This document shows positions 1 through 64,000 of a stretch of DNA of 64,000 bases, piece after piece (position 1 is the first letter of the stretch; every line of letters starts with the position of its first letter). The position numbers and the translations under genes are program-made. Location: positions 186,001-250,000 of the forward strand of contig NZ_BAFN01000001.1 of assembly GCF_000949635.1 (NCBI RefSeq). The letters run 5' to 3'. Origin of the DNA: Candidatus Brocadia sinica JPN1. Lineage in GTDB: Bacteria; Planctomycetota; Brocadiia; Brocadiales; Brocadiaceae. The notes beneath the pieces were generated by a model that made no database searches, had not been told where the DNA came from, and saw nothing but the letters and a program-made list of their open reading frames with translations.

Positions 1-39
1 TACCTGCCGGATCTTTTTTAATATATCTTTTGAGATCAT
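1..39 (-). CDS. DUF58 family protein, N-terminus only
   Basis: Only the first 13 codons lie in the window, starting with ATG at 39 and running off the left edge. The peptide begins MISKDILKKIRQV, which resembles the usual N-terminus of DUF58 proteins. DUF58 genes are commonly found directly downstream of moxR, and this gene follows moxR on the same strand with an 88-base gap. The product would be a cytoplasmic partner of the MoxR ATPase. The call rests on a very short peptide plus gene order. Confidence 0.55.
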   Translation of the reverse strand, partial: MISKDILKKIRQV

Positions 40-77
40 AAATATCTCTCTAACGTGTCACTTGATTCAGGCAAAAA

Positions 78-116
78 AACGGTTTAAACGGTTTAAACCG
101 TTCAAACGGCTTAATC
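78..116. repeat. GTTTAAAC-type repeated words
   Basis: The gap between moxR and the DUF58 gene holds ACGGTTTAAACGG, TTTAAACCG and TTCAAACGG in close succession, forming overlapping palindromes. It is not followed by a clear T-run on the minus strand, so it is recorded as a repeat and not as a terminator. Confidence 0.4.
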
Positions 117-127
117 TGAAAATTCAA

Positions 128-1117
128 TTACGGCACCTCTACCGTATCAAATATTTTTTGCACAATATTTTCAGCACGTATCTCCTCAGCCTCGGCCTCA
201 TAGGTTGTAATGATCCTGTGGCGAAGCACATCCATACCTATTGACTTTACATCATGAGGAGTTACAAAGCCCCTTCCCTTTATAAAGGCATGCGCCTTGG
301 CGGCTAGTGTAAGATAAATTGTTGCACGCGGAGATGCGCCGTATTCTATGAATTCATCCAGGTTAAGGTTATACGCTTTCGGATCCCTCGAGGCAAATAC
401 AATATCAATAATGTAATCCTTGATTTTATCGTCGAGGTAAATCTCGTCGACCAAGGAACGCAAACGCAGGATATCCGCAGGAGAGATCACCGGATTTACA
501 CGAAAATCCTTTTTTGTTAATGCCATGCGTTCCATAATCTCACGCTCTTCCTTCTTGTCAGGATACGTAATGTTTAATTTTAACATAAAACGATCTACCT
601 GTGCTTCGGGTAACGGATACGTTCCCTCATGCTCAATTGGATTTTGCGTAGCCAATACAAGAAACGGGTCTTCCAGTTTAAATGTCTGATCCCCAATGGT
701 AACCTGTCTGTCCTGCATTGCTTCCAGGAGCGCGCTCTGCACCTTTGCAGGGGCGCGATTAATCTCATCCGCAAGGACGATATTGGTGAAGATAGGTCCT
801 TTCCGTACCGTAAAATCACCATTTTTGGGATTATAAATAAGGGTGCCGATGAGATCGGCAGGAAGTAAATCGGGCGTAAATTGTATCCGTTGAAAGCTGG
901 CCTGCATAGTTTTGGCAAGTGTCATGACCGACATTGTTTTTGCTAATCCAGGCACACCTTCTAATAATACATGCCCATTGGAAAGGATACCTATTAAAAG
1001 TCTTTCCATCAAATATTTCTGGCCCACAATCACCTTGCCAACCTCATACATCAGGGTATTCACAAAATCACTTTCCTGTTTTACCCTTTCTGTAATCTTT
1101 TTAACATCAGATTCCAT
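128..1117 (-). CDS. moxR: MoxR-family AAA+ ATPase
   Basis: A 329-residue MoxR-type AAA+ ATPase, a chaperone-like ATPase that acts with von Willebrand-domain partners. The Walker A motif GVPGLAKT is at residues 54-61 and the Walker B stretch VLADEIN at 114-120. The sensor-1 region reads LATQNPIEHEGTYPLPEAQ, a typical MoxR signature, and the C-terminal lid domain is complete. Length is normal for the family. The gene reads toward a DUF58 gene on the same strand, the standard moxR-DUF58 arrangement. The exact cellular client cannot be told from the sequence. Confidence 0.93.
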   Translation of the reverse strand: MESDVKKITERVKQESDFVNTLMYEVGKVIVGQKYLMERLLIGILSNGHVLLEGVPGLAKTMSVMTLAKTMQASFQRIQFTPDLLPADLIGTLIYNPKNGDFTVRKGPIFTNIVLADEINRAPAKVQSALLEAMQDRQVTIGDQTFKLEDPFLVLATQNPIEHEGTYPLPEAQVDRFMLKLNITYPDKKEEREIMERMALTKKDFRVNPVISPADILRLRSLVDEIYLDDKIKDYIIDIVFASRDPKAYNLNLDEFIEYGASPRATIYLTLAAKAHAFIKGRGFVTPHDVKSIGMDVLRHRIITTYEAEAEEIRAENIVQKIFDTVEVP

Positions 1118-1553
1118 CTACCCCTCCACCGCAAAATTGTTGATTGTTTAGAAATGAAAATCAAAATATACTGTAACTAAACAGATGACGCCACTAAATT
1201 TGTTCCTTTTTATAACCATAACATTATAGATTTCTCAGGGCTGACGATAGAAAGAAGGTATTATACCAAATTTATCTGATTTAAAACAGGTATTTCAAAA
1301 TCCATCCTAGGAAGGAAAGTGCTTGACACATGAGGAAATAGATGCTACGATTCAAGTTTAAAGTACCATTTTAGAGTATGCTTAAATAGATAGCATACAT
1401 GGAGATATTCATAATTATGCTATATAGTAAAGAATTTATTGTCGCTAAAATTTCTCGCAAACCAGATAAAATTCTTCATGGGGTTCTGCGCCCTTGGTTT
1501 AAAAAAATCACAAATTAAGGTTATTTTGGAAATAAACGGATAGCAAGGATACG
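1118..1553. other. Intergenic region between moxR and mobB
   Basis: This 436-base AT-rich stretch separates two divergently transcribed genes and must hold the promoters of both. I see no coding-like frame, tRNA or strong hairpin. The mobB ribosome binding site AAGGA lies at 1545-1549. Confidence 0.5.
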
Positions 1554-2054
1554 TTGCCAAAAAATATACCTGTCGTTTCGATCATTGGTAAACAGAATAT
1601 AGGGAAAACCACACTTATTGGGCTTATTATTCCTTTGCTGAAACGAAAGGGGCATAGGGTTGGCACTATCAAGTACAATATCCCTTCATTTGAAATCGAT
1701 TACGAAGGAAAGGATACCTACAGGCACTATCAGGCAGGCGCTGATGTAGTTTCCATATCTTCGCCCCAAAAACTGGCAACGATAAAAAGGGTCGACCGAA
1801 AGCCTCCGTCAATAAAAGATATCATAGAAACTTATTATCGGGACGTTGATATCGTCCTTGTTGAAGGCTATAAGAGTTGGCGGTATCCTTATATTGAAAT
1901 CCAAAATAACCATCAACAAATGAAATCTGCAAACAAAAAATACAAAAACCATCTGAAAATTACAGGCACTGTCAAGACAGATTCGCATATACCGATTTTT
2001 TGTAAGGATGACTTGAATAACATCATAAATTTTATAGAATCAAAGATGAGGTGA
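1554..2054 (+). CDS. mobB: Molybdopterin-guanine dinucleotide biosynthesis adaptor MobB
   Basis: A 166-residue P-loop GTPase of the MobB family, which helps MobA attach GMP to molybdopterin for bis-MGD enzymes such as nitrate reductase and formate dehydrogenase. The P-loop GKQNIGKTT is at residues 12-20, followed by the MobB signatures GHRVGTIKYN and DTYRHYQAGAD and the later VLVEGYK. The start is a TTG with AAGGA four bases upstream; no ATG fits the family N-terminus. Length is normal. MobA is not in this window. The next gene is a small cytochrome c on the same strand, 111 bases away. Confidence 0.88.
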   Translation: MPKNIPVVSIIGKQNIGKTTLIGLIIPLLKRKGHRVGTIKYNIPSFEIDYEGKDTYRHYQAGADVVSISSPQKLATIKRVDRKPPSIKDIIETYYRDVDIVLVEGYKSWRYPYIEIQNNHQQMKSANKKYKNHLKITGTVKTDSHIPIFCKDDLNNIINFIESKMR

Positions 2055-2165
2055 TTCAACAGGAGGTGATGAGTATTTCGGCAAAATATCATGTGATTTG
2101 TCCCAGGACGAACATGTTTCGTAATGTTTTGTAAATAGGCGTACATTTTTTAGGAGGAAATTTCA

Positions 2166-2513
2166 TTGAAAAAGATTTTTAGTTATTGCGCAGTTTCTAT
2201 GGCAACGATATTTGGCGCGTATATTAGCTTTCCCGCTTTGATAGCAAATGCTGGAGATATTAAAAAGATTTACAAGGACACCTGTGAATTATGCCACGGC
2301 GCCGATGGGAAAGGAAGCGAGGCTGGAAAGCAATTTGGTGTACCAGACTTCACGAATGCAGATTATCAAAAATCCAGAACTGATGCAGATATGAAAAAGT
2401 CTATGACCGAAGGCACGAAGAATCCAAATTACGTCAAACTATCGGATCTCGGAGTTGATGCTGCTGATCTTGAGCCACTCGTCAAATTAGTTCGGGAATT
2501 TGGCGGCAAATAA
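2166..2513 (+). CDS. Small monohaem cytochrome c, exported
   Basis: A 115-residue class I-like c-type cytochrome. Residues 1-29 form a signal peptide (hydrophobic core ending in LIANAG). The single haem site CELCH is at residues 40-44 and is followed by the GADGKGSEAG stretch usual for small mobile cytochromes. Methionines around MKKSMTEG are candidate distal ligands. The start is TTG at 2166, preceded by AGGAGG about eight bases upstream, which decides it against other starts. It probably shuttles electrons outside the cytoplasmic membrane (inside the anammoxosome if the host is anammox; inference). A strong terminator follows. Confidence 0.85.
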   Translation: MKKIFSYCAVSMATIFGAYISFPALIANAGDIKKIYKDTCELCHGADGKGSEAGKQFGVPDFTNADYQKSRTDADMKKSMTEGTKNPNYVKLSDLGVDAADLEPLVKLVREFGGK

Positions 2514-2552
2514 TTCAACCTGGAAATAGTTTTCATAGATTTTGTGAAATCA

Positions 2553-2590
2553 AAAGGGTAGGACATTTTCATGTCCTACCCTTTCTTTTT
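2553..2590 (+). terminator. Rho-independent terminator after the cytochrome c gene
   Basis: A perfect 14-base-pair stem (2553-2566 with 2571-2584) closes a TTTC loop and is followed by a T-rich run to 2590. It lies 40 bases after the cytochrome stop codon and 18 bases before rtcA, so rtcA is probably transcribed separately. Confidence 0.9.
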
Positions 2591-2607
2591 GTAATAAAAT
2601 ATGAGTT

Positions 2608-3642
2608 ATGAATAATGACGTTATTGAAATCGATGGTTCATTTGGAGAAGGAGGCGGACAGATCCTGCGTACCGCCCTTTCGTTATCGGCTATTACAAAA
2701 AGGCCCTTTGAGATATTTAACATCCGGGCTAACAGGAAAATACCAGGACTCAGCTATCAGCACCTTCAGGCGGTAAATGCCACATCGCAGATTTGCAATG
2801 CCAAAGTCGTTGGAAATCTGCTCCGATCTACTGATCTCAAATTCTATCCCGGAGAGGTAAAAGCGGGTGCGTATCGTCTTGACATCGGAACGGCGGGCTC
2901 TGTTTCGCTCGTTTTGCAAACCATATTTTACCCACTCAGTCTGGCGAATAAACCTTCTTCAATCACCATCATTGGCGGTACCCATGTCAGCCACAGTCCC
3001 TGTATAGATTACCTCATGCAACAGTGGTTATACTTTCTTAAAAAAATTGGTTTTGATGCAGAAATAGAGACACTAAGAGCGGGATATTATCCTCGTGGTG
3101 GTGGTGAGGTTTTCATAAACATAAATCCGGCACGCCCGCAACATCCAATACGGATTGAGGACAGAGGGAGGCTTATCCAGGTAATGGGAATATCTGCTGT
3201 AAGCAATCTGGATATAAATATTGCCTTCCGGCAGCAAACACAAGCAAAGAAAAAATTATTAGAACAAAATATACCTCACGAAATATCGATGAGAGAAACG
3301 CCTGCACTTGGAAGGGGCACAATGTTACTCCTGGTGGGGAAATTTGAACACAGCCAGTGTTGCTATTTTAGTTTAGGCGCCATCGGTAAGCGTGCAGAAA
3401 CTGTTGCCGATGAGGCGTGTAATGAATTCTTCTCTTTCCTCGAAACCAAGGGCGTCATTGATGAGCATCTTGCAGACCAACTCATCATCCCCCTTGCCCT
3501 TACAAAAGGGACATCACAATTTACCACACCCAGGGTTACACAACACCTGCTCACGAATATTGAAATTGTAAAACTGTTTTTACCGGTCACTGTCGACATC
3601 CTGGGAAATCTCAACGAGGAAGGATCTGTAAAAATACATTGA
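2608..3642 (+). CDS. rtcA: RNA 3'-terminal phosphate cyclase
   Basis: A 344-residue RtcA, which converts RNA 3'-phosphate ends to 2',3'-cyclic phosphates using ATP. The N-terminus has the family signature EIDGSFGEGGGQILRTALSL, and YYPRGGGEVF lies mid-protein. The C-terminal TQHLLTNIEIV carries the conserved histidine expected to form the covalent AMP intermediate. Length is normal for the family. The usual partners rtcB and rtcR are not nearby. ATG at 2608 matches the family N-terminus. No obvious ribosome binding site lies directly upstream, where the terminator's T-run sits. Confidence 0.93.
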   Translation: MNNDVIEIDGSFGEGGGQILRTALSLSAITKRPFEIFNIRANRKIPGLSYQHLQAVNATSQICNAKVVGNLLRSTDLKFYPGEVKAGAYRLDIGTAGSVSLVLQTIFYPLSLANKPSSITIIGGTHVSHSPCIDYLMQQWLYFLKKIGFDAEIETLRAGYYPRGGGEVFININPARPQHPIRIEDRGRLIQVMGISAVSNLDINIAFRQQTQAKKKLLEQNIPHEISMRETPALGRGTMLLLVGKFEHSQCCYFSLGAIGKRAETVADEACNEFFSFLETKGVIDEHLADQLIIPLALTKGTSQFTTPRVTQHLLTNIEIVKLFLPVTVDILGNLNEEGSVKIH

Positions 3643-3694
3643 CCTGGGTAACAGGAAATCATTATCACCACTTTGAAAAAAGTTTATTTTTCAG

Positions 3695-3721
3695 TTGACA
3701 AATTCTAAAGTTATGTATACT
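3695..3721 (+). promoter_or_regulatory. Candidate sigma-70-type promoter for the riboswitch transcript
   Basis: TTGACA at 3695-3700 and TATACT at 3716-3721 match the -35 and -10 consensus. The spacer is 15 bases, shorter than the optimal 17, and TG lies just before the -10 box (extended -10). The position just upstream of the cyclic-di-GMP aptamer makes it the likely start of the leader RNA. Confidence 0.5.
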
Positions 3722-3756
3722 CTGTGAGCTGCCTAGTAAGCTCAATATGATCAAAA

Positions 3757-3904
3757 AACAGTTCGATAAAGGCAAACCCTGAGCGATCAGGGGACGCAAA
3801 GGAAAGGGTCTTTACCTGTATAAGGAAGTATAGGAATAAAGAAATAAAAACTTTATAGCGTATACGGAAATACGCATCACATAAGATAGCCTTACTGCCG
3901 AAGG
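3757..3904 (+). ncRNA. Cyclic di-GMP-I (GEMM) riboswitch aptamer
   Basis: The stretch holds the GEMM-I core: GGCAAACC at 3771-3778, a stem CCCTGA/TCAGGG capped by a GCGA (GNRA) tetraloop, then GGACGCAAAGG and AAAGGGTCTTTACC. It ends with TAGCCTTACTGCCGAAGG, the 3' closing strand of this riboswitch class. The 3' strand overlaps the left arm of a terminator at 3888-3898, so ligand binding and termination should exclude each other. On that geometry ligand binding would free transcription (ON switch, an inference). The controlled gene is the secreted beta-helix protein starting at 4009. Confidence 0.88.
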
Positions 3905-3947
3905 TGTTTGCTATAAAATATCTTTGCAGTAAGGCTTTTTTGTTTTT
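3888..3947 (+). terminator. Riboswitch expression-platform terminator
   Basis: AGCCTTACTGC at 3888-3898 pairs perfectly with GCAGTAAGGCT at 3926-3936 and is followed by a long T-run. The left arm is shared with the 3' end of the cyclic-di-GMP aptamer, which is the standard layout of a transcription-attenuating riboswitch. Confidence 0.88.
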
Positions 3948-4008
3948 ATAGCATCAAAAAGCCACTTTATATCAATTTTATTTGCGGAGGGGAAGGAGAA
4001 AAAAATTT

Positions 4009-7000
4009 ATGGATATTGTCAAACGGAGTGCAAGGTCGTTTTTGTTGAGTGCAGGGCTGCTCTTGCTTGCGGTCTGTCTGCTAACATTGTCCAGTAATGG
4101 GGTTTCTTATGCGCTGAACCACAGCAGTAATATTACCAGCAATGAGACGTGGTATGCCGCTGACAATCCCCATATCGTTACGACCACCATACATGTGTAT
4201 AGCGGAGCAACATTAACGATAGAGAAAGGGTGTGAGGTAAGGTTTGATAGTATGGCGGGTCTTTACATCGGGTATTTCAGCGCGGCTACTTTGAATGCGG
4301 TAGGGACAGAAGATGCTCCCATCACCTTCACTTCCAATACAGGTTCCCCTGCGCCTAACGACTGGCGGGGGATCGTTTTTTGGAACAGCACGGTTGATGG
4401 CTCAACGATTATGGATTATTGCACGGTAGAATATGGGGGATATGACAGTCACCATTCGAACATCGACTGCGACAGCGCCTCGCCTACCATCCAGAATTGT
4501 ACCATACGGTATTCGGATGAATATGGAATCTATTGTGATAATAACTCAGCGCCCACATTGACAAACAACACGTTAAGTAACAATGGCGTTTATCCTATAA
4601 GTTTGTACTGCGGCATACTCGACAGCAATATTTCAGGCAATACCGGGAGCGGTAATGGGACAGATGCCATTGAGGTGCGGGACGGAAGTATAACATCAAA
4701 CCGTACCTGGGTTCTGCAAGACCTTTACTTTAATGTAACGGGCATCATCCATGTATATAGTGGCGCAATATTGACGATAAATCCCGGGTCTCTGGTGAAA
4801 TTTAATAGCACGGCAGCCCTTTTCATCGGGTATTACAGCGCGGCTACTTTGATTGCCAACGGGACAAGCGGCATCCCTATTACTTTCACTTCAAATGAAT
4901 CAACCCCAGCGCCCGGTGATTGGCGGGGGATCGTTTTTTTCAACAGCACGGTTGACGGCTCAACGATTCTGGACTATTGCACGATAGAATATGGGGGATA
5001 TGAAGACACTTACAATTCCAACATCAACTGCGACAACGCCTCTCCAACCATACAAAATTGCACCATACGGCATTCGGATGGATATGGAATCTATTGTGAT
5101 AATAACTCAGCACCCACATTGACAAACAACACGTTAAGTAACAATGGCAGTTACCCCATAAGTTTGTATTGCGGTATATTGGATACCCATGTAACAGGCA
5201 ATACGGGGAGCGGTAATGGGACAGATGCCATTGAGGTGCGGGACGGAAGTATAACATCAAACCGTACCTGGGTTCCGCAAGACCTTTACTTTAATGTGAC
5301 TGGCGGAGTCATCCATGTATATAGCGATGGAATATTGACGATAAATCCTGGGTGTTTGGTGAAATTTAATAGTATTGGAGGACTTTCTATTGGGTATTAC
5401 AGCGCGGGTACTTTGATTGCCAACGGGACAAGCGGCAGTCCTATTACCTTTACCTCAAATGAATCGACCCCTGCGCCCGGCGACTGGCGGGGGATCGTTT
5501 TTTGGAACAGCACGGTTGATGGCTCAACGATTATGGACTATTGTGCGGTGGAATATGGGGGATATGGCAGTCACAACTCCAATATCAATTGCGACCAAGC
5601 CTCGCCTACCATACAAAATTGCACCGTACGGCATTCGGATGGATATGGGATATATTGTGATAATAATGCTGCTCCCACGTTGACAAACAATACGATAAAT
5701 GACAATGGCAGTTACCCCATAAGCGAGTATTGTAACATGCTGGACAGCAACGTAACAGGAAATACCGGAAGCGGCAATGGGACAGATGCCATTCAGGTGC
5801 GCAGCGGGAATATAACGTCAAACCATACCTGGGTGCCGCAGGACTTATATTTTAATGTAACTGGCGGAGGCACCCACGTATATAGTGATGCAATATTGAC
5901 GATAAATCCCGGGTGTCTGGTGAAATTTGATGCCGGAACAGGTATTTACTTCGGATATTACGGCGCGGCTGCTTTAATTGCCGACGGGACAAGCGGCAAT
6001 CCCATCACCTTCACCTCAAACGAATCAACCCCCTCGCCTGCAGACTGGGAAGGGATCGTGTTTTACAATAGCACAGATGATAGCGCAACAATTATGGACT
6101 ATTGCACGGTGGAATATGGTGGATATGGCAGTCACAATTCCAACATAAATTGCAACCAAGCCTCGCCCACTATCCAACATTGCAAAATAAGGAATTCTGA
6201 TGGACATGGAATTTATACAACCGGAAGCGGCGCCCTGCCATTAATATCTTGTTCAAGAATAACGAATAATGTCAATGGCGTCTATGCAATGAGTAATTCG
6301 ATTCCAACCATAGCGGATTGCAGCATCTCCGGCAATACGAGTTATGGCGTTTACAATAACTCCAGTTCTGTCACGCTTGACGCTGAAAACAACTGGTGGG
6401 GCAGCGCCGATGGACCCGGTGGTGTCGGGCCTGGTTCAGGCGATGCAGTCAGCGCTAATGTTGATTTTACCCCATGGTTAAGCTCATTTGATAGTTGTCT
6501 TGAATCTATTGTTTTGAGCCCTGCATCTGATACAAATTTTGTAGGCTCCCTGCATACCGTAACTGCGACGGTGGAAGATGAGGCTGGTGATCCAATTGAG
6601 GGTGTAGTGGTATTTTTTTACATTACCTCCGGCCCACACGCAGGACTAAATGGCAATGACACAACGGATTCAAATGGTCAGGCAACGTTTACCTACACGG
6701 GAACTACGGATGGCACCGACACGATCGAGGCAACTTTTGTTGATTTCCATGGTAGGACTATAACATCACATGCAGTCACAAAGACATGGGAATACCCTGC
6801 TACACCAATACCAACACCTTCGCCAACACCAGAGATAACACCAACACCGTCGCCATCACCTGAGCCGTCACCAACACCGGAGATAACGCCATCGCCGATA
6901 CCAACGCCAACAGGCACGCCAACTGCCATTACTCTGGCATACTTTCATGCTAAGGCTGGCAAAGATGGCAGCGTCACTCTAACGTGGGAGACAGTTACGG

Positions 7001-7251
7001 AGGTTGACAATGCCGGCTTTAACCTTTGCCGATCAAAAAGCAAGGACGGGCACTACACAAAGGTCAATAATACAACCATCCCTGCCCAGGGCAACGCCGT
7101 ATCCGGAGCCAGTTACAGCTATGTGGATGAACCAGGCATAGGCACTTTCTACTACAAGCTGGAGGATGTAGACTACTACGGGGTAAGCACCTTGCATGGG
7201 CCGGAAAAGGTGAGGGTGAAATCAGGGAGTAATGCGGTACGCAGACGTTAG
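4009..7251 (+). CDS. Secreted right-handed beta-helix repeat protein under c-di-GMP riboswitch control
   Basis: A 1080-residue exported protein. The ATG at 4009 is chosen over the TTG at 3982 because GGAGGGGAAGGAG lies just upstream of it. Residues 1-37 form a signal peptide. Four tandem repeats of 186-187 residues start near residues 42, 228, 415 and 602. Each has ITSNxTW, a long beta-helix segment with GYYSAATL and DYCTVEYGGY, and ends in GSGNGTDAI. A Big-1-like Ig domain follows (about 833-927), then a threonine/proline/serine linker (932-972) and a C-terminal fibronectin-like domain. The many N-x-S/T words come from the repeat code. The likely role is adhesion or matrix (inference); no enzymatic residues are recognised. 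Confidence 0.88.
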   Translation: MDIVKRSARSFLLSAGLLLLAVCLLTLSSNGVSYALNHSSNITSNETWYAADNPHIVTTTIHVYSGATLTIEKGCEVRFDSMAGLYIGYFSAATLNAVGTEDAPITFTSNTGSPAPNDWRGIVFWNSTVDGSTIMDYCTVEYGGYDSHHSNIDCDSASPTIQNCTIRYSDEYGIYCDNNSAPTLTNNTLSNNGVYPISLYCGILDSNISGNTGSGNGTDAIEVRDGSITSNRTWVLQDLYFNVTGIIHVYSGAILTINPGSLVKFNSTAALFIGYYSAATLIANGTSGIPITFTSNESTPAPGDWRGIVFFNSTVDGSTILDYCTIEYGGYEDTYNSNINCDNASPTIQNCTIRHSDGYGIYCDNNSAPTLTNNTLSNNGSYPISLYCGILDTHVTGNTGSGNGTDAIEVRDGSITSNRTWVPQDLYFNVTGGVIHVYSDGILTINPGCLVKFNSIGGLSIGYYSAGTLIANGTSGSPITFTSNESTPAPGDWRGIVFWNSTVDGSTIMDYCAVEYGGYGSHNSNINCDQASPTIQNCTVRHSDGYGIYCDNNAAPTLTNNTINDNGSYPISEYCNMLDSNVTGNTGSGNGTDAIQVRSGNITSNHTWVPQDLYFNVTGGGTHVYSDAILTINPGCLVKFDAGTGIYFGYYGAAALIADGTSGNPITFTSNESTPSPADWEGIVFYNSTDDSATIMDYCTVEYGGYGSHNSNINCNQASPTIQHCKIRNSDGHGIYTTGSGALPLISCSRITNNVNGVYAMSNSIPTIADCSISGNTSYGVYNNSSSVTLDAENNWWGSADGPGGVGPGSGDAVSANVDFTPWLSSFDSCLESIVLSPASDTNFVGSLHTVTATVEDEAGDPIEGVVVFFYITSGPHAGLNGNDTTDSNGQATFTYTGTTDGTDTIEATFVDFHGRTITSHAVTKTWEYPATPIPTPSPTPEITPTPSPSPEPSPTPEITPSPIPTPTGTPTAITLAYFHAKAGKDGSVTLTWETVTEVDNAGFNLCRSKSKDGHYTKVNNTTIPAQGNAVSGASYSYVDEPGIGTFYYKLEDVDYYGVSTLHGPEKVRVKSGSNAVRRR
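4132..6370 (+). repeat. Four intragenic tandem repeats of 558-561 bases
   Basis: Repeat units begin at 4132, 4690, 5251 and 5812, so spacing is 558, 561 and 561 bases. Units 2 and 3 share long stretches of identical DNA, for example around 4690-4740 and 5251-5300. Unit 4 is the most diverged. All spacings are multiples of three, so gain or loss of units would keep the frame. Confidence 0.9.
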
Positions 7252-7509
7252 TGAGTGCTGGATAGGAGATAGGAGACAGGTGTCAGTGATCAGGAGTCAG
7301 AAGTCAAAATAAAAAAGGCGGTCAGCGGTCGGCTTTCAGCAGTCAGATAAGGGCTGACTGCTGACTGTTGACTGCTGAAGGTTTTTGACAAGATGCGGAA
7401 ATACGATTATGACGGTGTGAGAATCCTTTTCTCCCATCCCCGTTTTTACGCAGTTTGAGCAGGGTGGATTCGACTCGTTCCCATACTCAGCGTCATGTCC
7501 TTCCGTTCC
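7252..7509. other. Gene-free stretch with short direct word repeats
   Basis: Between the beta-helix gene and the IS remnant there is no coding-like frame. The stretch contains repeated words such as GACTGCTGACT and TCAGCAGTCAG around 7325-7380, and GATAGGAGATAGGAGACAGG near 7260. These resemble low-complexity intergenic filler more than a regulatory RNA. Confidence 0.5.
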
Positions 7510-7559
7510 AACGGATGTTCACCCCGGTCAAAACACATAAGTATTGAATATGTTAGCAG

Positions 7560-8129
7560 TTTGCGAGAATCGTATCGTGAGGAAGGAAAGGCTCAGGAAA
7601 CTGAAGCTAGAGACGTGGACACAGATAAAAGATGAGGCTGGGGCACTGAAGATAGAGAGCGATGAAGAGGCATTAAGGAGAGGAATCGTATCTTGACGGA
7701 TGTTATGTAATCAAGACGGACCTGAAGGAGAACGAGGCGGACAGATACCTGGTGCATGACCGGTACAAGGACTTGACGGAAGTGGAGAAGGTGTTTCTGG
7801 GGTGCAAGACGGTGAATCTTAAGGTTCGTCCCGTGTACGTGAGAAAGGAGGAGAGTACGCGAGGGCATGTGTTTGTGGTAATGCTTGCGTACCTGATAAT
7901 CCGAAGGCTACGCGATGCGTGGGCGGGTTTTGATCTCACGGTGGAAGAAGGTCTCGAACAATTGGCAACTATTTGTTCAATGGAAGTAACCGTGAAAGAC
8001 CAAAATGCGCATTGCCAGAAGATACCACGCCCACGACAACAATCACGTGAATTATTAGAGGCATTGCCATGCCGGAAGATACGAGTAGTCACGAGAAAAA
8101 AATTTCCTGTTCGCCATAAAAGCCAATAA
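7560..8129 (+). pseudogene. IS1634-type transposase remnant (C-terminal part, frameshifted)
   Basis: The first frame reads KDEAGALKIESDEEALRR. After a frameshift near 7675 the second frame continues DGCYVIKTDLKENEADRYLV and then VHDRYKDLTEVEKVF, a catalytic-region signature of IS1634 transposases. It goes on through RPVYVRKEESTRGHVFVVM to the natural C-terminus at 8129, and the end RKKFPVRHKSQ is typical of the family. The N-terminal two thirds are absent. The open part from GTG 7752 might be transcribed but should not encode an active enzyme. Confidence 0.82.
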
Positions 8130-8155
8130 ATATAAGGCTTTTACGGCCTTTTTGT
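8118..8155 (+). terminator. Terminator-like hairpin at the transposase end
   Basis: AAAAGCC and GGCTTTT form a short stem just after the transposase C-terminus, followed within about ten bases by CTTTTTGTTTTT. The stem is short and the loop is AT-rich, so this is a moderate call. Confidence 0.45.
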
Positions 8156-8181
8156 TTTTCACCTTGGGGTGAACATCCGTT

Positions 8182-8364
8182 AGAATAGGTTGTTACTAGT
8201 AATAAATGTTCGTTTCACAGCCGGATGAATGTGGAATCGGGAATGGTGTATTCTACGACAGGAAGCGTTAGGGTCAGGCTTGTTCTTGAGCCCATATTTC
8301 TTGAAAAGGTCTTTTTGAAAAACCTTTTCAAGATTTCTATGCGGCTGTTTCAGTAATCCAAAAA
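8182..8364. other. Gap between IS remnant and zinc-ribbon gene
   Basis: No coding frame is visible. CTTGAAAAGGT near 8300 and its inverted copy ending at 8332 form an 11-base-pair stem, which might act as a weak terminator for the zinc-ribbon gene arriving on the minus strand. Confidence 0.4.
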
Positions 8365-8643
8365 TTAAGACATCCTGTTTGGCATGTTACGTTTTGCTTG
8401 CAAAAGTCTTTGGGTCATTTGGATGTATCTTTTACCCGTAGATGCAGCGCTGTCGTACTCAATTCTTTGAAAACAACACTTACATTCAATATACGTATCG
8501 TTGTGTCGCAGACTGGGCAATACATCACTTTCATTTACACGCCTCCCAAGTTCAGGTGATTGCCTGATAGCTTGGAAACTACTGGTAAAGATATGAAATT
8601 CCTTATCATTACCACACTTGGGGCATACAAAAAATGTGTCCAT
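8365..8643 (-). CDS. Small zinc-ribbon protein (paralogue of 56009-56293)
   Basis: A 92-residue protein with CPKCGN near the N-terminus and CKCC in the middle, a CXXC...CXXC arrangement expected to bind one zinc ion. Between them lies SPELGRRVNESDVLPSLRHN. A second protein in this window shares most of its residues along the whole length, including LPSLR, ND.YIEC and YIQ.TQRL. The start ATG has AAAGGAGG upstream. No signal peptide or membrane segment is seen. I do not recognise a named family; a nucleic-acid-binding or adaptor role is possible but unproven. Confidence 0.75.
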   Translation of the reverse strand: MDTFFVCPKCGNDKEFHIFTSSFQAIRQSPELGRRVNESDVLPSLRHNDTYIECKCCFQRIEYDSAASTGKRYIQMTQRLLQAKRNMPNRMS

Positions 8644-9047
8644 TGGTAACCTCCTTTCTTAAATAAAATTTTATCTTTCTTGTAAAGCCACAAAGACACC
8701 AAATCACAAAGAAAAAAAACATGGTATCCTAATGGCTTTGTGGTTGTGTGAACTTAGGAACGCTAAGCTGACTTTTGTAAAAATTCCCTAAATCTCAGGA
8801 AATAAAAAAGGCTTGGCTCAAAGTACTTGGAAAGGGGTACAATGAACAAAGCCTTTAGAAGTAAAAAATAAATATAACATAAAAAGAAAATTTATGCAAG
8901 AAAAATATCAGTAAAAAACAACCATTTCGTGACGTTTTTCCTTTTTGGAGAATGAGACAACGCATGGTTCCGTTGTCTTTGCAGTTGTTATTAAAAACCG
9001 GAATATACGCTTGAAAGCATGGTAAAAACGTGTACAATGGCATTTGT
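8644..9047. other. Intergenic region with CACAAAGACAC repeat and hairpins
   Basis: The region holds a CACAAAGACAC-type repeat at 8687-8711, an AAAGGCTT/AAGCCTTT stem at about 8807-8856, and a perfect AGACAACG/CGTTGTCT hairpin at 8955-8978. No open frame looks coding. Promoters for the two divergent genes should lie here. Confidence 0.5.
8687..8711 (+). repeat. Dispersed CACAAAGACAC-type repeat, copy 1
   Basis: GCCACAAAGACACCAAATC and a following CACAAAG word belong to a short repeat family found again at 28072-28120 and 29080-29100. Confidence 0.5.
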
Positions 9048-10028
9048 ATGAAAAACAAATATTTTTCTTATATTCCTATCATTGTTTTTTGCCTGCTTTT
9101 TTCTTCAGGCTGTAGTTTCATATCTATTTCCCTTGTCCCCTCCGTTGAACCATTCAAGGAAACAACGATCTCTGGAAGTGGAAAAGACAAGATACTTATT
9201 ATGGATATTTCCGGCATTATTTCTGATGAGCGCAAGCGCGGTCTTGCAGGGCTCTCAGACGAACCTGATATGGTTGCCCGTATCAAAGAAGAGCTGAATA
9301 CAGCAGCCAGAGACAAAAACATGAAAGCCGTTATCCTGCGTATCAATAGCCCGGGCGGCACCGTTGCCGCCTCTGACATGATTTATCATGAGATAGAGCA
9401 ATTTAAGGAAAAAACTGATACGAAGATTATTGCGTGCATTATGGATTTGGGTGCGTCGGGTGGTTACTACGTGGCCGTTTCCGCGGATAAAATTATAGCG
9501 CACCCAACCACGGTTACTGGCAGCATCGGTGTTATCATGCTCAACTTCAGTATCGAAGGGCTTCTCCAAAAAATAGGCGTAAAAGACACCTCCATTAAAA
9601 CAGGTGAACACAAAGACATGGGATCACCTTTAAAATTAATGACGGAAGAGGAGCGAAAGATATTTCAGGGCGTAATGGATACCCTGTACGAGAGGTTTTT
9701 GGCAGTCATTGCAGAGAACAGGAAGGAACTAACCCCAGAAAAACTGAGATTACTTGCCGATGGCAGAATTTATACGGCCAAACAGGCTTTGGAATATGGC
9801 CTTATTGATCGGATTGGATACCTCGATGAAGCCATTTTGCTGGCAAAGGAGGAATCAGGATTAACAGAGGCGCGAGTCGTCACATACCACAGACCGGGGG
9901 TTTACAAGAACAATATTTATTCCCAACTTAGCAATGCTGGTTTTGGAACCATCAATCTTCTCAATATCGACCTAAAATCATTCGTCAATTCAGGCACGCC
10001 ATCGTTTATGTATTTATGGGCACCATAA
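9048..10028 (+). CDS. sppA: Signal peptide peptidase SppA, lipoprotein-like N-terminus
   Basis: A 326-residue S49-family serine protease that degrades cleaved signal peptides at the membrane. The ATG at 9048 is preferred over the GTG at 9030 because it opens a clean signal sequence with a lipobox-like end SSGC (Cys22). S49 signatures are present: RINSPGGTVAASD, the nucleophile region DLGASGGYYVA, HPTTVTGSIGVI, and the general-base region GEHKDMGSPLK. It has the length of the short, single-domain bacterial form. A second S49 protein is encoded at 37875-38960 and is anchored by a transmembrane helix instead of a lipid. Confidence 0.9.
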   Translation: MKNKYFSYIPIIVFCLLFSSGCSFISISLVPSVEPFKETTISGSGKDKILIMDISGIISDERKRGLAGLSDEPDMVARIKEELNTAARDKNMKAVILRINSPGGTVAASDMIYHEIEQFKEKTDTKIIACIMDLGASGGYYVAVSADKIIAHPTTVTGSIGVIMLNFSIEGLLQKIGVKDTSIKTGEHKDMGSPLKLMTEEERKIFQGVMDTLYERFLAVIAENRKELTPEKLRLLADGRIYTAKQALEYGLIDRIGYLDEAILLAKEESGLTEARVVTYHRPGVYKNNIYSQLSNAGFGTINLLNIDLKSFVNSGTPSFMYLWAP

Positions 10029-10165
10029 AATACGGCAGTATATAATGATGTGGTACATTTTCAAACTATCTTTCAGGAACTTAAAGTGTAAAGCGAAGTG
10101 GCTGCTTCGCTCTCCATTGCAGAAATAGCTGAAGGCCTAATTTGCAATGTAATTACACAAACCCG

Positions 10166-10591
10166 CTAGTCCTCGGAACGGAGAATAGTCCGTCGCGTTC
10201 GTTTTGTCTCACCCCTGCGGCGCTTGGATTCCAAACGACGCTTCTTCGAAGAAGACGTAGGCATTGTCTTACGACGAAGTCTCGGTTTTTCAGCAGCCTT
10301 GTGAATTAATTCAATTAAGCGGTCAAGCGCATCCTGACGGTTACGATCTTGAGTACGGAACCGCTGGGCGTTTATGATGAGTACACCATTTTCGGTAATA
10401 CGCTTACCAGCAAGGCGAACCAGACGTTCGCGGACATCACCAGGAAGGGAGTGAGAGTTATGCACGTCGAAACGAAGTTGTACGGCCGTGGAGACCTTGT
10501 TGACATTTTGTCCTCCGGGACCAGAAGCGCGAATGAATTCCAGTCGAATTTCATCCTCATCAATTGAAATAGTGCGTGTAATCCGGATCAT
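10166..10591 (-). CDS. arfB: Peptidyl-tRNA hydrolase ArfB-type ribosome rescue factor
   Basis: A stand-alone GGQ-domain protein of about 142 residues that hydrolyses peptidyl-tRNA on ribosomes stalled without a stop codon. The catalytic motif sits in RASGPGGQNVNKVST. The basic C-terminal tail, rich in K and R (SSSKKRRLESKRRR and KRTRRT), is the part known to enter the empty mRNA channel in ArfB. The frame is open up to 10657, but the start at 10591 (MIRITRTISI) matches the family N-terminus better. No strong ribosome binding site marks either start. Confidence 0.9.
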   Translation of the reverse strand: MIRITRTISIDEDEIRLEFIRASGPGGQNVNKVSTAVQLRFDVHNSHSLPGDVRERLVRLAGKRITENGVLIINAQRFRTQDRNRQDALDRLIELIHKAAEKPRLRRKTMPTSSSKKRRLESKRRRGETKRTRRTILRSED

Positions 10592-10856
10592 GTTTTTTTC
10601 TTGCCCACCATGAACAACAAGCATGCGATCTCCCGGCGCACGCATAGCCGCAATCAAAAATTCTTACCATAGAGAATTGGAGTGGTGGAGTAGTGCTGTG
10701 GAGGTAATTCTTATAATCCATTGCTCTACCTCTCCATATTAAAAATAGATTTGCTGATAGCGATAGAGAACTTACACAAAAAAAAGTTTTAACAGGTAAT
10801 ACTATAAATATTGGAGAAATTTCAGTATTCTTGGTTTTTTGCTGGTTGAATGCCTT

Positions 10857-11342
10857 TTAACTCTCAGTAATTGTGACCTTTGTCATGATATCGCCCTGGC
10901 GAATAGTATTGACAACATCCTGGCCACTGATCACTTTACCAAAGACTGTATGCATGCCGTTGAGGTGTGGCTGCGGTGAGTGTGTGATAAAGAATTGGCT
11001 GCCGTTCGTATTCGGCCCGGCATTTGCCATCGAAATCACACCAGTGTCATGGGTCAGGGGGTTGCCTTTTACTTCGTCCTCAAACCTGTATCCGGGCCCG
11101 CCCCTGCCAGTGCCCGTGGGATCGCCACCCTGGATCATGAAGTTGCTGATCACCCGGTGAAACGATACGCCATCATAAAATCCCTCACGGATCAGGAAGA
11201 CGAAGTTATTGACCGTTTTCGGGGCGTGTTTTGGATATAACTCAATTTTAATCGTACCCCTGCTGGTCTCAATTATTGCATGGTAAGTTTTCTGTGGGTC
11301 GATCTGCATCACTGGCGGTGTGCTCCACTGTTTGTTGGACAC
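10857..11342 (-). CDS. Cyclophilin-type peptidyl-prolyl cis-trans isomerase
   Basis: A 161-residue single-domain cyclophilin that speeds proline isomerisation during folding. Family signatures are [28 protein letters not shown], the NGSQFFIT segment and HTVFGKV. The active-site arginine is in FHR. The start is the GTG at 11342, with AAAGGAG five bases upstream; the longer TTG-started frame would place that binding site inside the gene. No signal peptide is seen, so it should be cytoplasmic. Downstream lies arfB on the same strand after a 265-base gap. Confidence 0.93.
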
Positions 11343-11420
11343 GGTTACTCCTTTCACGCTAAACAAATTTTAAAAATATAAATATTTTTATTGGCCTGAG
11401 AATCCGCCTCATTAGCCATT

Positions 11421-12482
11421 TTACTGTATGTGTGGTTCGGATACCCCGGCTTCATGAAATGTAGCCATTTCAGTTAATAATTTTACCCCGGCCTCTACCA
11501 GGCTCATACCCAGCGCGGCGCCGGTTCCTTCACCAAGCCTCATGTTTAAATCGAATAATGGGATTTTGCCCAATAACTTCAACATCATCCTATGCCCCTT
11601 TTCAGCGGAGACGTGAGATGCTATGAGATATTTGTTTACTTTTGGCTCGATTGCATGGGCTATCAGGGCGCCCGCTGTTGAAATAAAACCATCCAGCATT
11701 ACTGGAATACGATAACGAGCAGCGCCTAAACACAAACCGGCGAGTCCTCCAATCTCGTACCCACCCACCTTCGCCAGTACATCTATCGGATCATGAGGAT
11801 TCGGTTGGTTCGTATCGATTGCCTTTTTTATTACACGAATCTTTCTCCGGAACGACTCTTCATCTAAACCCGTTCCATGGCCTGTTACCGAATCAACATC
11901 CATTTGGCCTAAAACAGCAAGTATGGCGCTGCTTGGGGTCGTATTGGCAATTCCCATATCTCCCGTACCGATAATATCAATTCCTTTTTCAAGTTCTTCC
12001 TCAATCAATTCAATGCCAGCCTCGATAGACCGAACTGCCTCTTCCTTTGACATCGCGGGGCCAACTGCCATATTCTTTGTGCCAAGGCCAATCTTCTTTA
12101 TCTTTAAATAAGGATTCTTTTCGACCTGTGATGCAACACCGCAGTCAACAACAATTACCCTTGCGCCGATATGACGTGCAAGGACATTAATAGCAGCCCC
12201 CCCTTCTGTGAAATTTCGCACCATTTGTTCGGTAACTTGTTGTGGAAAGGCGCTGACACCCTCTTCCACCACACCATGGTCACCTGCCAAGGTAAATATT
12301 TTCTTATGATTTATTTTGCAGTTTACACCGCCCTTTATGGATGCGTATATTGTTGCTAGCTCTTCCAGTCTCCCCAGGCTACCTTTTGGTATGGCAAATG
12401 CTTTAAATTTTGATGCAATTTCACCATGGGGATCTATGAGAACCTCTTCTATATGCCCCATAGTACGTTTTAGTAGTTTCAT
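11421..12482 (-). CDS. cobT: Nicotinate-nucleotide--dimethylbenzimidazole phosphoribosyltransferase
   Basis: A 353-residue CobT, which makes alpha-ribazole phosphate for the lower ligand of cobalamin. Signatures are FTLAGDHGVVEEGVSAFPQ, GTGDMGIANTTPSSA and the C-terminal MRLGEGTGAALG, which carries the catalytic glutamate. Length is normal. No other cobalamin genes adjoin it, but a CbiM-type cobalt permease lies at 57675-58310. I found no cobalamin riboswitch upstream. ATG at 12482 matches the family. Confidence 0.95.
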   Translation of the reverse strand: MKLLKRTMGHIEEVLIDPHGEIASKFKAFAIPKGSLGRLEELATIYASIKGGVNCKINHKKIFTLAGDHGVVEEGVSAFPQQVTEQMVRNFTEGGAAINVLARHIGARVIVVDCGVASQVEKNPYLKIKKIGLGTKNMAVGPAMSKEEAVRSIEAGIELIEEELEKGIDIIGTGDMGIANTTPSSAILAVLGQMDVDSVTGHGTGLDEESFRRKIRVIKKAIDTNQPNPHDPIDVLAKVGGYEIGGLAGLCLGAARYRIPVMLDGFISTAGALIAHAIEPKVNKYLIASHVSAEKGHRMMLKLLGKIPLFDLNMRLGEGTGAALGMSLVEAGVKLLTEMATFHEAGVSEPHIQ

Positions 12483-12781
12483 TATAAAGTTTCTGCACGA
12501 AAGAAGTTATACTAATATTTGATTAAACTTTTTTCATATATGACCGATAATAATAGTTGATCAGTATACTATATTTAAGGGGTTGAAAATACAGATATTT
12601 TAAAAAAAGTTATTCCGTTATTTTTGAAAAGGGACTTCGGCGTGATGTAAAATACGTGTTTATTACATCTAACAAGGAGTTTTTTTGAGTCTCCCTCTGT
12701 CCATAACCTTCTGCGGAATGTAAGAAGGTTTCTAATATATCATTACACATCGTTATAGTTTTCGATTGTTACAAATTTTAT
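12483..12781. other. Divergent intergenic region cobT / pilus cluster
   Basis: About 300 AT-rich bases separate the divergent cobT and pilus genes. The only clear structure is an 8-base-pair hairpin (AACCTTCT/AGAAGGTT, 12705-12730) shortly before the first pilus gene. It has no T-run after it. I see no riboswitch motif. Confidence 0.5.
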
Positions 12782-14539
12782 ATGTCAAAACAGGATATTT
12801 CAAGCAAATTCAACATAAATAATCCCTCCCATCAGACAGAATATGCCTTGTTGAATGGTGGCATTATCAACGAAGAACAACTGGATAAGGCAAAGGAAAT
12901 CCAGAAAAAAGAACATATTCAACTTGAAGAGGTTCTCGTTAACTTGGGATACACGACTTATTCAGACATCATTCAATGTCTGGCATCCCAATATGATTTA
13001 CCGGTAATCGATTTGGATAAAACCACAATATCTCCGGAAATGATATATTTGTTGCCGGTATCACTTATAAAGAAGCATGGTATTGTGCCTGTTTCAAGAA
13101 ATAACGGTAACATTACTCTTGCCGTAAGCAGTCCACCAGACCTTGGATTTATTGACAACCTGCGCTTTATGCTGAATGCGGATATCAAATGCGTTCTTGC
13201 CACACCAGACACCATAAAGAACACTATCTGTAAATGTTTTGAGATGGAACCTAGCGAAACCGTTGATAGCTTACTGAAGGAACTCACGGTACGTGAGATA
13301 CCTATCGGTGAGGCAGAAATTGAACGGACCGATAAGCCACATGGAGAGGTGAAAGCCGTTGAAGACGAAGGTCCTGTTATCCAACTGGTTTCTTTGATTA
13401 TTAATAAAGCCGTTGCCTCCCGCGCCAGTGATATTCACGTAGAACCCCTTTCCAATAGATTGCGCATACGATACCGTATCGATGGTGTATGCCAGGAGGT
13501 GGATGTTCTTCCGAAACATCTTCAGGATTCTATTATTTCCCGAATTAAAATACTGGCGAATATTGACATTTCAGAGAAGAGGAGACCGCAAGACGGGCGC
13601 ATCAGTCTCAGACATGCAGGCAAAGAGTTGGATGTTCGTGTGTCTTGCCTGCCGTCTATTTATGGAGAAAGTGTGGTTATGCGCCTCCTTGAAAAATCGG
13701 CTATCCTGATGAATTTAAAAAATCTTGGATTTTATGAAAATGATTATAAGCTGTTTCATTCTATCATCAAAAGACCACATGGCATAGTGCTGATTACCGG
13801 CCCTACGGGAAGTGGCAAAACAACTACTTTATACGCGGCTATAAATGAACTGAATAAAACTGACACAAAGATTATTACAGCGGAGGATCCTGTGGAGTAT
13901 ACCCTTCCAGGCGTTAATCAAGGAGAGGTAAATGAAAAGATCGGATTTAATTTTCCTGCTATTTTAAGAACCATGCTCCGTCAGGATCCAAATATTATCC
14001 TTGTTGGTGAGATCCGTGATACTGAAACAGCCGATACTGCCATCACAGCGGCCCTGACAGGACATCTTGTCCTCACTACCCTCCATACCAATGATGCCCC
14101 TTTTGCCATAACGAGACTGATTGATATGGGTATAAAACCCTTTCTTGTCGCTACTTCTTTACAGGGTATAATGGCCCAGCGTTTGGTCAGGATGATTTGT
14201 ACAAATTGCAGGGAACCCGTTCAATATATCCCTGAACAATTGTCAGAAATGGGATTTGAGACAGAAACCCTGAAAGATTTTTCATTCTATAAAGGAAAGG
14301 GTTGCAAGAACTGCAATAATATAGGATATCGAGGCAGAATGGGTATTTACGAACTGGTAGATATGAATGAAACTTTACGTGACATGGCGTATCGCATGGC
14401 AGCAGCAAATGAGATTAGAAAGGTTGCTAGGACACTGGGAATGACGACACTGAAAGAAGATGGGATCAGAAAGGCAAAAGATGGCAAAACCACTCTGGAA
14501 GAGGTATTTAGAATCACAGGAATAGAAGATTTAGAATAG
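12782..14539 (+). CDS. pilB: PilB/GspE-type assembly ATPase (copy 1)
   Basis: A 585-residue secretion/pilus extension ATPase that powers pilin polymerisation. The N-terminal MshEN-like domain has two 24-residue motifs (ending KAKEIQ and IQCLASQ). It is followed by the T2SSE core with Walker A GPTGSGKTT (about 340-348), the Asp box ITAEDPVEY, Walker B ILVGEIRD and a His box TLHTNDAP. Two CXXC pairs (CTNC and CKNC) form the zinc knot of this family. It opens a cluster of a second ATPase, an inner-membrane protein and four pilins. Both MshEN motifs lack the canonical RLG start. Confidence 0.93.
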   Translation: MSKQDISSKFNINNPSHQTEYALLNGGIINEEQLDKAKEIQKKEHIQLEEVLVNLGYTTYSDIIQCLASQYDLPVIDLDKTTISPEMIYLLPVSLIKKHGIVPVSRNNGNITLAVSSPPDLGFIDNLRFMLNADIKCVLATPDTIKNTICKCFEMEPSETVDSLLKELTVREIPIGEAEIERTDKPHGEVKAVEDEGPVIQLVSLIINKAVASRASDIHVEPLSNRLRIRYRIDGVCQEVDVLPKHLQDSIISRIKILANIDISEKRRPQDGRISLRHAGKELDVRVSCLPSIYGESVVMRLLEKSAILMNLKNLGFYENDYKLFHSIIKRPHGIVLITGPTGSGKTTTLYAAINELNKTDTKIITAEDPVEYTLPGVNQGEVNEKIGFNFPAILRTMLRQDPNIILVGEIRDTETADTAITAALTGHLVLTTLHTNDAPFAITRLIDMGIKPFLVATSLQGIMAQRLVRMICTNCREPVQYIPEQLSEMGFETETLKDFSFYKGKGCKNCNNIGYRGRMGIYELVDMNETLRDMAYRMAAANEIRKVARTLGMTTLKEDGIRKAKDGKTTLEEVFRITGIEDLE

Positions 14540-14573
14540 TCAAAACCTTCAAACCAATGAAGATACTTTAATT

Positions 14574-16316
14574 ATGCAGATACAAGAGAAAACAAAGATA
14601 GATTTAAAGACTGAAGCGAAGAAAAGACTCTTCGGGCAATTATTGAAAGATAAAGGGTTTGTTACGGAAGAACAGATCCAGGAAGCATTGGCTGTACAAA
14701 AACAGAAAGGTGGTTTGCTTGGAGACATCCTGGTCAGTCTTCATTACGTAACCAATAAGCAGATTATGCAGGCATTGAGCGAACACCTGGGGTTAGAGAT
14801 TGTAACTATTGAAAACCTGGAAATACCGGACGAAATTATACGTTTAGTACCCCATGCCATAGTTCATCTGTATCGTATAATTCCCATAGGCTTTAAAGAC
14901 AATATCCTCACCATTGTTCAGGAAGATCCCTTAAATTTCGAAACCACAGATGATCTAAGATTACTACTCAGGTATTCGATAAAACCAGTCCTTTGTAATA
15001 AAGGTGAAGTCATTCGTGCCTTGGAAAAGTACTATCCTAAAAAGCACGAATCTGTGGAACAATTATTATCAGAATTTAAGAAGGACAAGTCTTACCCGCA
15101 AACTATCAAAGGCGAGTATATTGATATTGATGAACTCAGGAAGATGGCCGATGCTGCTCCTGTAAAGAAGTGGGTTGGTCTTATGTTTTTGGACGCCGTT
15201 TTAAACAAGGCCAGTGATATCCATTTTGAAGCCTTTGAAGACGGATTTAGAGTCAGATACCGGATAGATGGTGTGCTTTACGAGAAGATTTCTCCGCCAA
15301 GACAATTAGGGATACCGATTACCTCAAGAATAAAGGTCATATCGGGTATGGATATTTCCGAACGCAAATTACCTCAGGATGGACGGATTCAATTAAATGT
15401 TGGTGGCACAGCCATTGACATGCGGGTTTCCACACTTCCCACGAAATACGGGGAAAGCATTGTCATGCGCCTGCTGAATAAATCGGCTGTATCGCTTAAT
15501 CTGGATACCTTAGGATTGAATCCTGAAGAATTAAAATTAATGCACCAATTACTGAATAAACCTAACGGAATAATCCTTGTTACAGGTCCAACCGGCTCAG
15601 GCAAAACAACAACCCTGTATGCGGCATTAAATTATTTAAACGATGTTGGCACAAAAATTATTACTACTGAAGATCCAGTGGAATATGACATTGATGGTCT
15701 CATTCAGGTGCAGATAAATCCGTCTATTGGTGTAGTCTTTGCAAATTGTTTGAGGGCAATTTTAAGACAAGACCCTGATATTATTCTGATTGGGGAAATA
15801 CGGGATGAAGAATCAGCCAGAATTGCCATACAAGCCTCGTTAACGGGACATCTGGTTTTCAGTACGCTGCATACCAATGATGCCCCCACCACGGCAACTC
15901 GGCTCATTGACATGGGCATTAAACCTTATCTGATTGCTGCTACGGTAGAGGCTGTTATTAGTCAAAGGTTAGTACGTAAGATTTGTGTATCCTGCAAAGA
16001 AGAATACGAACCTTCAGAAGAGTCTTTAATGGAACTAAATCTTACAAAGGCAGATGTCACAGGGAAAAAGTTTTTCAGGGGCAAAGGCTGTAATAATTGT
16101 AATAAGATAGGTTATAAAGGACGCATAGGGATATTTGAAATAATGGTTATAAACAACGAAATACGACGGTTGATTACCGAACACGCGAATACAAACGTAA
16201 TTAGAATGACTGCGAAAAAAAATGGAATGAAAATCTTAAGGGAGAGTGGATTAATGGCAATAGACAACGGATTAACAACGATTCAGGAAGTCGTAAGGGA
16301 AACAATGTTAGTGTAA
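14574..16316 (+). CDS. PilB/GspE-type assembly ATPase (copy 2)
   Basis: A 580-residue paralogue of the preceding ATPase, 34 bases downstream. The N-terminal MshEN-like domain has the two motifs better preserved (LFGQLLKDKGFVTEEQ and LLGDILVSLHYVTNKQ), though the leading arginine is missing. Walker A GPTGSGKTT, ITTEDPVEYD, IILIGEIRD and FSTLHTND follow. Zinc-knot cysteines are CVSC and CNNC. Two extension-type ATPases in a row suggest two pilus states or substrates, or one serving a secretion system. Neither looks like a PilT retraction ATPase, since both have the full N-terminal domain. Confidence 0.92.
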   Translation: MQIQEKTKIDLKTEAKKRLFGQLLKDKGFVTEEQIQEALAVQKQKGGLLGDILVSLHYVTNKQIMQALSEHLGLEIVTIENLEIPDEIIRLVPHAIVHLYRIIPIGFKDNILTIVQEDPLNFETTDDLRLLLRYSIKPVLCNKGEVIRALEKYYPKKHESVEQLLSEFKKDKSYPQTIKGEYIDIDELRKMADAAPVKKWVGLMFLDAVLNKASDIHFEAFEDGFRVRYRIDGVLYEKISPPRQLGIPITSRIKVISGMDISERKLPQDGRIQLNVGGTAIDMRVSTLPTKYGESIVMRLLNKSAVSLNLDTLGLNPEELKLMHQLLNKPNGIILVTGPTGSGKTTTLYAALNYLNDVGTKIITTEDPVEYDIDGLIQVQINPSIGVVFANCLRAILRQDPDIILIGEIRDEESARIAIQASLTGHLVFSTLHTNDAPTTATRLIDMGIKPYLIAATVEAVISQRLVRKICVSCKEEYEPSEESLMELNLTKADVTGKKFFRGKGCNNCNKIGYKGRIGIFEIMVINNEIRRLITEHANTNVIRMTAKKNGMKILRESGLMAIDNGLTTIQEVVRETMLV

Positions 16317-16374
16317 TTTTGCGGTACTGGATAAAGATTTTTAATGTTTAAACCAAAATTGAAGGGGCTTTCCA

Positions 16375-17631
16375 ATGGCTGTTTTTCAATATAATGCCGT
16401 TGATAACAGGGGACAGACTGTAAAGAACAGGATTGAGGCATCCACATCCGACGAGGCGATTGCGAAGATACGTGGGTTGGGCTACTTTCCCACCAGTATG
16501 AAAGAGGTACATGTTCGCCAGAAATCCGGTGAAATATCCGTCACAAATACGCCTTCTAAAAAGCGTGGGGAGATATCTATCACTTTCGGTGGGGTTAAAT
16601 CGAAGGAATTAACCGTCTTTACGCGTCAACTATCAACGCTCCAGGACGCAGGCCTGCCCATTATACGCGGTTTAAAGATACTCGCATCTCAAATGAAGAA
16701 AGGGTTACTGAAAAAAACAACATTAAAAGTCATAGAAGACATTGAGGGAGGGCGTACCCTCTCCGGAGCGCTTGCAAAACATCCGAGGGTATTTGATAAA
16801 CTGTATATTAATATTGTACGGGCCGGAGAGGTGAGTGGCTCACTTGACGTTATCTTACAGCGATTAGCCGATTTCCGGGAGAAGATCGAGCGACTTGTCA
16901 GAAAAATAATCAGCGCTATGATATACCCAACTGTTGTTGCAATTGTTGCGATAGGTATTTTAATCGGCCTTATGATTTTTATCATCCCAAATTTTGCAAA
17001 AATTTTTGAAGAACTGAATTTGGAACTGCCTACCCCAACCAAAATGCTTATTACCTTTAGCCTGATTTTAAAGACTCAATGGATATTTATCCCTTCTCTC
17101 CCTTTTGGTACTTTTATACTCTATAAGATTGCAGGAAAGATAAAAAAAGTGCGGTTATTAATAGACAAAACCAAATTTAGATTGCCCATCTTTGGAACGA
17201 TTATAAACAAATCTACCGTATCAAGATTTACCCGTACGCTTGCAACTCTGACTTCCAGTGGGGTGCCCATATTAGATGCCCTCAATAATGTCAAGGATGC
17301 TACAGGAAATGCGGCTATGGCGCAAGCTATCCATCATATCCATGATAGTGTCAGGAGTGGAGAAAGTATTACGAAGCCACTTCGTGCTTCCAAGATTTGT
17401 AATGAAATGGTAGTCAATATGGTGGAGGTCGGAGAAGAAACAGGGGAATTGGATAAAATGCTCACAAAGGTAGCAGATAATTACGATGACGAAGTGGACA
17501 GGGCTGTAGAGGCAATGGTCAGCCTGATAGAGCCTATTATGATTGTTTTTCTTGGCGGGTCAGTTGGATTCATCGTAATTGCTATGTTTATACCGTTAAT
17601 TAAATTAATGCAGGGCTTTGGTGCTCAGTAA
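16375..17631 (+). CDS. pilC: PilC/GspF-type inner-membrane platform protein
   Basis: A 418-residue polytopic membrane protein that anchors the assembly ATPase. Two T2SSF domains can be seen: ELTVFTRQLSTLQDAGLPI near residue 80 and STVSRFTRTLATLTSSGVPIL near 282. Three hydrophobic membrane segments lie around 180-205, 220-245 and at the C-terminus (IVFLGGSVGFIVIAMFIPLI). The opening FQYNAVDNRGQTVK is the usual GspF N-terminus. It follows the ATPases by 58 bases on the same strand. Confidence 0.94.
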   Translation: MAVFQYNAVDNRGQTVKNRIEASTSDEAIAKIRGLGYFPTSMKEVHVRQKSGEISVTNTPSKKRGEISITFGGVKSKELTVFTRQLSTLQDAGLPIIRGLKILASQMKKGLLKKTTLKVIEDIEGGRTLSGALAKHPRVFDKLYINIVRAGEVSGSLDVILQRLADFREKIERLVRKIISAMIYPTVVAIVAIGILIGLMIFIIPNFAKIFEELNLELPTPTKMLITFSLILKTQWIFIPSLPFGTFILYKIAGKIKKVRLLIDKTKFRLPIFGTIINKSTVSRFTRTLATLTSSGVPILDALNNVKDATGNAAMAQAIHHIHDSVRSGESITKPLRASKICNEMVVNMVEVGEETGELDKMLTKVADNYDDEVDRAVEAMVSLIEPIMIVFLGGSVGFIVIAMFIPLIKLMQGFGAQ

Positions 17632-17684
17632 CCCATTTTTCTTTGCAAAATCATTGTACTATAAAACAAACAGGACATTCAAAG

Positions 17685-18137
17685 ATGCACAACCAAAAGG
17701 GCTTTTCCCTCATTGAAATGGTAATAGCTGTAGCCATAATTGCCATCTTAACTGGAATTGCTGTTCCTGTTTATGTCAGCATGAAACCATCACTCTGGTT
17801 AAGTGGGGCAACCAGACAAATTATGGGTGATCTGATGTGGGCAAGGATGCAGGCAATCAGCCAGAATAATGAATTCAGAATTATTTACGACAACAATCAT
17901 CGATATCGAATATTGGACGATGATAACAATAATGGTACCAGTACTACTGGCGAATCTATTATAACAAAAGATATTCGTGACAAATATGATGACGTAACTT
18001 ATCACTCAAGTAATGCAAACAATCTCATTTTCTATCCCAAAGGAAATGCAGCAAATTTAACAACAATAACCATTACTAATAGAAGTGGAACAAAAACTGT
18101 TAGTGTTGCCATTACCGGTCGAGTTAAGAAGCAATAA
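17685..18137 (+). CDS. Minor pseudopilin, GspH/FimT type
   Basis: A type IV prepilin-like protein of 150 residues. The short leader MHNQKG ends in the prepilin peptidase site G/FSLIE, followed by the hydrophobic helix MVIAVAIIAILTGIAVPV. The C-terminal region ends with NRSGTKTVSVAITGRVK, the beta-strand pattern of GspH/FimT. The frame opens at 17643, but the ATG at 17685 gives a normal short leader and has AGGA upstream. It belongs to the minor-pilin set that primes fibre assembly. Confidence 0.85.
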   Translation: MHNQKGFSLIEMVIAVAIIAILTGIAVPVYVSMKPSLWLSGATRQIMGDLMWARMQAISQNNEFRIIYDNNHRYRILDDDNNNGTSTTGESIITKDIRDKYDDVTYHSSNANNLIFYPKGNAANLTTITITNRSGTKTVSVAITGRVKKQ

Positions 18138-18170
18138 TATATTTGCAAAATAGATTGTAAAGGATTATCT

Positions 18171-18563
18171 ATGATAAAGAAACACTTTATACAGAAACCG
18201 TTTGCAGGTTGTGACAATGGATTTACCATGCTAGAAATTATATTAGCTATCGCAATCATTGCCATAGGTTTGTTTACTGTAATGATCATGGTAATTACAG
18301 TAAGCAAGGGCAATACATACAGTAAAAATATAACGACTGCAACAACTATGGCTCAGGATAAACTGGAATATTTTAAAAAGATCGATTATAGCAGTATTGC
18401 AGGAACATCCACACTTACCGGAATCTCTACCGTTTATTATTTGGTGGCAAATGTCGATACCGGCATGAATACAAAAACCATTACCATCGATGTATATTGG
18501 AATCCAGCAACTGCGACATCGTCTCATAAAGTCCAACTAAAAACTATTCGCGCAGAGGACTAA
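18171..18563 (+). CDS. Minor pilin, PilV/GspI type
   Basis: A 130-residue prepilin. The cleavage site is in NGFTMLEIIL after a 17-residue leader, and the helix continues AIAIIAIGLFTVMIMVI. The following TMAQDKLEYFKKID is the PilV/GspI-like segment. Neighbours on the same strand are the GspH-type pilin 33 bases upstream and the PilW-type pilin four bases downstream, so these are one operon. Confidence 0.83.
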   Translation: MIKKHFIQKPFAGCDNGFTMLEIILAIAIIAIGLFTVMIMVITVSKGNTYSKNITTATTMAQDKLEYFKKIDYSSIAGTSTLTGISTVYYLVANVDTGMNTKTITIDVYWNPATATSSHKVQLKTIRAED

Positions 18564-18566
18564 TAC

Positions 18567-19334
18567 ATGCCTTACCTGTCAAAAAACAACGAAAGCGGCT
18601 TCAGCATCATAGAATTGATGGTAAGCCTTGCTATTACCTTAATCTTAATGGTTGTGGCAATCAAGATGTTTACTATTCAACGTGTCGCATACAATTCACA
18701 GGAACAGATTACCGACCTGCAACAAAATATCAGGTCTAGCATGGATGTTGTGTCCCGGGAGATACGGATGGCTGGTTATATGGTTGTGGGAACAACCACG
18801 ATTAGGACTGCTGGCACAAGCACAATTACCTTCCTGGGCGATATCGACAGTGATATTGTTGCTGACCTTGTTATTAATGCTGGTGCAGGAACTACTACCC
18901 TATTTGTTAGCGTAACCCCTGACAATGACTACGAGATAGAAAGTACAGACTGTATTTATATTTCTGACGGACTTCATTCAGAACTCATTCCCGTTAACAG
19001 TTCTGCTCCTCATTTTATTGGTGAACCGGATCCCATTTATCTCAAGACTGGCTTGTTATATTCATATCCTGCAGGAAGCACTACAGTTCGTAGTGTGGAA
19101 AGAGTCACGTTCAGTCTCGATACAACAAATAAAAGGATAGATCGAAATACTCAACCGCTTGCGGAAAACATAGAAGTCATGCGTTTTACCTACGGCACAA
19201 ACATACAAACCGGAGCTACAAATACTGTGAACATTGCAATTGCAGGGCGTACCATGAATAAATTTCTCAATTATCCAGGAGATGGTTATCGTCGCGGGAC
19301 ATTAACATCAACGATTCAGGTAAGAAATGAATAA
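18567..19334 (+). CDS. Minor pilin, PilW type
   Basis: A 255-residue prepilin with leader MPYLSKNNESG, cleavage motif G/FSIIELMVSLAIT and a PilW-type region LQQNIRSSMDVVSREIRMAGY. The C-terminal half is beta-rich and ends TLTSTIQVRNE, as in PilW family members. It starts four bases after the PilV-type gene. In known systems PilW forms part of the priming tip complex with PilV and PilX-type proteins. Confidence 0.85.
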   Translation: MPYLSKNNESGFSIIELMVSLAITLILMVVAIKMFTIQRVAYNSQEQITDLQQNIRSSMDVVSREIRMAGYMVVGTTTIRTAGTSTITFLGDIDSDIVADLVINAGAGTTTLFVSVTPDNDYEIESTDCIYISDGLHSELIPVNSSAPHFIGEPDPIYLKTGLLYSYPAGSTTVRSVERVTFSLDTTNKRIDRNTQPLAENIEVMRFTYGTNIQTGATNTVNIAIAGRTMNKFLNYPGDGYRRGTLTSTIQVRNE

Positions 19335-19351
19335 ATGGAAGAGAGCCGCAC

Positions 19352-20845
19352 ATGAAAACAAAACAATTCCAAAACAAGATATCTCCATACACGATGTATA
19401 AACAGGATAAAGGGATAGTCCTTGTCGCTACCCTCGCATTAATAGCAATTATAACTCTCATCAGCACCGCAGCTTTTTACACAACCAACACTGATATTAA
19501 GATAAGCGGCAATTATAAGACGAGCACTCAGGCATTTTATCTAGCCGAGGCGGGTATACATGATGGAATTGGCCGATTACTGCTTGGTGACATATCAGAT
19601 AGTGGGGCAAAGCTAGATCCAAACTGGAACACTACATCAACCTACTCATCATCAGGGCTCAATAACAGTTTTACGGTAACACATCACGTAATTGGCAGCA
19701 GCGTTGTAACTGACGATGGCGGCGTTCCGCTCTTTCTGATTAATTCCACCGGCACCAGTTCAACGTCAATAAAGCACATAGAAGTAGTAGTCCGCCTCAT
19801 ATATGCACTTCCTTTCACAAAGGCATTAGAAGGGTGTGACGGAATAAATATATCAAGCAATGTTTTTACGGATAGTTATGATTCTGCTAAAGGAGATTAT
19901 CTCTCACAGGTAATTCCTGCTGCTATCAGGAAGGACGCGCAAAATAATGCATGGGCTAAGGATAGAGGGAATGTAAGTACCGCTAATGCCGGCGCTGATG
20001 TAATTATAGATGGCAATGCACAGATCCATGGAAGTGCTAAAGCAACACGATATGTCGGCGCTCCGGGAATGGGTATTCCAGCAACCGGTTTGGGAACTCC
20101 AGCTATGCTTACCGGTTACAGAGGCGTCCCGGATACAACTGGCGTTAATGCTGTTATTTACGGAATTCCCATTGAAAATAATCCCCCCACCCCCTGTGAC
20201 CCACTCGATACTTCAACCATTTTCAGTACGGCAGATGATATTGTGGCAACTAACAACAATACAGAGATAGTTAATCTTGCTACTCCTCCTAACAATCCTT
20301 ATAATCTAGGCTCAAAGGCCTTTGACCTCTGTTCCAACGATACTTTTACATTAGGAATTTCCAGTCAGACGAAAAATTACTATTTTAGCAGTTTCAACCT
20401 TAATTCAAATTCTCATTTAGATATCTATGGAGCGGTAACTCTTTATGTCAGTGGAAATTTTAACCTCTCTAGTAATGCTAGTATTACCGTGAACAACGGT
20501 TCAAGTTTAACTGTTTATGTTACAGGAACTACAAATTTCAATTCTAATGTTATTCAGAATCTAGGCGGAGGACCTTTAGACTTTACGATATATTCCTCAG
20601 CCGCATCTTCTAGCAGCACTGATTATAAGGTCGCGTTGGACTCTAATACTGACTTGTTTGGTACAATATATGCGCCTTATGCGGCTATCGATCTCAATTC
20701 GAATTCTATTTCTTCTGGAGCAATCAGAGGGAAATATATAACCGCAGGTTCTAATGCAAAATTCCATTATGACGAAGCCTTAGGGAGACTAGAAGGATAT
20801 CCCGTTATGGGCTATGAAATTATTTCCTGGCGCGAGGGCAATTGA
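19352..20845 (+). CDS. PilX-type minor pilin with large C-terminal beta domain
   Basis: A 497-residue protein. Residues 1-60 hold KGIVLVATLALIAIITLIST and the SGNYKTSTQAFYLAEAGIH motif of PilX N-domain proteins. The remaining 400 residues are beta-rich. They include asparagine/serine repeats (SFNLNSNSHLDIYGAVTLYV, FNSNVIQNLGGG, DLNSNSISSGAIRG) resembling polymer-forming or DUF7305-like C-terminal domains. The large size suggests an exposed tip adhesin (inference). It is the last pilus gene of the cluster; a Nudix gene follows after nine bases. Confidence 0.8.
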   Translation: MKTKQFQNKISPYTMYKQDKGIVLVATLALIAIITLISTAAFYTTNTDIKISGNYKTSTQAFYLAEAGIHDGIGRLLLGDISDSGAKLDPNWNTTSTYSSSGLNNSFTVTHHVIGSSVVTDDGGVPLFLINSTGTSSTSIKHIEVVVRLIYALPFTKALEGCDGINISSNVFTDSYDSAKGDYLSQVIPAAIRKDAQNNAWAKDRGNVSTANAGADVIIDGNAQIHGSAKATRYVGAPGMGIPATGLGTPAMLTGYRGVPDTTGVNAVIYGIPIENNPPTPCDPLDTSTIFSTADDIVATNNNTEIVNLATPPNNPYNLGSKAFDLCSNDTFTLGISSQTKNYYFSSFNLNSNSHLDIYGAVTLYVSGNFNLSSNASITVNNGSSLTVYVTGTTNFNSNVIQNLGGGPLDFTIYSSAASSSSTDYKVALDSNTDLFGTIYAPYAAIDLNSNSISSGAIRGKYITAGSNAKFHYDEALGRLEGYPVMGYEIISWREGN

Positions 20846-20854
20846 GGGTCTTTT

Positions 20855-21352
20855 ATGATTATTTACTCTGGCAAAAAGATAAACGTAAGAAAAGATGAAA
20901 TTATTCTGGATGATGGGAGAGCGGTAATGAGAGAGGTCATTGAGCACCCAGGTTCTGCCGCCATTATCCCTTTTATCTCAGTAAATGAAATTATCCTTAT
21001 TCAGCAATACAGACATGCCGTCAGGGAGACTATTTACGAAATTCCTGCCGGTACACTTGATAAGGGTGAAACATTCGATGCATGCGCGGGGCGAGAATTG
21101 GAAGAAGAGATAGGCTATAGAGCCGGTATACTCGAACCCCTCATAATTCTTTATCCCTCTCCTGGTATTCTGAGTGAGACGATGCATCTCTTTAAGGCGA
21201 CTAATCTTATAAAAACCCAAACAAATTATCAGATGGATGAATCAATCAAAGGTGTTGTCCAAATTAAGCTGAGTGATGCTGTGGAGATGGTGAAGAAGGG
21301 CGTAATCAGAGATGCAAAAACAGTTTGCAGTATTTTGTTGTGCCTTAAATGA
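20855..21352 (+). CDS. Nudix hydrolase, ADP-ribose pyrophosphatase-like
   Basis: A 165-residue Nudix enzyme. The Nudix box GTLDKGETFDACAGRELEEE(IGY) matches GX5EX7REUXEEXGU exactly, with the catalytic glutamates in RELEEE. LYPSPGILSETMHLF resembles ADP-ribose pyrophosphatases, which clear ADP-ribose and related nucleotide sugars. It starts nine bases after the PilX-type gene and is probably co-transcribed, though it has no known pilus role. ATG at 20855 has a GAGG upstream. Confidence 0.9.
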   Translation: MIIYSGKKINVRKDEIILDDGRAVMREVIEHPGSAAIIPFISVNEIILIQQYRHAVRETIYEIPAGTLDKGETFDACAGRELEEEIGYRAGILEPLIILYPSPGILSETMHLFKATNLIKTQTNYQMDESIKGVVQIKLSDAVEMVKKGVIRDAKTVCSILLCLK

Positions 21353-21383
21353 TCAAATTTAAGGTTTTAGACGTGCAATATCA

Positions 21384-23393
21384 TTATGCTTTTCTTAAGT
21401 CGGCGCCGAGGGTTTTATGCAGGGAAGCGAGAATAATTTGTTGGGCGTTATCGACCTCTTCACTTGTTAGCGTTCGGTCATGATCTTGAAAACAGAGGTT
21501 AAAGGCAACACTCTTTTTCCCCGCAGGTACCTGTTTACCACGATAAACATCAAAGAAGTTGATCTCCCTCAGACAATTAACCGGTGTGTTTCTAATGCAT
21601 TTTTCAATATAATCCCATGTATGCGTTTCGTTCACGATAATAGCCAAATCCCGAAAGACCGGTGGATACTGTGACAGAGGTCGATATTTTTTGGTAAAAT
21701 TTGTTTTTTCGACTAATAAATCCATATCCAATTCCACCATACATGACGATATTTTGGATCCCAATTCTTTGGCCTCTCCTAAAAATCCTAATGGTTCCTC
21801 ACCAAGTGAGATCTTTGCAGACTTTTCATTTTTAAATAATTTTAATCCAATAACACCAATGTCCCCCCTCCATTCACTTCCTGATACAATGCCAAGATTC
21901 AAAAGCAAGGATTCAACAATACCTTTTAGTGCAAAAAAATCGACATCCGCAAGGATGGATAAACAGGTTTTTTCATCTGGCAGTTTATCACCTGCGAGGT
22001 ATACTTTTGCAATTTCGAAGATTTTTATCTGTTCGGTACCATGATTCATATTATATCGTTTGGTCTTGATAAGACTGGGAAGAAGAGATGTCCGCAAACG
22101 GCTTTCTTCCTGTCTCAGTGGGTTGACAATATCGATGCCCACCCTATCTGACCACAGATTCACGGACTGTAATGGTGAAATATCAACAATGCTAAAAGTT
22201 TTGACTTCGTAAAAACCGAGGCTGGTTAGAAACTGACGAGTAGTGTTCTCGACAATCTCGTACTTATTCTTTGCACTGCCACGGACAGTGATAGAAGTCC
22301 TTGTCGGAATATTATTATACCCGTAAATTCTGGCCACCTCTTCAATCAGGTCAATTTCACGATAGGCATCACCTCGAAAACTCGGTACTTCAACATCAAT
22401 AAAGTTATCAATATCATTGAGAATAGTAAATTGAAGCTTTTTTAAAATATCTATAGCAACGTCTCTTTTTATTTCCACCCCTAGAACTTTACGAAGCCGT
22501 TCCACGCGAAGGGTAATTTTTTTTGCTTCGTACCTCCCTGCTCTTATGTCAATGGCGCCACTGGCGATCTCTCCACCTGCATAATCTTTGATAAGACTTA
22601 TGGCCCTTTGAAGTGCATGGTCTAATCCTTCCGGGTCTGTACCTCTTTCAAACCGATATGAGGAATCTGAAGCAATGCCTAATGCCCTTGATGTACGCCG
22701 TACTTGTCTTGGCTCGAATTGCGCGCATTCCAGGAGGACGCTTTTGGTTGATTCGGAAACCTCTGTTTCCTTGCCACCCATAATACCAGCAACGGCAACA
22801 GGCCGCCTGCCGTCTGCAATGACCAACATGTCATGAAAAAGCGCCCGTCTGGCTCCGTTGATGACAACAATTTCATCTCCGCTTCTGGCCTTTCTTACAA
22901 TAATTTTTTGCTCTGTCAGCTTATCCAGATCAAATGCGTGGAGGGGTTGTCCTGTTTCCATCATCACATAATTGGTGATGTCTACGATGTTATTTACAGG
23001 TCGAAGACCGATGCACTTCAGCCTCTTTTGTATCCATTCCGGGGAATGTCCCACGGTTATCTGACGAATTACCCTGGCTGTATAGCGGGGACACAGTATC
23101 GGTTCTTCAACGGTGATATCAATAAATTTTGATATCTCGGTATTTGCAGTTACAAAAGGAGTTTCCGGGGAGTGTAGGCTTCCTCCCACCGCCGCTGCCA
23201 CTTCACGTGCAATACCAATAATGCCGAGGCAATCGGAACGATTGGAAGTAACTTCTATGTCAAGGCAGAAATCGTCTTCTACAGGTTTAATGTCGGCAAC
23301 TACCAACCCTACGTTGGTTAACTTATCGGCCAGTTCCTGTGGTGACAGGCAAAAATCGACATATTCTTTAAGCCAGCTGTAACTGATTTTCAT
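21384..23393 (-). CDS. pheT: Phenylalanine--tRNA ligase beta subunit, short form
   Basis: A 669-residue PheT, about 120-130 residues shorter than most bacterial forms. After the N-terminal SYSWLKEYVDFCLSPQELAD the sequence passes directly to the LDIEVTSNRSDCLGIIGIAR stretch. The EMAP-II-like tRNA-binding domain that normally sits between is missing. The B3/B4 editing domain, the B5 domain, the catalytic-like core and the C-terminal anticodon-binding domain (YPPVFRDLAII) are present. As I recall, other planctomycetes also have short PheT proteins of this kind. The gene ends the thrS-infC-rpmI-rplT-pheS-pheT operon. Confidence 0.95.
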   Translation of the reverse strand: MKISYSWLKEYVDFCLSPQELADKLTNVGLVVADIKPVEDDFCLDIEVTSNRSDCLGIIGIAREVAAAVGGSLHSPETPFVTANTEISKFIDITVEEPILCPRYTARVIRQITVGHSPEWIQKRLKCIGLRPVNNIVDITNYVMMETGQPLHAFDLDKLTEQKIIVRKARSGDEIVVINGARRALFHDMLVIADGRRPVAVAGIMGGKETEVSESTKSVLLECAQFEPRQVRRTSRALGIASDSSYRFERGTDPEGLDHALQRAISLIKDYAGGEIASGAIDIRAGRYEAKKITLRVERLRKVLGVEIKRDVAIDILKKLQFTILNDIDNFIDVEVPSFRGDAYREIDLIEEVARIYGYNNIPTRTSITVRGSAKNKYEIVENTTRQFLTSLGFYEVKTFSIVDISPLQSVNLWSDRVGIDIVNPLRQEESRLRTSLLPSLIKTKRYNMNHGTEQIKIFEIAKVYLAGDKLPDEKTCLSILADVDFFALKGIVESLLLNLGIVSGSEWRGDIGVIGLKLFKNEKSAKISLGEEPLGFLGEAKELGSKISSCMVELDMDLLVEKTNFTKKYRPLSQYPPVFRDLAIIVNETHTWDYIEKCIRNTPVNCLREINFFDVYRGKQVPAGKKSVAFNLCFQDHDRTLTSEEVDNAQQIILASLHKTLGADLRKA

Positions 23394-23400
23394 TTACAAT

Positions 23401-24417
23401 TCAGAATTGTGATAAAAAGCGTATGTCATTTTCATAGAAGAGACGTATATCGCAGATACCATACTTCAGCATGGTGATCCGTTCGACACCCATTCCAAAC
23501 GCAAAACCTGTGTACTTTTCAATATCATAATGTACGGCTTTGAACACATTTGGGTCAACCATGCCAGCCCCTAATATCTCGACCCACCCGCTATAAGAAC
23601 AGACATTACACCCTTTGCCTCCACAGAGAGAACATGAAATATCAATCTCAGCGCTTGGCTCGGTAAAAGGAAAGAACGACGGTCTGAAACGCACTTGAAT
23701 GTTCTGGCCAAAATAAGTCTTAATGAATTGATTTAGTACCCCTTTCAGATCTGCGAAGCTCACCCCTTCATCAACTAACAAACCCTCCACCTGATGAAAC
23801 ATAAAGGAGTGTCTGGCGTCAACAGTATCGGGTCTATAAACCCTGCCTGGTGCAATAATCCGAATGGGTGGTTTCTGTTTTTCCATAATACGAATCTGAA
23901 CGGTGGATGTTTGGCTTCTGAGAAGCACATCATCTCTGATATAGAAAGTATCAAAATCAGTTCGAGAGGGGTGATCAGGGGGGATGTTCAATGCTTCAAA
24001 GTTGTAATGCTCCAATTCTACTTCCGGGCCATAAGCCACATCAAAACCCAACCGGGCAAAAACCTCTTTAATATCATCAATCGTTTGAGTTAGCGGATGC
24101 CTTTTTCCTATAGAGGGACGTTTGCCTGGCAGAGTAATATCGAATATCTCACTTTTAATTTTTGGAATTGCTTCTGAGGAGAGCTTTTTAATAAATCCTT
24201 CTATCGTATCGGTAATTTCAACCTTAAGGGCGTTGATTTTTTGCCCAAATGCGGCGCGTTTTTCAACTGGCAATGTTGGAATAAGTTTCATGAGGTCATT
24301 GATACCACCATTTCTTCCCAGGTATTTTATCTTGAGCTGTTCTGCACCTTTTAGGGTGCTGATCCCTTTAATTTCTTTTTGTAAATTTCTTTTTATCTCT
24401 TCTAATGTATCTAACAT
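23401..24417 (-). CDS. pheS: Phenylalanine--tRNA ligase alpha subunit
   Basis: A 338-residue PheS, the catalytic subunit that charges tRNA-Phe. Class II motifs are seen: HPLTQTIDDIKEVFARLGF, DTFYIRDDVLLRSQTSTVQI, HSFMFHQVEGL and FAFGMGVERITML at the C-terminus. A four-cysteine cluster CSLCGGKGCNVC is inserted near residue 270, as in many bacterial PheS proteins. The pheT gene starts seven bases downstream, so the two are translated together. An attenuator-like hairpin precedes the gene. Confidence 0.96.
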   Translation of the reverse strand: MLDTLEEIKRNLQKEIKGISTLKGAEQLKIKYLGRNGGINDLMKLIPTLPVEKRAAFGQKINALKVEITDTIEGFIKKLSSEAIPKIKSEIFDITLPGKRPSIGKRHPLTQTIDDIKEVFARLGFDVAYGPEVELEHYNFEALNIPPDHPSRTDFDTFYIRDDVLLRSQTSTVQIRIMEKQKPPIRIIAPGRVYRPDTVDARHSFMFHQVEGLLVDEGVSFADLKGVLNQFIKTYFGQNIQVRFRPSFFPFTEPSAEIDISCSLCGGKGCNVCSYSGWVEILGAGMVDPNVFKAVHYDIEKYTGFAFGMGVERITMLKYGICDIRLFYENDIRFLSQF

Positions 24418-24439
24418 GCAGATAGGTTTATAAAAGCAT

Positions 24440-24495
24440 AAAAAACACAGGCACGCTCCTTCTATTCCGGCAAACTACCGGAAAAGGACGTGCCT
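24440..24495 (-). terminator. Attenuator-like terminator between rplT and pheS
   Basis: On the minus strand AGGCACG pairs with CGTGCCT, with inner stems TCCTT/AAGGA and TTCCGG/CCGGAA, and is followed three bases later by six T residues. It sits in the 172-base leader of pheS. The enteric pheST operon is attenuated through a Phe-rich leader peptide. I find no clear Phe-rich peptide or T-box motif here, so the control signal is unknown. It may simply be a partial terminator that tunes pheST relative to the ribosomal genes. Confidence 0.7.
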
Positions 24496-24589
24496 CATAT
24501 TTTGTAAATACAACCCTACATGAACGGGAGAGACGACTTTGAAGTATTTGTTATGATGAAACAACGTCTTACCACTATCGACTAAAGTT

Positions 24590-24943
24590 TCAGACTGTTG
24601 CTTTTACCTGTTCGACTAACTTATCAAAAGCGGGTTTATCATTGACGGCCATCTCAGCCAGCATCTTTCTATTTAAATCTATTTTGGCCTTGATTAATCC
24701 ACGAATGAAGCGACTATAAGAAATACCACGTTCTCTGGCCGCAGCACTAATTCTGGAAATCCACAGTTCCCGAAATTTTCTTTTACGTGCCTTCCGGTCG
24801 CGGAATGAAAAGGCCATGGCACGGATATACGTTTCCATAGCCTTACGGTACAAATTTCCTCTTCCCCCCCAATAACCTTCCGTCTTATTCAACAATCTTT
24901 TTCTCGATCTTTTTCTTGCACAACCTTTTGTTGCTCTTGGCAT
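24590..24943 (-). CDS. rplT: 50S ribosomal protein L20
   Basis: A 117-residue L20, an early-assembly protein of the large subunit. It starts MPRATKGCARKRSRKRLLNK and has the RAMAFSFRDRKARKR, LWISRISAAARERGISYS and KIDLNRKMLAEMA signatures. Length is normal. It lies 37 bases after rpmI in the usual infC-rpmI-rplT order. Confidence 0.98.
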   Translation of the reverse strand: MPRATKGCARKRSRKRLLNKTEGYWGGRGNLYRKAMETYIRAMAFSFRDRKARKRKFRELWISRISAAARERGISYSRFIRGLIKAKIDLNRKMLAEMAVNDKPAFDKLVEQVKATV

Positions 24944-24980
24944 GTTACAACTCTTTCATATAAAAAATTTAATATTTACC

Positions 24981-25178
24981 TTAAGATCCTCGTAATGCCC
25001 GTGTCATGATCTTATTGAAAGCGGGTGAGACCCCTGTTTTTTTTCTCAAATGTTCCCTTCGCCTTCCCGATTTTCCTGATAGCAGATGGCCCTTTCCGGC
25101 TTTTGGCCTCTTGACCTTGCCCTTTGCACTAATTTTAATTCGTTTTTTAAGTCCCTTATGGGTTTTTAGCTTTGGCAT
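24981..25178 (-). CDS. rpmI: 50S ribosomal protein L35
   Basis: A 65-residue, very basic L35 with the family N-terminus MPKLKTHKGLKKRIKISAKG, then GKVKRPKAGKGHLLSGKSGR and a C-terminal MTRALRGS. Length is normal. It sits between infC and rplT. The 98-base gap after infC contains a dispersed palindromic repeat. Confidence 0.98.
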   Translation of the reverse strand: MPKLKTHKGLKKRIKISAKGKVKRPKAGKGHLLSGKSGRRREHLRKKTGVSPAFNKIMTRALRGS

Positions 25179-25223
25179 TTATAAAACCTCCATATTAACA
25201 GAATTCATACTGATTTGAGGGTA

Positions 25224-25249
25224 GCACGGACAAACTTGTTTGTTCGTGC
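25224..25249. repeat. Dispersed palindromic repeat, copy a (inside an operon)
   Basis: GCACGGACAAAC and GTTTGTTCGTGC form a near-perfect 12-base-pair stem around TT. It lies between infC and rpmI, which are co-transcribed in most bacteria, so the mRNA should carry this hairpin. Related copies are at 45328, 47632, 58536 and 61906. Confidence 0.75.
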
Positions 25250-25276
25250 CTAATTTAATCTTTTATCTTTAAATCT

Positions 25277-25774
25277 TTACTTGGGGGACAAGATTATTCC
25301 CATTCTGCGATCATCCGATATTTTATCCTTTTCTACTTTGGCTATGTCCTCGAGCGCATCGGCGACTTGTTTTAAGATTTCATTGCCTAACTCTGTATGA
25401 GCGCGTTCCCTTCCTTTAAACATCATACTGATGAGAACACGGTCTTTATTTTCTAAAAATTTTCTGGCCTGACGAATCTTTGTTTGTACATCATGTTCAC
25501 CTGTTTTTGGCCTCAGCCTTAATTCCTTTAGCTGGACTACATGTTGCTTCTGATGCAACTTTTTCTTTTGTTTATACTTAAATTTGCCGTAATTCATGAT
25601 TCTACAGACAGGTGGGTCTGCTTCTGGGGCAACCTCCACAAGGTCGAGTTCCACACTTTTTGCCTTTGCAATAGCTTCTTCCTTGCTAATTACCCCGACC
25701 TGCACACCATTTTCGTCTATCAATCGTACCGTAGACGAACGGATCCGTTCGTTAATTCTTAAGTCTTGTGAAAT
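25277..25774 (-). CDS. infC: Translation initiation factor IF-3 with AUU start codon
   Basis: A 166-residue IF-3, which keeps 30S subunits free and checks start codons. The start is ATT at 25772-25774, with GGAGGAG a few bases upstream. The following 17 codons (SQDLRINERIRSSTVR) give the family N-terminus in frame; the first ATG/GTG/TTG-type start lies only at 25723. An AUU start is the known basis of IF-3 autoregulation in E. coli. Domains are the N-terminal RLIDENGVQVGVIS and C-terminal FKGRERAHTELG regions. It follows thrS by 27 bases. Confidence 0.95.
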   Translation of the reverse strand: MSQDLRINERIRSSTVRLIDENGVQVGVISKEEAIAKAKSVELDLVEVAPEADPPVCRIMNYGKFKYKQKKKLHQKQHVVQLKELRLRPKTGEHDVQTKIRQARKFLENKDRVLISMMFKGRERAHTELGNEILKQVADALEDIAKVEKDKISDDRRMGIILSPK

Positions 25775-25801
25775 GTATAATCTCCTCCGAAAAAGTGAAA
25801 A

Positions 25802-27724
25802 CTATCTTTTCTCTCTAATTTCAGATTCCACGGTTTTTATGAAATCTTCAATTGCCATTACCCCTTCATTTCCTTTTTTTCTGCTTCTTACAGAGACGGC
25901 GCCACTTTCTATTTCTTTGTCACCCACTACCAGTAAATAAGGAATTTTCTCCAGCGTGCCTTCTCGTATCTTATAATTAATTTTGGCATTGCTTATATCA
26001 CATTCTACCCTAAAATTCTTCACAAGCAACTGAGTTTGTAATTTTTTTGCATACTCTGTGTGTGCATCAGTAATGGGTAATATCCTCATTTGAATTGGCG
26101 CTATCCACAAAGGGAAATCGCCTGCATAATGTTCGATCAAACAACCCACAAACCGTTCCATAGCCCCAAGGACAGTACGATGAACCATTACCACCCGGTG
26201 GTGAAAACCATCCGGGCCAACATAATTGACATCGAATCTTTCCGGGAGGTTGAAGTCAACCTGGATAGTAGGCCCCTGCCACCCGCGCCCTATAGCATCC
26301 TTGACCTTAATATCGATCGCCGGGCCATAAAACTTCGCCTCCCCCTCCATCCGTGTATACTTTAGTCCCTTTTTGTCTAAGGCGACTTTCAATGCATTTT
26401 CGGCGTGATCCCAAACATCGTCCCGGCCTATATATTTATCTTTTTCTCCCTTACCCCGTACGCTCAATTCTATCTCATATTCCTGAAATCCGAAACTTGA
26501 TAGCATGAACTGAGCCAATTCGATTACGCCCAAGATTTCACTTTCTAATTGTTCCGGTGTGCAGAATATATGGGCATCGTCCTGAGTAAATCCACGTACA
26601 CGCAATAATCCATGTAAGACGCCAGACCGTTCATATCGATACACGGTTCCCAATTCCCCCCACCGTAAAGGAAGATCCCGGTAACTGTGAAGTTTCGTTT
26701 TGTACATAAGCACTGCAAAAGGGCAATTCATGGGTTTTAGGATATATTCATGTCCGTCAACCTCTATCGGAGAGTACATACTTTCACGATAAAAATTCCA
26801 ATGACCACTGGTCTTCCATAAATTGATCTTTGCAATATGGGGGCTGTAGAGAATTTCGTATCCCCGCTTGAAATGCTCTTCTCTCCAAAAATTCTCAATA
26901 ATATTGCGTATCCTGGCGCCCTTTGGATGCCAAAAGGTTAAACCAGCCCCCCCTTCTTCATGAAAACTGAAGAGATCCAAATCTCTTCCAATTTTCCGAT
27001 GGTCACGTTTTTCCGCCTCTTCCAGGAATTGTAAATATTTGTCAATCTCTTTTTGGGTAAAGAACGCCGTCCCATAAATACGCTGCAGCATGGGATTGGT
27101 TTCTTTCCCACGCCAATACGCACCAGCCACGCTAAGGAGTTTGAATGCCTTAACCTTGCTTGTCCTCTGGATATGCGGACCCCGGCACAAATCCACAAAA
27201 TCTCCTTGCGTGTAAAAAGATACCGTCTCATCCTCGATATCCTTAATAAGTTCTGCTTTAAAAGGCTGACCAATAGCTTCCATCTTCTGTATGGCTACAT
27301 CGCGAGGTAATTCCATTCTCTTGAATACAATATCCTCACGGATGATTTTTGCCATTTCTTCTTCAATCTTCCTGAGATCTTCTTCGGACAGGCTGTGCTG
27401 AAGGCCGAAGTCATAATAAAATCCATTTTCAATGGTAGGGCCTATACCGAGCTTTACACCTGGGAAAAGTCTGCTAACCGCCTGTGCCATAATGTGAGCT
27501 GTGCTGTGGCGAAGAATTTCTAACCCTTCTTCTGTGTCTTCAGTAATTACCGAGAGGGAAATATCTTCTTTTATGGGATAACTAAGATCCACAAGAACGC
27601 CGCCAGCCTTTCCGGCTAACGCCCTTTCGCCCAAGCGGATACCTATATTGCTGGCAACCTCACCAATGGTTATATTTTCCTTGTATTCCTTTTTTGTTCC
27701 GTCAGGTAACGTAATCTTAACCAT
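25802..27724 (-). CDS. thrS: Threonine--tRNA ligase
   Basis: A 640-residue ThrRS with all four parts. The N-terminal TGS domain is MVKITLPDGTKKEY. The editing domain holds HSTAHIMAQAV and CRGPHIQ. The class II core includes KPMNCPFAVLMYK, RWGELGTVYRYERSG, RVRGFTQDDAHIF and HRTVLGAMERF. The C-terminal anticodon-binding domain contains IAPIQMRILPI. Length is normal. It is the first protein gene of the translation operon, 62 bases after tRNA-Val on the same strand. No T-box was found upstream. Confidence 0.97.
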   Translation of the reverse strand: MVKITLPDGTKKEYKENITIGEVASNIGIRLGERALAGKAGGVLVDLSYPIKEDISLSVITEDTEEGLEILRHSTAHIMAQAVSRLFPGVKLGIGPTIENGFYYDFGLQHSLSEEDLRKIEEEMAKIIREDIVFKRMELPRDVAIQKMEAIGQPFKAELIKDIEDETVSFYTQGDFVDLCRGPHIQRTSKVKAFKLLSVAGAYWRGKETNPMLQRIYGTAFFTQKEIDKYLQFLEEAEKRDHRKIGRDLDLFSFHEEGGAGLTFWHPKGARIRNIIENFWREEHFKRGYEILYSPHIAKINLWKTSGHWNFYRESMYSPIEVDGHEYILKPMNCPFAVLMYKTKLHSYRDLPLRWGELGTVYRYERSGVLHGLLRVRGFTQDDAHIFCTPEQLESEILGVIELAQFMLSSFGFQEYEIELSVRGKGEKDKYIGRDDVWDHAENALKVALDKKGLKYTRMEGEAKFYGPAIDIKVKDAIGRGWQGPTIQVDFNLPERFDVNYVGPDGFHHRVVMVHRTVLGAMERFVGCLIEHYAGDFPLWIAPIQMRILPITDAHTEYAKKLQTQLLVKNFRVECDISNAKINYKIREGTLEKIPYLLVVGDKEIESGAVSVRSRKKGNEGVMAIEDFIKTVESEIREKR

Positions 27725-27785
27725 AAATACAAAAATTTAAGAACTTATTGTTGAAATTTCGAAATATACGCTTAACCAAAACTAA

Positions 27786-27862
27786 TGGTGGGCGATACTG
27801 GGCTCGAACCAGTGACCTCTTGCTTGTCGAGCAAGCGCTCTAGCCAACTGAGCTAATCGCCC
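27786..27862 (-). tRNA. tRNA-Val(GAC)
   Basis: A 77-base tRNA with encoded CCA. The acceptor stem GGGCGAT pairs with ATCGCCC. The anticodon stem CTTGC/GCAAG holds loop TCGACAA, so the anticodon is GAC (valine). The T arm has GGTTCGAGCC. It lies just upstream of thrS on the same strand and may be part of the same transcript. Confidence 0.96.
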
Positions 27863-28170
27863 TAAGTATTAACTTTCGGTAATAATACGTATCTTCCGAA
27901 ATCTTTAAGAATATCATACTTAGGTCGCATTATGTTATCAGATAGATTTTTTATTGTCAAGGAAAAAGGGAGTTAAAACTTTTACAGAATTTTTAAAAAA
28001 GTATTTAAAAACAATTTATGCTCTGATATGATTAGCTTACTATAATTACTCTACTAAATTAAAAAACCATCAAAGGTCTTTAAGACACTAAGTTTCTTTG
28101 TGACCTGGTGTCTTAGTGGTATAAAAAGTCACTGAAGGCCTAATTTATGAAAATGAACTAAATTATCTCT
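27863..28170. other. Intergenic region before nadA
   Basis: The stretch divides the minus-strand translation operon from nadA on the plus strand. It is AT-rich. It holds a CACAAAGACAC-type repeat at 28072-28120 and shows no coding frame. Confidence 0.5.
28072..28120. repeat. Dispersed CACAAAGACAC-type repeat, copy 2
   Basis: Contains GGTCTTTAAGACACTAAG, TTTCTTTGTGACC and TGGTGTCTTAGTGG, words of the same short family seen at 8687 and 29080, arranged as imperfect inverted copies. Confidence 0.5.
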
Positions 28171-29076
28171 ATGTCTACTATAATAGATAAAATCAATGAG
28201 TTGAAGAAAAAAAGGAATGCCGTGATCCTTGCCCATAACTATCAAAGAGGGGATGTGCAGGATATTGCAGACTTTACAGGCGATTCTTTGGGACTTTCCC
28301 AGAAGGCGGCAAAGACAAAGGCCGACATAATTGTATTCTGTGGTGTGCACTTCATGGCGGAGACGGCTTCTATCCTCTGTCCTGATAGAATGGTACTATT
28401 GCCCGATGAGCATGCGGGTTGTCCCATGGCCAACATGATAACATTGAGAGAACTCAGGATAAAGAAGAAGGAACACCCTAATGCAAAAGTCGTTTGTTAC
28501 GTAAATAGCACGGCTGCTATAAAGGCAGAAAGTGACATATGTTGCACTTCTTCCAATGCAATGAAAATTGTGTCATCAATTCCCAAAGACCAGGAAATCC
28601 TCTTTATACCAGACAAGAGTCTTGGAGGCTACGTATCGTCTAAATTGAATCGGCCTATGATACTTTGGGAGGGGTATTGCCCTACCCATCACAGAATATT
28701 GGCAGAACATATTATTAAATTAAAGGCAGCACACCCTAACGCCAAGGTTGTCGTTCATCCTGAATGCACACCGGATGTGATAGCGTTGGCAGACCACGTT
28801 GCCAGCACTACCGGCATTGCCAAATATTGTAAAGAAACGGATGCCAGAGAATTTATCATTGGTACAGAGACGGGTATTCTCCACCGTTTAAAAAAAGAGA
28901 ATCCGCAAAAAACATTTTTTGCCATTACACACCTTGCCGATTGTTCCAATATGAAGCTTATTAGTTTAGAGAAGGTATTGTGGTCTTTAGAGGATCTCGT
29001 TTATCAGATAAAAGTGCCCGATGATATTGCGGCGAAGGCTCGGGTAGCCATCCAAAAAATGCTTGATTTATCGTAA
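28171..29076 (+). CDS. nadA: Quinolinate synthase A
   Basis: A 301-residue NadA, the [4Fe-4S] enzyme that condenses iminoaspartate with dihydroxyacetone phosphate to quinolinate for NAD synthesis. The three domains each supply one cluster cysteine: VFCGVHFMAETA, HPECTPDV and THLADCSNM. Other signatures are AHNYQRGDVQDIADFTGDSL and CYVNSTAAIKA. Length is normal. nadB and nadC are not in this window. No strong ribosome binding site is visible before ATG 28171, but the N-terminus fits the family. Confidence 0.96.
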   Translation: MSTIIDKINELKKKRNAVILAHNYQRGDVQDIADFTGDSLGLSQKAAKTKADIIVFCGVHFMAETASILCPDRMVLLPDEHAGCPMANMITLRELRIKKKEHPNAKVVCYVNSTAAIKAESDICCTSSNAMKIVSSIPKDQEILFIPDKSLGGYVSSKLNRPMILWEGYCPTHHRILAEHIIKLKAAHPNAKVVVHPECTPDVIALADHVASTTGIAKYCKETDAREFIIGTETGILHRLKKENPQKTFFAITHLADCSNMKLISLEKVLWSLEDLVYQIKVPDDIAAKARVAIQKMLDLS

Positions 29077-29079
29077 TAT

Positions 29080-29100
29080 TTCACCGCAAAGACACAAAGG
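29080..29100 (+). repeat. Dispersed CACAAAGACAC-type repeat, copy 3
   Basis: TTCACCGCAAAGACACAAAGG lies four bases after the nadA stop codon and just before larE, again a short copy of the family seen at 8687 and 28072. Confidence 0.5.
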
Positions 29101-29116
29101 GTGCAAAAAAAGACGT

Positions 29117-29944
29117 ATGGATACAGAAGAAAAACTGAAAAAATTAAAGGATACGATAACAACCCTGGAAAGCGTTGTGGTAGCCTTTTCCGGGGGCGTA
29201 GACAGTTCCCTTGTGGCAAAGGTTTGCTATGATGTGCTTGGAGACAGGGCACTTGCGGTAACTGCACGGTCGGAGACGTACCCTGCATACGAATACGAGG
29301 ATGCCGTGAAGATTGCAAAAGAAATTGGCATTCCCCATATGACCATTGACACCAGCGAGCTTGGCATCGAGGGATTTGCCCAAAATCCTCCCAATCGTTG
29401 CTATTTCTGCAAATCGGAATTATTTGGGAAACTCAAAGAAATCGCCAGGAAAAAGGGGTATAAAAACGTTGCAGATGGCGCTAACCTGGACGATGCAGGC
29501 GAATATAGACCAGGTCTTGATGCGGCGAAGGAACTTGATGTACGTAGCCCCTTAAAGGAAAGCGGATTGAGAAAATCAGACATACGTGAGATTTCGAAAT
29601 ATCTGAAACTTTCCAACTGGGATAAACCCCCCTATGCATGCATGTCTTCCCGGTTTCCCTATGGAAACTCAATTACCGAGGAGAAATTGGCCATCGTTGC
29701 ATCGGCAGAAAATTACTTAAGAAGTATTGGGCTGAAACAATTCCGTGTCAGACACCACGACACCATTGCACGAATTGAGGTGCCGTCAGAAGATATTCCC
29801 ACACTTTTGCGAAATGGCAGGCGCAAAGACCTTGTTAAGAAATTCAAGGAAATCGGTTATAAATACGTCACGCTTGATATGGAAGGGTATCGGAGTGGCA
29901 GTATGAATGAGGTGCTTTCACAGCAAAATAACAAAAAAGGGTAA
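29117..29944 (+). CDS. larE: ATP-dependent sulfur transferase LarE, three-cysteine type
   Basis: A 275-residue LarE, a PP-loop enzyme that adds sulfur to the nickel-pincer nucleotide precursor. The PP-loop VAFSGGVDSSLVAK lies near residue 24. The cysteine used as sacrificial sulfur donor in the classical form is in YACMSSRFPYG. Two more cysteines (NRCYFCKSEL) make a three-cysteine set like that of [4Fe-4S]-dependent LarE from Thermotoga. The ATG at 29117 is chosen because the upstream in-frame part is repeat sequence. LarB, LarC and lactate racemase are not in the window. Confidence 0.9.
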   Translation: MDTEEKLKKLKDTITTLESVVVAFSGGVDSSLVAKVCYDVLGDRALAVTARSETYPAYEYEDAVKIAKEIGIPHMTIDTSELGIEGFAQNPPNRCYFCKSELFGKLKEIARKKGYKNVADGANLDDAGEYRPGLDAAKELDVRSPLKESGLRKSDIREISKYLKLSNWDKPPYACMSSRFPYGNSITEEKLAIVASAENYLRSIGLKQFRVRHHDTIARIEVPSEDIPTLLRNGRRKDLVKKFKEIGYKYVTLDMEGYRSGSMNEVLSQQNNKKG

Positions 29945-29970
29945 TATCCTTTTCGAATATTACCCTTTTT
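29934..29970. terminator. Bidirectional terminator between larE and the pilin gene
   Basis: AAAAAGGGTAATAT and ATATTACCCTTTTT form a 14-base-pair stem with A-run and T-run flanks, so it can end both the plus-strand larE transcript and the minus-strand pilin transcript. Confidence 0.9.
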
Positions 29971-29993
29971 AAAAAATTCAGAACAAAGAGGAA

Positions 29994-30671
29994 TTATTGC
30001 ATTATTACAGTATCAGTGCCAACCGAACTTTGTAAAGAATGCGATGAGTTGGAATAATTTTCCCATATATTATCATAGATATAGCCTGTTGTGCTAGAGC
30101 CGTAGTAACCGCAAGTCGATGTACCTTTCCATTCAACATGGCCATCGATATAGAGCACATTTTGTCCTTTTTGATTGTGATTGTCTGAAAGGGTTGTACC
30201 AGTTCCTAATGCATCAGCAGCGATAGCCACACCTGGGTCATTTCCTGCTGTATGGTTGTCATCGTAACCATAACTGCATCTGGATGATATGAAGCTGTTA
30301 GGGTCTGTTGTTAACGCTAAAGCACTTGTTTCTGAAACGCTGCTATCACTCGGGCATCTAAAGACCTTTCTATCGGTAATGTACCCATCAAAAAGCTTTC
30401 CCAGTGATTCTAATTCATCTTCTTTTGTTGTGCTATCACTAGCAGTCGTACCAGAAGCGCCGCCTGTAGGAAACGCCTCGTTGTTATCGTTGGCATACAT
30501 GTTTAGGGCCAAACCGATCTGTTTCAGGTTAGAAGCACACTGCGTCCTGCGGGCTGATTCGCGCGCCCTGGTCAATGCCGGTAACAAAATACCTGCAAGG
30601 ATACCGATTATGGCAATTACGACCAACAACTCTATTAATGTAAAACCTGCTCTTCCTCTTTTCTTCTTCAT
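29994..30671 (-). CDS. Planctomycete-type pilin / pseudopilin (DUF1559-like)
   Basis: A 225-residue prepilin. The leader MKKKRGRAG is cut before [19 protein letters not shown], followed by [25 protein letters not shown], the standard start of the DUF1559/H-X9-DG family so abundant in planctomycetes. The C-terminal motif is [18 protein letters not shown], one residue longer than the classic H-X9-DG spacing. The start has GGAGG upstream. It stands alone, away from the pilus assembly cluster, and could be a major pilin or secretion pseudopilin. Confidence 0.88.
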
Positions 30672-30971
30672 GGCCAGGTCCTCCTCAATATTAGTGAATA
30701 GTTCTCGTATACAATTTTACAAATTTATCTTTTTTCTCCGATTGCCTTCTTTCGGATACTATAATATCTTTTTTTATATATCGGAACAATGAAAAAATAG
30801 TTTAGGAAAAAATTAACCAGGATCATGAACCACCAAGACATGAATATATAAAACTGGTTGAAACTATTATCTTTAGATTAAAGATTACACCTTGATGTAT
30901 GGGTAATCGATGAAAGATTGGAGAAGATAAATACTTGCCAGAATAAACAAAAAACGGTAATATAAAATACT
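30672..30971. other. Divergent intergenic region pilin / radical SAM gene
   Basis: About 300 AT-rich bases with no coding frame, RNA gene or strong hairpin that I can see. A weak match to the CACAAAGACAC-type repeat (ACCACCAAGACATG) occurs near 30830. Confidence 0.45.
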
Positions 30972-31982
30972 ATGAAAGAAGCCATGTTTTTTGAAAAACT
31001 TGGGGATAGCAGGGTAAAGTGCTATCTGTGCCGCCATCACTGTGTTATTGATGATGGTAAAAAGGGCATTTGCCGGGTCAGGGAAAACCATGACGGCACG
31101 CTCTATTCCCTTGTTTATAGAAAACTCATTTCTGAGAATATTGACCCCATTGAAAAGAAGCCCCTTTACCATTTTTATCCGGGCAGCACCTCCTTTTCTG
31201 TTGCAACCGTGGGATGTAACTTCAGGTGCCTGAATTGTCAAAACTATGAGATCTCACAACTACCGAAGGACCATGAACAGATCGTGGGAAAAGATGTAGC
31301 GCCAGAACAGATCGTTGAGGATGCCTTGGGTTATCAATGCAGGAGTATTGCCTATACCTATACGGAACCTACTATTTTCTTTGAATATGCATATGAAATT
31401 GCAAAAATAGCCTCCGAGAGATCCGTGAAAAATCTATTTGTGACGAACGGCTATACAACACGGGAAGCCCTTGCAACAATAAAGCCGTATCTTCATGCCG
31501 CCAACGTGGATTTAAAATGCTTCTCTGATGAAACATACAAAAAACTCTGTGGCGCGCGGCTGGGAGATGTACTCGATTGCATCCGTTCCTATAAAGAGAT
31601 GGGTATTTGGATAGAAATTACCACGTTGATCATTCCCGAAGTTAACGATTCAGAGCCTGAGTTGAGACAGATTGCAGCATTTATAAGGAGCGTTGGGCCT
31701 GAAATTCCGTGGCATGTAAGCCGCTTTTACCCAAGATATAGACTGATAGAAAAACCGCCAACCCCGGTGAAGACGCTCAGGATGGCCAGAGAAATTGGCC
31801 TTGAGGTGGGTTTGCGCTATGTTTATGAAGGTAACGTTCCTGGTGAGGGAGGCGAAAATACCTATTGCTATAAATGCAAAAAAGTCCTTATCAAAAGATA
31901 TGGCTATCAGATCATTGAAAACAACATCGTCGATGTACGATGTCCTGCGTGTAATACAACGATTGACGGTATTGGCATGTAG
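30972..31982 (+). CDS. amrS: AmmeMemoRadiSam system radical SAM enzyme
   Basis: A 336-residue radical SAM protein related to pyruvate formate-lyase activating enzyme. The N-terminal YLCRHHCVI and GICRVRENHDG are followed by the radical SAM motif VGCNFRCLNCQNYEIS (CX3CX2C). Later signatures are AYTYTEPTIFFEYAYEIA, TNGYTTREAL and the C-terminal GGENTYCYKC with a CPAC pair. The companion Memo and AMMECR1 genes are not next to it here; uspA follows after 21 bases. Its substrate is not known from the sequence. Confidence 0.9.
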   Translation: MKEAMFFEKLGDSRVKCYLCRHHCVIDDGKKGICRVRENHDGTLYSLVYRKLISENIDPIEKKPLYHFYPGSTSFSVATVGCNFRCLNCQNYEISQLPKDHEQIVGKDVAPEQIVEDALGYQCRSIAYTYTEPTIFFEYAYEIAKIASERSVKNLFVTNGYTTREALATIKPYLHAANVDLKCFSDETYKKLCGARLGDVLDCIRSYKEMGIWIEITTLIIPEVNDSEPELRQIAAFIRSVGPEIPWHVSRFYPRYRLIEKPPTPVKTLRMAREIGLEVGLRYVYEGNVPGEGGENTYCYKCKKVLIKRYGYQIIENNIVDVRCPACNTTIDGIGM

Positions 31983-32003
31983 TCAAAGTTAAAAGGAGAT
32001 CCC

Positions 32004-32468
32004 ATGATTATATTAAAAAAGATACTATGCCCCGTAGACCATTCGGAATGTTCGTATCTCGCCTTAAAGTACGCTATTTCTCTGGCATTAAAAGACGAGG
32101 CAAAATTATACCTTATGCATGTGATAGACACCCGTTTGTACGATACGGAAATATACAAATTTAGCCCGTATAAAATTGATGAGGTTGATATTGATATGTC
32201 CAAAATCCGTGAAGATTTGATGAAAAGTCTGCCAGAAGGCACAACGGATGTATTAGACGTAGAAACGATTATAGTAAAGGGGGTGCCGTTTCATGAGATT
32301 GTTAATGCTGCTGCAGAAATTAGCGCGGATATTATAGTGATTGGTACTCATGGTAGAACAGGACTTTCTCATGTTGTTATGGGCAGTGTAGCGGAAAAGG
32401 TGGTGAGAAAAGCCACATGTCCTGTACTTACGGTTAGAATGCCACCCCAGCTTTCAGCTACAAATTAA
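32004..32468 (+). CDS. Universal stress protein (UspA family)
   Basis: A 154-residue single-domain UspA protein. It begins IILKKILCPVDHSECSYLAL and ends with the ATP-binding loop VIGTHGRTGLSHVVMGSVAEKVVRKATCPVL, the G-2X-G-9X-G(S/T) pattern of nucleotide-binding members. It is preceded by AAAGGAG and lies 21 bases after the radical SAM gene, so both are probably one transcript ending at the terminator at 32505. Confidence 0.95.
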   Translation: MIILKKILCPVDHSECSYLALKYAISLALKDEAKLYLMHVIDTRLYDTEIYKFSPYKIDEVDIDMSKIREDLMKSLPEGTTDVLDVETIIVKGVPFHEIVNAAAEISADIIVIGTHGRTGLSHVVMGSVAEKVVRKATCPVLTVRMPPQLSATN

Positions 32469-32504
32469 ATTTATGAGTAAGTATCTTTTGGTACAAATAA
32501 ACGG

Positions 32505-32545
32505 GCCATTGCAGCGTAACAGGTACACCGCAATGGCTCTTTTTA
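32505..32545 (+). terminator. Rho-independent terminator after uspA
   Basis: GCCATTGC at 32505-32512 pairs with GCAATGGC at 32530-32537 around a 17-base loop and is followed by TCTTTTT. Confidence 0.85.
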
Positions 32546-32583
32546 CAAAGGGGTCCTTGGGAGAAAACTACCTTTGTTTATAT

Positions 32584-32979
32584 TTACCGTACTGAATATT
32601 TTCCCATATGCCTATCGTGTAACTCGCCAATTTTCGATTTATTCCAATTAGATACCCTGCTATAATACCCTACAATACGGGTGACTCCATAGAGCCTCGT
32701 GGTAATTCCCGTTTCCAGGGCATGGATAACCGACTCTAAATCTTGCCTGATCACCGAATCCACATCTATGGCAAATGCACATTCTAATTTGTGATTAATA
32801 ATTTTCAGACAATCCTCTTTGGGTGTATTTCCCGGGATGTCACCATCTATCTCTAAAAACTCATGGCCTTCAACTGCCGCATCAAAGGCATTTAATTTTT
32901 CTTCAATAAACAACTGTATGTCTTCCTTGTTGCCAATCCTCTCCCCTACTATAGGATTTTCCAGTATTGCTGTTGTCAT
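32584..32979 (-). CDS. Stand-alone NrdD-like C-terminal (glycyl-radical-like) protein
   Basis: A 131-residue protein whose last 35 residues (TRLYGVTRIVGYYSRVSNW, then NKSKIGELHDRH) resemble the end of anaerobic ribonucleotide reductase NrdD, where RVxGY carries the radical glycine. The zinc cysteines and catalytic barrel of NrdD are absent. The N-terminal 90 residues are helical-looking and unrecognised, with one cysteine in PKEDCLKI and one in LECAFAID. It could be a spare glycyl-radical module, as GrcA is for pyruvate formate-lyase, or only a related fold. AAAGGAG precedes the ATG. A 51-codon open frame lies 15 bases upstream. Confidence 0.7.
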   Translation of the reverse strand: MTTAILENPIVGERIGNKEDIQLFIEEKLNAFDAAVEGHEFLEIDGDIPGNTPKEDCLKIINHKLECAFAIDVDSVIRQDLESVIHALETGITTRLYGVTRIVGYYSRVSNWNKSKIGELHDRHMGKYSVR

Positions 32980-32994
32980 TTCTCCAAATCTCCT

Positions 32995-33150
32995 TTATGC
33001 ATTTTTCGTAATTTCTTCATTATTTACCGATACTGCTATTCTATAACTACTATCTTTTACACTATAAAAACCCCCCTGCCAGCTATTAACATCTTCTTTA
33101 TTTTCAAGAACAAGCTTTTTTCGATCACCTCCATTTCTCTTTAAAACCAA
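32995..33150 (-). CDS. Putative small protein upstream of the NrdD-like gene
   Basis: A 51-codon frame starting at TTG 33150 and ending 15 bases before the next gene. The peptide contains KKLVLENKEDVNSWQGGFYS and SYRIAVSVNNEEITKNA, whose composition and codon use look coding. No ATG exists in this frame, and a perfect anti-16S match GGAGGTGATC lies within it. The true start may therefore be elsewhere, or the site may serve a different frame. It lies in the long leader of the promoter at 33195-33222. I do not recognise a family. Confidence 0.42.
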   Translation of the reverse strand: MVLKRNGGDRKKLVLENKEDVNSWQGGFYSVKDSSYRIAVSVNNEEITKNA

Positions 33151-33413
33151 TTTACATCTTCATTACCATATGTTGTACGTCAAACGACGATATATCTATA
33201 TCATAAAAAAAAACTTTGTCAAGAATAAAAACACAATATTTTGTATGTCTTTTTAAAATAAGTACAACCTGTTGGTATTTAACTGCTTTTTTTATAGTCA
33301 CTTACGATTTTGATCAATATATGCAATTAATCAACCTCTTGTATACGGAAAGCGTTCTTAATTTAAACAAATTTTTATTGAAAGATATTCGTGTACATAG
33401 TAGAATCCACCAT
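33151..33413. other. Gap between the small ORF and the HAD remnant
   Basis: The stretch holds the minus-strand promoter at 33195-33222. Apart from that I see only AT-rich DNA without a coding frame or hairpin. Confidence 0.4.
33195..33222 (-). promoter_or_regulatory. Sigma-70-type promoter for the NrdD-like gene
   Basis: On the minus strand a perfect TTGACA (33217-33222) and TATAGA (33195-33200) are separated by 16 bases. Transcription would start near 33188 and give a leader of about 200 bases before the gene at 32979, enough for the small upstream ORF. Confidence 0.65.
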
Positions 33414-33709
33414 GTGAAAAAGGCGGCTATATTTGATATTAATGGTACAATAATAAAGGATATCTCTTCGGAAAGGGTATTTTTCCGCTATCTTATTGAA
33501 AAGGGAATTATTGCTTCCAAGGATTTATTAAGATTTACAAATATGTTTTTGCAAGGGTTGTAACCCGCCTGGTTGCAGAGCACAACATTGGCCTCTCATC
33601 TTCGTATGCTTATGCTAACCAATATGTAGATGTAAAATTTATGCGTCTGGTAGGATATCCCGTAGCTGTCAACGCGAGTACTATGCTTCGTGTGGTATGC
33701 AAAGCTTAA
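33414..33709 (+). pseudogene. HAD-IB-type phosphatase remnant, internally deleted
   Basis: The frame from GTG 33414 reads KKAAIFDINGTIIKDISSER, the N-terminal nucleophile motif of HAD hydrolases (DxNGT), then stops at 33563. The next stretch in another frame reads TRLVAEHNIGLSSSYAYANQ, then YVDVKFMRLVGYPVAVNA up to 33709, the C-terminal HAD motif region (YAYANxYxD). About 120 residues between the two ends are missing and the frames differ. It is a dead gene formed by an internal deletion. Confidence 0.82.
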
Positions 33710-33746
33710 TCGCTGGAAAATTGTAGCATTTTAAGAGGAAGGGCAC

Positions 33747-34250
33747 ATGAATATTTATGAAGTCATAAAGAAAAGGCGGAGTGTTCGTTCTTATAAATCA
33801 GAACCCGTTGAAGAGGAGAAGCTAAAACGGATATTGGAGGCGGCGCTATCAGCCCCCAGCGCTGCCAATAGGCAGCCCATCTGTTTTTTAGTTGTTAAGG
33901 ATGAAAAAATAAAGCAACAGTTAAAAAAAGCTTATAATGAAGAATGGTTTTATACAGCGCCGGTAATTATCTGTGTCTGTAGTATCCCGGAAAGGGCATG
34001 GAAACGAAGCGACGGGAAAAACTATGGTGATGTTGATGCTGCGATTGCGATGGATCATCTCATCCTTGCTGCAACGGCAGAAGAATTGGCTACTTGCTGG
34101 GTTGCAGCGTTTAAAGTACCGCTCGTAAAATCCATATTAAATCTGCCCGAGGGAATTGAGCCTGTGGCGTTGACACCCGTTGGATATCCGTTACATATCC
34201 CGGAACCGACTTATCGCAAACCTTTGGAGGCAATCGTTCATATCATCTAA
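33747..34250 (+). CDS. Nitroreductase-family flavoprotein
   Basis: A 167-residue nitroreductase-like FMN protein. It opens with YEVIKKRRSVRSYKSEPVEE, and ALSAPSAANRQPICFLVV is the FMN-contacting segment. DVDAAIAMDHLILAATAEEL and CWVAAF follow, and it ends EPVALTPVGYP. GAGG precedes the ATG. It is a short family member of the type often found in anaerobes; the physiological substrate is unknown. Its last four bases overlap the end of the convergent lipoprotein gene. Confidence 0.9.
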   Translation: MNIYEVIKKRRSVRSYKSEPVEEEKLKRILEAALSAPSAANRQPICFLVVKDEKIKQQLKKAYNEEWFYTAPVIICVCSIPERAWKRSDGKNYGDVDAAIAMDHLILAATAEELATCWVAAFKVPLVKSILNLPEGIEPVALTPVGYPLHIPEPTYRKPLEAIVHII

Positions 34251-34705
34251 CGGGCAACGGGCATCCTTAACCGTTCACGTAATTCTTCAGCATTTTGAAT
34301 GACCATTTCCTGGTGTTCTTGTTTAGGCAGCTGCTTTAGAGGATCTAACTGATAGGTAAAGGAATGTTCGTCCTTCAGTTTCATGGGCAACAGTATTTCA
34401 GAAAAAAAGTCTAACGGTAAAATCTGATAAAAAGGTGGTTTGATCTTTTCGTAGGCAATTTTTCTTTCATACAGCAGTCTGCCATCTGTATCAACTTTTT
34501 CCAAAGTAACCTTTCGTGTTCCATAGTAAGTAAAAGTTGTTATCACAGGCGTTTCACCAATTGGCTCATCGTCCAGATAGACCATAGCGCCAGGGGGTTC
34601 GGAATTAATCGTGAGGGTACGTAATACACAACCACAGAGCGAGGCGCCGCTCAGGAAACAGCACATAATTGTCACAATAACGGGTTTTAAAAATTGTTCT
34701 GACAT
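34247..34705 (-). CDS. PEGA-domain lipoprotein
   Basis: A 152-residue protein with a signal sequence ending in a lipobox-like SLCGC (cysteine about residue 26). It carries a PEGA domain (TINSEPPGAMVYLDDEPIGE then TPV). The C-terminal half is charged and unrecognised. PEGA domains are surface beta-folds of unknown function. It starts two bases after the metallophosphoesterase stop on the same strand, so the pair is co-transcribed. ATG at 34705 gives the signal peptide. Confidence 0.82.
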   Translation of the reverse strand: MSEQFLKPVIVTIMCCFLSGASLCGCVLRTLTINSEPPGAMVYLDDEPIGETPVITTFTYYGTRKVTLEKVDTDGRLLYERKIAYEKIKPPFYQILPLDFFSEILLPMKLKDEHSFTYQLDPLKQLPKQEHQEMVIQNAEELRERLRMPVAR

Positions 34706-34707
34706 TT

Positions 34708-35202
34708 CTAACCTTTATCTAAAGATACCTCTGAAAGGTCAACAATCTCAGCACGGGATGTTTCAAGGTCTAGCACTGCAACGGTACTCTTTCCAGATAA
34801 CCACGCGCCGCACTCACCAGGATTGACATACAAAGGGCTCCCCTCTTTAACCTCAGGGACATGCGTATGGGCGCTGATAATGATATCTGTATTTTTTTTT
34901 GATCTTTTAGAAAGACTCTCCAGCATATGAGTGACCATAATATGTTTGCCGTTTAAAAGGAGATCATAGGGTGGTTCATGAATATTTTTGCAAACATCAC
35001 TCAAGCCCCTCCGCTCGCCATCATTATTCCCAAATACCCCTATAAACTTTGCCTTTAGCTTCATTAATTCTTTTAAGGAGAATGGAGCGACATAGTCTCC
35101 GGCGTGAATGACATACTTTATATCCTGTGCATTAAAAAAAGAAACAGCTTTGTGAATAGCAGCGATATTGTCGTGGGTATCCGCGAGGATTCCTATCTTC
35201 AT
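34708..35202 (-). CDS. YfcE/MJ0936-type metallophosphoesterase
   Basis: A 164-residue phosphodiesterase. The metal-binding motifs of calcineurin-like enzymes are present: GILADTHDN at the N-terminus, HAGDYV, GNNDGER, then VTHM and SAHTHVPEV. It is the usual size of YfcE-like proteins, which hydrolyse phosphodiesters; the natural substrate is not known. The PEGA lipoprotein gene follows directly. Confidence 0.93.
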   Translation of the reverse strand: MKIGILADTHDNIAAIHKAVSFFNAQDIKYVIHAGDYVAPFSLKELMKLKAKFIGVFGNNDGERRGLSDVCKNIHEPPYDLLLNGKHIMVTHMLESLSKRSKKNTDIIISAHTHVPEVKEGSPLYVNPGECGAWLSGKSTVAVLDLETSRAEIVDLSEVSLDKG

Positions 35203-35285
35203 TGAGATGGTAAAGAGTGGTTATTGAGATATTTCCTATGTGAAATTACTTGCTTGCAGTTGAAGCCGTGTATCATACAGATACA

Positions 35286-35378
35286 TGGCGGAGAGGCCGG
35301 GATTCGAACCCGGGGTAGAGATTTTGTCTCTACAACGGTTTAGCAAACCGTCGCTTTCAGCCACTCAGCCACCTCTCC
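35286..35378 (-). tRNA. tRNA-Ser(GCT)
   Basis: A 93-base class II tRNA with encoded CCA. Acceptor GGAGAGG pairs with CCTCTCC. The anticodon loop TTGCTAA region gives GCT (serine). A long variable arm (GTAGAGACAAAATCTCTAC) precedes the T arm with GGTTCGAATCC. Confidence 0.96.
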
Positions 35379-35527
35379 ATTCTTTGGGTATCTATTGTAG
35401 AAATATTTTAAAATAAAATAACCACAAATATCTTCGCTTGAAAAATAAGAGATATTCGTGGTTTCATGAATTTACTTTAGCAGCGTCATATACCATGGAA
35501 AACGGGATCATATACCTGATAAAAACC

Positions 35528-35617
35528 TGGCGGAGGGAGTAGGATTCGAACCCACGGGAGACTCACGCCTCCAGCAGTTTTCAAGACTGCCGCCATAGTC
35601 CACTCGGCCATCCCTCC
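35528..35617 (-). tRNA. tRNA-Ser(TGA)
   Basis: A 90-base class II tRNA with encoded CCA. Acceptor GGAGGGA pairs with TCCCTCC. Stem GCAGT/ACTGC holds loop CTTGAAA, so the anticodon is TGA (serine). A long variable arm and a standard T arm follow. It lies 14 bases after the DUF151 gene stop on the same strand. Confidence 0.96.
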
Positions 35618-35631
35618 TTAATTTCCTGCAC

Positions 35632-36045
35632 CTAAAGCGCATCTTCCGATTTGCAAACTTCTTCTAAAACCTTTTTGGCCACAAAGATTGGCGTATTTTT
35701 TTGCATTGCAAGTGCGATAGCATCGCTGGGCCTCGAATCGATTTCCACCATTGAGGCGTTTTGCTGCAATATAATCTTTGCGTAAAAGGTATTATTCCTC
35801 AGGTCACTAATAATAATTCTTACCACACCTGCGTTCAAACCTTCGATGATGTTGCTGATTAGGTCATGCGTCAAAGGACGCGGAGTGGTAATCCCTTTCA
35901 CTGCCCGATCAATTGCCCATGCCTCATGGAGTCCAATAACAATTGGAAAACTTCGTTGCCCTTCCCTCTCTTTAAGGACAATAATCTGATGATCGCTTGT
36001 CTCCGTAATGATAATCTTTGAGAGCTCCATAGGAATCATAACCAT
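35632..36045 (-). CDS. Bifunctional nuclease family protein (DUF151)
   Basis: A 137-residue DUF151 protein. Signatures are IIITETSDHQIIVLKEREGQ, FPIVIGLHEAWAIDRAVKG and the acidic SRPSDAIALAMQKNTPIFV. A plant member has been reported as a DNase/RNase, but the role in bacteria is unclear. Two tRNA-Ser genes follow downstream on the same strand. The ATG at 36045 is near-standard; an internal ATG at residue 6 (MELSKI) is also possible. Confidence 0.9.
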   Translation of the reverse strand: MVMIPMELSKIIITETSDHQIIVLKEREGQRSFPIVIGLHEAWAIDRAVKGITTPRPLTHDLISNIIEGLNAGVVRIIISDLRNNTFYAKIILQQNASMVEIDSRPSDAIALAMQKNTPIFVAKKVLEEVCKSEDAL

Positions 36046-36398
36046 CCCCTTCGTTCAAGCGACAACCCTATACATGCGACAGCCCTTATGCTATTTCGCA
36101 CATGGACAAACCAGCTGAAATTTTAGCACACCAGCCCCTTTTGTCAAATGTTTTTTGGTTTAAAACCGCAATAGTCAGGCGAGTATTTCCCACTGTCTGC
36201 GGTTTTGGTGGGTTTTTGAAACTTTATTGACACCCTGCAGATTGGCTGCTATACTAACTTCACATCTTTGCAAACCCCTTGAAACCTTTGTTTTACCAAA
36301 AGAGATGAATATTTCCTCCTGTATCTATTTTCTTAATTATTACTGGGGATTCTGGCTTTCCTCTGTGATAATCTTCCTGACAAAACTGTTTGTGTATA
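36046..36398. other. Intergenic region with promoter upstream of the CPBP gene
   Basis: It contains an excellent promoter at 36227-36255 and an approximate hairpin around AAACCGCAATAG and CTGCGGTTTTGG (36164-36208). No coding-like frame is seen before 36399. Confidence 0.5.
36227..36255 (+). promoter_or_regulatory. Consensus sigma-70-type promoter
   Basis: TTGACA at 36227-36232 and TATACT at 36250-36255 with a 17-base spacer, the optimal layout. It would drive the CPBP protease gene and ubiX through a leader of about 135 bases. Confidence 0.78.
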
Positions 36399-37106
36399 AT
36401 GAAGTCGTATTTCTATCGGTCTAAGAGCCTGGCCAATAGTTTTTTGTTTATCCTGCCCCTGTTGGTCTTGTATGAAGTGGGGATTGCTCTGCAGGAGGCA
36501 AGTATCAAAAATACTGCTGATGTCATTGTTAAGACCCCTCTGCTTTTATTTGGCAAAAATGGTTCTTTGATATTTAATTCGCTAGTTATTGCCTTTTTGG
36601 TTGTATCGGTATTTTATATAGAAAAGGAATACCGCTTAAGCTTTCGGGTATTTATCCCCATGTTTTTCGAAAGTATGGTCTATGCCCTTTTTATGGGCTA
36701 TGTATTGGGATTTGTTGTTTATAAGGTATTATTCCCTTATGTGCTGGCCGGGCCTTTTTCCTCGCGTGTATGGATGGGGATTATTCTTTCTGTTGGCGCA
36801 GGGGTTTATGAGGAAATTGTGTTTCGACTCCTTCTCCTATCGATATTATATTATGTATTTGTTGCCCTGTTAAAGATAAATAAACCCATTAGCGCGGTAG
36901 TAAGTATTATTGTGGGCGCTCTTCTATTTACCGGCATGCACTATGTGGGGACTTTAAGCGACAGCTTTACGTATACCAATTTTACGTTCCGTTTGTTAGC
37001 GGGAATATTTTTATCGGCTATCTTTCTGTTTCGGGGATTGGGTATCGCCGTCTATACGCATGCTATTTATGACGTGCTTTCCGTATTGAAGCCTTTTCAC
37101 GTCTAA
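36399..37106 (+). CDS. CPBP-family intramembrane protease (type II CAAX prenyl endopeptidase-like)
   Basis: A 235-residue membrane protein with about six hydrophobic segments. The glutamate motif VYEEIVFRLLLL (EExxxR) and the later FTGMHYVG and YTHAIYDVL histidine motifs are the metal-ligand set of CPBP/Abi proteases. ATG at 36399 is used; the GTG-started extension is only three codons. The ubiX gene begins four bases downstream. Its substrate is unknown. Confidence 0.88.
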   Translation: MKSYFYRSKSLANSFLFILPLLVLYEVGIALQEASIKNTADVIVKTPLLLFGKNGSLIFNSLVIAFLVVSVFYIEKEYRLSFRVFIPMFFESMVYALFMGYVLGFVVYKVLFPYVLAGPFSSRVWMGIILSVGAGVYEEIVFRLLLLSILYYVFVALLKINKPISAVVSIIVGALLFTGMHYVGTLSDSFTYTNFTFRLLAGIFLSAIFLFRGLGIAVYTHAIYDVLSVLKPFHV

Positions 37107-37110
37107 GGAG

Positions 37111-37710
37111 ATGTGTGTGGAAAACATTATCGTTGGCATTACGGGGGCAAGTGGAGTCATCTATGGTCAGCGTCTCTTGCAAATCCTTTGCAGGAAGGAA
37201 TGCAATGTCCACCTGTCAATATCGGATGCCGCAGCCCTGGTTATCAAACATGAATTAGGAGTTGATTTAGACCGTGACCACCCGGACCTTGTACAATTTT
37301 TGGGTTACACAACAGACAATATTATCTATCACAGCAATTCAGACATTGGTGCGACAATTGCCAGTAGCCGCTATTTCATTAAGGCGATGTGCATTGTCCC
37401 CTGCAGTATGAATACCCTGTGCTCCATTGCTCATGGTATTTCAAATAATCTTATTCAACGTGCAGCAAGTGTAACTATTAAAGAAGGGAGAAAACTTGTG
37501 GTGGTGCCGCGTGAAACACCATTATCTTCCATCCATCTGAAAGCTATGCTAAAATTATCTTCCATCGGGGCATGTATATTGCCAGCCATGCCCGGATTTT
37601 ATCATAAGCCAAAAACTACGGATGATCAGGTGAACTTTGTTGTTGCTAAGATATTGGATGTGCTGGCTATAAAACATATGCTCATCCCGGAATGGCGCGG
37701 TGAAGCTTGA
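37111..37710 (+). CDS. ubiX: Flavin prenyltransferase UbiX
   Basis: A 199-residue UbiX, which makes prenylated FMN for UbiD-type decarboxylases. Signatures are VGITGASGVIYGQRLLQ, SSRYFIKAMCIVPCSMNTL and RKLVVVPRETPLSSIHLKAM, with MPGFYHKPKT near the end. In anaerobes using the futalosine route, UbiX/UbiD and a UbiA-like enzyme complete menaquinone; a ubiA gene lies at 60816-61709. It is translated directly after the CPBP protease gene. Confidence 0.95.
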   Translation: MCVENIIVGITGASGVIYGQRLLQILCRKECNVHLSISDAAALVIKHELGVDLDRDHPDLVQFLGYTTDNIIYHSNSDIGATIASSRYFIKAMCIVPCSMNTLCSIAHGISNNLIQRAASVTIKEGRKLVVVPRETPLSSIHLKAMLKLSSIGACILPAMPGFYHKPKTTDDQVNFVVAKILDVLAIKHMLIPEWRGEA

Positions 37711-37874
37711 TACTATTGGTAGAAAAACTATCCGGTTAGGGCTTATTGTACTGTAAAAATGGGCAAATTCCAAAAACTTATTAAAGAAACCTGTTTTTCA
37801 AAGATGCTTAGCAGGATGAACTGTTTACAAAAGAATTCCTTGTATTTCTGGAGAAAAATAAGTAAAGAGGGTTT

Positions 37875-38960
37875 ATGACAGATACACAATATGACAACAT
37901 ACCCCCCGGACCCGGATGGCAACCCGCATACATCAAAAAGAGCAGGGGCGCTGGTTTCTGGGTTGCCGTTGGTTTAGCTTCATTCTTTTTCTTATGTACG
38001 CTCTTATTATTCATGCTTTTTATCGGCTCTCTTGTCCTCAGCAAGGCGCTCATCACAAGCACCGCAACAAAAGGCAAGAAACAAGCTGCCGAGACTGTTA
38101 TCGAGGGGAGCGGAGAGAGCAAGGTTGCCATAATTCCCGTTAAGGGCATTTTGAGTAACGAATCGGCAGAGGGCCTGTTTATAGAAAAACCCAGCATTGT
38201 CGAGGTCGTAAAACAACACCTGGAACAAGCCACTTGCGATACCCATGTAAAAGCCATCTTGCTGGAAGTAGACAGCCCCGGCGGCGGCATTACGGCAAGC
38301 GACATCATCTACAATCAGATTATAAAATTTAAAGCCGAAACACAGAAAAAGGTTGTCGTCTATATGCAGGACATTGCGGCCTCCGGCGGATACTATGTCT
38401 CCGCAGCGGCTGATGCCATCGTTGCGCATCCTACAACAATTACTGGGAGTATCGGGGTAATTATGCCGTTAATCAATGTGGCGGAACTTATCAACCGATA
38501 CGGCATAAAGGATAATTCCATTGCTTCCGGCAATCTCAAGGAGATCGGATCTCCGCTGAAACAGATGACCGCAGACGAAGCAGCCGTTTTAAAAAATATC
38601 ATCGATGAAATGTATATGCAATTCGTAAAAGTGGTTTCCACCGGGAGAAACTTGGATATCGAAGCGGTAAAAAAGATTGCTGATGGAAGAATCTATACCG
38701 GCAAACAGGCCCTTGAGAATGGATTAGTCGACCAGTTAGGTTATCTGGAAGATGCCATTGGTTTAACAAAAAAACTGGCGGGACTGACCGAAGCGACCAT
38801 CGTAAGATATGAAGAACATTACGGATTGGCCGACCTTTTTGGCTTAATGTCCAGAAAACTTTTCCACAATAATACGATAAGGCTGGATATTTCTCAATTA
38901 CAAGAACGGGGTGATACCAGACCGATGTACCTTTGGAATGGGTATTCCAAGAGGGAATAG
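37875..38960 (+). CDS. sppA: Signal peptide peptidase SppA, membrane-anchored
   Basis: A 361-residue S49 protease with an N-terminal transmembrane helix (VAVGLASFFFLCTLLLFMLF near residues 36-58). Signatures are VDSPGGGITASD, DIAASGGYYVSAAADAIVAH, TTITGSIGVIMP and NLKEIGSPLKQM. It is related to the lipoprotein-type SppA at 9048-10028 but differs in its anchor and has a longer N-terminus. The start has GAGGG upstream. Confidence 0.92.
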   Translation: MTDTQYDNIPPGPGWQPAYIKKSRGAGFWVAVGLASFFFLCTLLLFMLFIGSLVLSKALITSTATKGKKQAAETVIEGSGESKVAIIPVKGILSNESAEGLFIEKPSIVEVVKQHLEQATCDTHVKAILLEVDSPGGGITASDIIYNQIIKFKAETQKKVVVYMQDIAASGGYYVSAAADAIVAHPTTITGSIGVIMPLINVAELINRYGIKDNSIASGNLKEIGSPLKQMTADEAAVLKNIIDEMYMQFVKVVSTGRNLDIEAVKKIADGRIYTGKQALENGLVDQLGYLEDAIGLTKKLAGLTEATIVRYEEHYGLADLFGLMSRKLFHNNTIRLDISQLQERGDTRPMYLWNGYSKRE

Positions 38961-38983
38961 TTTATGAAATACAATGCAGTATT

Positions 38984-39289
38984 ATGCTAAAGGCATTAGA
39001 ATTCACAATTATGCTATCGCCAGATCAAGAAGATCGATTGAGAGTGATAGCCTCTAAAGAAAAAGGTAAGATAGTTAAATTTGTAGCACAGTACGAAGCC
39101 TATATTAAAAATGAGTGGAGAAATATCGTAAGATACGATACAGCTCACAAAGACCTAATTCACCCAAACGGTATCATAGATAAGCAACCTTTGCCATTCA
39201 CAGATTTCAATGTGGCATTTACTTTTGCTATACAAGACCTTAAGATATCGTGGAAATGGTATCGGATAGCTTACGAAAAGGAGTTATGA
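38984..39289 (+). CDS. Uncharacterised small protein of a two-gene pair
   Basis: A 101-residue protein with FVAQYEAYIKNEWRNIVRYD, then TAHKDLIHPNGI, and a C-terminal DLKISWKWYRIAYEKE. I recall similar small proteins widely next to a second small gene in bacterial genomes, without known function. ATG at 38984 is chosen for lack of a clear binding site; a start at 39011 (MLSPDQED) is also possible. Its stop overlaps the next gene's start as ATGA, so the two are translationally coupled. Confidence 0.7.
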   Translation: MLKALEFTIMLSPDQEDRLRVIASKEKGKIVKFVAQYEAYIKNEWRNIVRYDTAHKDLIHPNGIIDKQPLPFTDFNVAFTFAIQDLKISWKWYRIAYEKEL

Positions 39290-39552
39290 AAATGATTACT
39301 AAGAATAAAATAATCAAAAAAAATCTTGATTTATTAAATGAATTTATGAAGTATGCCTTTGAACATCCAGAAGTATTGGATAAAATACCGCCTGAAGCCG
39401 AGCTTGTTATCTTACCAACAAACGACCCCGATCTTTGCGCTGTAAATAAGAAAATGGCTGACTCCCTCGTAAAAAAAGGGAAAAAGGTCGTCGTGGTCGA
39501 GCTTGAGAAACCAAAGACAGTCATACCCAAAATAGAACTGCTGGCAGTGTAA
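39286..39552 (+). CDS. Small DUF5647-like protein, partner of the preceding gene
   Basis: An 88-residue protein. The N-terminal half is helical (NKIIKKNLDLLNEFMKYAFE) with HPEVLDKIPPEAELVILPTN after it. The C-terminal half is DPDLCAVNKKMADSLVKKGK followed by KVVVVELEKP. It resembles the DUF5647 family, which has no assigned role. AAAAGGAG lies just before ATG 39286. The pair has the look of a toxin-antitoxin or similar coupled unit, but no toxin fold is recognised, so function is left open. Confidence 0.7.
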   Translation: MKMITKNKIIKKNLDLLNEFMKYAFEHPEVLDKIPPEAELVILPTNDPDLCAVNKKMADSLVKKGKKVVVVELEKPKTVIPKIELLAV

Positions 39553-39575
39553 TTTATTTCTGGAGGAAGGGGATC

Positions 39576-40001
39576 ATGAAAAAGTCAATTTACTTGTTGC
39601 CATTATTAGCGTTATTGTTGTTTTCTTATTCTTATGCTGATGATGTAAATGTTATCAAAAAAGGCAGTTATTCCATCAATTTAGAGAGTAAATCCATTAA
39701 GGCAAATGACAGTATAGTTGAATATTTTGATATTGATTCTATAGGCAACAAAATACCTGACCAAATCTTTGCAACGGTTGAAACGGGCGATTGGGTTTCT
39801 TCTCTGCCAAATAATGTTTTCGTATCCTTTAGTGATAGTACCGTTGATAAAATTGTAGAATACTGGGATGTAAGTTTTGCAAAGGTTAAGGATGGTGGCA
39901 GGGTAATTTTTACCAGAACGATAATAAATAACGACAGTGTTGGCCGAGAGTCTTATGCATGGAGTTTAAATATTAAATATCGATTTATCAAATATCGCTA
40001 A
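39576..40001 (+). CDS. Exported protein of unknown function
   Basis: A 141-residue protein with a clear signal peptide (KKSIYLLPLLALLLFSYSYA). The mature part is beta-rich (SINLESKSIKAND, DQIFATVETGDW, GRVIFTRTIINND) and ends with a basic segment. GGAGGAAGGGG gives a strong ribosome binding site before the ATG. I do not recognise a family. It lies 13 bases before gltX on the same strand. Confidence 0.7.
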   Translation: MKKSIYLLPLLALLLFSYSYADDVNVIKKGSYSINLESKSIKANDSIVEYFDIDSIGNKIPDQIFATVETGDWVSSLPNNVFVSFSDSTVDKIVEYWDVSFAKVKDGGRVIFTRTIINNDSVGRESYAWSLNIKYRFIKYR

Positions 40002-40014
40002 ATAGTAACAATTT

Positions 40015-41460
40015 ATGGTACGTGTTCGTTTTGCGCCTTCGCCCACAGGTCTCTTACATATCGGGAATGCACGTATGGCCGTCTTCAACTGGTTATTTGC
40101 AAGACGGCATAAGGGCGCTTTTATCTTGAGGATTGAAGATACCGATGTTGCACGCTCAGAGAAAAAGTACACGAACCAACTCGTCGAAGACCTTCACTGG
40201 CTGGGATTGACCTGGCAGGAAGGGCCTGACGTAGGCGGCCAGTACGGTCCCTATTTACAGTCAGAACGTTTGCCTGTCTACCATGACATCTGCCAGAAAT
40301 TTTTAAACGAAGGGCTTGCATATCGCTGCTATTGTACCCCTGAAGAATTAGAAGAACGAAGACAGATCGCCAGACTAACCGGAAAACCTCCACGGTACGA
40401 CAATCGCTGCCGTACCCTAACGGACAAGCAAAAAAAGACATTTGAAACATCCGGGCTGAGTTTTACCATTCGGTTTAAAGTACCGGAAGAATTACTGGTA
40501 TTCGATGACCTGATTCGGGGCACGTGTCAATTTGATATGAGCCTGGTTGGAGATTTTGTGATTATGCGGTCAGATGGAACACCATCGTTCCACTTTGCCG
40601 TTGCGGTGGATGACACCCTGATGCAAATTACCCACGTCATCCGTGGAGAAGACCATTTATCAAATACACCGTGTCATATATTGCTTTTTCATGCATTGAA
40701 TCGAAAACCCCCGCAATTTGCCCATCTATCACTCACCATGGGTGCTGACCGCACCTTATTGAGTAAGCGACACGGGGCATTTTCACTTTCGGAATACCGC
40801 AAATTGGGCTATTTGCCGGAAGTGCTCCTCAACTATATGATACTTCTGGGGTGGGCGCCCAGAGACAAAAAGGAGAAGTTTAAGATCGACGATGTCACAA
40901 ACACATTTGAAATAGGCACTATGAGTAAGGCGTCCTCTGTGTTCGATCAGCAAAAATTGGATTGGTTGAGCGGGCAATATATCCGTGAGGCAGATTTAGA
41001 AAGGCTTACAAACCTGGCGATACCTTACCTGCAAGCCGCTGGTTTCATTTCTACGGATGAAAATAAGATCGATAGAGCTCAATTGAGATTGATGGTAGAT
41101 GCGGTGCGAAACAACATATCTTGTATGTCTCAAATTGTTCAGGAGGCAGATATCTTTTTCAAGGATGCTGTCGTTAGTGAAAAACATGTTGAATTTTTAT
41201 CGTCAGAGATATCACAATCGGTACTCTTGTCCTTTTACCGGGAACTCCAAAAACTGGACGCCCTCTCTCCTGAAATTTTTAAAGAGGCGTTAACGGCTGT
41301 GCAAAAAGAAACAAAAGTAAATGGCAAAGGGCTTTATATGCCTGTCCGTATAGCCTTAACCGGCAGGGAACACGGACCGGAACTCTATGGTATTGCTAAT
41401 ATTTTGGGTATTAGTATGTGTAATAAAAGGATCGAACGGTTTCTTTTGGTGAAAAAGTAA
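40015..41460 (+). CDS. gltX: Glutamate--tRNA ligase
   Basis: A 481-residue class I GluRS. The HIGH-type motif is in FAPSPTGLLHIGNARMAVFN and the KMSKS-type motif is LLSKRHGA. DDLIRGTCQFDMSLVGDFVI and HVIRGEDHLSNTPCHI are core signatures. The C-terminal anticodon-binding region ends near ALTGREHGPELYGI. Length is normal. There is no visible ribosome binding site before ATG 40015, but the N-terminus MVRVRFAPSPTG fits exactly. Whether it is discriminating cannot be read directly. Confidence 0.97.
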   Translation: MVRVRFAPSPTGLLHIGNARMAVFNWLFARRHKGAFILRIEDTDVARSEKKYTNQLVEDLHWLGLTWQEGPDVGGQYGPYLQSERLPVYHDICQKFLNEGLAYRCYCTPEELEERRQIARLTGKPPRYDNRCRTLTDKQKKTFETSGLSFTIRFKVPEELLVFDDLIRGTCQFDMSLVGDFVIMRSDGTPSFHFAVAVDDTLMQITHVIRGEDHLSNTPCHILLFHALNRKPPQFAHLSLTMGADRTLLSKRHGAFSLSEYRKLGYLPEVLLNYMILLGWAPRDKKEKFKIDDVTNTFEIGTMSKASSVFDQQKLDWLSGQYIREADLERLTNLAIPYLQAAGFISTDENKIDRAQLRLMVDAVRNNISCMSQIVQEADIFFKDAVVSEKHVEFLSSEISQSVLLSFYRELQKLDALSPEIFKEALTAVQKETKVNGKGLYMPVRIALTGREHGPELYGIANILGISMCNKRIERFLLVKK

Positions 41461-41517
41461 CTATTCAGCCGTCATAACAGTTCATCCGAAATAAATCATT
41501 TGGTGAGGAGATTTATT

Positions 41518-42081
41518 ATGGCACAAATTGCTGCGGAGAAAAGAACAAAAAAATATACCTACGAGGATTATTGCAAAATCTCAGATGACAAGAGGTATGA
41601 ACTTATCAATGGAGAATTACTTATGACACCATCTCCGATTACAAGACATCAAAGGATTTCTGGAAAACTTGAATTTATATTAAGAAGATTTTTAACAGAA
41701 AATAATCTTGGAGAACTCTTTGATGCGCCATATGATGTATATTTTGATAATGAAAATGTTGTTCAACCCGACTTACTATTCATCTCAAAGGACAGGCTCC
41801 ATATTATCGGTGAAAAAAATGTCCAGGGTGCACCCGACCTCGTAATAGAAATAATTTCGGAGAATAGTGCATACAGGGACATGGTGCTGAAGAAAAAACT
41901 GTATGCAAAATTTGGTGTAAAGGAATACTGGATAGTAATTCCGGAAGGTGAGGAGATAGAGATTTACACCCTGAAGGATAATACTTATCAACTGTATAAG
42001 GCATATGGCAAAGACAGTATCCTCGAATCCCCCCTGCTAAAAGGCTTAAAAATAGGATTGATGGATATATTTTGTGCATAG
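41518..42081 (+). CDS. Uma2-family endonuclease-like protein
   Basis: A 187-residue Uma2 (DUF820) protein with the PD-(D/E)XK nuclease pattern: YELINGELLMTPSPITRHQ, VVQPDLLFIS, APDLVIEIISENSAYRD and KKKLYAKFGVKEYWIV. ATG at 41518 is chosen because GGTGAGGAG lies just upstream, and not the frame opening at 41500. Uma2 proteins are abundant in cyanobacteria and planctomycetes; their biological role is not established. It overlaps the extended upstream frame of cysS. Confidence 0.88.
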   Translation: MAQIAAEKRTKKYTYEDYCKISDDKRYELINGELLMTPSPITRHQRISGKLEFILRRFLTENNLGELFDAPYDVYFDNENVVQPDLLFISKDRLHIIGEKNVQGAPDLVIEIISENSAYRDMVLKKKLYAKFGVKEYWIVIPEGEEIEIYTLKDNTYQLYKAYGKDSILESPLLKGLKIGLMDIFCA

Positions 42082-42122
42082 CATACTATAAGAAAATATT
42101 TGAAATCATAAGAAATGAAACC

Positions 42123-43604
42123 ATGACACTAAAATTTTACAATTCATTAACGAAACAGAAGGAAGTTTTCACCCCTTTGCATGAAGGTTATGTTACTATG
42201 TATGTGTGTGGCCCTACGGTGTATGATCATCCTCATCTTGGACATGCCAAGAGTTACGTTAGTTTTGACGTGATGGTCCGTTATCTCCGATATCTGGGCT
42301 ACAAAGTGCGTTATGTACAGAACATTACAGACGTTGGTCATCTGACAGACAACGCTGATACGGGTGAAGATAAGATACTGAAACGTGCGCAAAGAGAACA
42401 TATAGAACCTGCCGAACTTGTCGAAATATACACGCGAAGCTATTTCGAAGACATGGATAAACTCAATAACGTACGACCCGATATCTCACCACGGGCAACG
42501 GCACATATCCCCGAACAAATTGAACTCGTGGAAAGGTTAATTGAGAAAGGGTATGCCTACGTATCAAATGGATCTGTGTACTTTGATGTCCGGAAGTTCA
42601 GGGAATATGGAAAACTCTCCGGGAGAAAGCAGGAGGAGCTTGAGGCTGGTGCCCGATTAGAAATCAATCCTGAAAAGAGAAACCCTTCCGATTTTGCGCT
42701 CTGGAAGAAGGCGGCGCCCGGCCACATCATGCGATGGAAAAGTCCATGGGGGGAAGGTTTTCCCGGATGGCATCTTGAGTGTTCTGCCATGTCCATGAAA
42801 TACCTGGGGCAGACATTGGATATTCACGGCGGAGGACTGGAAAACACCTTCCCGCATCATGAATGTGAAATCGCACAGAGCGAGGCTGCAAACGAATTGC
42901 CTTTTGTACGATACTGGATTCACAATAACATGGTCACTGTAAATGGTCAAAAGATGGGAAAATCTCTGGGTAACTTTATTACCCTCAAGGATGCCTTTAA
43001 GAGTTACCACCCCTTAACGATACGGTTCTTTATCCTCACTACCCATTATCGCAGTCCTCTTGACTATAGTAATGAAGCGTTGGATGCGGCCAATAAAGGA
43101 CTGGAGCGCATGCACAACACAGTCAAAAACCTGCGGGAGCGGTTAGGATATGCGAAGGACGATTCAACACCGGATGAAATTTACGAAAAATTGGAACAAT
43201 ATAAAACGAAGTTCCTTGAGGCGATGAACGAGGATATCAATACCCCCGGCGCTATTGCTGTACTTTTTGATCTATCAAAAGACGTAAATACCTTATTAAA
43301 CTCTGGTCAGGAGATAAGCAAAAAATGTCTGGAAGACATTGATAAATTGTATCAGGAACTCGGTGGCAATATCCTGGGTATAATTGAGCCTAAACTTAAA
43401 ACAGTGACTACAACCTCTACATTCAGTTGGCAAGTAGAAGATAAAACGACTGAAGACATCATGAAAGTTCTCATTGACACCCGCAATGAACTCAGGAAGG
43501 CAAAACAATGGCAATTATCTGACTTCATCCGCAATAAACTCTCAGAAATAGGCATTGCCCTCGATGATAAACCTGATGGCACTATATGGAAAAAAACAAA
43601 ATGA
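42123..43604 (+). CDS. cysS: Cysteine--tRNA ligase
   Basis: A 493-residue CysRS. It begins MTLKFYNSLTKQKEVFTPLH. The zinc-ligand cysteine and HIGH-type motif are in YVCGPTVYDHPHLGHAK. WHLECSAMSMKYLG and HGGGLENTFPHHECEIAQSE are zinc-site and core signatures. KMGKSLGNF is the KMSKS-type loop. Length is near normal. The ATG at 42123 is chosen over the frame opening at 42072, which would overlap the Uma2 gene. Confidence 0.97.
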   Translation: MTLKFYNSLTKQKEVFTPLHEGYVTMYVCGPTVYDHPHLGHAKSYVSFDVMVRYLRYLGYKVRYVQNITDVGHLTDNADTGEDKILKRAQREHIEPAELVEIYTRSYFEDMDKLNNVRPDISPRATAHIPEQIELVERLIEKGYAYVSNGSVYFDVRKFREYGKLSGRKQEELEAGARLEINPEKRNPSDFALWKKAAPGHIMRWKSPWGEGFPGWHLECSAMSMKYLGQTLDIHGGGLENTFPHHECEIAQSEAANELPFVRYWIHNNMVTVNGQKMGKSLGNFITLKDAFKSYHPLTIRFFILTTHYRSPLDYSNEALDAANKGLERMHNTVKNLRERLGYAKDDSTPDEIYEKLEQYKTKFLEAMNEDINTPGAIAVLFDLSKDVNTLLNSGQEISKKCLEDIDKLYQELGGNILGIIEPKLKTVTTTSTFSWQVEDKTTEDIMKVLIDTRNELRKAKQWQLSDFIRNKLSEIGIALDDKPDGTIWKKTK

Positions 43605-43612
43605 GGAAAAGT

Positions 43613-44266
43613 ATGATTACACTGGAACAGGTGAAAAACCACCCGGACGTTAAAGTCTATATAAAAAAGGCAAATGATTTTCTGGGGGTAATCGGTTATA
43701 CAGAGCACGGAGAACGTCATGGAAATTATGTGGCTAAGAATGCACGGAAGATTCTCGAAGAACTCGGATACGACGCAAACTCATGCGAACTTGCGGCTAT
43801 TGCAGGATATATCCATGACATTGGAAACGTGGTGAGTCGCCATTCGCATCCTGAACACAGCGCCCACCTGGCGAGTCAATTCTTAAAGGAGTTACACATG
43901 CCTGTGGAAGACCGCGTTCTTGTTATGAGCGCGGTAGGAAATCATGATGAAGGCGCCTGTGATATTGTAAGCCCGGTGTCAGCAGCGCTCATCATTGCGG
44001 ATAAATCCGATGTCCATCGGTCAAGGGTGAGAAGTCTAAAGGAAATTAAATTTGATATCCATGACCGGGTCAATTATGCCGTGACAAAATCCAAACTTCA
44101 CATGAATGCGCAAAACAAGACAATTACTCTCATCCTCGATATTGACAAGGAAATTTCAGATATGGTGGAGTACTTTGAGATCTTTACCGCCCGCATGGTT
44201 GCCTGTCGTCGCGCCGCCAAACTTCTTGAGTGTACGTTTGACGTAAAGGTAAATGGTTCATCGTGA
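43613..44266 (+). CDS. HD-domain phosphohydrolase
   Basis: A 217-residue HD protein. The metal site is spread over GERHGNYVAKNARKILEELG and AAIAGYIHDIGNV, with SHPEHSAHLASQFL and VGNHDEGACD following, the usual H...HD...H...D order. The substrate is unknown; such proteins often act on nucleotides or dNTPs. The start is placed at ATG 43613 (MITLEQVK), with GAGG nearby; upstream ATGs at 43601 and 43586 overlap cysS. It is co-transcribed with cysS. Confidence 0.88.
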   Translation: MITLEQVKNHPDVKVYIKKANDFLGVIGYTEHGERHGNYVAKNARKILEELGYDANSCELAAIAGYIHDIGNVVSRHSHPEHSAHLASQFLKELHMPVEDRVLVMSAVGNHDEGACDIVSPVSAALIIADKSDVHRSRVRSLKEIKFDIHDRVNYAVTKSKLHMNAQNKTITLILDIDKEISDMVEYFEIFTARMVACRRAAKLLECTFDVKVNGSS

Positions 44267-44370
44267 TATTTTATTTGCATCAGAAGAACGATGAAACTTT
44301 CTACGGGGAAAAACCTCCTGGATACATTTTTGTTAGAGAGCGAAAAAGAATAACGTATAGTCAGTTATTC

Positions 44371-45306
44371 TCAGGAAACTTCATCAGAAAGTTTTTTTAG
44401 CTTACCAATGGCATCAGAAAGATAGATCAATTGATCAACGCTTAAACATTCCCCCCTTATTCGTTCATCCAGTTGCATATCTCTTATAATTCCCTTCAGG
44501 TGTTCTCTTGAAATTTTGGGTAAGGTTATATTTTCAAGACTATTTATTAATGTCTTCCGCCGGGAAGTAAATATTGCGTAAATGATCTTTCTGAAAAATG
44601 GATAGTCTGTTATTCTGCCTGCGTACTTCTCTTTGTGGACAACTACCTTAACAAGAGCCGAATGAATCTCCGGTCTTGGCCAGAATACTTCCGGGGGTAA
44701 AGTCTTTACGACAGCTACTTCTGAAAACAACTGGGTAATTACCGATAATATGCCATATTCCCGTGTGCCTGGAATTGCCGTCATTCGCTCTGTAATCTCC
44801 TTCTGAAGCATCATCACCATCAAATCGACAGGTAGATCGCCTTCCAGGAGGTTGATAATTACGGGTGTGCTGATGTTGTATGGCAGATTGGAAACTACTT
44901 TTATTCGGGGTTGATTGTGCTCCTTTAGCCAATTGAGCAACAAAGATATGATATCCGGATTCAGTTCGTGTTTCGTTTTTAAGACATCGGTATTAACAAG
45001 GGTAATATTTGCATAAAATTTTAGTATGTCAGATGAGAGTTCAAATAACTTTTTGTCCACCTCTACGGTAAATACATGCCGGGACCTTGCGGCCAACAAC
45101 CTGGTCAGCCCCCCTGTTCCCGTGCCTATCTCCAGTATAACGTCATCTTCCTTCAGGTCTGCAATATCGGGAATGCATAAGAGGATATTCTGATCAATGA
45201 GAAAATTTTGACCAAACCGTTTGCTGGGGGTAATTCCCCTGCGACTGAAAATCTGCTTCAGTACGGCCGGTGTGTGAGGAATAAAGTCTATTTCGTTTTG
45301 TGGCAT
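44371..45306 (-). CDS. rsmA: 16S rRNA dimethyladenosine transferase RsmA (KsgA)
   Basis: A 311-residue KsgA, which dimethylates two adenines in helix 45 of 16S rRNA. Signatures are FGQNFLIDQNIL, ILEIGTGTGGLTRLLA (SAM loop), VVSNLPYNISTPVI (catalytic NLPY) and MMLQKEITERM. It is slightly longer than the E. coli enzyme because of loops in the middle and a C-terminal extension. It follows the cupin gene by 127 bases, a gap that contains a dispersed repeat. Confidence 0.95.
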   Translation of the reverse strand: MPQNEIDFIPHTPAVLKQIFSRRGITPSKRFGQNFLIDQNILLCIPDIADLKEDDVILEIGTGTGGLTRLLAARSRHVFTVEVDKKLFELSSDILKFYANITLVNTDVLKTKHELNPDIISLLLNWLKEHNQPRIKVVSNLPYNISTPVIINLLEGDLPVDLMVMMLQKEITERMTAIPGTREYGILSVITQLFSEVAVVKTLPPEVFWPRPEIHSALVKVVVHKEKYAGRITDYPFFRKIIYAIFTSRRKTLINSLENITLPKISREHLKGIIRDMQLDERIRGECLSVDQLIYLSDAIGKLKKLSDEVS

Positions 45307-45327
45307 AATCGTTTTCCTATAATGGAT

Positions 45328-45380
45328 GGCATGGACTTCGCTGTGAGCGCTCAGTCGAACGACAAACTTGTTTGTCCGTG
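45328..45380. repeat. Dispersed palindromic repeat, copy b (long form)
   Basis: A 53-base unit with GGCATGGAC at the left, GTGAGCGCTCAGTCGAACGA in the middle and CAAACTTGTTTGTCCGTG at the right. The copy at 58536-58589 matches it nearly base for base. Shorter copies lack the middle part. It lies between the cupin gene and rsmA. Confidence 0.75.
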
Positions 45381-45433
45381 ATCCAAAAATGGGATTTATT
45401 TATACTTTTAGTTTTTTATAACTATCAACTGAT

Positions 45434-45793
45434 TTATAGCACCTCTTCATCTTCTGGTCGCCAGGCTGGATCAACGATACACAAGAATTTTAAATCGTTA
45501 TGTCCAATATTTTTAATACACTGTATTGCATTTGGTGGGATATAAATGGCCTGGCCCGTGCGAACTTCTACAGACTCATTATCAATATACATCATTCCCT
45601 TACCTTCCAGGATGTAATATACCTCTGAGTGCTTTAATTTGTGCCTATATGAAATTTCGCCCTGCTTAACAACTGCATGTGCTAAACTGTAGCGAAGCTT
45701 TACATACTCCTTATCCGGATGCAGAAGTTCGCGAAGGATGGCATTGTCCCCAGCTACAAACTCTTCACAATTTTGCAAGTCTTTTATAAACAT
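45434..45793 (-). CDS. Cupin-domain protein
   Basis: A 119-residue single cupin. The metal motif appears as HKLKHSEVYYILEGKGMMYI and the second as GQAIYIPPNAIQCIKN, with glutamate and histidine ligands of the first motif visible. It lies 27 bases after pdxA, probably in one operon with it. Function could range from sugar isomerase to regulator; nothing in the sequence decides. Confidence 0.88.
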   Translation of the reverse strand: MFIKDLQNCEEFVAGDNAILRELLHPDKEYVKLRYSLAHAVVKQGEISYRHKLKHSEVYYILEGKGMMYIDNESVEVRTGQAIYIPPNAIQCIKNIGHNDLKFLCIVDPAWRPEDEEVL

Positions 45794-45820
45794 TTTCTCT
45801 GCGTTTCAGTATCTCCGGAG

Positions 45821-46831
45821 TTAACTGCACCGTACCATTCTTACTGCCATCTTTATGGCCTCCATCATGGAATGGGGATCGGCGATACCCTTACCCGCAA
45901 TGTCATAAGCAGTGCCATGGTCTGGTGATGTGCGGACAAAGGGAATACCCAGGGTAATGTTTACCCCGGTCTCAAAGGCATGCAATTTCAGAGGAATTGC
46001 ACCCTGGTCGTGATAGATGGCTACAACCGCATCATAAACACCCTTCAATGCCTTATAATATACCGTATCGGCTGAGACTGGACCATCACATTGAATTCCA
46101 TTTTTCTTTGCCTTTTCAACTGCGGGGATAATAACCTTCCTTTCCTCGTCTCCAAATATACCTTCCTCCCCTGCATGTGGGTTTAAACCACAGACGGCGA
46201 TTCTTGGCTTTTTTAGGCCAAAATACTGTTTGAGGTTGTTGTCACTAATGGCTATTGTTCCCAGAACGTCTTTTACGGTAATCGACTGTGGTACGTCTTT
46301 TAAGGCAATATGTGTGGTAACAAAGGCCACCCTTAGCTTTCCACCCACCATCAGCATAACAACACGCTCAACGCCTGAAAAAATTTGGAGCATCTCTGTA
46401 TGACCGGGGTAGCCATACCCCCCGAGATGTATGGCCTCCTTGCAAATTGGTGCAGTAACAAGGGCGTCGATATGTCCACTCATGGCGAGATTAATTCCCC
46501 TGATCACGCATTGAACGGACAATTCTCCACCTTCTGCTGTTGCCTTCTTCTGCTTTATGAGATTCGACTTAAAATTATCCATGGACAACAGTGAAATAGG
46601 TTGTTTTGAGTCTTTAATTTCTGATATATGAGAAATTATTCGATATTTTAAGGGTATTTTTAAAGTCCTGGCCGCTTGCTCAAACACGTTCTTATTGCCA
46701 ATAATGACATAATTGGCAATCTTTCTGACGGCTGGGGATTTTAACGACTTTAAGATAATCTCTGGTCCGATCCCACAGGGATCACCCATCGTTATTCCGA
46801 TCAGTAATTTTGATTTTTTATTTTTTTTCAT
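45821..46831 (-). CDS. pdxA: 4-hydroxythreonine-4-phosphate dehydrogenase
   Basis: A 336-residue PdxA-type enzyme, which oxidises 4-hydroxythreonine phosphate for pyridoxal phosphate synthesis. Signatures are IGITMGDPCGIGPEII, ALVTAPICKEAIHLGGYGYPGHTEML, CGLNPHAGEEGIFG and IYHDQGAIPLKLHAFETGVN, with HGTAYDIAGKG near the end; the zinc histidines lie in these stretches. Length is normal. pdxJ is not in the window. It heads a minus-strand group with the cupin gene and rsmA. Confidence 0.95.
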   Translation of the reverse strand: MKKNKKSKLLIGITMGDPCGIGPEIILKSLKSPAVRKIANYVIIGNKNVFEQAARTLKIPLKYRIISHISEIKDSKQPISLLSMDNFKSNLIKQKKATAEGGELSVQCVIRGINLAMSGHIDALVTAPICKEAIHLGGYGYPGHTEMLQIFSGVERVVMLMVGGKLRVAFVTTHIALKDVPQSITVKDVLGTIAISDNNLKQYFGLKKPRIAVCGLNPHAGEEGIFGDEERKVIIPAVEKAKKNGIQCDGPVSADTVYYKALKGVYDAVVAIYHDQGAIPLKLHAFETGVNITLGIPFVRTSPDHGTAYDIAGKGIADPHSMMEAIKMAVRMVRCS

Positions 46832-46862
46832 ATTTGTCTGTAGGGTCAGATACAGATATCAC

Positions 46863-47131
46863 TCAATCAAGATCGGCCGCGCGGTTCGCCATATCGGCTG
46901 CCGTGAAAGTTAGATGCTTAATCCTTATCATCTGATCTCCACCACGCTGAAACTCGTATGGCACCTTCTGAAACTCCACCGCATACCCGCCACGCTGCAA
47001 CCCCACTGCGATTTCTTCCACATAAGACGAAAGAAACCCTCCGAGGTCAAGCAATGGAAAAATCCGCACCTCCTTCGCAACTCTTCAAACGAACGACCCC
47101 ATGGAACAACTTTATCCAGCGTAAACCCCAT
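46863..47131 (-). pseudogene. SAM-dependent methyltransferase remnant, internally deleted
   Basis: The N-terminal end MGFTLDKVVPWGRSFEEL (from ATG 47131) is joined directly, in another frame, to EVRIFPLLDLGG and YAVEFQKVPYEFQRGGDQMI, ending at 46863. These are the two ends of a family of class I SAM methyltransferases whose full members are over 200 residues. The SAM-binding middle is gone and the frames no longer agree, so no enzyme can be made. It begins two bases after the stop of the membrane-protein gene upstream. Confidence 0.8.
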
Positions 47132-47133
47132 TC

Positions 47134-47523
47134 TTACTTCTCACGAATACAAAATCTATTAACAATTTGCGATACCGAAACTATATTGATAAACAGGAAT
47201 ATACTATCAAATATGAGGTTTTCAATTCCTTTTAATCCCGACAATGCCAGTAGATATATCATAACGTAAATAACTGCTCCACCAGAAATAAGACCCAACG
47301 TATAACCAAGCCAATGCCGACATAAAAGAAGAACTGATGTTACGAGGTAAAGCGGAATAAAAAACATATCAGGGTATATAAGAGCCTTATATGCTTCCCC
47401 TGGAAAGGCCTCAGGCTTCTTCCAATTTCCAGTTCCAGCCATGGAAACAGCAAAAGCTTGAAAAAGACCCCAAATACCAAACCAAATAATTGCAACCCAT
47501 GGTTTTATCACTAAGTTTTCCAC
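47134..47523 (-). CDS. Small integral membrane protein of unknown function
   Basis: A 129-residue protein with about four hydrophobic segments (IKPWVAIIWFGIWGLFQAFA, MFFIPLYLVTSVLLL, LGLISGGAVIYVMIYLLAL and LIFDSIFLFINIVSV). No catalytic motif is seen. The gene runs directly into the dead methyltransferase, two bases away, so both were once one transcript. I do not recognise a family. Confidence 0.72.
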   Translation of the reverse strand: MENLVIKPWVAIIWFGIWGLFQAFAVSMAGTGNWKKPEAFPGEAYKALIYPDMFFIPLYLVTSVLLLCRHWLGYTLGLISGGAVIYVMIYLLALSGLKGIENLIFDSIFLFINIVSVSQIVNRFCIREK

Positions 47524-47631
47524 TGACTACTGAGTTTTTATATAAACCCCTGTTCCTGCTGGTTCAATCTTGCAGATTGAACCATACAATTTAAACCGAA
47601 CGCAAGCTATAAATCCTTCATCCCCATTCCA

Positions 47632-47655
47632 CACGGACAAACAAGTTTGTCCATG
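47632..47655. repeat. Dispersed palindromic repeat, copy c (short form)
   Basis: CACGGACAAAC and GTTTGTCCATG form an 11-base stem around AA. Read on the minus strand it is GGCATGGACAAACTTGTTTG, the long form at 45328 without its 27-base middle part. Confidence 0.75.
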
Positions 47656-47699
47656 CCACCCTTTCTTGCTTATGCTGTGCTTCTTATGTGCCCCTCTAT

Positions 47700-48344
47700 T
47701 TATAGAAATCCTTGTTCCATCAATTGCTCTTGTGTAATACCGCCCTTTTTCTCCTGGACATTTGTCAGAAGTCTTTTAATCCACTTGCCCATCATGTCGA
47801 TCTCGATATTTACCGGATCCCCTGCCTTCTTGAATCCCAGGGTAGTCGAGGATAATGTATAAGGGATTAATGCCACGGAAAAAGCGCCATCTACAAGATT
47901 AACGATCGTAAGACTGATACCATCTATGGCAACAGAACCCTTTTCAATCATTATATCGGTAAATTTTTTTTCGACCGAAAAGGACATGGTACATTGATCG
48001 GCAGATTGTTTCTTCCCCTTTATTGTGCCTGTACCGTCCACATGACCTGTGACAAAGTGCCCCCCCATTCTGTCACCCACCCTTAATGCCCGTTCAATAT
48101 TGACACTTTCTGCGTAACATAATTTCCCTAGTGTGGTTTTTTTCAGAGTTTCACTGGAGACGTCAAAACTTACAATCTTGCCCGAAATCTCTTTTACCGT
48201 AAGGCATACCCCGTTAATGGCAATACTTTCTCCCAACGTAAGGTCGTCGTAAAAGCCCGAAAAATCTAAAAACAGTTCGCCTCCCCCTGCCTTCAGAGAC
48301 AAGTTTTTTACTGATGCTAAATGCTCAATGATGCCGGTAAACAT
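47700..48344 (-). CDS. ribE: Riboflavin synthase alpha subunit
   Basis: A 214-residue trimeric riboflavin synthase with two lumazine-binding barrels. It starts MFTGIIEHLASVK. SIAINGVCLTVKEI lies in the first barrel, MGGHFVTGHVDGTG opens the second, and SVAIDGISLTIVNL repeats the pattern. Length is normal. Other rib genes are not nearby, and no FMN riboswitch was found upstream. Confidence 0.96.
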   Translation of the reverse strand: MFTGIIEHLASVKNLSLKAGGGELFLDFSGFYDDLTLGESIAINGVCLTVKEISGKIVSFDVSSETLKKTTLGKLCYAESVNIERALRVGDRMGGHFVTGHVDGTGTIKGKKQSADQCTMSFSVEKKFTDIMIEKGSVAIDGISLTIVNLVDGAFSVALIPYTLSSTTLGFKKAGDPVNIEIDMMGKWIKRLLTNVQEKKGGITQEQLMEQGFL

Positions 48345-48530
48345 GACTATTTTTAGTTAGAATTCAGAAATCAGAAGACAGAATAAAAATTGAATGCTAT
48401 GAAAATCAAATATCAAAGATATAAAATCAAAAATACATATCAAACTTTAAAAGTTAGCATTTTTAATTTGTCATTTTGCATTTTGATTTTTTATTTTTGT
48501 ATTTTTCAATGCGGTTATATGTAAACCCTT
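48345..48530. other. AT-rich intergenic stretch with repeated words
   Basis: Between psd and ribE lie AT-rich words such as AAATCAAATATCAAAG and TTTTGCATTTTGATTTTT, partly inverted with respect to each other. No frame looks coding. Confidence 0.45.
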
Positions 48531-49193
48531 TTAATTCCTGTTACGGATCTTGCCAAGTATCGTCTTCCCTGCCGTCACTTTTTCCCCTACCCTGACCATC
48601 ACTTCAAACTGAACCGAATTTGGGACAAAGACCTCAACCCGTGAGCCAAACTTGATCATGCCGAATCGCTGCCCCTTTTCAAAAACATCTCCCACTTTGC
48701 AGGCGCATACGATGCGTTTGGCGATTTTGCCCGCAATTTGTTTTACTGCGATCTTTGTATGACTTCCCGTTAAAGACAAACCCATCAGATTATTTTCATT
48801 ACTCCTAAAACACTCGTCGTCCCTGGCATCCAGAAATTTGCCTTTTGTATGTTTTATAAACTCGACACGGCCATGCACAGGGACGCGGTTTACATGTACA
48901 TTCAATACCGACATAAAGATACTGATCTTTGTCGAATTGCATTTCAGGTAATTTTCTTCAAAGACCGGTACGATATGAGATACGGTTCCATCCGCAGGGG
49001 CGATTATGAATTCGAGGCCTTGTGGGGTCTCTCTATTCGGATCACGGAAAAAATTCAGCAAGAAGGCTAAAAAAAACAACGGAACAGGGACAATCCACGG
49101 AAATAATGCAATGGAGACTCCTATTCCAACAACGCAGGGAATACCAAAGATCATTAACTCTCTAATTCCGTATTTTGCCAATGGGATGCGCAT
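48531..49193 (-). CDS. psd: Phosphatidylserine decarboxylase, short (archaeal-like) form
   Basis: A 220-residue proenzyme that makes phosphatidylethanolamine. Two membrane-associated hydrophobic stretches (IFGIPCVVGIGVSIALFPWI and VPLFFLAFLLNFF) precede the RDPNRETP and PADGTV signatures. IFMSVLNVHVNRVPVHGRV is the core. The self-cleavage site that makes the pyruvoyl group is MIKFGSRVE. Length matches the short Psd subfamily. Phosphatidylserine synthase is not in the window. Confidence 0.94.
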   Translation of the reverse strand: MRIPLAKYGIRELMIFGIPCVVGIGVSIALFPWIVPVPLFFLAFLLNFFRDPNRETPQGLEFIIAPADGTVSHIVPVFEENYLKCNSTKISIFMSVLNVHVNRVPVHGRVEFIKHTKGKFLDARDDECFRSNENNLMGLSLTGSHTKIAVKQIAGKIAKRIVCACKVGDVFEKGQRFGMIKFGSRVEVFVPNSVQFEVMVRVGEKVTAGKTILGKIRNRN

Positions 49194-49327
49194 AAGATTA
49201 TTTCTCTTTCATGTAAGGGTAAATGGAATATATATACCAGAAAAGTCCTGTTTTTCCATAAAATATTTGATATGATATTACTCCGATTTTGATTCATACT
49301 TATTAAATGGAGGGTAGTAATACTACT

Positions 49328-51592
49328 ATGAAGCGGTGGAACAAAATCTTTTTCTCTGGAGCAATCTTTGTCGTGGCGGTGTTTTTTCTCCCGTTTTTTC
49401 AAGGTAAACAGGAGGATATCAAAAAATCATCAGAAGCGGCATTTATGCAAAAAACGCAAAGACTCCAAATTCCTTTCATTGCCAATGAACATCAGATGGA
49501 TGAAAGAGTAGCGTTTGTTACCAATGCCTTTTGGGGGAGTATCTTTGTAACGAACGATGGAGAACTCGTTTATTCATTGCCACAAATGCATAGGAAAATC
49601 CCAGATGAGAAATGGTCAAAAAAACTGGTACTCAGAGAGGAATTTATCGGCGGGAAAGTGGAAAAAATAAAGGGAGAAGGAAAGACGGCAACGAAAGTGT
49701 CTTATTTTAAAGGGAAAGATCCGTCCAAATGGAAGGATAACATCTCAACATATGATGTTGTCAACCTTGGGGAGATATATGAAGGTATCGGTTTACGGCT
49801 GAAGGCGTTTGGAAATAATGTAGAAAAACTATTTACAGTAAAACCTGGCGCAAACCCGAACCAAATAAAGGTAAAACTGAACGGGGCAGATGCAGTAAGG
49901 GTGAATGAAGAGGGACAGATTGAGGCGGAGACAGAGTTAGGAACCGTTGTATTTACAAAACCGGTAGCCTATCAGGAGATACGTGGTGAGAGAGTTGTGG
50001 TCGATGTTGAGTATCATCTGCTGGCTTCTGAAGTCAGCAGGCAGAATACGGAAGCAGACCTCTCAAATCCGAAATCCGAAATTTACAATCCCAAATATAA
50101 AACGGACACGGATAACGGACATGGTTTGCGGATATACGGTTTCAAAGTAGCTGCTTATGACAGGGCAAAGGAACTCATCATTGATCCGCTTCTTGCCTCT
50201 ACGTATTTAGGAGGACTTGACTCAGATTATGGCTATTCTCTGGCCATAGATTCAGACAAAAATATTTTTGTTGCCGGTTATACCATGTCTTCAGATTTTC
50301 CGACAACTGCAGGCGTTTTTGATGTTTCTTATAGTGACAGTGATATCTTTGTGTCAAAACTAAACGGAGATTTAACGCGTCTTCTTGCATCGACCTATTT
50401 AGGAGGGGTCTCCGAAGATTATGTGCGTTCCATAGCTATAGATTCATTTAAAAATATTTATGTGATCGGCCAAACTACATCATCGGATTTTCCCATTACC
50501 TCTGACGCTTTTGATACTTCGAAAAGTGGTTTTAGTGACGCCTTTCTGGCAAAGCTAAGCGGAGATTTGACCTGCATTCTTGCATCCACCTATTTAGGAG
50601 GGTCATCCGACGATCATGCTCATTCTATCGTTTTAGACCCTGGTGGAATTAATATCTATGTAACCGGCAGGACTTTATCGTCAAATTTTCCAACGATCCC
50701 CGGCGCTTATGATACCTCGTTTGATGATGGCGATGCCTTTGTATCAAAGCTCAATTGGAATTTAACCCACCTGCTTGCATCCACCTATTTGGGGGGAACT
50801 GATAATGACTATGGCGCCTCGATAGCCATAGACTCAGACAGGAATATCTGTGTGAGTGGTGAGACCTGGTCTTCTGACTTTCCTGCAAGTATTGACGCTT
50901 ATGATACTTCATTTAATGGGGGTTTTGGCGACGTCTTTGTGTCAAAGTTAGATCGGAATTTAACGCATCTTCTTGCATCCACCTATCTGGGGGGAACCAC
51001 TGATGATTCTGCTCATTCTATTACCATAGACACACACGGGAATATTTATGTAACCGGCCAAACTGAGTCATTAGACTTCCCAACAACACCTGGCGCTTAT
51101 GATACCTCGTTTCATAATGGCGATGCCTTTGTATCAAAACTCAATTGGAATTTAACACGCCTTCTTGCATCCACATACCTGGGAGGAGCGGATGATGATG
51201 TGGCTAATTCTATAGCAATCGGATCAGGTGGGTCTATATACGTCGCAGGTTACACGGGATCGTCAGATTTTCCAACTACCCCTGGATCTTACACCACTTC
51301 GAAAGGTGTCTTTTTCGATGCCTTTATATCAAAGCTGAGCAGTGATTTAACAAGTCTCATTGCATCTACCTATTTGGGTGGATATTATAGAGACATCGCT
51401 CGCTCTATTGCCCTGGATCCGGGTGGAAATATTTATGTGGCAGGTGAGACCCGCTCATCAAATTTCCCGACAACTCCGGGTTCTTACGATCCTTCTTACA
51501 ACGGCGATTTCAATATTTCTTATACGTATGACGCCTTTGTGTCAAAGCTTGATAGTAATCTTTCGGCATCATTTCTTATGAATATGAAATAA
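49328..51592 (+). CDS. Secreted SBBP-repeat beta-propeller protein
   Basis: A protein of about 754 residues with an N-terminal membrane or signal segment (FFSGAIFVVAVFFLPFF). Residues up to about 280 form an unrecognised beta-rich domain. From about 285 there are eight SBBP repeats of 56-60 residues, each opening LLASTYLGG and containing SIAID..GNIYV.G.T.SSDFPTTPG and DAFVSKL. Such repeats fold as beta-propellers on the cell surface. It ends shortly after the last repeat without the C-terminal domain often present. ATG at 49328 follows a GGAGGG; an upstream ATG at 49307 is possible. Confidence 0.88.
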   Translation: MKRWNKIFFSGAIFVVAVFFLPFFQGKQEDIKKSSEAAFMQKTQRLQIPFIANEHQMDERVAFVTNAFWGSIFVTNDGELVYSLPQMHRKIPDEKWSKKLVLREEFIGGKVEKIKGEGKTATKVSYFKGKDPSKWKDNISTYDVVNLGEIYEGIGLRLKAFGNNVEKLFTVKPGANPNQIKVKLNGADAVRVNEEGQIEAETELGTVVFTKPVAYQEIRGERVVVDVEYHLLASEVSRQNTEADLSNPKSEIYNPKYKTDTDNGHGLRIYGFKVAAYDRAKELIIDPLLASTYLGGLDSDYGYSLAIDSDKNIFVAGYTMSSDFPTTAGVFDVSYSDSDIFVSKLNGDLTRLLASTYLGGVSEDYVRSIAIDSFKNIYVIGQTTSSDFPITSDAFDTSKSGFSDAFLAKLSGDLTCILASTYLGGSSDDHAHSIVLDPGGINIYVTGRTLSSNFPTIPGAYDTSFDDGDAFVSKLNWNLTHLLASTYLGGTDNDYGASIAIDSDRNICVSGETWSSDFPASIDAYDTSFNGGFGDVFVSKLDRNLTHLLASTYLGGTTDDSAHSITIDTHGNIYVTGQTESLDFPTTPGAYDTSFHNGDAFVSKLNWNLTRLLASTYLGGADDDVANSIAIGSGGSIYVAGYTGSSDFPTTPGSYTTSKGVFFDAFISKLSSDLTSLIASTYLGGYYRDIARSIALDPGGNIYVAGETRSSNFPTTPGSYDPSYNGDFNISYTYDAFVSKLDSNLSASFLMNMK

Positions 51593-51603
51593 TTTCATTA
51601 TTT

Positions 51604-52617
51604 TCAATGGCATTGTTCATTTTCCATAGATTTTAAGAGTATTTGTGATAACAGGATATTGTGAATACCGTACGACCGAATAAATTGCAAAAGGTTGTGC
51701 CTGTTTGAAATATCGAGTGGTAAAACCCTCTTTTTTTGAGATTTATTTCTTCGTTCTCCTTCTTCTTCGGGCGAAAGAGGAGAAACGAAAGAATCACTAA
51801 ACAGATATTTAGCTACGGTATTTATCTGCTCTGCCAAAATGATGGCACCGGAAGACTGAGTTTGATTATGGCCTACCGCATTAAGAATATTCCTCTCGTT
51901 TTCGCAGTATTGTTTGATTTCGCCATCCAGTATCTCTTTCCATAAATCACATAATGCTCCATAACCGGTACTATGGCATTCTATGCAGGACTCACGCACG
52001 GGTTTAAATGTGGAGCCGTCCAATTCCAGCTTGTGGCAATCGCTACAGGAAACATCCTTTGACATCCAATCGGGTACATTAGTGAGCATGTCCTGAATAC
52101 AGCCCTCCATATAGTCTTTTATCCCTGCATGACATTTCAAACATTCTGCGTTGCGCACCGCTTTATGATGACAGGTTACACAATCTTTATCCTGTATAAT
52201 CAGATTGCCATGTGGTTTCATATCGGCAATGTAGTTTTCGTGGCACAAATTACATTCCATTCCCTGTTTCGGTGAATGTACCCTATGCCGGAAAAATTCC
52301 GCATCGTACATTGTTTGATATGTCGCGTAATTCACATGACATCTGTCAATGCAGGAGCCGGTGGGATACTGAGTATGAGGTTGCTGTATCCCGTTAACCA
52401 ATAAAAGACTCGCCTTTTTTGTGGGTTTTCTTATCTTACCTTCATCGCCTTCCTGCAAAACAGGGGAGGCTGTGGAAGGCAATAGGGATGTTTCGTGTTG
52501 TGGTATGACGTTATCACCGTTCCCCCATGCTAATTGTTGCGTGAGAATGAAACTTATAAAAAAGAAATATCCTAAATGCATCGTAATTCCATATTTCATA
52601 AAGCAGCAAAGCCACAT
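51604..52617 (-). CDS. Exported six-haem cytochrome c
   Basis: A 337-residue multihaem protein with a signal segment (LGYFFFISFILTQQLAWG). Haem sites are CIDRCH (a CX3CH variant), CNLCH, CVTCH, CLKCH, CSDCH and CIECH. The last 110 residues have no haem site and are helical. An alternative start at 52599 gives a tidier signal peptide. It is the third gene of a minus-strand operon with cytochrome b and an 11-haem protein, 64 bases after the restored end of the latter. It is likely an electron carrier on the outer face of an energy-conserving membrane. Confidence 0.85.
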   Translation of the reverse strand: MWLCCFMKYGITMHLGYFFFISFILTQQLAWGNGDNVIPQHETSLLPSTASPVLQEGDEGKIRKPTKKASLLLVNGIQQPHTQYPTGSCIDRCHVNYATYQTMYDAEFFRHRVHSPKQGMECNLCHENYIADMKPHGNLIIQDKDCVTCHHKAVRNAECLKCHAGIKDYMEGCIQDMLTNVPDWMSKDVSCSDCHKLELDGSTFKPVRESCIECHSTGYGALCDLWKEILDGEIKQYCENERNILNAVGHNQTQSSGAIILAEQINTVAKYLFSDSFVSPLSPEEEGERRNKSQKKRVLPLDISNRHNLLQFIRSYGIHNILLSQILLKSMENEQCH

Positions 52618-52681
52618 CCCACCCCCCTATCGAGGAAGGATGTATAAGACTTACGAAAAAGAAAGATTTTATATAGTAATA

Positions 52682-53967
52682 CTATAATTCCTCGTTAAGA
52701 GACAACCTCTCAGAATTTTGCCTTGTTATTCGCTTCAACTGTTCAATGCTGCGCCCCAGGAGATCCTTAACGTATTTTATATTATGGGCGCCTAAACTAC
52801 CGTCTTTTCTGATTAAGGTATAATTTGCTTCCGCCTCTTGAATAATGCGATCTGTGTTAATGTTTTGATATTTTTTACTTTTATTAACAAGGTATTCAAT
52901 AATTGCAGGTTAAATGATACAAAACGCCTCTGTTCAGATAATATTTTATCAAATCCCCTGCCATGGCAGTTGTTACATACCTGAGATTTCACATTTGTAA
53001 ATAATTTGTCTTTATGGCATGCGGAACAATTTAAAGTGGCAAGATACATAGGGTCTGGTTCACCTTCTACCCCGGCGCCACCCTTTCCCATCATCAACAA
53101 ATTTTGTACTTCGGCGCAAGTATCCACCGATTGTGAATGATACTCACCCCCATCAACCGGATTATTTACCTTAAGCCAACCGTGAATAATAGGATCATGG
53201 CACGACGTACAGGCCGTTTTATAAGCACCAATATGGATGCGATGCATGTCGGATGCATTATGAAAATTATCACCTACTTTTCCGTGACATTGACGACAAC
53301 TCTCTTTATCTACCTTTCCATTGCCCTGGACAATTTTAAAATGACAGTCAGTGCAACTCACTTTTTCGTTCCCTTCATATGCATCGTGCCTAAACGTCTT
53401 CTCATATATCTTCAGGGTTTTTTTAATATGGGTGTGACACAGGGCACAATCGGAGATAGGTTTTTTACCCTGTGTATCGGGATATTTCAGCGTACTGGTA
53501 AAATGGCACACATTGCATGTCTTTGTATCCAGTTCAAAATGTCTCTCTCTGCCGAGGTTCGCGTGGCAAGAAGTACATTTCAGCCGAAATGTATCAGAAA
53601 ACTCTCTTGTATGTGTCTTGTGTTCAAAAGGTGTAATCTTTCTATATTGAAGAGACTTAGCTGACAATTTGCTCAAAGGATGACATGATTCTGCTGTACA
53701 ATACTCATCATTTATTTCTACCCCCATCGCTATGGCGTCCTTATTTTCATGATGATGACACTCACCGCAGGCAATGTCCTTCAATGATGATTTTTTACAA
53801 CTAATATTTAACGAAGTATTGCTGTGGCAGTTGATACAAAATTGCCTTTGTTTCGGACTTGTTACCGTAGTGAACATGACGACAAGGACAATCCCTATCG
53901 CCACTGCTGAAGATATTGCAAGTTTGATAGTATGTTTTTTATTTAATCTTCTTACTTCATCAAACAT
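52682..53967 (-). CDS. Membrane-anchored 11-haem cytochrome c, 3' frameshift
   Basis: A NapC-like anchor (KLAISSAVAIGIVLVVMF) is followed by ten CXXCH sites (CINCH, CGECH, CTSCH, CNVCH, CALCH, CTDCH, CRQCH, CTSCH, CSACH, CNNCH) and one CX4CH site (CTAESCH). The open frame ends at 52813 with an atypical tail. A single missing base near 52904-52912 would restore a protein-like end, EYLVNKSKKYQNIN...GAHNIKYVKDLLGRS, with stop at 52682. The coordinates given include that part. It lies 47 bases after the cytochrome b gene. The frameshift could be a real mutation or a sequence error. Confidence 0.88.
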
Positions 53968-54014
53968 GGTGTTTAAGTGCCAAGGGTATCCGAATTACTA
54001 AGACAATCGTGCTA

Positions 54015-54629
54015 TTATAGTTGTTCACAAATCCCTGTTGTTCTCACCATAAAGAAATGCATGCCCATAAATAAACCCATAATCAGCGGTATACCTGCTA
54101 CATGCGTGGCATATAGGTATGTTAGCATGGTTGAGTGCTTGTTTATGTTCCCCACCGACAGCAAAGTCCCTGTGAAATAAATGAATACGGTCAATATAAG
54201 TAGGCATGCGCCTGATACCCAGTGCAACTCTCGCGGGTGCCGGTAAATCCCTTTAAAGAGAATACGGAGCATGTGACTGAACACCATTCCAAGCATAATA
54301 TTAGGTCCAACTGCATGTATGCGCTGGATAAGCCATCCATAAGGAACACTATGCATTATATTTTGCATACTGGCCAATGCGTCTCTTTCACTGGGAATAA
54401 AATGAAACACAAGAAATATTCCCGTAACTGCCTGTACTATAAACGCGAACAGTGACAACCCCCCCATGCATCCAAACCAGCTCAACCCTTTGGGAATCAA
54501 CTTTCTGGTAATATTGGTTTCTATGAGTTCTTTCACTATGCTCGTATTTTCCGCCTCGATACTCACGGCTTCAGTTTTTTTATTGCTCATTTTTTCATTC
54601 CCGAATGTTCGAAGTTCATGGACTGACAT
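54015..54629 (-). CDS. Cytochrome b, b6-type, di-haem quinol-oxidising subunit
   Basis: A 204-residue cytochrome b with four hydrophobic helices (for example LSLFAFIVQAVTGIFLVFHF, NIMLGMVFSHMLRIL and IPLIMGLFMGMHFFMV). The four haem histidines are H105, H119, H176 and H191; pair spacings of 14 and 15 match cytochrome b6. HPRELHWVSG corresponds to the family's KPRELTWV-type signature. There is no subunit-IV-like part or Rieske gene next to it; instead two multihaem cytochromes follow. It should pass electrons from menaquinol to the 11-haem protein (inference). The start could also be the ATG at 54590. Confidence 0.9.
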   Translation of the reverse strand: MSVHELRTFGNEKMSNKKTEAVSIEAENTSIVKELIETNITRKLIPKGLSWFGCMGGLSLFAFIVQAVTGIFLVFHFIPSERDALASMQNIMHSVPYGWLIQRIHAVGPNIMLGMVFSHMLRILFKGIYRHPRELHWVSGACLLILTVFIYFTGTLLSVGNINKHSTMLTYLYATHVAGIPLIMGLFMGMHFFMVRTTGICEQL

Positions 54630-54912
54630 TCATAATCTGCAACCGTTTAAATACGGTTGTCAAAATCTCTACGAGTCAACTCGTTAAATTGACTGCAAAT
54701 AGTGATAACGAAATTATCCACCCCCCGTATCGTTAATAGCAACATAAATGCCGAATTTATCATCTTCTTATTAATAACAGGAAAAAGTCAAGCCAGGAGA
54801 AGCTTGGAAGAAGAAAATATTTTTCCTGGAAAAGTATTTGGTTGTATTTCCTTTCGGAATCTTGTAAATATTACAAAATCGCTTTGTAAGACTTACATAG
54901 AATGGGTTAAAA
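54630..54912. other. Divergent intergenic region cytochrome operon / CDF gene
   Basis: About 280 bases that must hold promoters of both divergent units. It contains short inverted words around AACCGTTTAAATACGGTT near 54640-54660, and no coding frame. Confidence 0.45.
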
Positions 54913-55779
54913 GTGACGACGGGTATCATGAAAAACAGAGGTCGCCAGGCAACGATTGTCCTGATCATTTGCAATATCTTTTTGTTTGTTATCAAGACTA
55001 CTGCCGGCATAATGTCGAACAGCCTTGCCATTATTTCAGATGCCGTTAACTCCCTTACCGATATTATTGCCTCAGTAATCATATTCTTTGCCGTAAAAAC
55101 TTCTTCCAAACAGGCAGATGAGGGACATCCTTTCGGTCACCATCGGGCAGAGCCGATAGCAGGTTTGATTGTGGCCATCTTTGCGGGTATCTTAGGATTT
55201 GAAATCCTGCACACCTCTGTGCTCAAGCTGATGGAGACACATGTGCATAAAACCGGTATTCCTGCGATTGTAACGCTCATGATATCCATAGGCATGAAGC
55301 TGATCATGTCCACCTACTTTAAAAAGGTAAGTCGTTCAATTAATAGCCCCGCATTGCTGGCAAGCTCTATCGACAGCAGAAACGATGTATATATATCCAC
55401 GACCGCCCTTGTGGGGGTTATCTTTGGACTTTATGGATACCCGCAAATGGATGATATTGCGGCAATCCTCATCAGTTTCTGGATTATCTATTCAGGGTAC
55501 AAGATCGGTGTGCAAAACATCGATTACCTTATGGGCAGACAACCAGAATCCAGTATCATGGAAGAAATTAAAAAGAAGGCAGGCGCTGTTGCCGGTGTCA
55601 TGGGAATTCATGACGTCCGTGCGCATTATGTGGGCAATTACATTCATGTTGAAATTCATATAACTTTAGACCAGTCCTTAACAATGACACAAGCACACGA
55701 CATTGGGAAAAATGTCCAACGGGCAGTAGAGTCTGTCGAAAGCATCCATAAGGCATTTGTGCATATAGATCCGATATAA
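54913..55779 (+). CDS. Cation diffusion facilitator (zinc/iron efflux) transporter
   Basis: A 288-residue CDF protein with about six membrane helices and a C-terminal cytoplasmic domain. The metal site in helix 2 is SLAIISDAVNSLTDII and that in helix 5 is LLASSIDSRNDVYIS (DxxxD type). GHPFGHHRAEP lies between. The C-terminal domain contains VRAHYVGNYIHVEIHI and the final VHIDPI. The metal could be zinc, iron or manganese. The N-terminus may be ATG 54928 (MKNRGRQ); the given start is the GTG/ATG-open frame. Confidence 0.93.
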   Translation: MTTGIMKNRGRQATIVLIICNIFLFVIKTTAGIMSNSLAIISDAVNSLTDIIASVIIFFAVKTSSKQADEGHPFGHHRAEPIAGLIVAIFAGILGFEILHTSVLKLMETHVHKTGIPAIVTLMISIGMKLIMSTYFKKVSRSINSPALLASSIDSRNDVYISTTALVGVIFGLYGYPQMDDIAAILISFWIIYSGYKIGVQNIDYLMGRQPESSIMEEIKKKAGAVAGVMGIHDVRAHYVGNYIHVEIHITLDQSLTMTQAHDIGKNVQRAVESVESIHKAFVHIDPI

Positions 55780-55835
55780 AGAGTACACAATGTGATGTAA
55801 TTCCGAGCGGAACCAAGGGTCTGATTTGAATGTAT

Positions 55836-55924
55836 AGGAATTTCAAACAAAAATCCTCCCCCTTAATCCCCGTGCTGAAGGGGACAAACAACTGTCTCCC
55901 CGCTGGCGGGGTGAATGGGGTGGA
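55836..55924. repeat. Dispersed GC-rich repeat, copy f1
   Basis: Starts AGGAATTTCAAACAAA, continues CTCCCCCTTAATCCCC, and ends CCCCGCTGGCGGGG and GAATGGGGTGGAC. Copy f2 at 58604-58724 has the same order of words with an added middle part. Confidence 0.7.
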
Positions 55925-56008
55925 CTGCTATTGCGAAAATAGATATTTTCAGTTGCCGAAAGCCTAATTAAATCACCCTTTGGGATGAGAAAGGAGGGTG
56001 TCTCATCT

Positions 56009-56293
56009 CTAGGGATGAGACACCGTGTCGGATGTAACGCCATTTCGGAGTCTTTGTGTTGTTTGAATATATTTTCTGCCGATAGTTGCGGCATTGTCAT
56101 AATCAAACCTTTGAAAACAATGCTGACATTCAATGTAGTTATCGTTTTGTCTCAGGCTGGGGAGAATATTGCTTTCCTCGGTCCTGATGCCCTGCTCAGG
56201 GGATTGTTTAATAACCTGAAAGTTACTTGTAAAAAGTTTAAATTCCTTATTGTTACCGCAACCGGGACATACAAAAAATGTTTTTGTTCTCAT
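56009..56293 (-). CDS. Small zinc-ribbon protein (paralogue of 8365-8643)
   Basis: A 94-residue protein starting at ATG 56293, where AGGAGG lies just upstream. The earlier in-frame codons up to 56326 would put that site inside the gene. It has CPGCGN near the start and CQHC in the middle, and shares with its paralogue FFVCP.CGN.KEF, FTS.FQ.I.QSPE.G, LPSLR.ND.YIEC and RYIQ/KYIQ.TQRL. The last 15 residues diverge. No neighbour gene is shared between the two sites, so a role in a fixed operon is unlikely. Function is unknown. Confidence 0.78.
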   Translation of the reverse strand: MRTKTFFVCPGCGNNKEFKLFTSNFQVIKQSPEQGIRTEESNILPSLRQNDNYIECQHCFQRFDYDNAATIGRKYIQTTQRLRNGVTSDTVSHP

Positions 56294-56381
56294 GCATTCA
56301 ACCTCCTGAAGAGTTACAACAATCAATCAAAAATTTACGAACTAATAAACAGGATAATAAATTATTTTGTTCCAAATAAAA

Positions 56382-57329
56382 ATGCTGCCCTATAACTCAA
56401 TTATTCATAAAGCATGGTCATTAAGAAGAAAATATATAAATCACACCACGACAAATGCATATAGGTTGGTAAATTCTTATGGAGATACCCTGCCTGAGGT
56501 AACTATAGATATCTATGGTAAAAATATCCTGGTGCAATATTTTCAACCATACGAAGAGCGCGCAAAAAATGGTATTTATCATGCCCTCAAAGAAACAACA
56601 ACACCGGAAAATATTACAGCAAAGATACGATTAAAGGGCGAAGATATTAAAACATATTCTGTTTACGGTACGGAAATTCCTAAGGATTTTTTGGCGCTGG
56701 AAAACGGGATAAAATTTGATATATCATTTCATGAGGGTGGTGGAACCGGGCTGTTTTTAGATCAGCGGGATAATAGAAGAAAGGTACAATCCCTGGCTAA
56801 AGGCAAGGAGGTATTAAATTGCTTTTGCTATACCTCCTCCTTTTCGGTCTACGCAAGTCTTGGAGGCGCTGCAAGGACAGTCAATGTAGACTTGTCCAGG
56901 AAAGCAATAGAATGGAGCAAAAAGAATTTCATTCTGAATCAAATCGACGTTAACAACCATGAGTTTATTATGGGGGATGTCTGGGATTGGATCAGAAGAT
57001 TTCAAAAAAAGGGGCGGACATTTGATATGATTATTATCGATCCCCCGAGTTTTTCCACTGGCAAAACAACGATATTTGCTGTAGAAAAAGATTTTCCGAA
57101 ATTAATTGGACAGGGACTCGGTCTTCTTCGTGAGGATGGAATCCTGGTCTTTTCCACAAACATAGCCAAAATGAACTTCTCAAAATTTTTCCAGTTATTC
57201 CAGAAGGTAAAGAACTTTACCTCAAAGTCGTACAAGCTTGTCGGTGTTTCATCGCAAGGTTTAGACTTTCCCATCGATGGAATACATCTCCCGGAGCCCT
57301 ATCTAAAGTTTGTCATGCTTACCTGCTGA
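56382..57329 (+). CDS. RlmI/RlmK-like class I SAM-dependent rRNA methyltransferase
   Basis: A protein of about 315 residues. It has a PUA-like N-terminal part (INHTTTNAYRLVNSYGDTLP), the linker EGGGTGLFLDQRDNRR and the SAM loop VLNCFCYTSSFSVYASLGGA. Catalytic DPPSFSTGK and FSTNIAKMNFSKFFQ follow. This is the pattern of 23S rRNA cytosine-5 methyltransferases of the RlmI type. The start could be TTG 56367 (with AGGA upstream) or ATG 56382; the ATG is preferred. It is not near ribosomal genes. Confidence 0.88.
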   Translation: MLPYNSIIHKAWSLRRKYINHTTTNAYRLVNSYGDTLPEVTIDIYGKNILVQYFQPYEERAKNGIYHALKETTTPENITAKIRLKGEDIKTYSVYGTEIPKDFLALENGIKFDISFHEGGGTGLFLDQRDNRRKVQSLAKGKEVLNCFCYTSSFSVYASLGGAARTVNVDLSRKAIEWSKKNFILNQIDVNNHEFIMGDVWDWIRRFQKKGRTFDMIIIDPPSFSTGKTTIFAVEKDFPKLIGQGLGLLREDGILVFSTNIAKMNFSKFFQLFQKVKNFTSKSYKLVGVSSQGLDFPIDGIHLPEPYLKFVMLTC

Positions 57330-57333
57330 AGAC

Positions 57334-57648
57334 CTACAGATTTTTGCGCCGTTTTTTCAGTATGTATCCAACAAAAACCGTTACTCCGAATACAATAAAT
57401 ACCCCGATAATGCCGGCATACTGTCTGTTGAATCTCTGTTTTGCGGCTGGCATTGTGTAATCAGGCATAGGAGCCTTCAGTATGGGCTTGAAATCATCTT
57501 TTTTTAAAAATCCCATGGTCTCTTCCGACACTTTTTCAAGCCCATCGGGCATCTCCGAAACAAACGGAATAATAAGGAATATCAGTCCGACGATGAAGGA
57601 TAAACCAAAGATGAGAAACAACACGATATTTTTTTTGGATAGATTCAT
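57334..57648 (-). CDS. PDGLE-domain protein (CbiN-like partner of CbiM)
   Basis: A 104-residue protein with two membrane helices (VLFLIFGLSFIVGLIFLIIP and YAGIIGVFIVFGVTVFVGYI). Between them lies the MPDGLEKVSEETMGF motif that names the family. Such proteins take the place of CbiN in cobalt/nickel ECF importers. It starts 26 bases after cbiM, so they are co-transcribed. The CbiQ and CbiO parts are not adjacent in this window. Confidence 0.9.
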   Translation of the reverse strand: MNLSKKNIVLFLIFGLSFIVGLIFLIIPFVSEMPDGLEKVSEETMGFLKKDDFKPILKAPMPDYTMPAAKQRFNRQYAGIIGVFIVFGVTVFVGYILKKRRKNL

Positions 57649-57674
57649 AAAAACTTGCAGTTCTCCTTTATATG

Positions 57675-58310
57675 CTATAATTTTGGCAATTGCAATAGAT
57701 CCGGTCTTACCTTCGAAAGCAGGTTTAACGCAGCAACGGTAATAAGTCCTTCTCCAATACCAATCATGGCATGAATACCTGCCATGGCCGGCGCAACGAT
57801 CTTCAGAGGCATCGTGCCGGAAATGCTTACTTCAATGGCACAGCAGACTGCCGACAGGACAAGAGAGCACCATGCCGCCGTAAAACCGCCGATAAAAATA
57901 CCTTTTTTGCCCTGAACAAAAAACTGAACAATGCCATGGATGTAGTATCCGAAAAATCCCCCCACAATGCCCATATTGAATATATTCGCCCCCAAAGCAG
58001 TGAGCCCCCCGTCCTGAAAGACGAGACACTGGGTGGTAAGCACCGTAGTCATGATAAGTACAGATGCCCATGGACCAAGCAGAATGGCGGTCAGGGTAGC
58101 GCCCATGAAATGACCGCTCGTCCCGCCGCCTACGGGAAAGTTGAACATTTGAGCTGCAAAGACAAAGGCCGCCATGACACCCAATAAGGGGATGTGTTTC
58201 TCCGAAATTCTCTGATTTGCCTTCCGGACAGCGATACCAATAAATAAACAAGAAATACCGCCCATCCCAATCCACGTCTTCGTGTCCAGAAATCCGTCAG
58301 GGATATGCAT
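57675..58310 (-). CDS. cbiM: Cobalt/nickel ECF transporter substrate-binding subunit CbiM
   Basis: A 211-residue CbiM/NikM. The mature N-terminus MHIPDGFLD, whose histidine binds the metal, is intact. About six helices follow, with AAQMFNFPVGGGTSGHFMGA, VFQDGGLTALGANIFNMGI and PAMAGIHAMIGIGEGLITV as signatures. It fits cobalt uptake for cobalamin (cobT is at 11421) or nickel for the LarE-made cofactor; the sequence cannot decide. No cobalamin or NiCo riboswitch was seen upstream. Confidence 0.93.
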   Translation of the reverse strand: MHIPDGFLDTKTWIGMGGISCLFIGIAVRKANQRISEKHIPLLGVMAAFVFAAQMFNFPVGGGTSGHFMGATLTAILLGPWASVLIMTTVLTTQCLVFQDGGLTALGANIFNMGIVGGFFGYYIHGIVQFFVQGKKGIFIGGFTAAWCSLVLSAVCCAIEVSISGTMPLKIVAPAMAGIHAMIGIGEGLITVAALNLLSKVRPDLLQLPKL

Positions 58311-58389
58311 TCAATCGTCTTTCCTAAGACTCAACTTATCCTATAATTTGTTTCTGAATGTATATAGCAAAATGGAACAATAGTTACAC

Positions 58390-58440
58390 CTAAATTCTGC
58401 AAATGATTTTCGCATAGCGAAAATCATTTGCAGAATTTAG
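58390..58440. repeat. Perfect 24-base-pair inverted repeat with 3-base loop
   Basis: CTAAATTCTGCAAATG..CGC at 58390-58413 is followed by ATA and then its exact reverse complement at 58417-58440. There is no T-run on either side, so it is not a standard terminator. It could be a miniature mobile element, a structured RNA or a protein-binding palindrome. Confidence 0.9.
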
Positions 58441-58535
58441 ATACTGTAAAACGGATTCTACTGCGGATTAGATTTGCATGCAAGGAATATGTTTGTTTAA
58501 ATTATTGGTGGAGATAATTAAGCCGATTTTTGGGT

Positions 58536-58589
58536 GGCATGGACCTCATCGTGAGCGTTCAGTCGAACGATAAACTCAGTTTGTCCGTG
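58536..58589. repeat. Dispersed palindromic repeat, copy d (long form)
   Basis: GGCATGGACCTCATC, GTGAGCGTTCAGTCGAACGA and AAACTCAGTTTGTCCGTG match the 53-base copy at 45328-45380 with few changes and one extra base. Confidence 0.78.
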
Positions 58590-58603
58590 CTTGACTTGAT
58601 ATA

Positions 58604-58724
58604 AGGAATTTCAAACAAATATTTCCTCCCCCTGTCCCTCTCTAGAAGGGGATAAAGGGGAGGTTTTCCCTCACGGAGGGGGACAACCAATTGTCCCCCG
58701 CTGGCGGGGATGAAGGGGGTTGAC
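58604..58724. repeat. Dispersed GC-rich repeat, copy f2
   Basis: AGGAATTTCAAACAAA, CCTCCCCCTGTCCC, GGGGACAACCAATTGTCCCC and CGCTGGCGGGGATGAAGGGG follow the same word order as the copy at 55836. The GGGGACAA/TTGTCCCC part is itself palindromic. Confidence 0.72.
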
Positions 58725-58811
58725 ACCTCTCATGAAATTTCGTATTTATCAGTCGCTGAAGACCGAATTTAATATCCTATTGAGAAAGTTAAGAAACTGG
58801 AGGTACGCGTT

Positions 58812-59036
58812 ATGGGTGAATTGAGCACATTCGGCAAGATTTTCATAGGCCTGGGCATTATTATGATTATCGTAGGTGGGCTGTTTGTAATCGGGGGTAA
58901 GATCCCCTTTATAGGCAGACTTCCTGGCGACATTGCCATCCAAAAGAAAAACTTTAGTTTCTACTTTCCCATCACCACCTGCATCATCATCAGTATCATC
59001 TTTTCCCTGATCATGTGGTTATTGAGCAGAAGATAA
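58812..59036 (+). CDS. DUF2905-family small membrane protein
   Basis: A 74-residue protein with two membrane helices, IFIGLGIIMIIVGGLFVI and FPITTCIIISIIFSLIMWLL. Between them is GKIPFIGRLPGDIAIQKKNF, the family signature (PGDI). DUF2905 proteins are common and uncharacterised. It has CTGGAGG upstream and stands alone. Confidence 0.9.
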   Translation: MGELSTFGKIFIGLGIIMIIVGGLFVIGGKIPFIGRLPGDIAIQKKNFSFYFPITTCIIISIIFSLIMWLLSRR

Positions 59037-59147
59037 AACAGACGAGGAGTTAGAATTCAGACTGCAAAAAGGAGAATAAATACATACAGTTAAATTGGTC
59101 CTTCATTTTTTGGAATTTCCGGCTATATAAACCTTTCCATAAGCTTT

Positions 59148-59181
59148 CCCCTCCCCTGGTATTGATGTATCAGGGGAGGGG
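59148..59181. repeat. GC-rich hairpin
   Basis: CCCCTCCCCTGGTA and TATCAGGGGAGGGG form a 14-base-pair stem (one G-T pair) around TTGATG. It lies 64 bases beyond the stop of the kelch-like gene on the minus strand. No T-run follows, so it may stop 3' decay more than it stops transcription. Confidence 0.6.
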
Positions 59182-59244
59182 GTTGAACTTTAACCAAACC
59201 TCTCTGCATGTTTTGGCCTTTGTAATTGGACACTGCATCAGTTC

Positions 59245-60274
59245 TCATGGAGTATAGTGTCCACCGGTGCTGAGATTATTATTAGAGCCATCAGTCCTAG
59301 TACCCCCACACACAATCATCTGCGTGCCCGTCCACACCGCAGTGTGCCAGTATCGGGCAGTGGGGGCTGCCCCCGTAGGCATTGCAGACCAGGTGTTGAG
59401 CGCATAGGGTAGGGGGGGCTCCTGCTGCAATTTCAGGAAACGACAGGTAAATGCCTCACCTTCCACCTCAGGGGCAAACCGCTCACCCATCCGTACCCAC
59501 CACTCATCAAACCCTTTCTTTTTCCACTCAACAACGGCTACCTTTACTCGATCTGACCCTTTCCTCAATACCTCCATCACATAAAACCTCTCCCCATACT
59601 CCTGTAATGCGCTTACACGACGCAACGGTATATCCTGTTCCTCCCCTCCAAAAAGCCTCAGCCAACTTTCCAATCGCCTCCTGCCACTCATCCTCTGACA
59701 GTTCCAGGACGTCTCCACTCCTGTTCTCCGTTGCCTCTTCTCCTAGATTTGTCCCTTTCCTCCATTCCACCTCACGGCATTCCCCTCCCATCCCCTTCAT
59801 GTCCTCTATTCGTGTATTAAGCCTTTCCATTAACAAGGGTCTTGCCAGACACTCTGCTATCAACTGTAGATCATTACCTAGCGCCGACCATAGTTCACGT
59901 AATATCTCAGGGTTCCGGGTTGTCTCTGCCATTCGCTCCATTTCCGCCTGGAGCTGATACCCATCGACCGGCTGCTTCCAGATAACCTCCAGAGCCTTTG
60001 ACATCCTCAGCGTCTCCTCCACCTTCTTTCTCAGTTCATCTTCAAATATAACCTCGCTCAGTGGTGGTTTCGGGGAGGTATTTTCCTCAGGCCATATCGT
60101 ATGTTTCCAGTAGACCTCTTCTATTGACCTCTGGCATGTCACCCTCGCCTCAAAGCTCAATCCCAATGAGTCTGCCTTTACCCATCCGGACCATCCGGCT
60201 AAACATAAAACACTTAAAAGTCCTATTTTCCACCACCTGCATACTGCGACTTCCATCCATAAACGATTCATCAT
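59245..60274 (-). pseudogene. Secreted kelch-type protein, frameshifted and truncated, under c-di-GMP riboswitch
   Basis: The first frame (ATG 60274, AGAGGAG upstream) opens with a signal peptide (WWKIGLLSVLCLAGWSGWVKA) and a helical charged region of about 200 residues, reaching WQEAIGKLAEAF. Near 59650 a +1 shift at a T5/G4 run is needed to continue LFGGEEQDIPLRRVSALQEY. That frame ends in one kelch-like unit (NTWSAMPTGAAPTARYWHTA, then VWTGTQMIVCGG) and stops at 59245 after GGHYTP. Full kelch propellers have four to seven units, so the gene has lost its 3' part as well. A cyclic-di-GMP riboswitch precedes it. Confidence 0.82.
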
Positions 60275-60376
60275 TTTCTCCTCTTTTTGTTATCCACAAA
60301 AATGACTTCTTTCTTGTCTACATTATCATAAATCTTACCTGATACGAAAATTGATTTCCGTATTCACCTCCCGTAC

Positions 60377-60438
60377 TCAAAAAAAAGCCTTACTGCAAAA
60401 GACGATCTTTGGAAAAAAACGTCTTCGGCAGTAAGGCT
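60377..60438 (-). terminator. Riboswitch expression-platform terminator, second copy
   Basis: On the minus strand AGCCTTACTGC (60428-60438) pairs with GCAGTAAGGCT (60386-60396) and is followed by eight T residues. The stem is identical to that of the riboswitch at 3888. Confidence 0.88.
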
Positions 60439-60532
60439 ATCTTTCTATTTTCCTGCGTTTGCAGGAAAATAGTTTAAAGACCCTTTACTTTGCGCCCCCC
60501 TGATCACTCAGGGTTTACCTTTGTCGTAACAA
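60420..60532 (-). ncRNA. Cyclic di-GMP-I (GEMM) riboswitch aptamer, second copy
   Basis: Read on the minus strand: ACGACAAAGGTAAACCC, a CCCTGA/TCAGGG stem with GTGA (GNRA) loop, GGCGCAAAG, then AAAGGGTCTTTA. A long stem CTATTTTCCTGC/GCAGGAAAATAG follows, and finally TAGCCTTACTGCCGAAG. The core matches the copy at 3757-3904 almost base for base and has the same overlap with a terminator. The controlled gene is the broken kelch-type gene starting at 60274. Confidence 0.88.
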
Positions 60533-60815
60533 TTTAGTAGGAGCAAAACAAACGCCAGAATATAAACACAGAAGTGGACTTTAAATTAATTATTCCATAA
60601 AACAATGTTTATTAATAACTTATAACTATAACATGACAGGTATAAATAGCAATCGATTTATCCAAAGAAAATGAAAAAAGTGTGTTGTGACACAGAAGTG
60701 TGACGTCACACAAGTGTGCCATGACACATTGATATGATATGCCATTTCCGACGTACCAGACTATTGTTTTTAACTTCCTCGTACCATTTTTACCCCCCCT
60801 TCCCTAAATCCAAAC
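60533..60815. other. Region between the second riboswitch and ubiA
   Basis: It holds the presumed promoter of the riboswitch transcript, but no clear -35/-10 pair is visible. TGTGTTGTGACACAGAAGTGTG and GTGTGCCATGACACA around 60680-60730 form repeated TGTGACA-type words in both orientations, possibly an operator region. No coding frame is seen. Confidence 0.45.
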
Positions 60816-61709
60816 TTATCTCACAAAGATATCTAGTAAGGTTATGCCCATCAGGCCGACACTGATAATTCCATTCACGGTAAAAAAGGCTGTATTGATT
60901 TTTGATAGATCTTTTGGCCTGACGAGGGAATGTTCATAAATAAGCAAAGCGGCAACGATACATACCCCGATCGTATACAGAATACCTAAATCTGTGTATC
61001 GGGATACTGCCAGCAGCACCCCTACCATGAAAAGATGTAATACGGCAGAAAGTATTAGCGCCCCCTTAATGCCTAATTTCTTCGGAAGGGAATATAATCC
61101 CGATTTTATGTCATGTTCCACGTCCTGACAGGCATAAATAATATCGAATCCCGCCGTCCACAATACAACGGCAAGACTCAGCAGGAAAGGGGGAGCCGCC
61201 AGCGTTCCCTGAATCCCTACCCATGCGCCAAGGGGTGACAGCCCTAATGCAATGCCCAGCACAAAATGAGACAAATGGGTAAACCGCTTTGTGTACGAAT
61301 ACCCGAAGACGACAAGGATGGCCAGCGGAGACATATAAAAGGCCAGCCGATTGAGTAACCATGCACAAATAATGAAAAGAATGACGCACAAGAAGGTGAA
61401 TATCCATACGTACTTTCTTCCGATTTTCTTCTGCAGTTCGACACGATATGCGGTACGTGGATTGTGAATGTCGTATGAGGTGTCAACCAGCCGGTTGAAC
61501 GACATGGCGGCGCTCCTTGCTGCTATCAGCGCCGCAAGGATGAGCAGTAATTGTTTCAGTCCTGGCATGCCGCCTGCCGCTAGAAATGCGCTCATCACGG
61601 CAAAGGGAAAGGAAAATATGGTATGACTGAATTTGATTAAATCGAATATCGAAGTAATCTTTTTCAGCAGATACGAAAACCCCATTTTGACTTTGTGTGT
61701 TTCACTCAT
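60816..61709 (-). CDS. ubiA: UbiA-like polyprenyltransferase
   Basis: A 297-residue membrane prenyltransferase with about eight helices. The first aspartate motif is SFNRLVDTSYDIHNPRT and the second YACQDVEHDIKSGLYSLP. The N-terminus has FSHTIFSFPFAVMSAFLAAG, as in MqnP/UbiA-type enzymes that attach the side chain of menaquinone. With UbiX (37111) it suggests the futalosine route; other mqn genes are not in the window. ATG at 61709 fits the family. Confidence 0.93.
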   Translation of the reverse strand: MSETHKVKMGFSYLLKKITSIFDLIKFSHTIFSFPFAVMSAFLAAGGMPGLKQLLLILAALIAARSAAMSFNRLVDTSYDIHNPRTAYRVELQKKIGRKYVWIFTFLCVILFIICAWLLNRLAFYMSPLAILVVFGYSYTKRFTHLSHFVLGIALGLSPLGAWVGIQGTLAAPPFLLSLAVVLWTAGFDIIYACQDVEHDIKSGLYSLPKKLGIKGALILSAVLHLFMVGVLLAVSRYTDLGILYTIGVCIVAALLIYEHSLVRPKDLSKINTAFFTVNGIISVGLMGITLLDIFVR

Positions 61710-62320
61710 AATGCGCTTATCGTAACTTTTAGGGGACGATTACATTTAACACTTTTGGCGGCTTTTTTATAATAAGATAAATCCCACCCCCCTGAATCGT
61801 TCGACTGGGCTCACGGGGTAGTCCCCTGCCGGGACGGGACTTTTCTAGTATCCTCTCGAAAGGAGATGTATAAGGGCGTTGCAGAAAGTTAATGCTTCAA
61901 GCCCAGCACGGACAAACTCCGTTTGCCCGCGCCCGGTATAGATTATCAAATTGGAGATTATAGGAACAAACGATGTATTAATCAAGGACGTAGTCGGGAT
62001 GTAATTATGCCTTATGGCCGGCGTATCTGTCAGAGTGGCAGCAATAAGAATTTATTTACCTCAAAAGTGTCATAATGACAACGATAAAATCGTGTTGCCA
62101 AGGAAAAAAAAATTTGTACAATTAAAATTAAGTCAAAAATTAAGTGAGTCATAACTAATTACTCTATAAATTAATAGAGATTTTTTGTATTGAACGCAAT
62201 CATCTGATTACCCGAGTGAAAACAGGATGTACATCTTTTGAAAATGTGAGAAGATTTTGTTGGTATATTATTTGCTCTGTCAGAGTTTATGTTTTCTCAA
62301 AATTGAGTGAGGATTCAATT
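61710..62320. other. Long intergenic region with dispersed repeats
   Basis: About 610 bases. 61783-61870 carries fragments of the repeat families (TCCCACCCCCCTGAATCG, TTCGACTGGGCTCACGGGG), and 61906-61932 a palindromic repeat. A small hairpin CTCTATAAATTAATAGAG lies near 62162. A longer frame open from 62216 adds 35 residues to the receiver gene but looks non-coding. I see no CIRCE element for groES. Confidence 0.5.
61906..61932. repeat. Dispersed palindromic repeat, copy e
   Basis: GCACGGACAAAC and GTTTGCCCGCGC form an imperfect stem around TCC. About 90 bases before it, TTCGACTGGGCTCACGG is a copy of the middle part of the long-form repeat. Confidence 0.68.
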
Positions 62321-62725
62321 ATGATGGCATTGTTAGATCCACGCGCGGGGCATTATTCAGTTCTTATAACGGATGACGATGAATCATGCCGTGATAGTAT
62401 AAAAGACGTATTTAAACCGAAGGGTTACACAACATATCTTGCCAGTTGTGGACGAGAGGCGGTTAAGATAGCCAAGACGGAAGAGGTACATCTTCTCATT
62501 TTGGATGTACACCTTCCTGATTATAGCGGACTTGAAACATTTAAGATTATAAAAAAGGAGATTAGTCTTGCCATTCCTTGCATTTTTATGTCGGGCGAAA
62601 TAACAAAGGAGCTTCAAATTGATCTTATAAGCGAGGATGTGTATACCCTGATACCAAAACCGATTAACATCAATATATTACGGGATTCCGTAGAGCAGGT
62701 TATTGCGAAATACTATTGGAAATAA
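62321..62725 (+). CDS. Stand-alone response regulator receiver protein
   Basis: A 134-residue CheY-like receiver with a short N-terminal extension. The acidic pocket is in VLITDDDESCRDSI, and the phosphorylated aspartate in LLILDVHLPDYSGL. The threonine/serine switch is in IFMSGE and the lysine in LIPKPININ. No output domain is fused. The ATG at 62321 has GAGGA about eight bases upstream, so the longer frame from 62216 is rejected. No histidine kinase is adjacent; groES is the next gene. Confidence 0.92.
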   Translation: MMALLDPRAGHYSVLITDDDESCRDSIKDVFKPKGYTTYLASCGREAVKIAKTEEVHLLILDVHLPDYSGLETFKIIKKEISLAIPCIFMSGEITKELQIDLISEDVYTLIPKPININILRDSVEQVIAKYYWK

Positions 62726-62791
62726 TTCATCAGGTCCGCATTTATTCGAGGGTAAAGGCTAAAAGAAAAGTTGTCATTGCCAAGAGGAACG

Positions 62792-62823
62792 GCGAAGCAA
62801 TCACAGTCTTGAGATTGCTTCGC
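62792..62823. repeat. GCGAAGCAATC hairpin repeat
   Basis: GCGAAGCAATC and GATTGCTTCGC form an 11-base-pair stem around a 10-base loop. It is preceded by GTCATTGCCAAGAGG, the usual lead-in of a repeat family known from many bacteria. It lies between the receiver gene and groES. The frame open through it is not taken as a gene. Confidence 0.82.
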
Positions 62824-62913
62824 GGAGTTTATACTGAGCAAAGCGGATGTCCTCTCAATGACGGATTCATGTCAGCGTATTTAGGACGTTTAAAGAAAGG
62901 AGTGATTTGAGAT

Positions 62914-64000
<1,087 letters not shown>

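Follow-up and report, generated by a model that had tools for sequence, protein, structure and literature searches.

A predicted c-di-GMP ON riboswitch before a putative surface protein gene of Candidatus Brocadia sinica, its genome-wide copies and a possible CsrA input

Results

An aptamer-containing leader precedes a putative surface protein gene

The window analysed here, a stretch of 64,000 nucleotides from Candidatus Brocadia sinica JPN1, contains near its start a frame of 1080 residues beginning at ATG 4009, in agreement with the initial annotation, which placed a large secreted repeat protein at this site (Table 1). The protein has a signal-peptide-like N-terminus, four beta-helix stretches and a Big_1 (Ig-like) domain, and it is on just these features that an adhesin-like surface role can be proposed, the function of the beta-helix protein being likewise a prediction from its sequence. 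Its closest named relatives are from Candidatus Brocadia, with 69–71% identity, and the related gene is also preceded by a riboswitch in Brocadia WS118 and AMX1. A likely ribosome-binding site and a weak, closely spaced pair of promoter-like hexamers can be read in the leader region, while a consensus promoter scan using 16–18 nt spacing found none.

Using a whole-library Rfam scan of the window we detected a c-di-GMP-I (RF01051) match on the forward strand with a score of 54.5 bits, above the cut-off of 35 (E 7e-08), which bears out the earlier reading of a GEMM-I core with a GNRA-capped stem. Both core motifs, GGCAAACC and GACGCAAAG, are present, a GCGA (GNRA) loop caps a 6-bp stem, and the element resembles RF01051 in these motifs, in P1, P2 and P3, in the loop and in its score. 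Unlike the family in general, it has a very long, variable P3 insert of about 73 nt with two conserved ANGGAN hairpins, and at least 56 copies in one genome. The covariance-model alignment also placed a non-standard pair, G3802/A3894, in P3. The pocket positions GGCAAACC, CGCAAAG and CTGCC are all found, and these we take, in Vc2 numbering, to be G20, A47 and C92. At its marker positions the element reads GG..AAAC and CGCAAAG, as expected of the c-di-GMP type, and c-di-GMP is the predicted ligand.

Two neighbouring classes were considered. In the genome 34 copies exceed the cut-off of c-di-GMP-I-GGC (RF03167); however, the window copy scored 56.4 bits, under the cut-off of 59, and the RF03167 consensus has CGCGAAG, whereas B. 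sinica copies are without that G, with CGCAAAG in all but two (CGCAATG and CTCAAAG). Membership was therefore rejected in spite of the good model score. We take the GEMM-Ib cGAMP class to be marked by a base change at the G20 position, and a cGAMP reading of the window copy was likewise rejected, as the pocket G is kept (GGCAAACC). One other B. sinica copy, L077, has GACAAACC at this place. The base at the G20 position is a selectivity factor (PMC9262584).

Table 1. Features of the two riboswitch loci in the window.
Feature	Position	Strand	Basis or detail
Possible promoter	3695-3721	+	TTGACA 3695-3700, TATACT 3716-3721, spacing 15 (short); read from sequence; weak
c-di-GMP-I aptamer	3761-3902	+	RF01051 54.5 bits; pair list
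Aptamer P1	3763-3765/3899-3901	+	Pair list
Aptamer P2, GCGA loop	3777-3782/3787-3792	+	Pair list
Aptamer P3	3800-3810 (5' strand), 3885-3896 (3' strand)	+	Pair list
P3 insert hairpin 1, CCTGTAT-AAGGAA-GTATAGG	3815-3834	+	ANGGAN hexaloop, CsrA-like; fold; 18/20 identical in AMX1
P3 insert hairpin 2, GCGTAT-ACGGAA-ATACGC	3858-3875	+	ANGGAN hexaloop, CsrA-like; fold; 17/18 identical in AMX1
Intrinsic terminator	3888-3941	+	Left arm 3888-3898, right arm 3926-3936, T tract 3936-3941; fold
Likely ribosome-binding site AAGGAG	3993-3998	+	Read from sequence
Secreted beta-helix/Big_1 protein, putative surface protein	4009-7251	+	1080 aa
Second c-di-GMP-I aptamer	60424-60529	-	RF01051 53.8 bits
Overlapping terminator of second aptamer	60379-60438	-	AGCCTTACTGC ... 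GCAGTAAGGCT, 8 T
Frame behind second riboswitch	59528-60274	-	Signal-peptide-like start, no Pfam match

The aptamer shares a strand with an intrinsic terminator

The left terminator arm, AGCCTTACTGC, is fully complementary to GCAGTAAGGCT in the right arm, producing a perfect 11-bp stem with six T at its 3' end. On folding, the 56-nt hairpin reached -28 kcal/mol (z -7.8), with 0 shuffles equally stable. The left arm overlaps the P3 3' strand and takes in the next two bases, the common strand being 3888–3896, and the proposal that this strand doubles as the arm of a perfect terminator is thus confirmed. Aptamer and terminator are mutually exclusive. Furthermore, the last base of the left arm is the first C of GCC. 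We take this base to be the ligand-pairing C92 in the same numbering, and so terminator formation would also remove the pocket. Mutual exclusion together with capture of the ligand-pairing C makes an ON switch the best reading.

We evaluated the two structures along the nascent leader using enforced folding. When 3902 is reached the leader with aptamer pairs enforced has an energy of -29.9 kcal/mol; by 3930 this is -35.3 kcal/mol compared with -52.6 kcal/mol for the partly formed terminator, which nucleates at about this point, and for the full-length leader the aptamer and terminator folds reach -35.9 and -63.5 kcal/mol, respectively. In these models the terminator, unaided, outcompetes the aptamer, and because it is far more stable the ligand would have to act before the right arm emerges, so that the decision would be kinetic, as in ON switches. 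The aptamer could fold once the P3 3' strand is out (to about 3902), and bound c-di-GMP would keep P3 closed and withhold this strand from the terminator, allowing polymerase to read into the beta-helix gene. With no ligand, the right arm would capture GCCUUACUGC, including the ligand-pairing C, and transcription would stop in the T tract. In the pilM GEMM-I switch of Geobacter metallireducens, which senses cGAMP and whose ON logic was measured (PMC9262584), the terminator likewise forms from the aptamer's own strand and sequesters the ligand-pairing C, although the window element has c-di-GMP-type marker bases and its ON logic is a prediction.

The much greater stability of the terminator, along with elements in other genera that read as OFF terminators (see below), would also fit an intact aptamer whose binding promotes termination or does nothing, the overlapping terminator being constitutive. 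However, the terminator borrows one of its arms from the aptamer, which in its bound state would keep the terminator from forming, and no separate antiterminator strand was seen in the leader; we regard an OFF or non-regulatory element as unlikely. Three observations count against an ON switch, namely the non-standard P3 pair, the small number of compensatory changes (see below) and the related gene in B. carolinensis, upstream of which no riboswitch match was found. Overall, covariance model, folding and comparison back the ON logic that had been suggested at the outset, with transcription only when c-di-GMP is bound, and we give a probability of about 0.85 that the window element is a transcriptional ON riboswitch for c-di-GMP, its direction being predicted from anatomy and precedent.

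The element is present in many copies across the genome

Scoring 150 of 390 candidates in the B. sinica genome (4.08 Mb, 3 contigs) gave at least 56 RF01051 matches, at least 55 of them above the cut-off, and as such 56 is a possible floor. The view that the riboswitch links c-di-GMP to one adhesin-like gene does not stand, as the copies lie mostly before unrelated genes and a second is found within the window, sharing the architecture of the first. The gene behind this second copy (59245–60274, reverse strand) seems split, with a second, shifted frame at 59245–59718, which may be a frameshift or an assembly error; its N-terminal frame resembles that of a 465-aa Kelch protein at another riboswitch locus (L083).

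We sampled 105 elements carrying a CCTTAC-type strand, and 99 of them retain the overlapping terminator. Compensatory changes were few in the 105 because this strand hardly varies, and with so little variation to draw on, covariation was discarded as a means of proving the terminator. Two B. sinica copies (L031 and L035) are without an overlapping terminator. The P3 inserts of seven copies (L037, L038, L041, L048, L062, L064 and L082) contain the 3' strand a second time, for example as GACAACCTTACTT, and this duplicate might compete with the real 3' strand for pairing to the 5' side of P3.

So many copies before mostly unrelated genes, with P3 inserts that often carry a palindromic repeat also found elsewhere in the genome, might point to a mobile or repetitive intergenic element of which most copies do not regulate the next gene. 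We consider this very unlikely, since variation is found in the inserts and flanks but the aptamer core and the two terminator arms are preserved, promoter-like hexamers lie at differing distances, and most copies precede a frame of the same orientation by no more than a few hundred bases. The palindromic repeat GTTTAAACNGTTTAAAC (window 82–98) occurs at 32 places in the genome, compared with 0 for the reversed pattern; many are inside P3 inserts and others, including window 82–98, are outside. The GTTTAAAC palindromes were rejected as part of the switch, with 32 places genome-wide and several outside riboswitches, and a promoter–riboswitch cassette was rejected on the varying distances of the promoter-like hexamers.

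Target genes and distribution in relatives

The first frames downstream of the copies are mixed and include Laminin_G_3, beta-propeller, RCC1, PKD and TIG domain proteins, c-type cytochromes, sigma-54 activators, a contractile-system sheath protein and a GGDEF-EAL protein. As target frames were chosen automatically, individual assignments may be mistaken. A crude hydropathy rule predicts secretion for 30 of 56 target frames compared with 14 of 56 window frames (Fisher p 0.003), or with 18 of 56 when window frames that have additional membrane stretches are counted (p 0.035). The sheath protein frame (1025–2971 of L044) and the GGDEF-EAL frame (688–5121 of L086) are each preceded by a riboswitch copy, and the latter arrangement suggests feedback on c-di-GMP turnover. 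The genome encodes 16 full GGDEF domains, which speaks in favour of a switch for c-di-GMP.

Ten other genomes of the genus Brocadia have 19–45 matches each and other genera of the family 1–28, while outside the order there are at most 5 per genome among 392 genomes sampled from the phylum, scored at 10 candidates per genome, a number that outside-order genomes stayed below. In related genera (L196–L235) the same aptamer is joined to platforms that resemble OFF terminators or involve the ribosome site. In some elements, for example L204, L220 and L224, the right arm of a downstream terminator reads as a repeat of the 5' P3 strand (GGGTCTT), an arrangement from which OFF control is predicted, and others (L196 and L202) show complementarity to the ribosome site and are read as putative ribosome-site hairpins. 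As these platforms differ, control appears to have switched sign among members of the family.

Hairpins in the P3 insert suggest a possible CsrA input

The ANGGAN hexaloop carried by both P3 insert hairpins is the RsmE/CsrA recognition element, and RUACARGGAUGU is the CsrA SELEX consensus (PMC7652899); other copies fit the latter, for example GTACAAGGATGT in L038. Gapped alignments with Brocadia AMX1 gave 90–94% identity for the hairpins, 46/50 for the 5' part of the aptamer and 53/57 for the terminator, whereas the linker (14/25, 56%), the post-terminator leader (50/115) and the 120 nt lying upstream (76/143) had drifted (flanks 43–53%), and the loop difference sits on the N of ANGGAN. Of 48 dereplicated inserts, 6 have the motif in a predicted loop, compared with 0.9 for shuffled inserts, where 100 runs gave a maximum of 3, and A.GGA. 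fits 19 of 26 hexaloops in non-palindromic P3 inserts compared with 5 of the window's 1080 hexaloop hairpins. There are two csrA genes in the genome, both above the PF02599 cut-off. Naming neighbours from sequence, one (of loci L236 and L237) is beside fliW-like and flgL-like frames and the other is between gvpA-like and gvpN-like frames in a gas vesicle cluster.

In Legionella pneumophila a TPP riboswitch that ends in a terminator is overlapped by an A(N)GGA element and modulated by CsrA (PMC5338858); the window element is similar in its layout, but has a c-di-GMP aptamer, candidate sites in a peripheral arm and predicted ON logic. The conserved hairpins, the AMX1 change confined to the N, the loop enrichment, the csrA genes and the Legionella precedent together make a CsrA input plausible, and we tentatively suggest a dual input in which CsrA on the two hairpins would shift the c-di-GMP threshold or the transcript fate. 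This would extend the ON-riboswitch explanation, with the direction of the CsrA effect not readable from sequence. However, only about a quarter of the sampled elements (26 of 105) have an ANGGAN-type hairpin, the copies are related by descent and the counts not independent, stable stems of 6–7 bp are not typical SELEX winners, and the hairpins may simply close the long arm. We therefore hold a CsrA input to be possible but somewhat less probable than its absence. Titles and abstracts on CsrA with c-di-GMP riboswitches described no CsrA site in the aptamer.

Discussion

The window riboswitch belongs to an ordinary class, but its copy number is unusual and its candidate protein-binding arm may be new. 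Geobacter sulfurreducens has 17 GEMM-I switches (PMC8835794), and the B. sinica copy number is well above this. Among the papers listed on riboswitches in anammox bacteria or Brocadia, none was on point. It is conceivable, though we would not assume it, that the genus has built a large c-di-GMP regulon from one RNA module of ~20–56 copies per genome, with a subset, including the window copy, as two-input devices with CsrA.

Anammox bacteria are active in granules and biofilms and are not available in pure culture (PMC11224092), which makes genetic tests of what controls their aggregation difficult. At least 56 candidate c-di-GMP outputs, many with predicted secreted products, are here legible from the DNA of one genome. 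With one module reused before dozens of genes, c-di-GMP would switch on a set enriched in secreted proteins, plausibly when the anammox bacterium aggregates. If true, the two-input device would furthermore tie CsrA's own regulators (the fliW-like neighbour) to surface-protein expression.

Follow-up and report, generated by a model that had tools for sequence, protein, structure and literature searches.

Do the two c-di-GMP riboswitch-like elements in a 64-kb stretch of DNA (the window; C1:186001-250000 of the Brocadia genome studied here, G000) belong to a dispersed RNA regulon and, if so, what does that regulon control and how did it spread? The first-pass annotation of the window had described a second c-di-GMP riboswitch, on the opposite strand from the first and nearly identical to it, and had proposed a genome-wide set of secreted or surface genes under one RNA device spread by duplication. 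Rfam cmscan matched one element on each strand to RF01051 (E 1e-7 for copy 2) above the gathering cut-off of 35 bits (Table 1). Both are bona fide c-di-GMP-I (GEMM-I) riboswitches.

Table 1. Features of the two riboswitch loci, in window coordinates.
Feature	Positions	Strand	Details
GEMM-I aptamer, copy 1	3761..3902	+	RF01051, 54.5 bits
P2 hairpin, copy 1	3777..3792	+	GCGA tetraloop
P3-apex hairpin, copy 1	3815..3834	+	AAGGAA hexaloop 3822-3827; CsrA-type candidate site
Second P3-apex hairpin, copy 1	3858..3875	+	ACGGAA hexaloop 3864-3869; CsrA-type candidate site
Intrinsic terminator, copy 1	3889..3941	+	dG -28.0; 5′ arm common to aptamer P3
Target of copy 1	4009..7251	+	secreted protein, 1080 aa; right-handed beta-helix and Big_1 domains
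GEMM-I aptamer, copy 2	60424..60529	-	RF01051, 53.8 bits; G20, CAAAG (A47) and C92 present
P2 hairpin, copy 2	60498..60513	-	CCCTGA-GTGA-TCAGGG, GNRA tetraloop
P3 apex, copy 2	60445..60472	-	palindrome CTATTTTCCTGC..GCAGGAAAATAG, without CsrA-type loop
Intrinsic terminator, copy 2	60379..60437	-	dG -30.0; stem 60387-60437 plus T-run
Target ORF of copy 2	59528..60274	-	248 aa, signal peptide; N-terminal part of a Kelch-repeat secreted protein, frame broken
Out-of-frame remainder of copy 2 target gene	59245..59718	-	single Kelch unit

The pair had been described as matching almost base for base, which is true of the stems but not overall. The 10-nt terminator arms are identical in both copies (GCCTTACTGC / GCAGTAAGGC), and in copy 2, too, the 3′ strand of P3 doubles as the 5′ arm of the terminator. 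Identity over the aptamer core and terminator, with the P3 apex excluded, is 78.8%, at the 28th percentile of 1081 paralogue pairs, and the two P3 apices are unrelated; the insert class of the copy 2 apex recurs in L065, L079 and several copies of the congener G009. The similarity of the window pair is ordinary among paralogues, and part of the likeness of terminators between copies follows from their 5′ arm being conserved aptamer sequence. Both window targets do begin with a signal peptide, as had been claimed, the second ORF being disrupted. Congener relatives of this second target are open frames of about 960-1070 aa, and a riboswitch also precedes its relative in G002 and a paralogue at L112. 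We conclude that the copy 2 target is a decayed gene, though its riboswitch looks intact; because one window target is a broken gene, some copies may be out of use.

The expectation of further copies was borne out by a covariance search, which returned 56 RF01051 matches in the 4.08-Mb genome, 55 of them above the cut-off; a few (L115, L091, L111) are degenerate. The main contig carries 55 copies, 29 on the + and 26 on the - strand, with a median of 44 kb from one to the next. Copies this dense would put at least two in about 22% of 64-kb windows, so that finding two in the window is unsurprising. Protein relatives place the genome in Ca. Brocadia. Ten congeners hold 19-45 copies (the count for G009 was raised from 44 to 45 on closer look), other genera of the family 1-28, and outer families 0-11; the rank of 55 applies to these relatives and the 14 control genomes searched. 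The GEMM-I riboswitch itself is already known, and what is unexpected is its copy number, together with a possible CsrA docking site in about 40% of copies. Some copies form close pairs, at G022:C1:3092636-3093066 (starts 342 bp apart) and G000 C1:792404/793157 (753 bp), and may represent tandem or nested control. Exact full-stem matching, with its hits checked by eye against the RF01051 list, found no orphan terminators; a 16-nt motif search added a single extra locus, L160 (G000 C1:3875428), a stray terminator 5′ arm without an aptamer and apparently a dead fragment.

The aptamers are well conserved. A GNRA loop caps P2 in 55/56 copies, and P2 pairs are canonical in 53-55 of 55, with compensatory changes. 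Among ligand residues, G20 and CAAAG (A47) are each present in 55 of the 56, and the ligand-pairing base C92 (Vc2 numbering) in 53/54 terminator-type copies. The family thus shares with Vc2-type c-di-GMP-I riboswitches (RF01051) the P2 GNRA loop, the conserved core and the equivalents of G20, A47 and C92, and differs in its mostly enlarged P3 apex, its interchangeable apex inserts and the presence of 55 copies in one genome. Because G20 is so widely kept, the likely ligand is c-di-GMP. An A at position 20 is the hallmark of GEMM-Ib aptamers, which sense cGAMP; it occurs here only in L106, ahead of an RHS-type protein, and both window copies have G. We consider it very unlikely that the family as a whole senses cGAMP, given the near-invariance of G20, an argument that is not absolute because Geobacter G20 aptamers can be promiscuous. 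L106 itself (G000 C1:1091520-1091639, +), with its RHS-type secreted protein downstream, is a predicted cGAMP sensor.

Aptamer identity, copy number, ligand residues, shared strand, terminators, target types and interspecies conservation were computed directly; ligand binding, switching direction and physiological role are predictions from sequence. Intrinsic terminators follow 54/56 aptamers, each with a 5′ arm that is the 3′ strand of P3, C92 included, and in 53 of these 54 C92 is the last base of that arm. Full-length minimum-free-energy folds paired the P3 3′ strand with the terminator arm in all 54, and folds of the aptamer alone recovered P3 in only 21/54, under a model without tertiary contacts or ligand. 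Sigma-70-like promoters were enriched upstream of copies relative to a control region; consensus scans of the window found no sigma-70-like site in the copy 1 leader and, in the copy 2 leader, a best match of 9/12 at 60652-60625 (-), at the shuffle rate.

These features suggest a transcriptional ON switch. RNA polymerase would transcribe the aptamer first (P2 with its GNRA loop, and P3). With c-di-GMP bound, the P3 3′ strand (GAYAGCCUUACUGCC) would be held in the aptamer, allowing read-through into the gene; without ligand it would pair with the downstream GCAGUAAGGC, forming the terminator and burying C92 as well. The same architecture is seen in the Geobacter metallireducens pilM GEMM riboswitch, an experimentally shown ON switch, in which terminator and aptamer are likewise mutually exclusive and the terminator sequesters the ligand-pairing C (PMC9262584). 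The pilM element binds cGAMP and is of the A20 type, whereas the Brocadia copies are G20 and predicted to bind c-di-GMP. The switches might instead be OFF switches or act through translation, as would suit L060 and L064, copies of canonical type without a terminator that lie 36-39 nt ahead of a start codon; in the other 54, however, terminator and P3 are mutually exclusive on one strand, as in pilM, and we regard the alternative as improbable for the family. A further comparison is with C. difficile, which has 12 class I and 4 class II c-di-GMP riboswitches (PMC11477304); these also form a multi-copy set over surface and motility genes, but its class I members are OFF switches, in contrast to the predicted ON switches of Brocadia, where class I copies are about 4.5 times as many. 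Together, the evidence gives us high confidence that both window elements belong to one expanded c-di-GMP-I family of transcriptional ON switches, acting mainly on secreted, matrix and surface genes.

About 54 such switches, with two canonical terminator-less copies, would operate across the genome. Most of the genes thus brought under c-di-GMP would encode secreted, matrix and cell-surface proteins, with some regulators and one GGDEF-EAL enzyme among the rest, and a role in aggregation or granule growth is plausible. With 16 full-length and one partial GGDEF matches in the genome, there are more than three switches per cyclase domain.

The proposal of a genome-wide set of secreted or surface genes captured the principal theme of the targets, though not its whole extent. 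Signal peptides were found in 28/46 first genes versus 30/114 neighbouring genes (p=5e-5), scored, like the motif counts below, with our own simple hydrophobicity and regular-expression rules rather than trained predictors, on gene starts assigned by a simple ORF rule. No signal peptide is present in about 40% of first targets, including the sigma-54 regulators, the GGDEF-EAL protein, radical SAM, UDP-sugar pyrophosphorylase, the phage-type sheath and PqqD, though several of these targets belong to export or matrix operons. Pfam matches of targets include LamG, RCC1, SBBP, Kelch, beta-helix, Big_1, DUF11, PKD and RHS proteins, cytochromes and amidases. Other targets are sigma-54 regulators, a GGDEF-EAL protein, radical SAM, UDPGP (UDP-sugar pyrophosphorylase), PqqD, a caspase-like protein, an ABC-2 exporter, an exosortase operon, polysaccharide-export operons and a phage-tail-like sheath cluster. 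Several copies (L071, L080, L092, L098, L104, L107) have no ORF of at least 100 aa within 700 nt. We conclude that secreted and surface genes are the main theme of the targets, not the whole. Individual loci are of separate interest. L115, the weakest riboswitch, precedes a response regulator-PAS-GAF-GGDEF-EAL protein. At L073 (G000 C1:1909802 onward) a phage-tail-sheath gene of a contractile tail-like cluster lies 3′ of a GEMM riboswitch, and L070, the copy just upstream, precedes a sigma-54 response regulator. L100 and L101 (G000 C1:485080 and 4008998) head a duplicated operon with an exosortase (EpsH) gene, and their riboswitches are near-identical.

How did so many copies arise? The flanks of copies are unrelated to one another. 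At 28 riboswitch loci the flanks could be aligned to G002 or G009, some of these alignments being short (30-60 nt) and possibly repeats. Identity of syntenic copies is 0.92 in G009 and 0.88 in G002, higher than the 0.80 of paralogues; the top-ranking copy was the syntenic one in 9/12 cases for G009 and 3/6 for G002. Because syntenic copies in different species are more alike than paralogues, the spread is old: sequence comparison indicates that the family had already dispersed when these species diverged, and that its copies have since evolved largely independently. A recent origin is clear for only a few copies (L061-L063, L088/L089 and L100/L101), and the canonical pair L060/L064 may be another case. 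Spread by duplication, as the first-pass annotation put it, is thus upheld in an old sense and not in a recent one. Recent genome-wide duplication or gene conversion was rejected in view of the greater likeness of orthologues and by the ranking of syntenic copies in G009.

An abundance of similar dispersed copies with unrelated flanks, and the recurrence elsewhere in the genome of short palindromes of the P3 apices (GTTTAAAC arrays), might also be expected of mobile repeats, small palindromic or MITE-like, that contain an aptamer by chance and form no regulatory set. The copies, however, sit in leaders on the same strand as the downstream genes and keep their ligand residues and terminators, syntenic copies stay alike from species to species even as flanks and apices diverge, and a single stray terminator fragment (L160) is all that was found outside the set. 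We rejected this explanation, to which we give hardly any weight, on the grounds of leader position, retained ligand residues and terminators, and cross-species synteny.

The regulatory family so defined shows one further peculiarity, at the P3 apex. The apex loop is unused for binding in known structures. In this genome it is mostly enlarged, to a median of about 46 nt, by interchangeable inserts: GTTTAAAC palindrome arrays, TTTTCCTGC palindromes (as in window copy 2) and hairpins with ANGGAN loops; in relatives, AGAGACGC palindromes also serve as apex inserts. The palindromic GTTTAAACN repeat, with a 9-bp period, forms dispersed arrays at window 82-107 (C1:186082-186107), C1:370727-371604, 374139-374389, 748210-748709 and 1328521-1328546, and a good many of its occurrences in the genome fall in GEMM P3 apices. 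The apex of L096 (G000 C1:3585354) holds a CAG trinucleotide microsatellite of about 8 units.

The ANGGAN hairpins resemble binding sites of CsrA, for which the SELEX consensus is RUACARGGAUGU (PMC7652899); we sought an ANGGAN hexaloop closed by C-G in a hairpin. The octamer CANGGANG occurs in 21/54 apices on the sense strand and in none on the antisense strand, at 9.1 per kb in apices versus 0.37 per kb in the same loci. Three of the genome's five exact RUACARGGAUGU matches lie in apices, as do 11/115 at up to one mismatch, and apices make up about 0.03% of sequence. An ANGGAN hexaloop on an uninterrupted stem of at least 4 bp was found in 10/54 copies, against a shuffle mean of 0.26; this strict count is below the octamer count because many stems hold a bulge or mismatch. 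Both copy 1 hexaloops fold as predicted, and no CsrA-type hairpin was found in window copy 2. In syntenic pairs that retain the hairpin, loop changes, read by eye, are confined to the two free positions, and stem covariation is not clearly above shuffles.

The distribution of csrA is consistent with this reading. The gene was present in all 11 Brocadia genomes searched, and CsrA of a congener has the expected L4 and R44. The motif occurs in 1/24 copies of the csrA-less G022 and G026 versus 41/128 in the csrA-bearing genomes examined (Fisher p=0.0024), a comparison of few lineages in which both csrA-less genomes represent one genus; csrA-bearing G021 has the motif in 0/9 copies. G041, of the same order, has eight CsrA-family matches, several partial or in adjacent pairs. 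The shared ancestry of the copies, the weak stem covariation and the lack of the motif in G021 count against the CsrA reading. We tentatively suggest, as a possibility to which we give somewhat less than even weight, that the family is a two-input device, in which the P3 apex of about 40% of copies is a predicted CsrA-binding hairpin. Bound CsrA might stabilise P3 and so promote read-through, or it might act on the leader as a repressor. There is precedent for CsrA on a riboswitch aptamer in the E. coli moaA leader, a Moco riboswitch with CsrA sites (reviewed in PMC7652899); the aptamer there is a different one, and in Brocadia the candidate hairpin recurs in the P3 apex of many copies. The many short leaders terminated at low c-di-GMP could also act jointly as a sponge for CsrA and thereby form a distributed counterpart of CsrB; EutX/Rli55 riboswitch RNAs provide a precedent for protein sequestration (PMC8383071).

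Anammox bacteria, which grow in granules, are employed in wastewater treatment; to our knowledge no regulator of their matrix genes has been worked out. We found no description of riboswitches in anammox bacteria in the open-access literature. If the switches work as predicted, an organism without a pure culture would use RNA to place about 50 genes under the direct control of one signal, c-di-GMP, and the candidate adhesion and matrix genes of the family would form a defined set open to testing. Should CsrA bind as well, the family would be a rare instance, repeated in many leaders, of a single leader that brings together a second-messenger riboswitch and a global RNA-binding protein.
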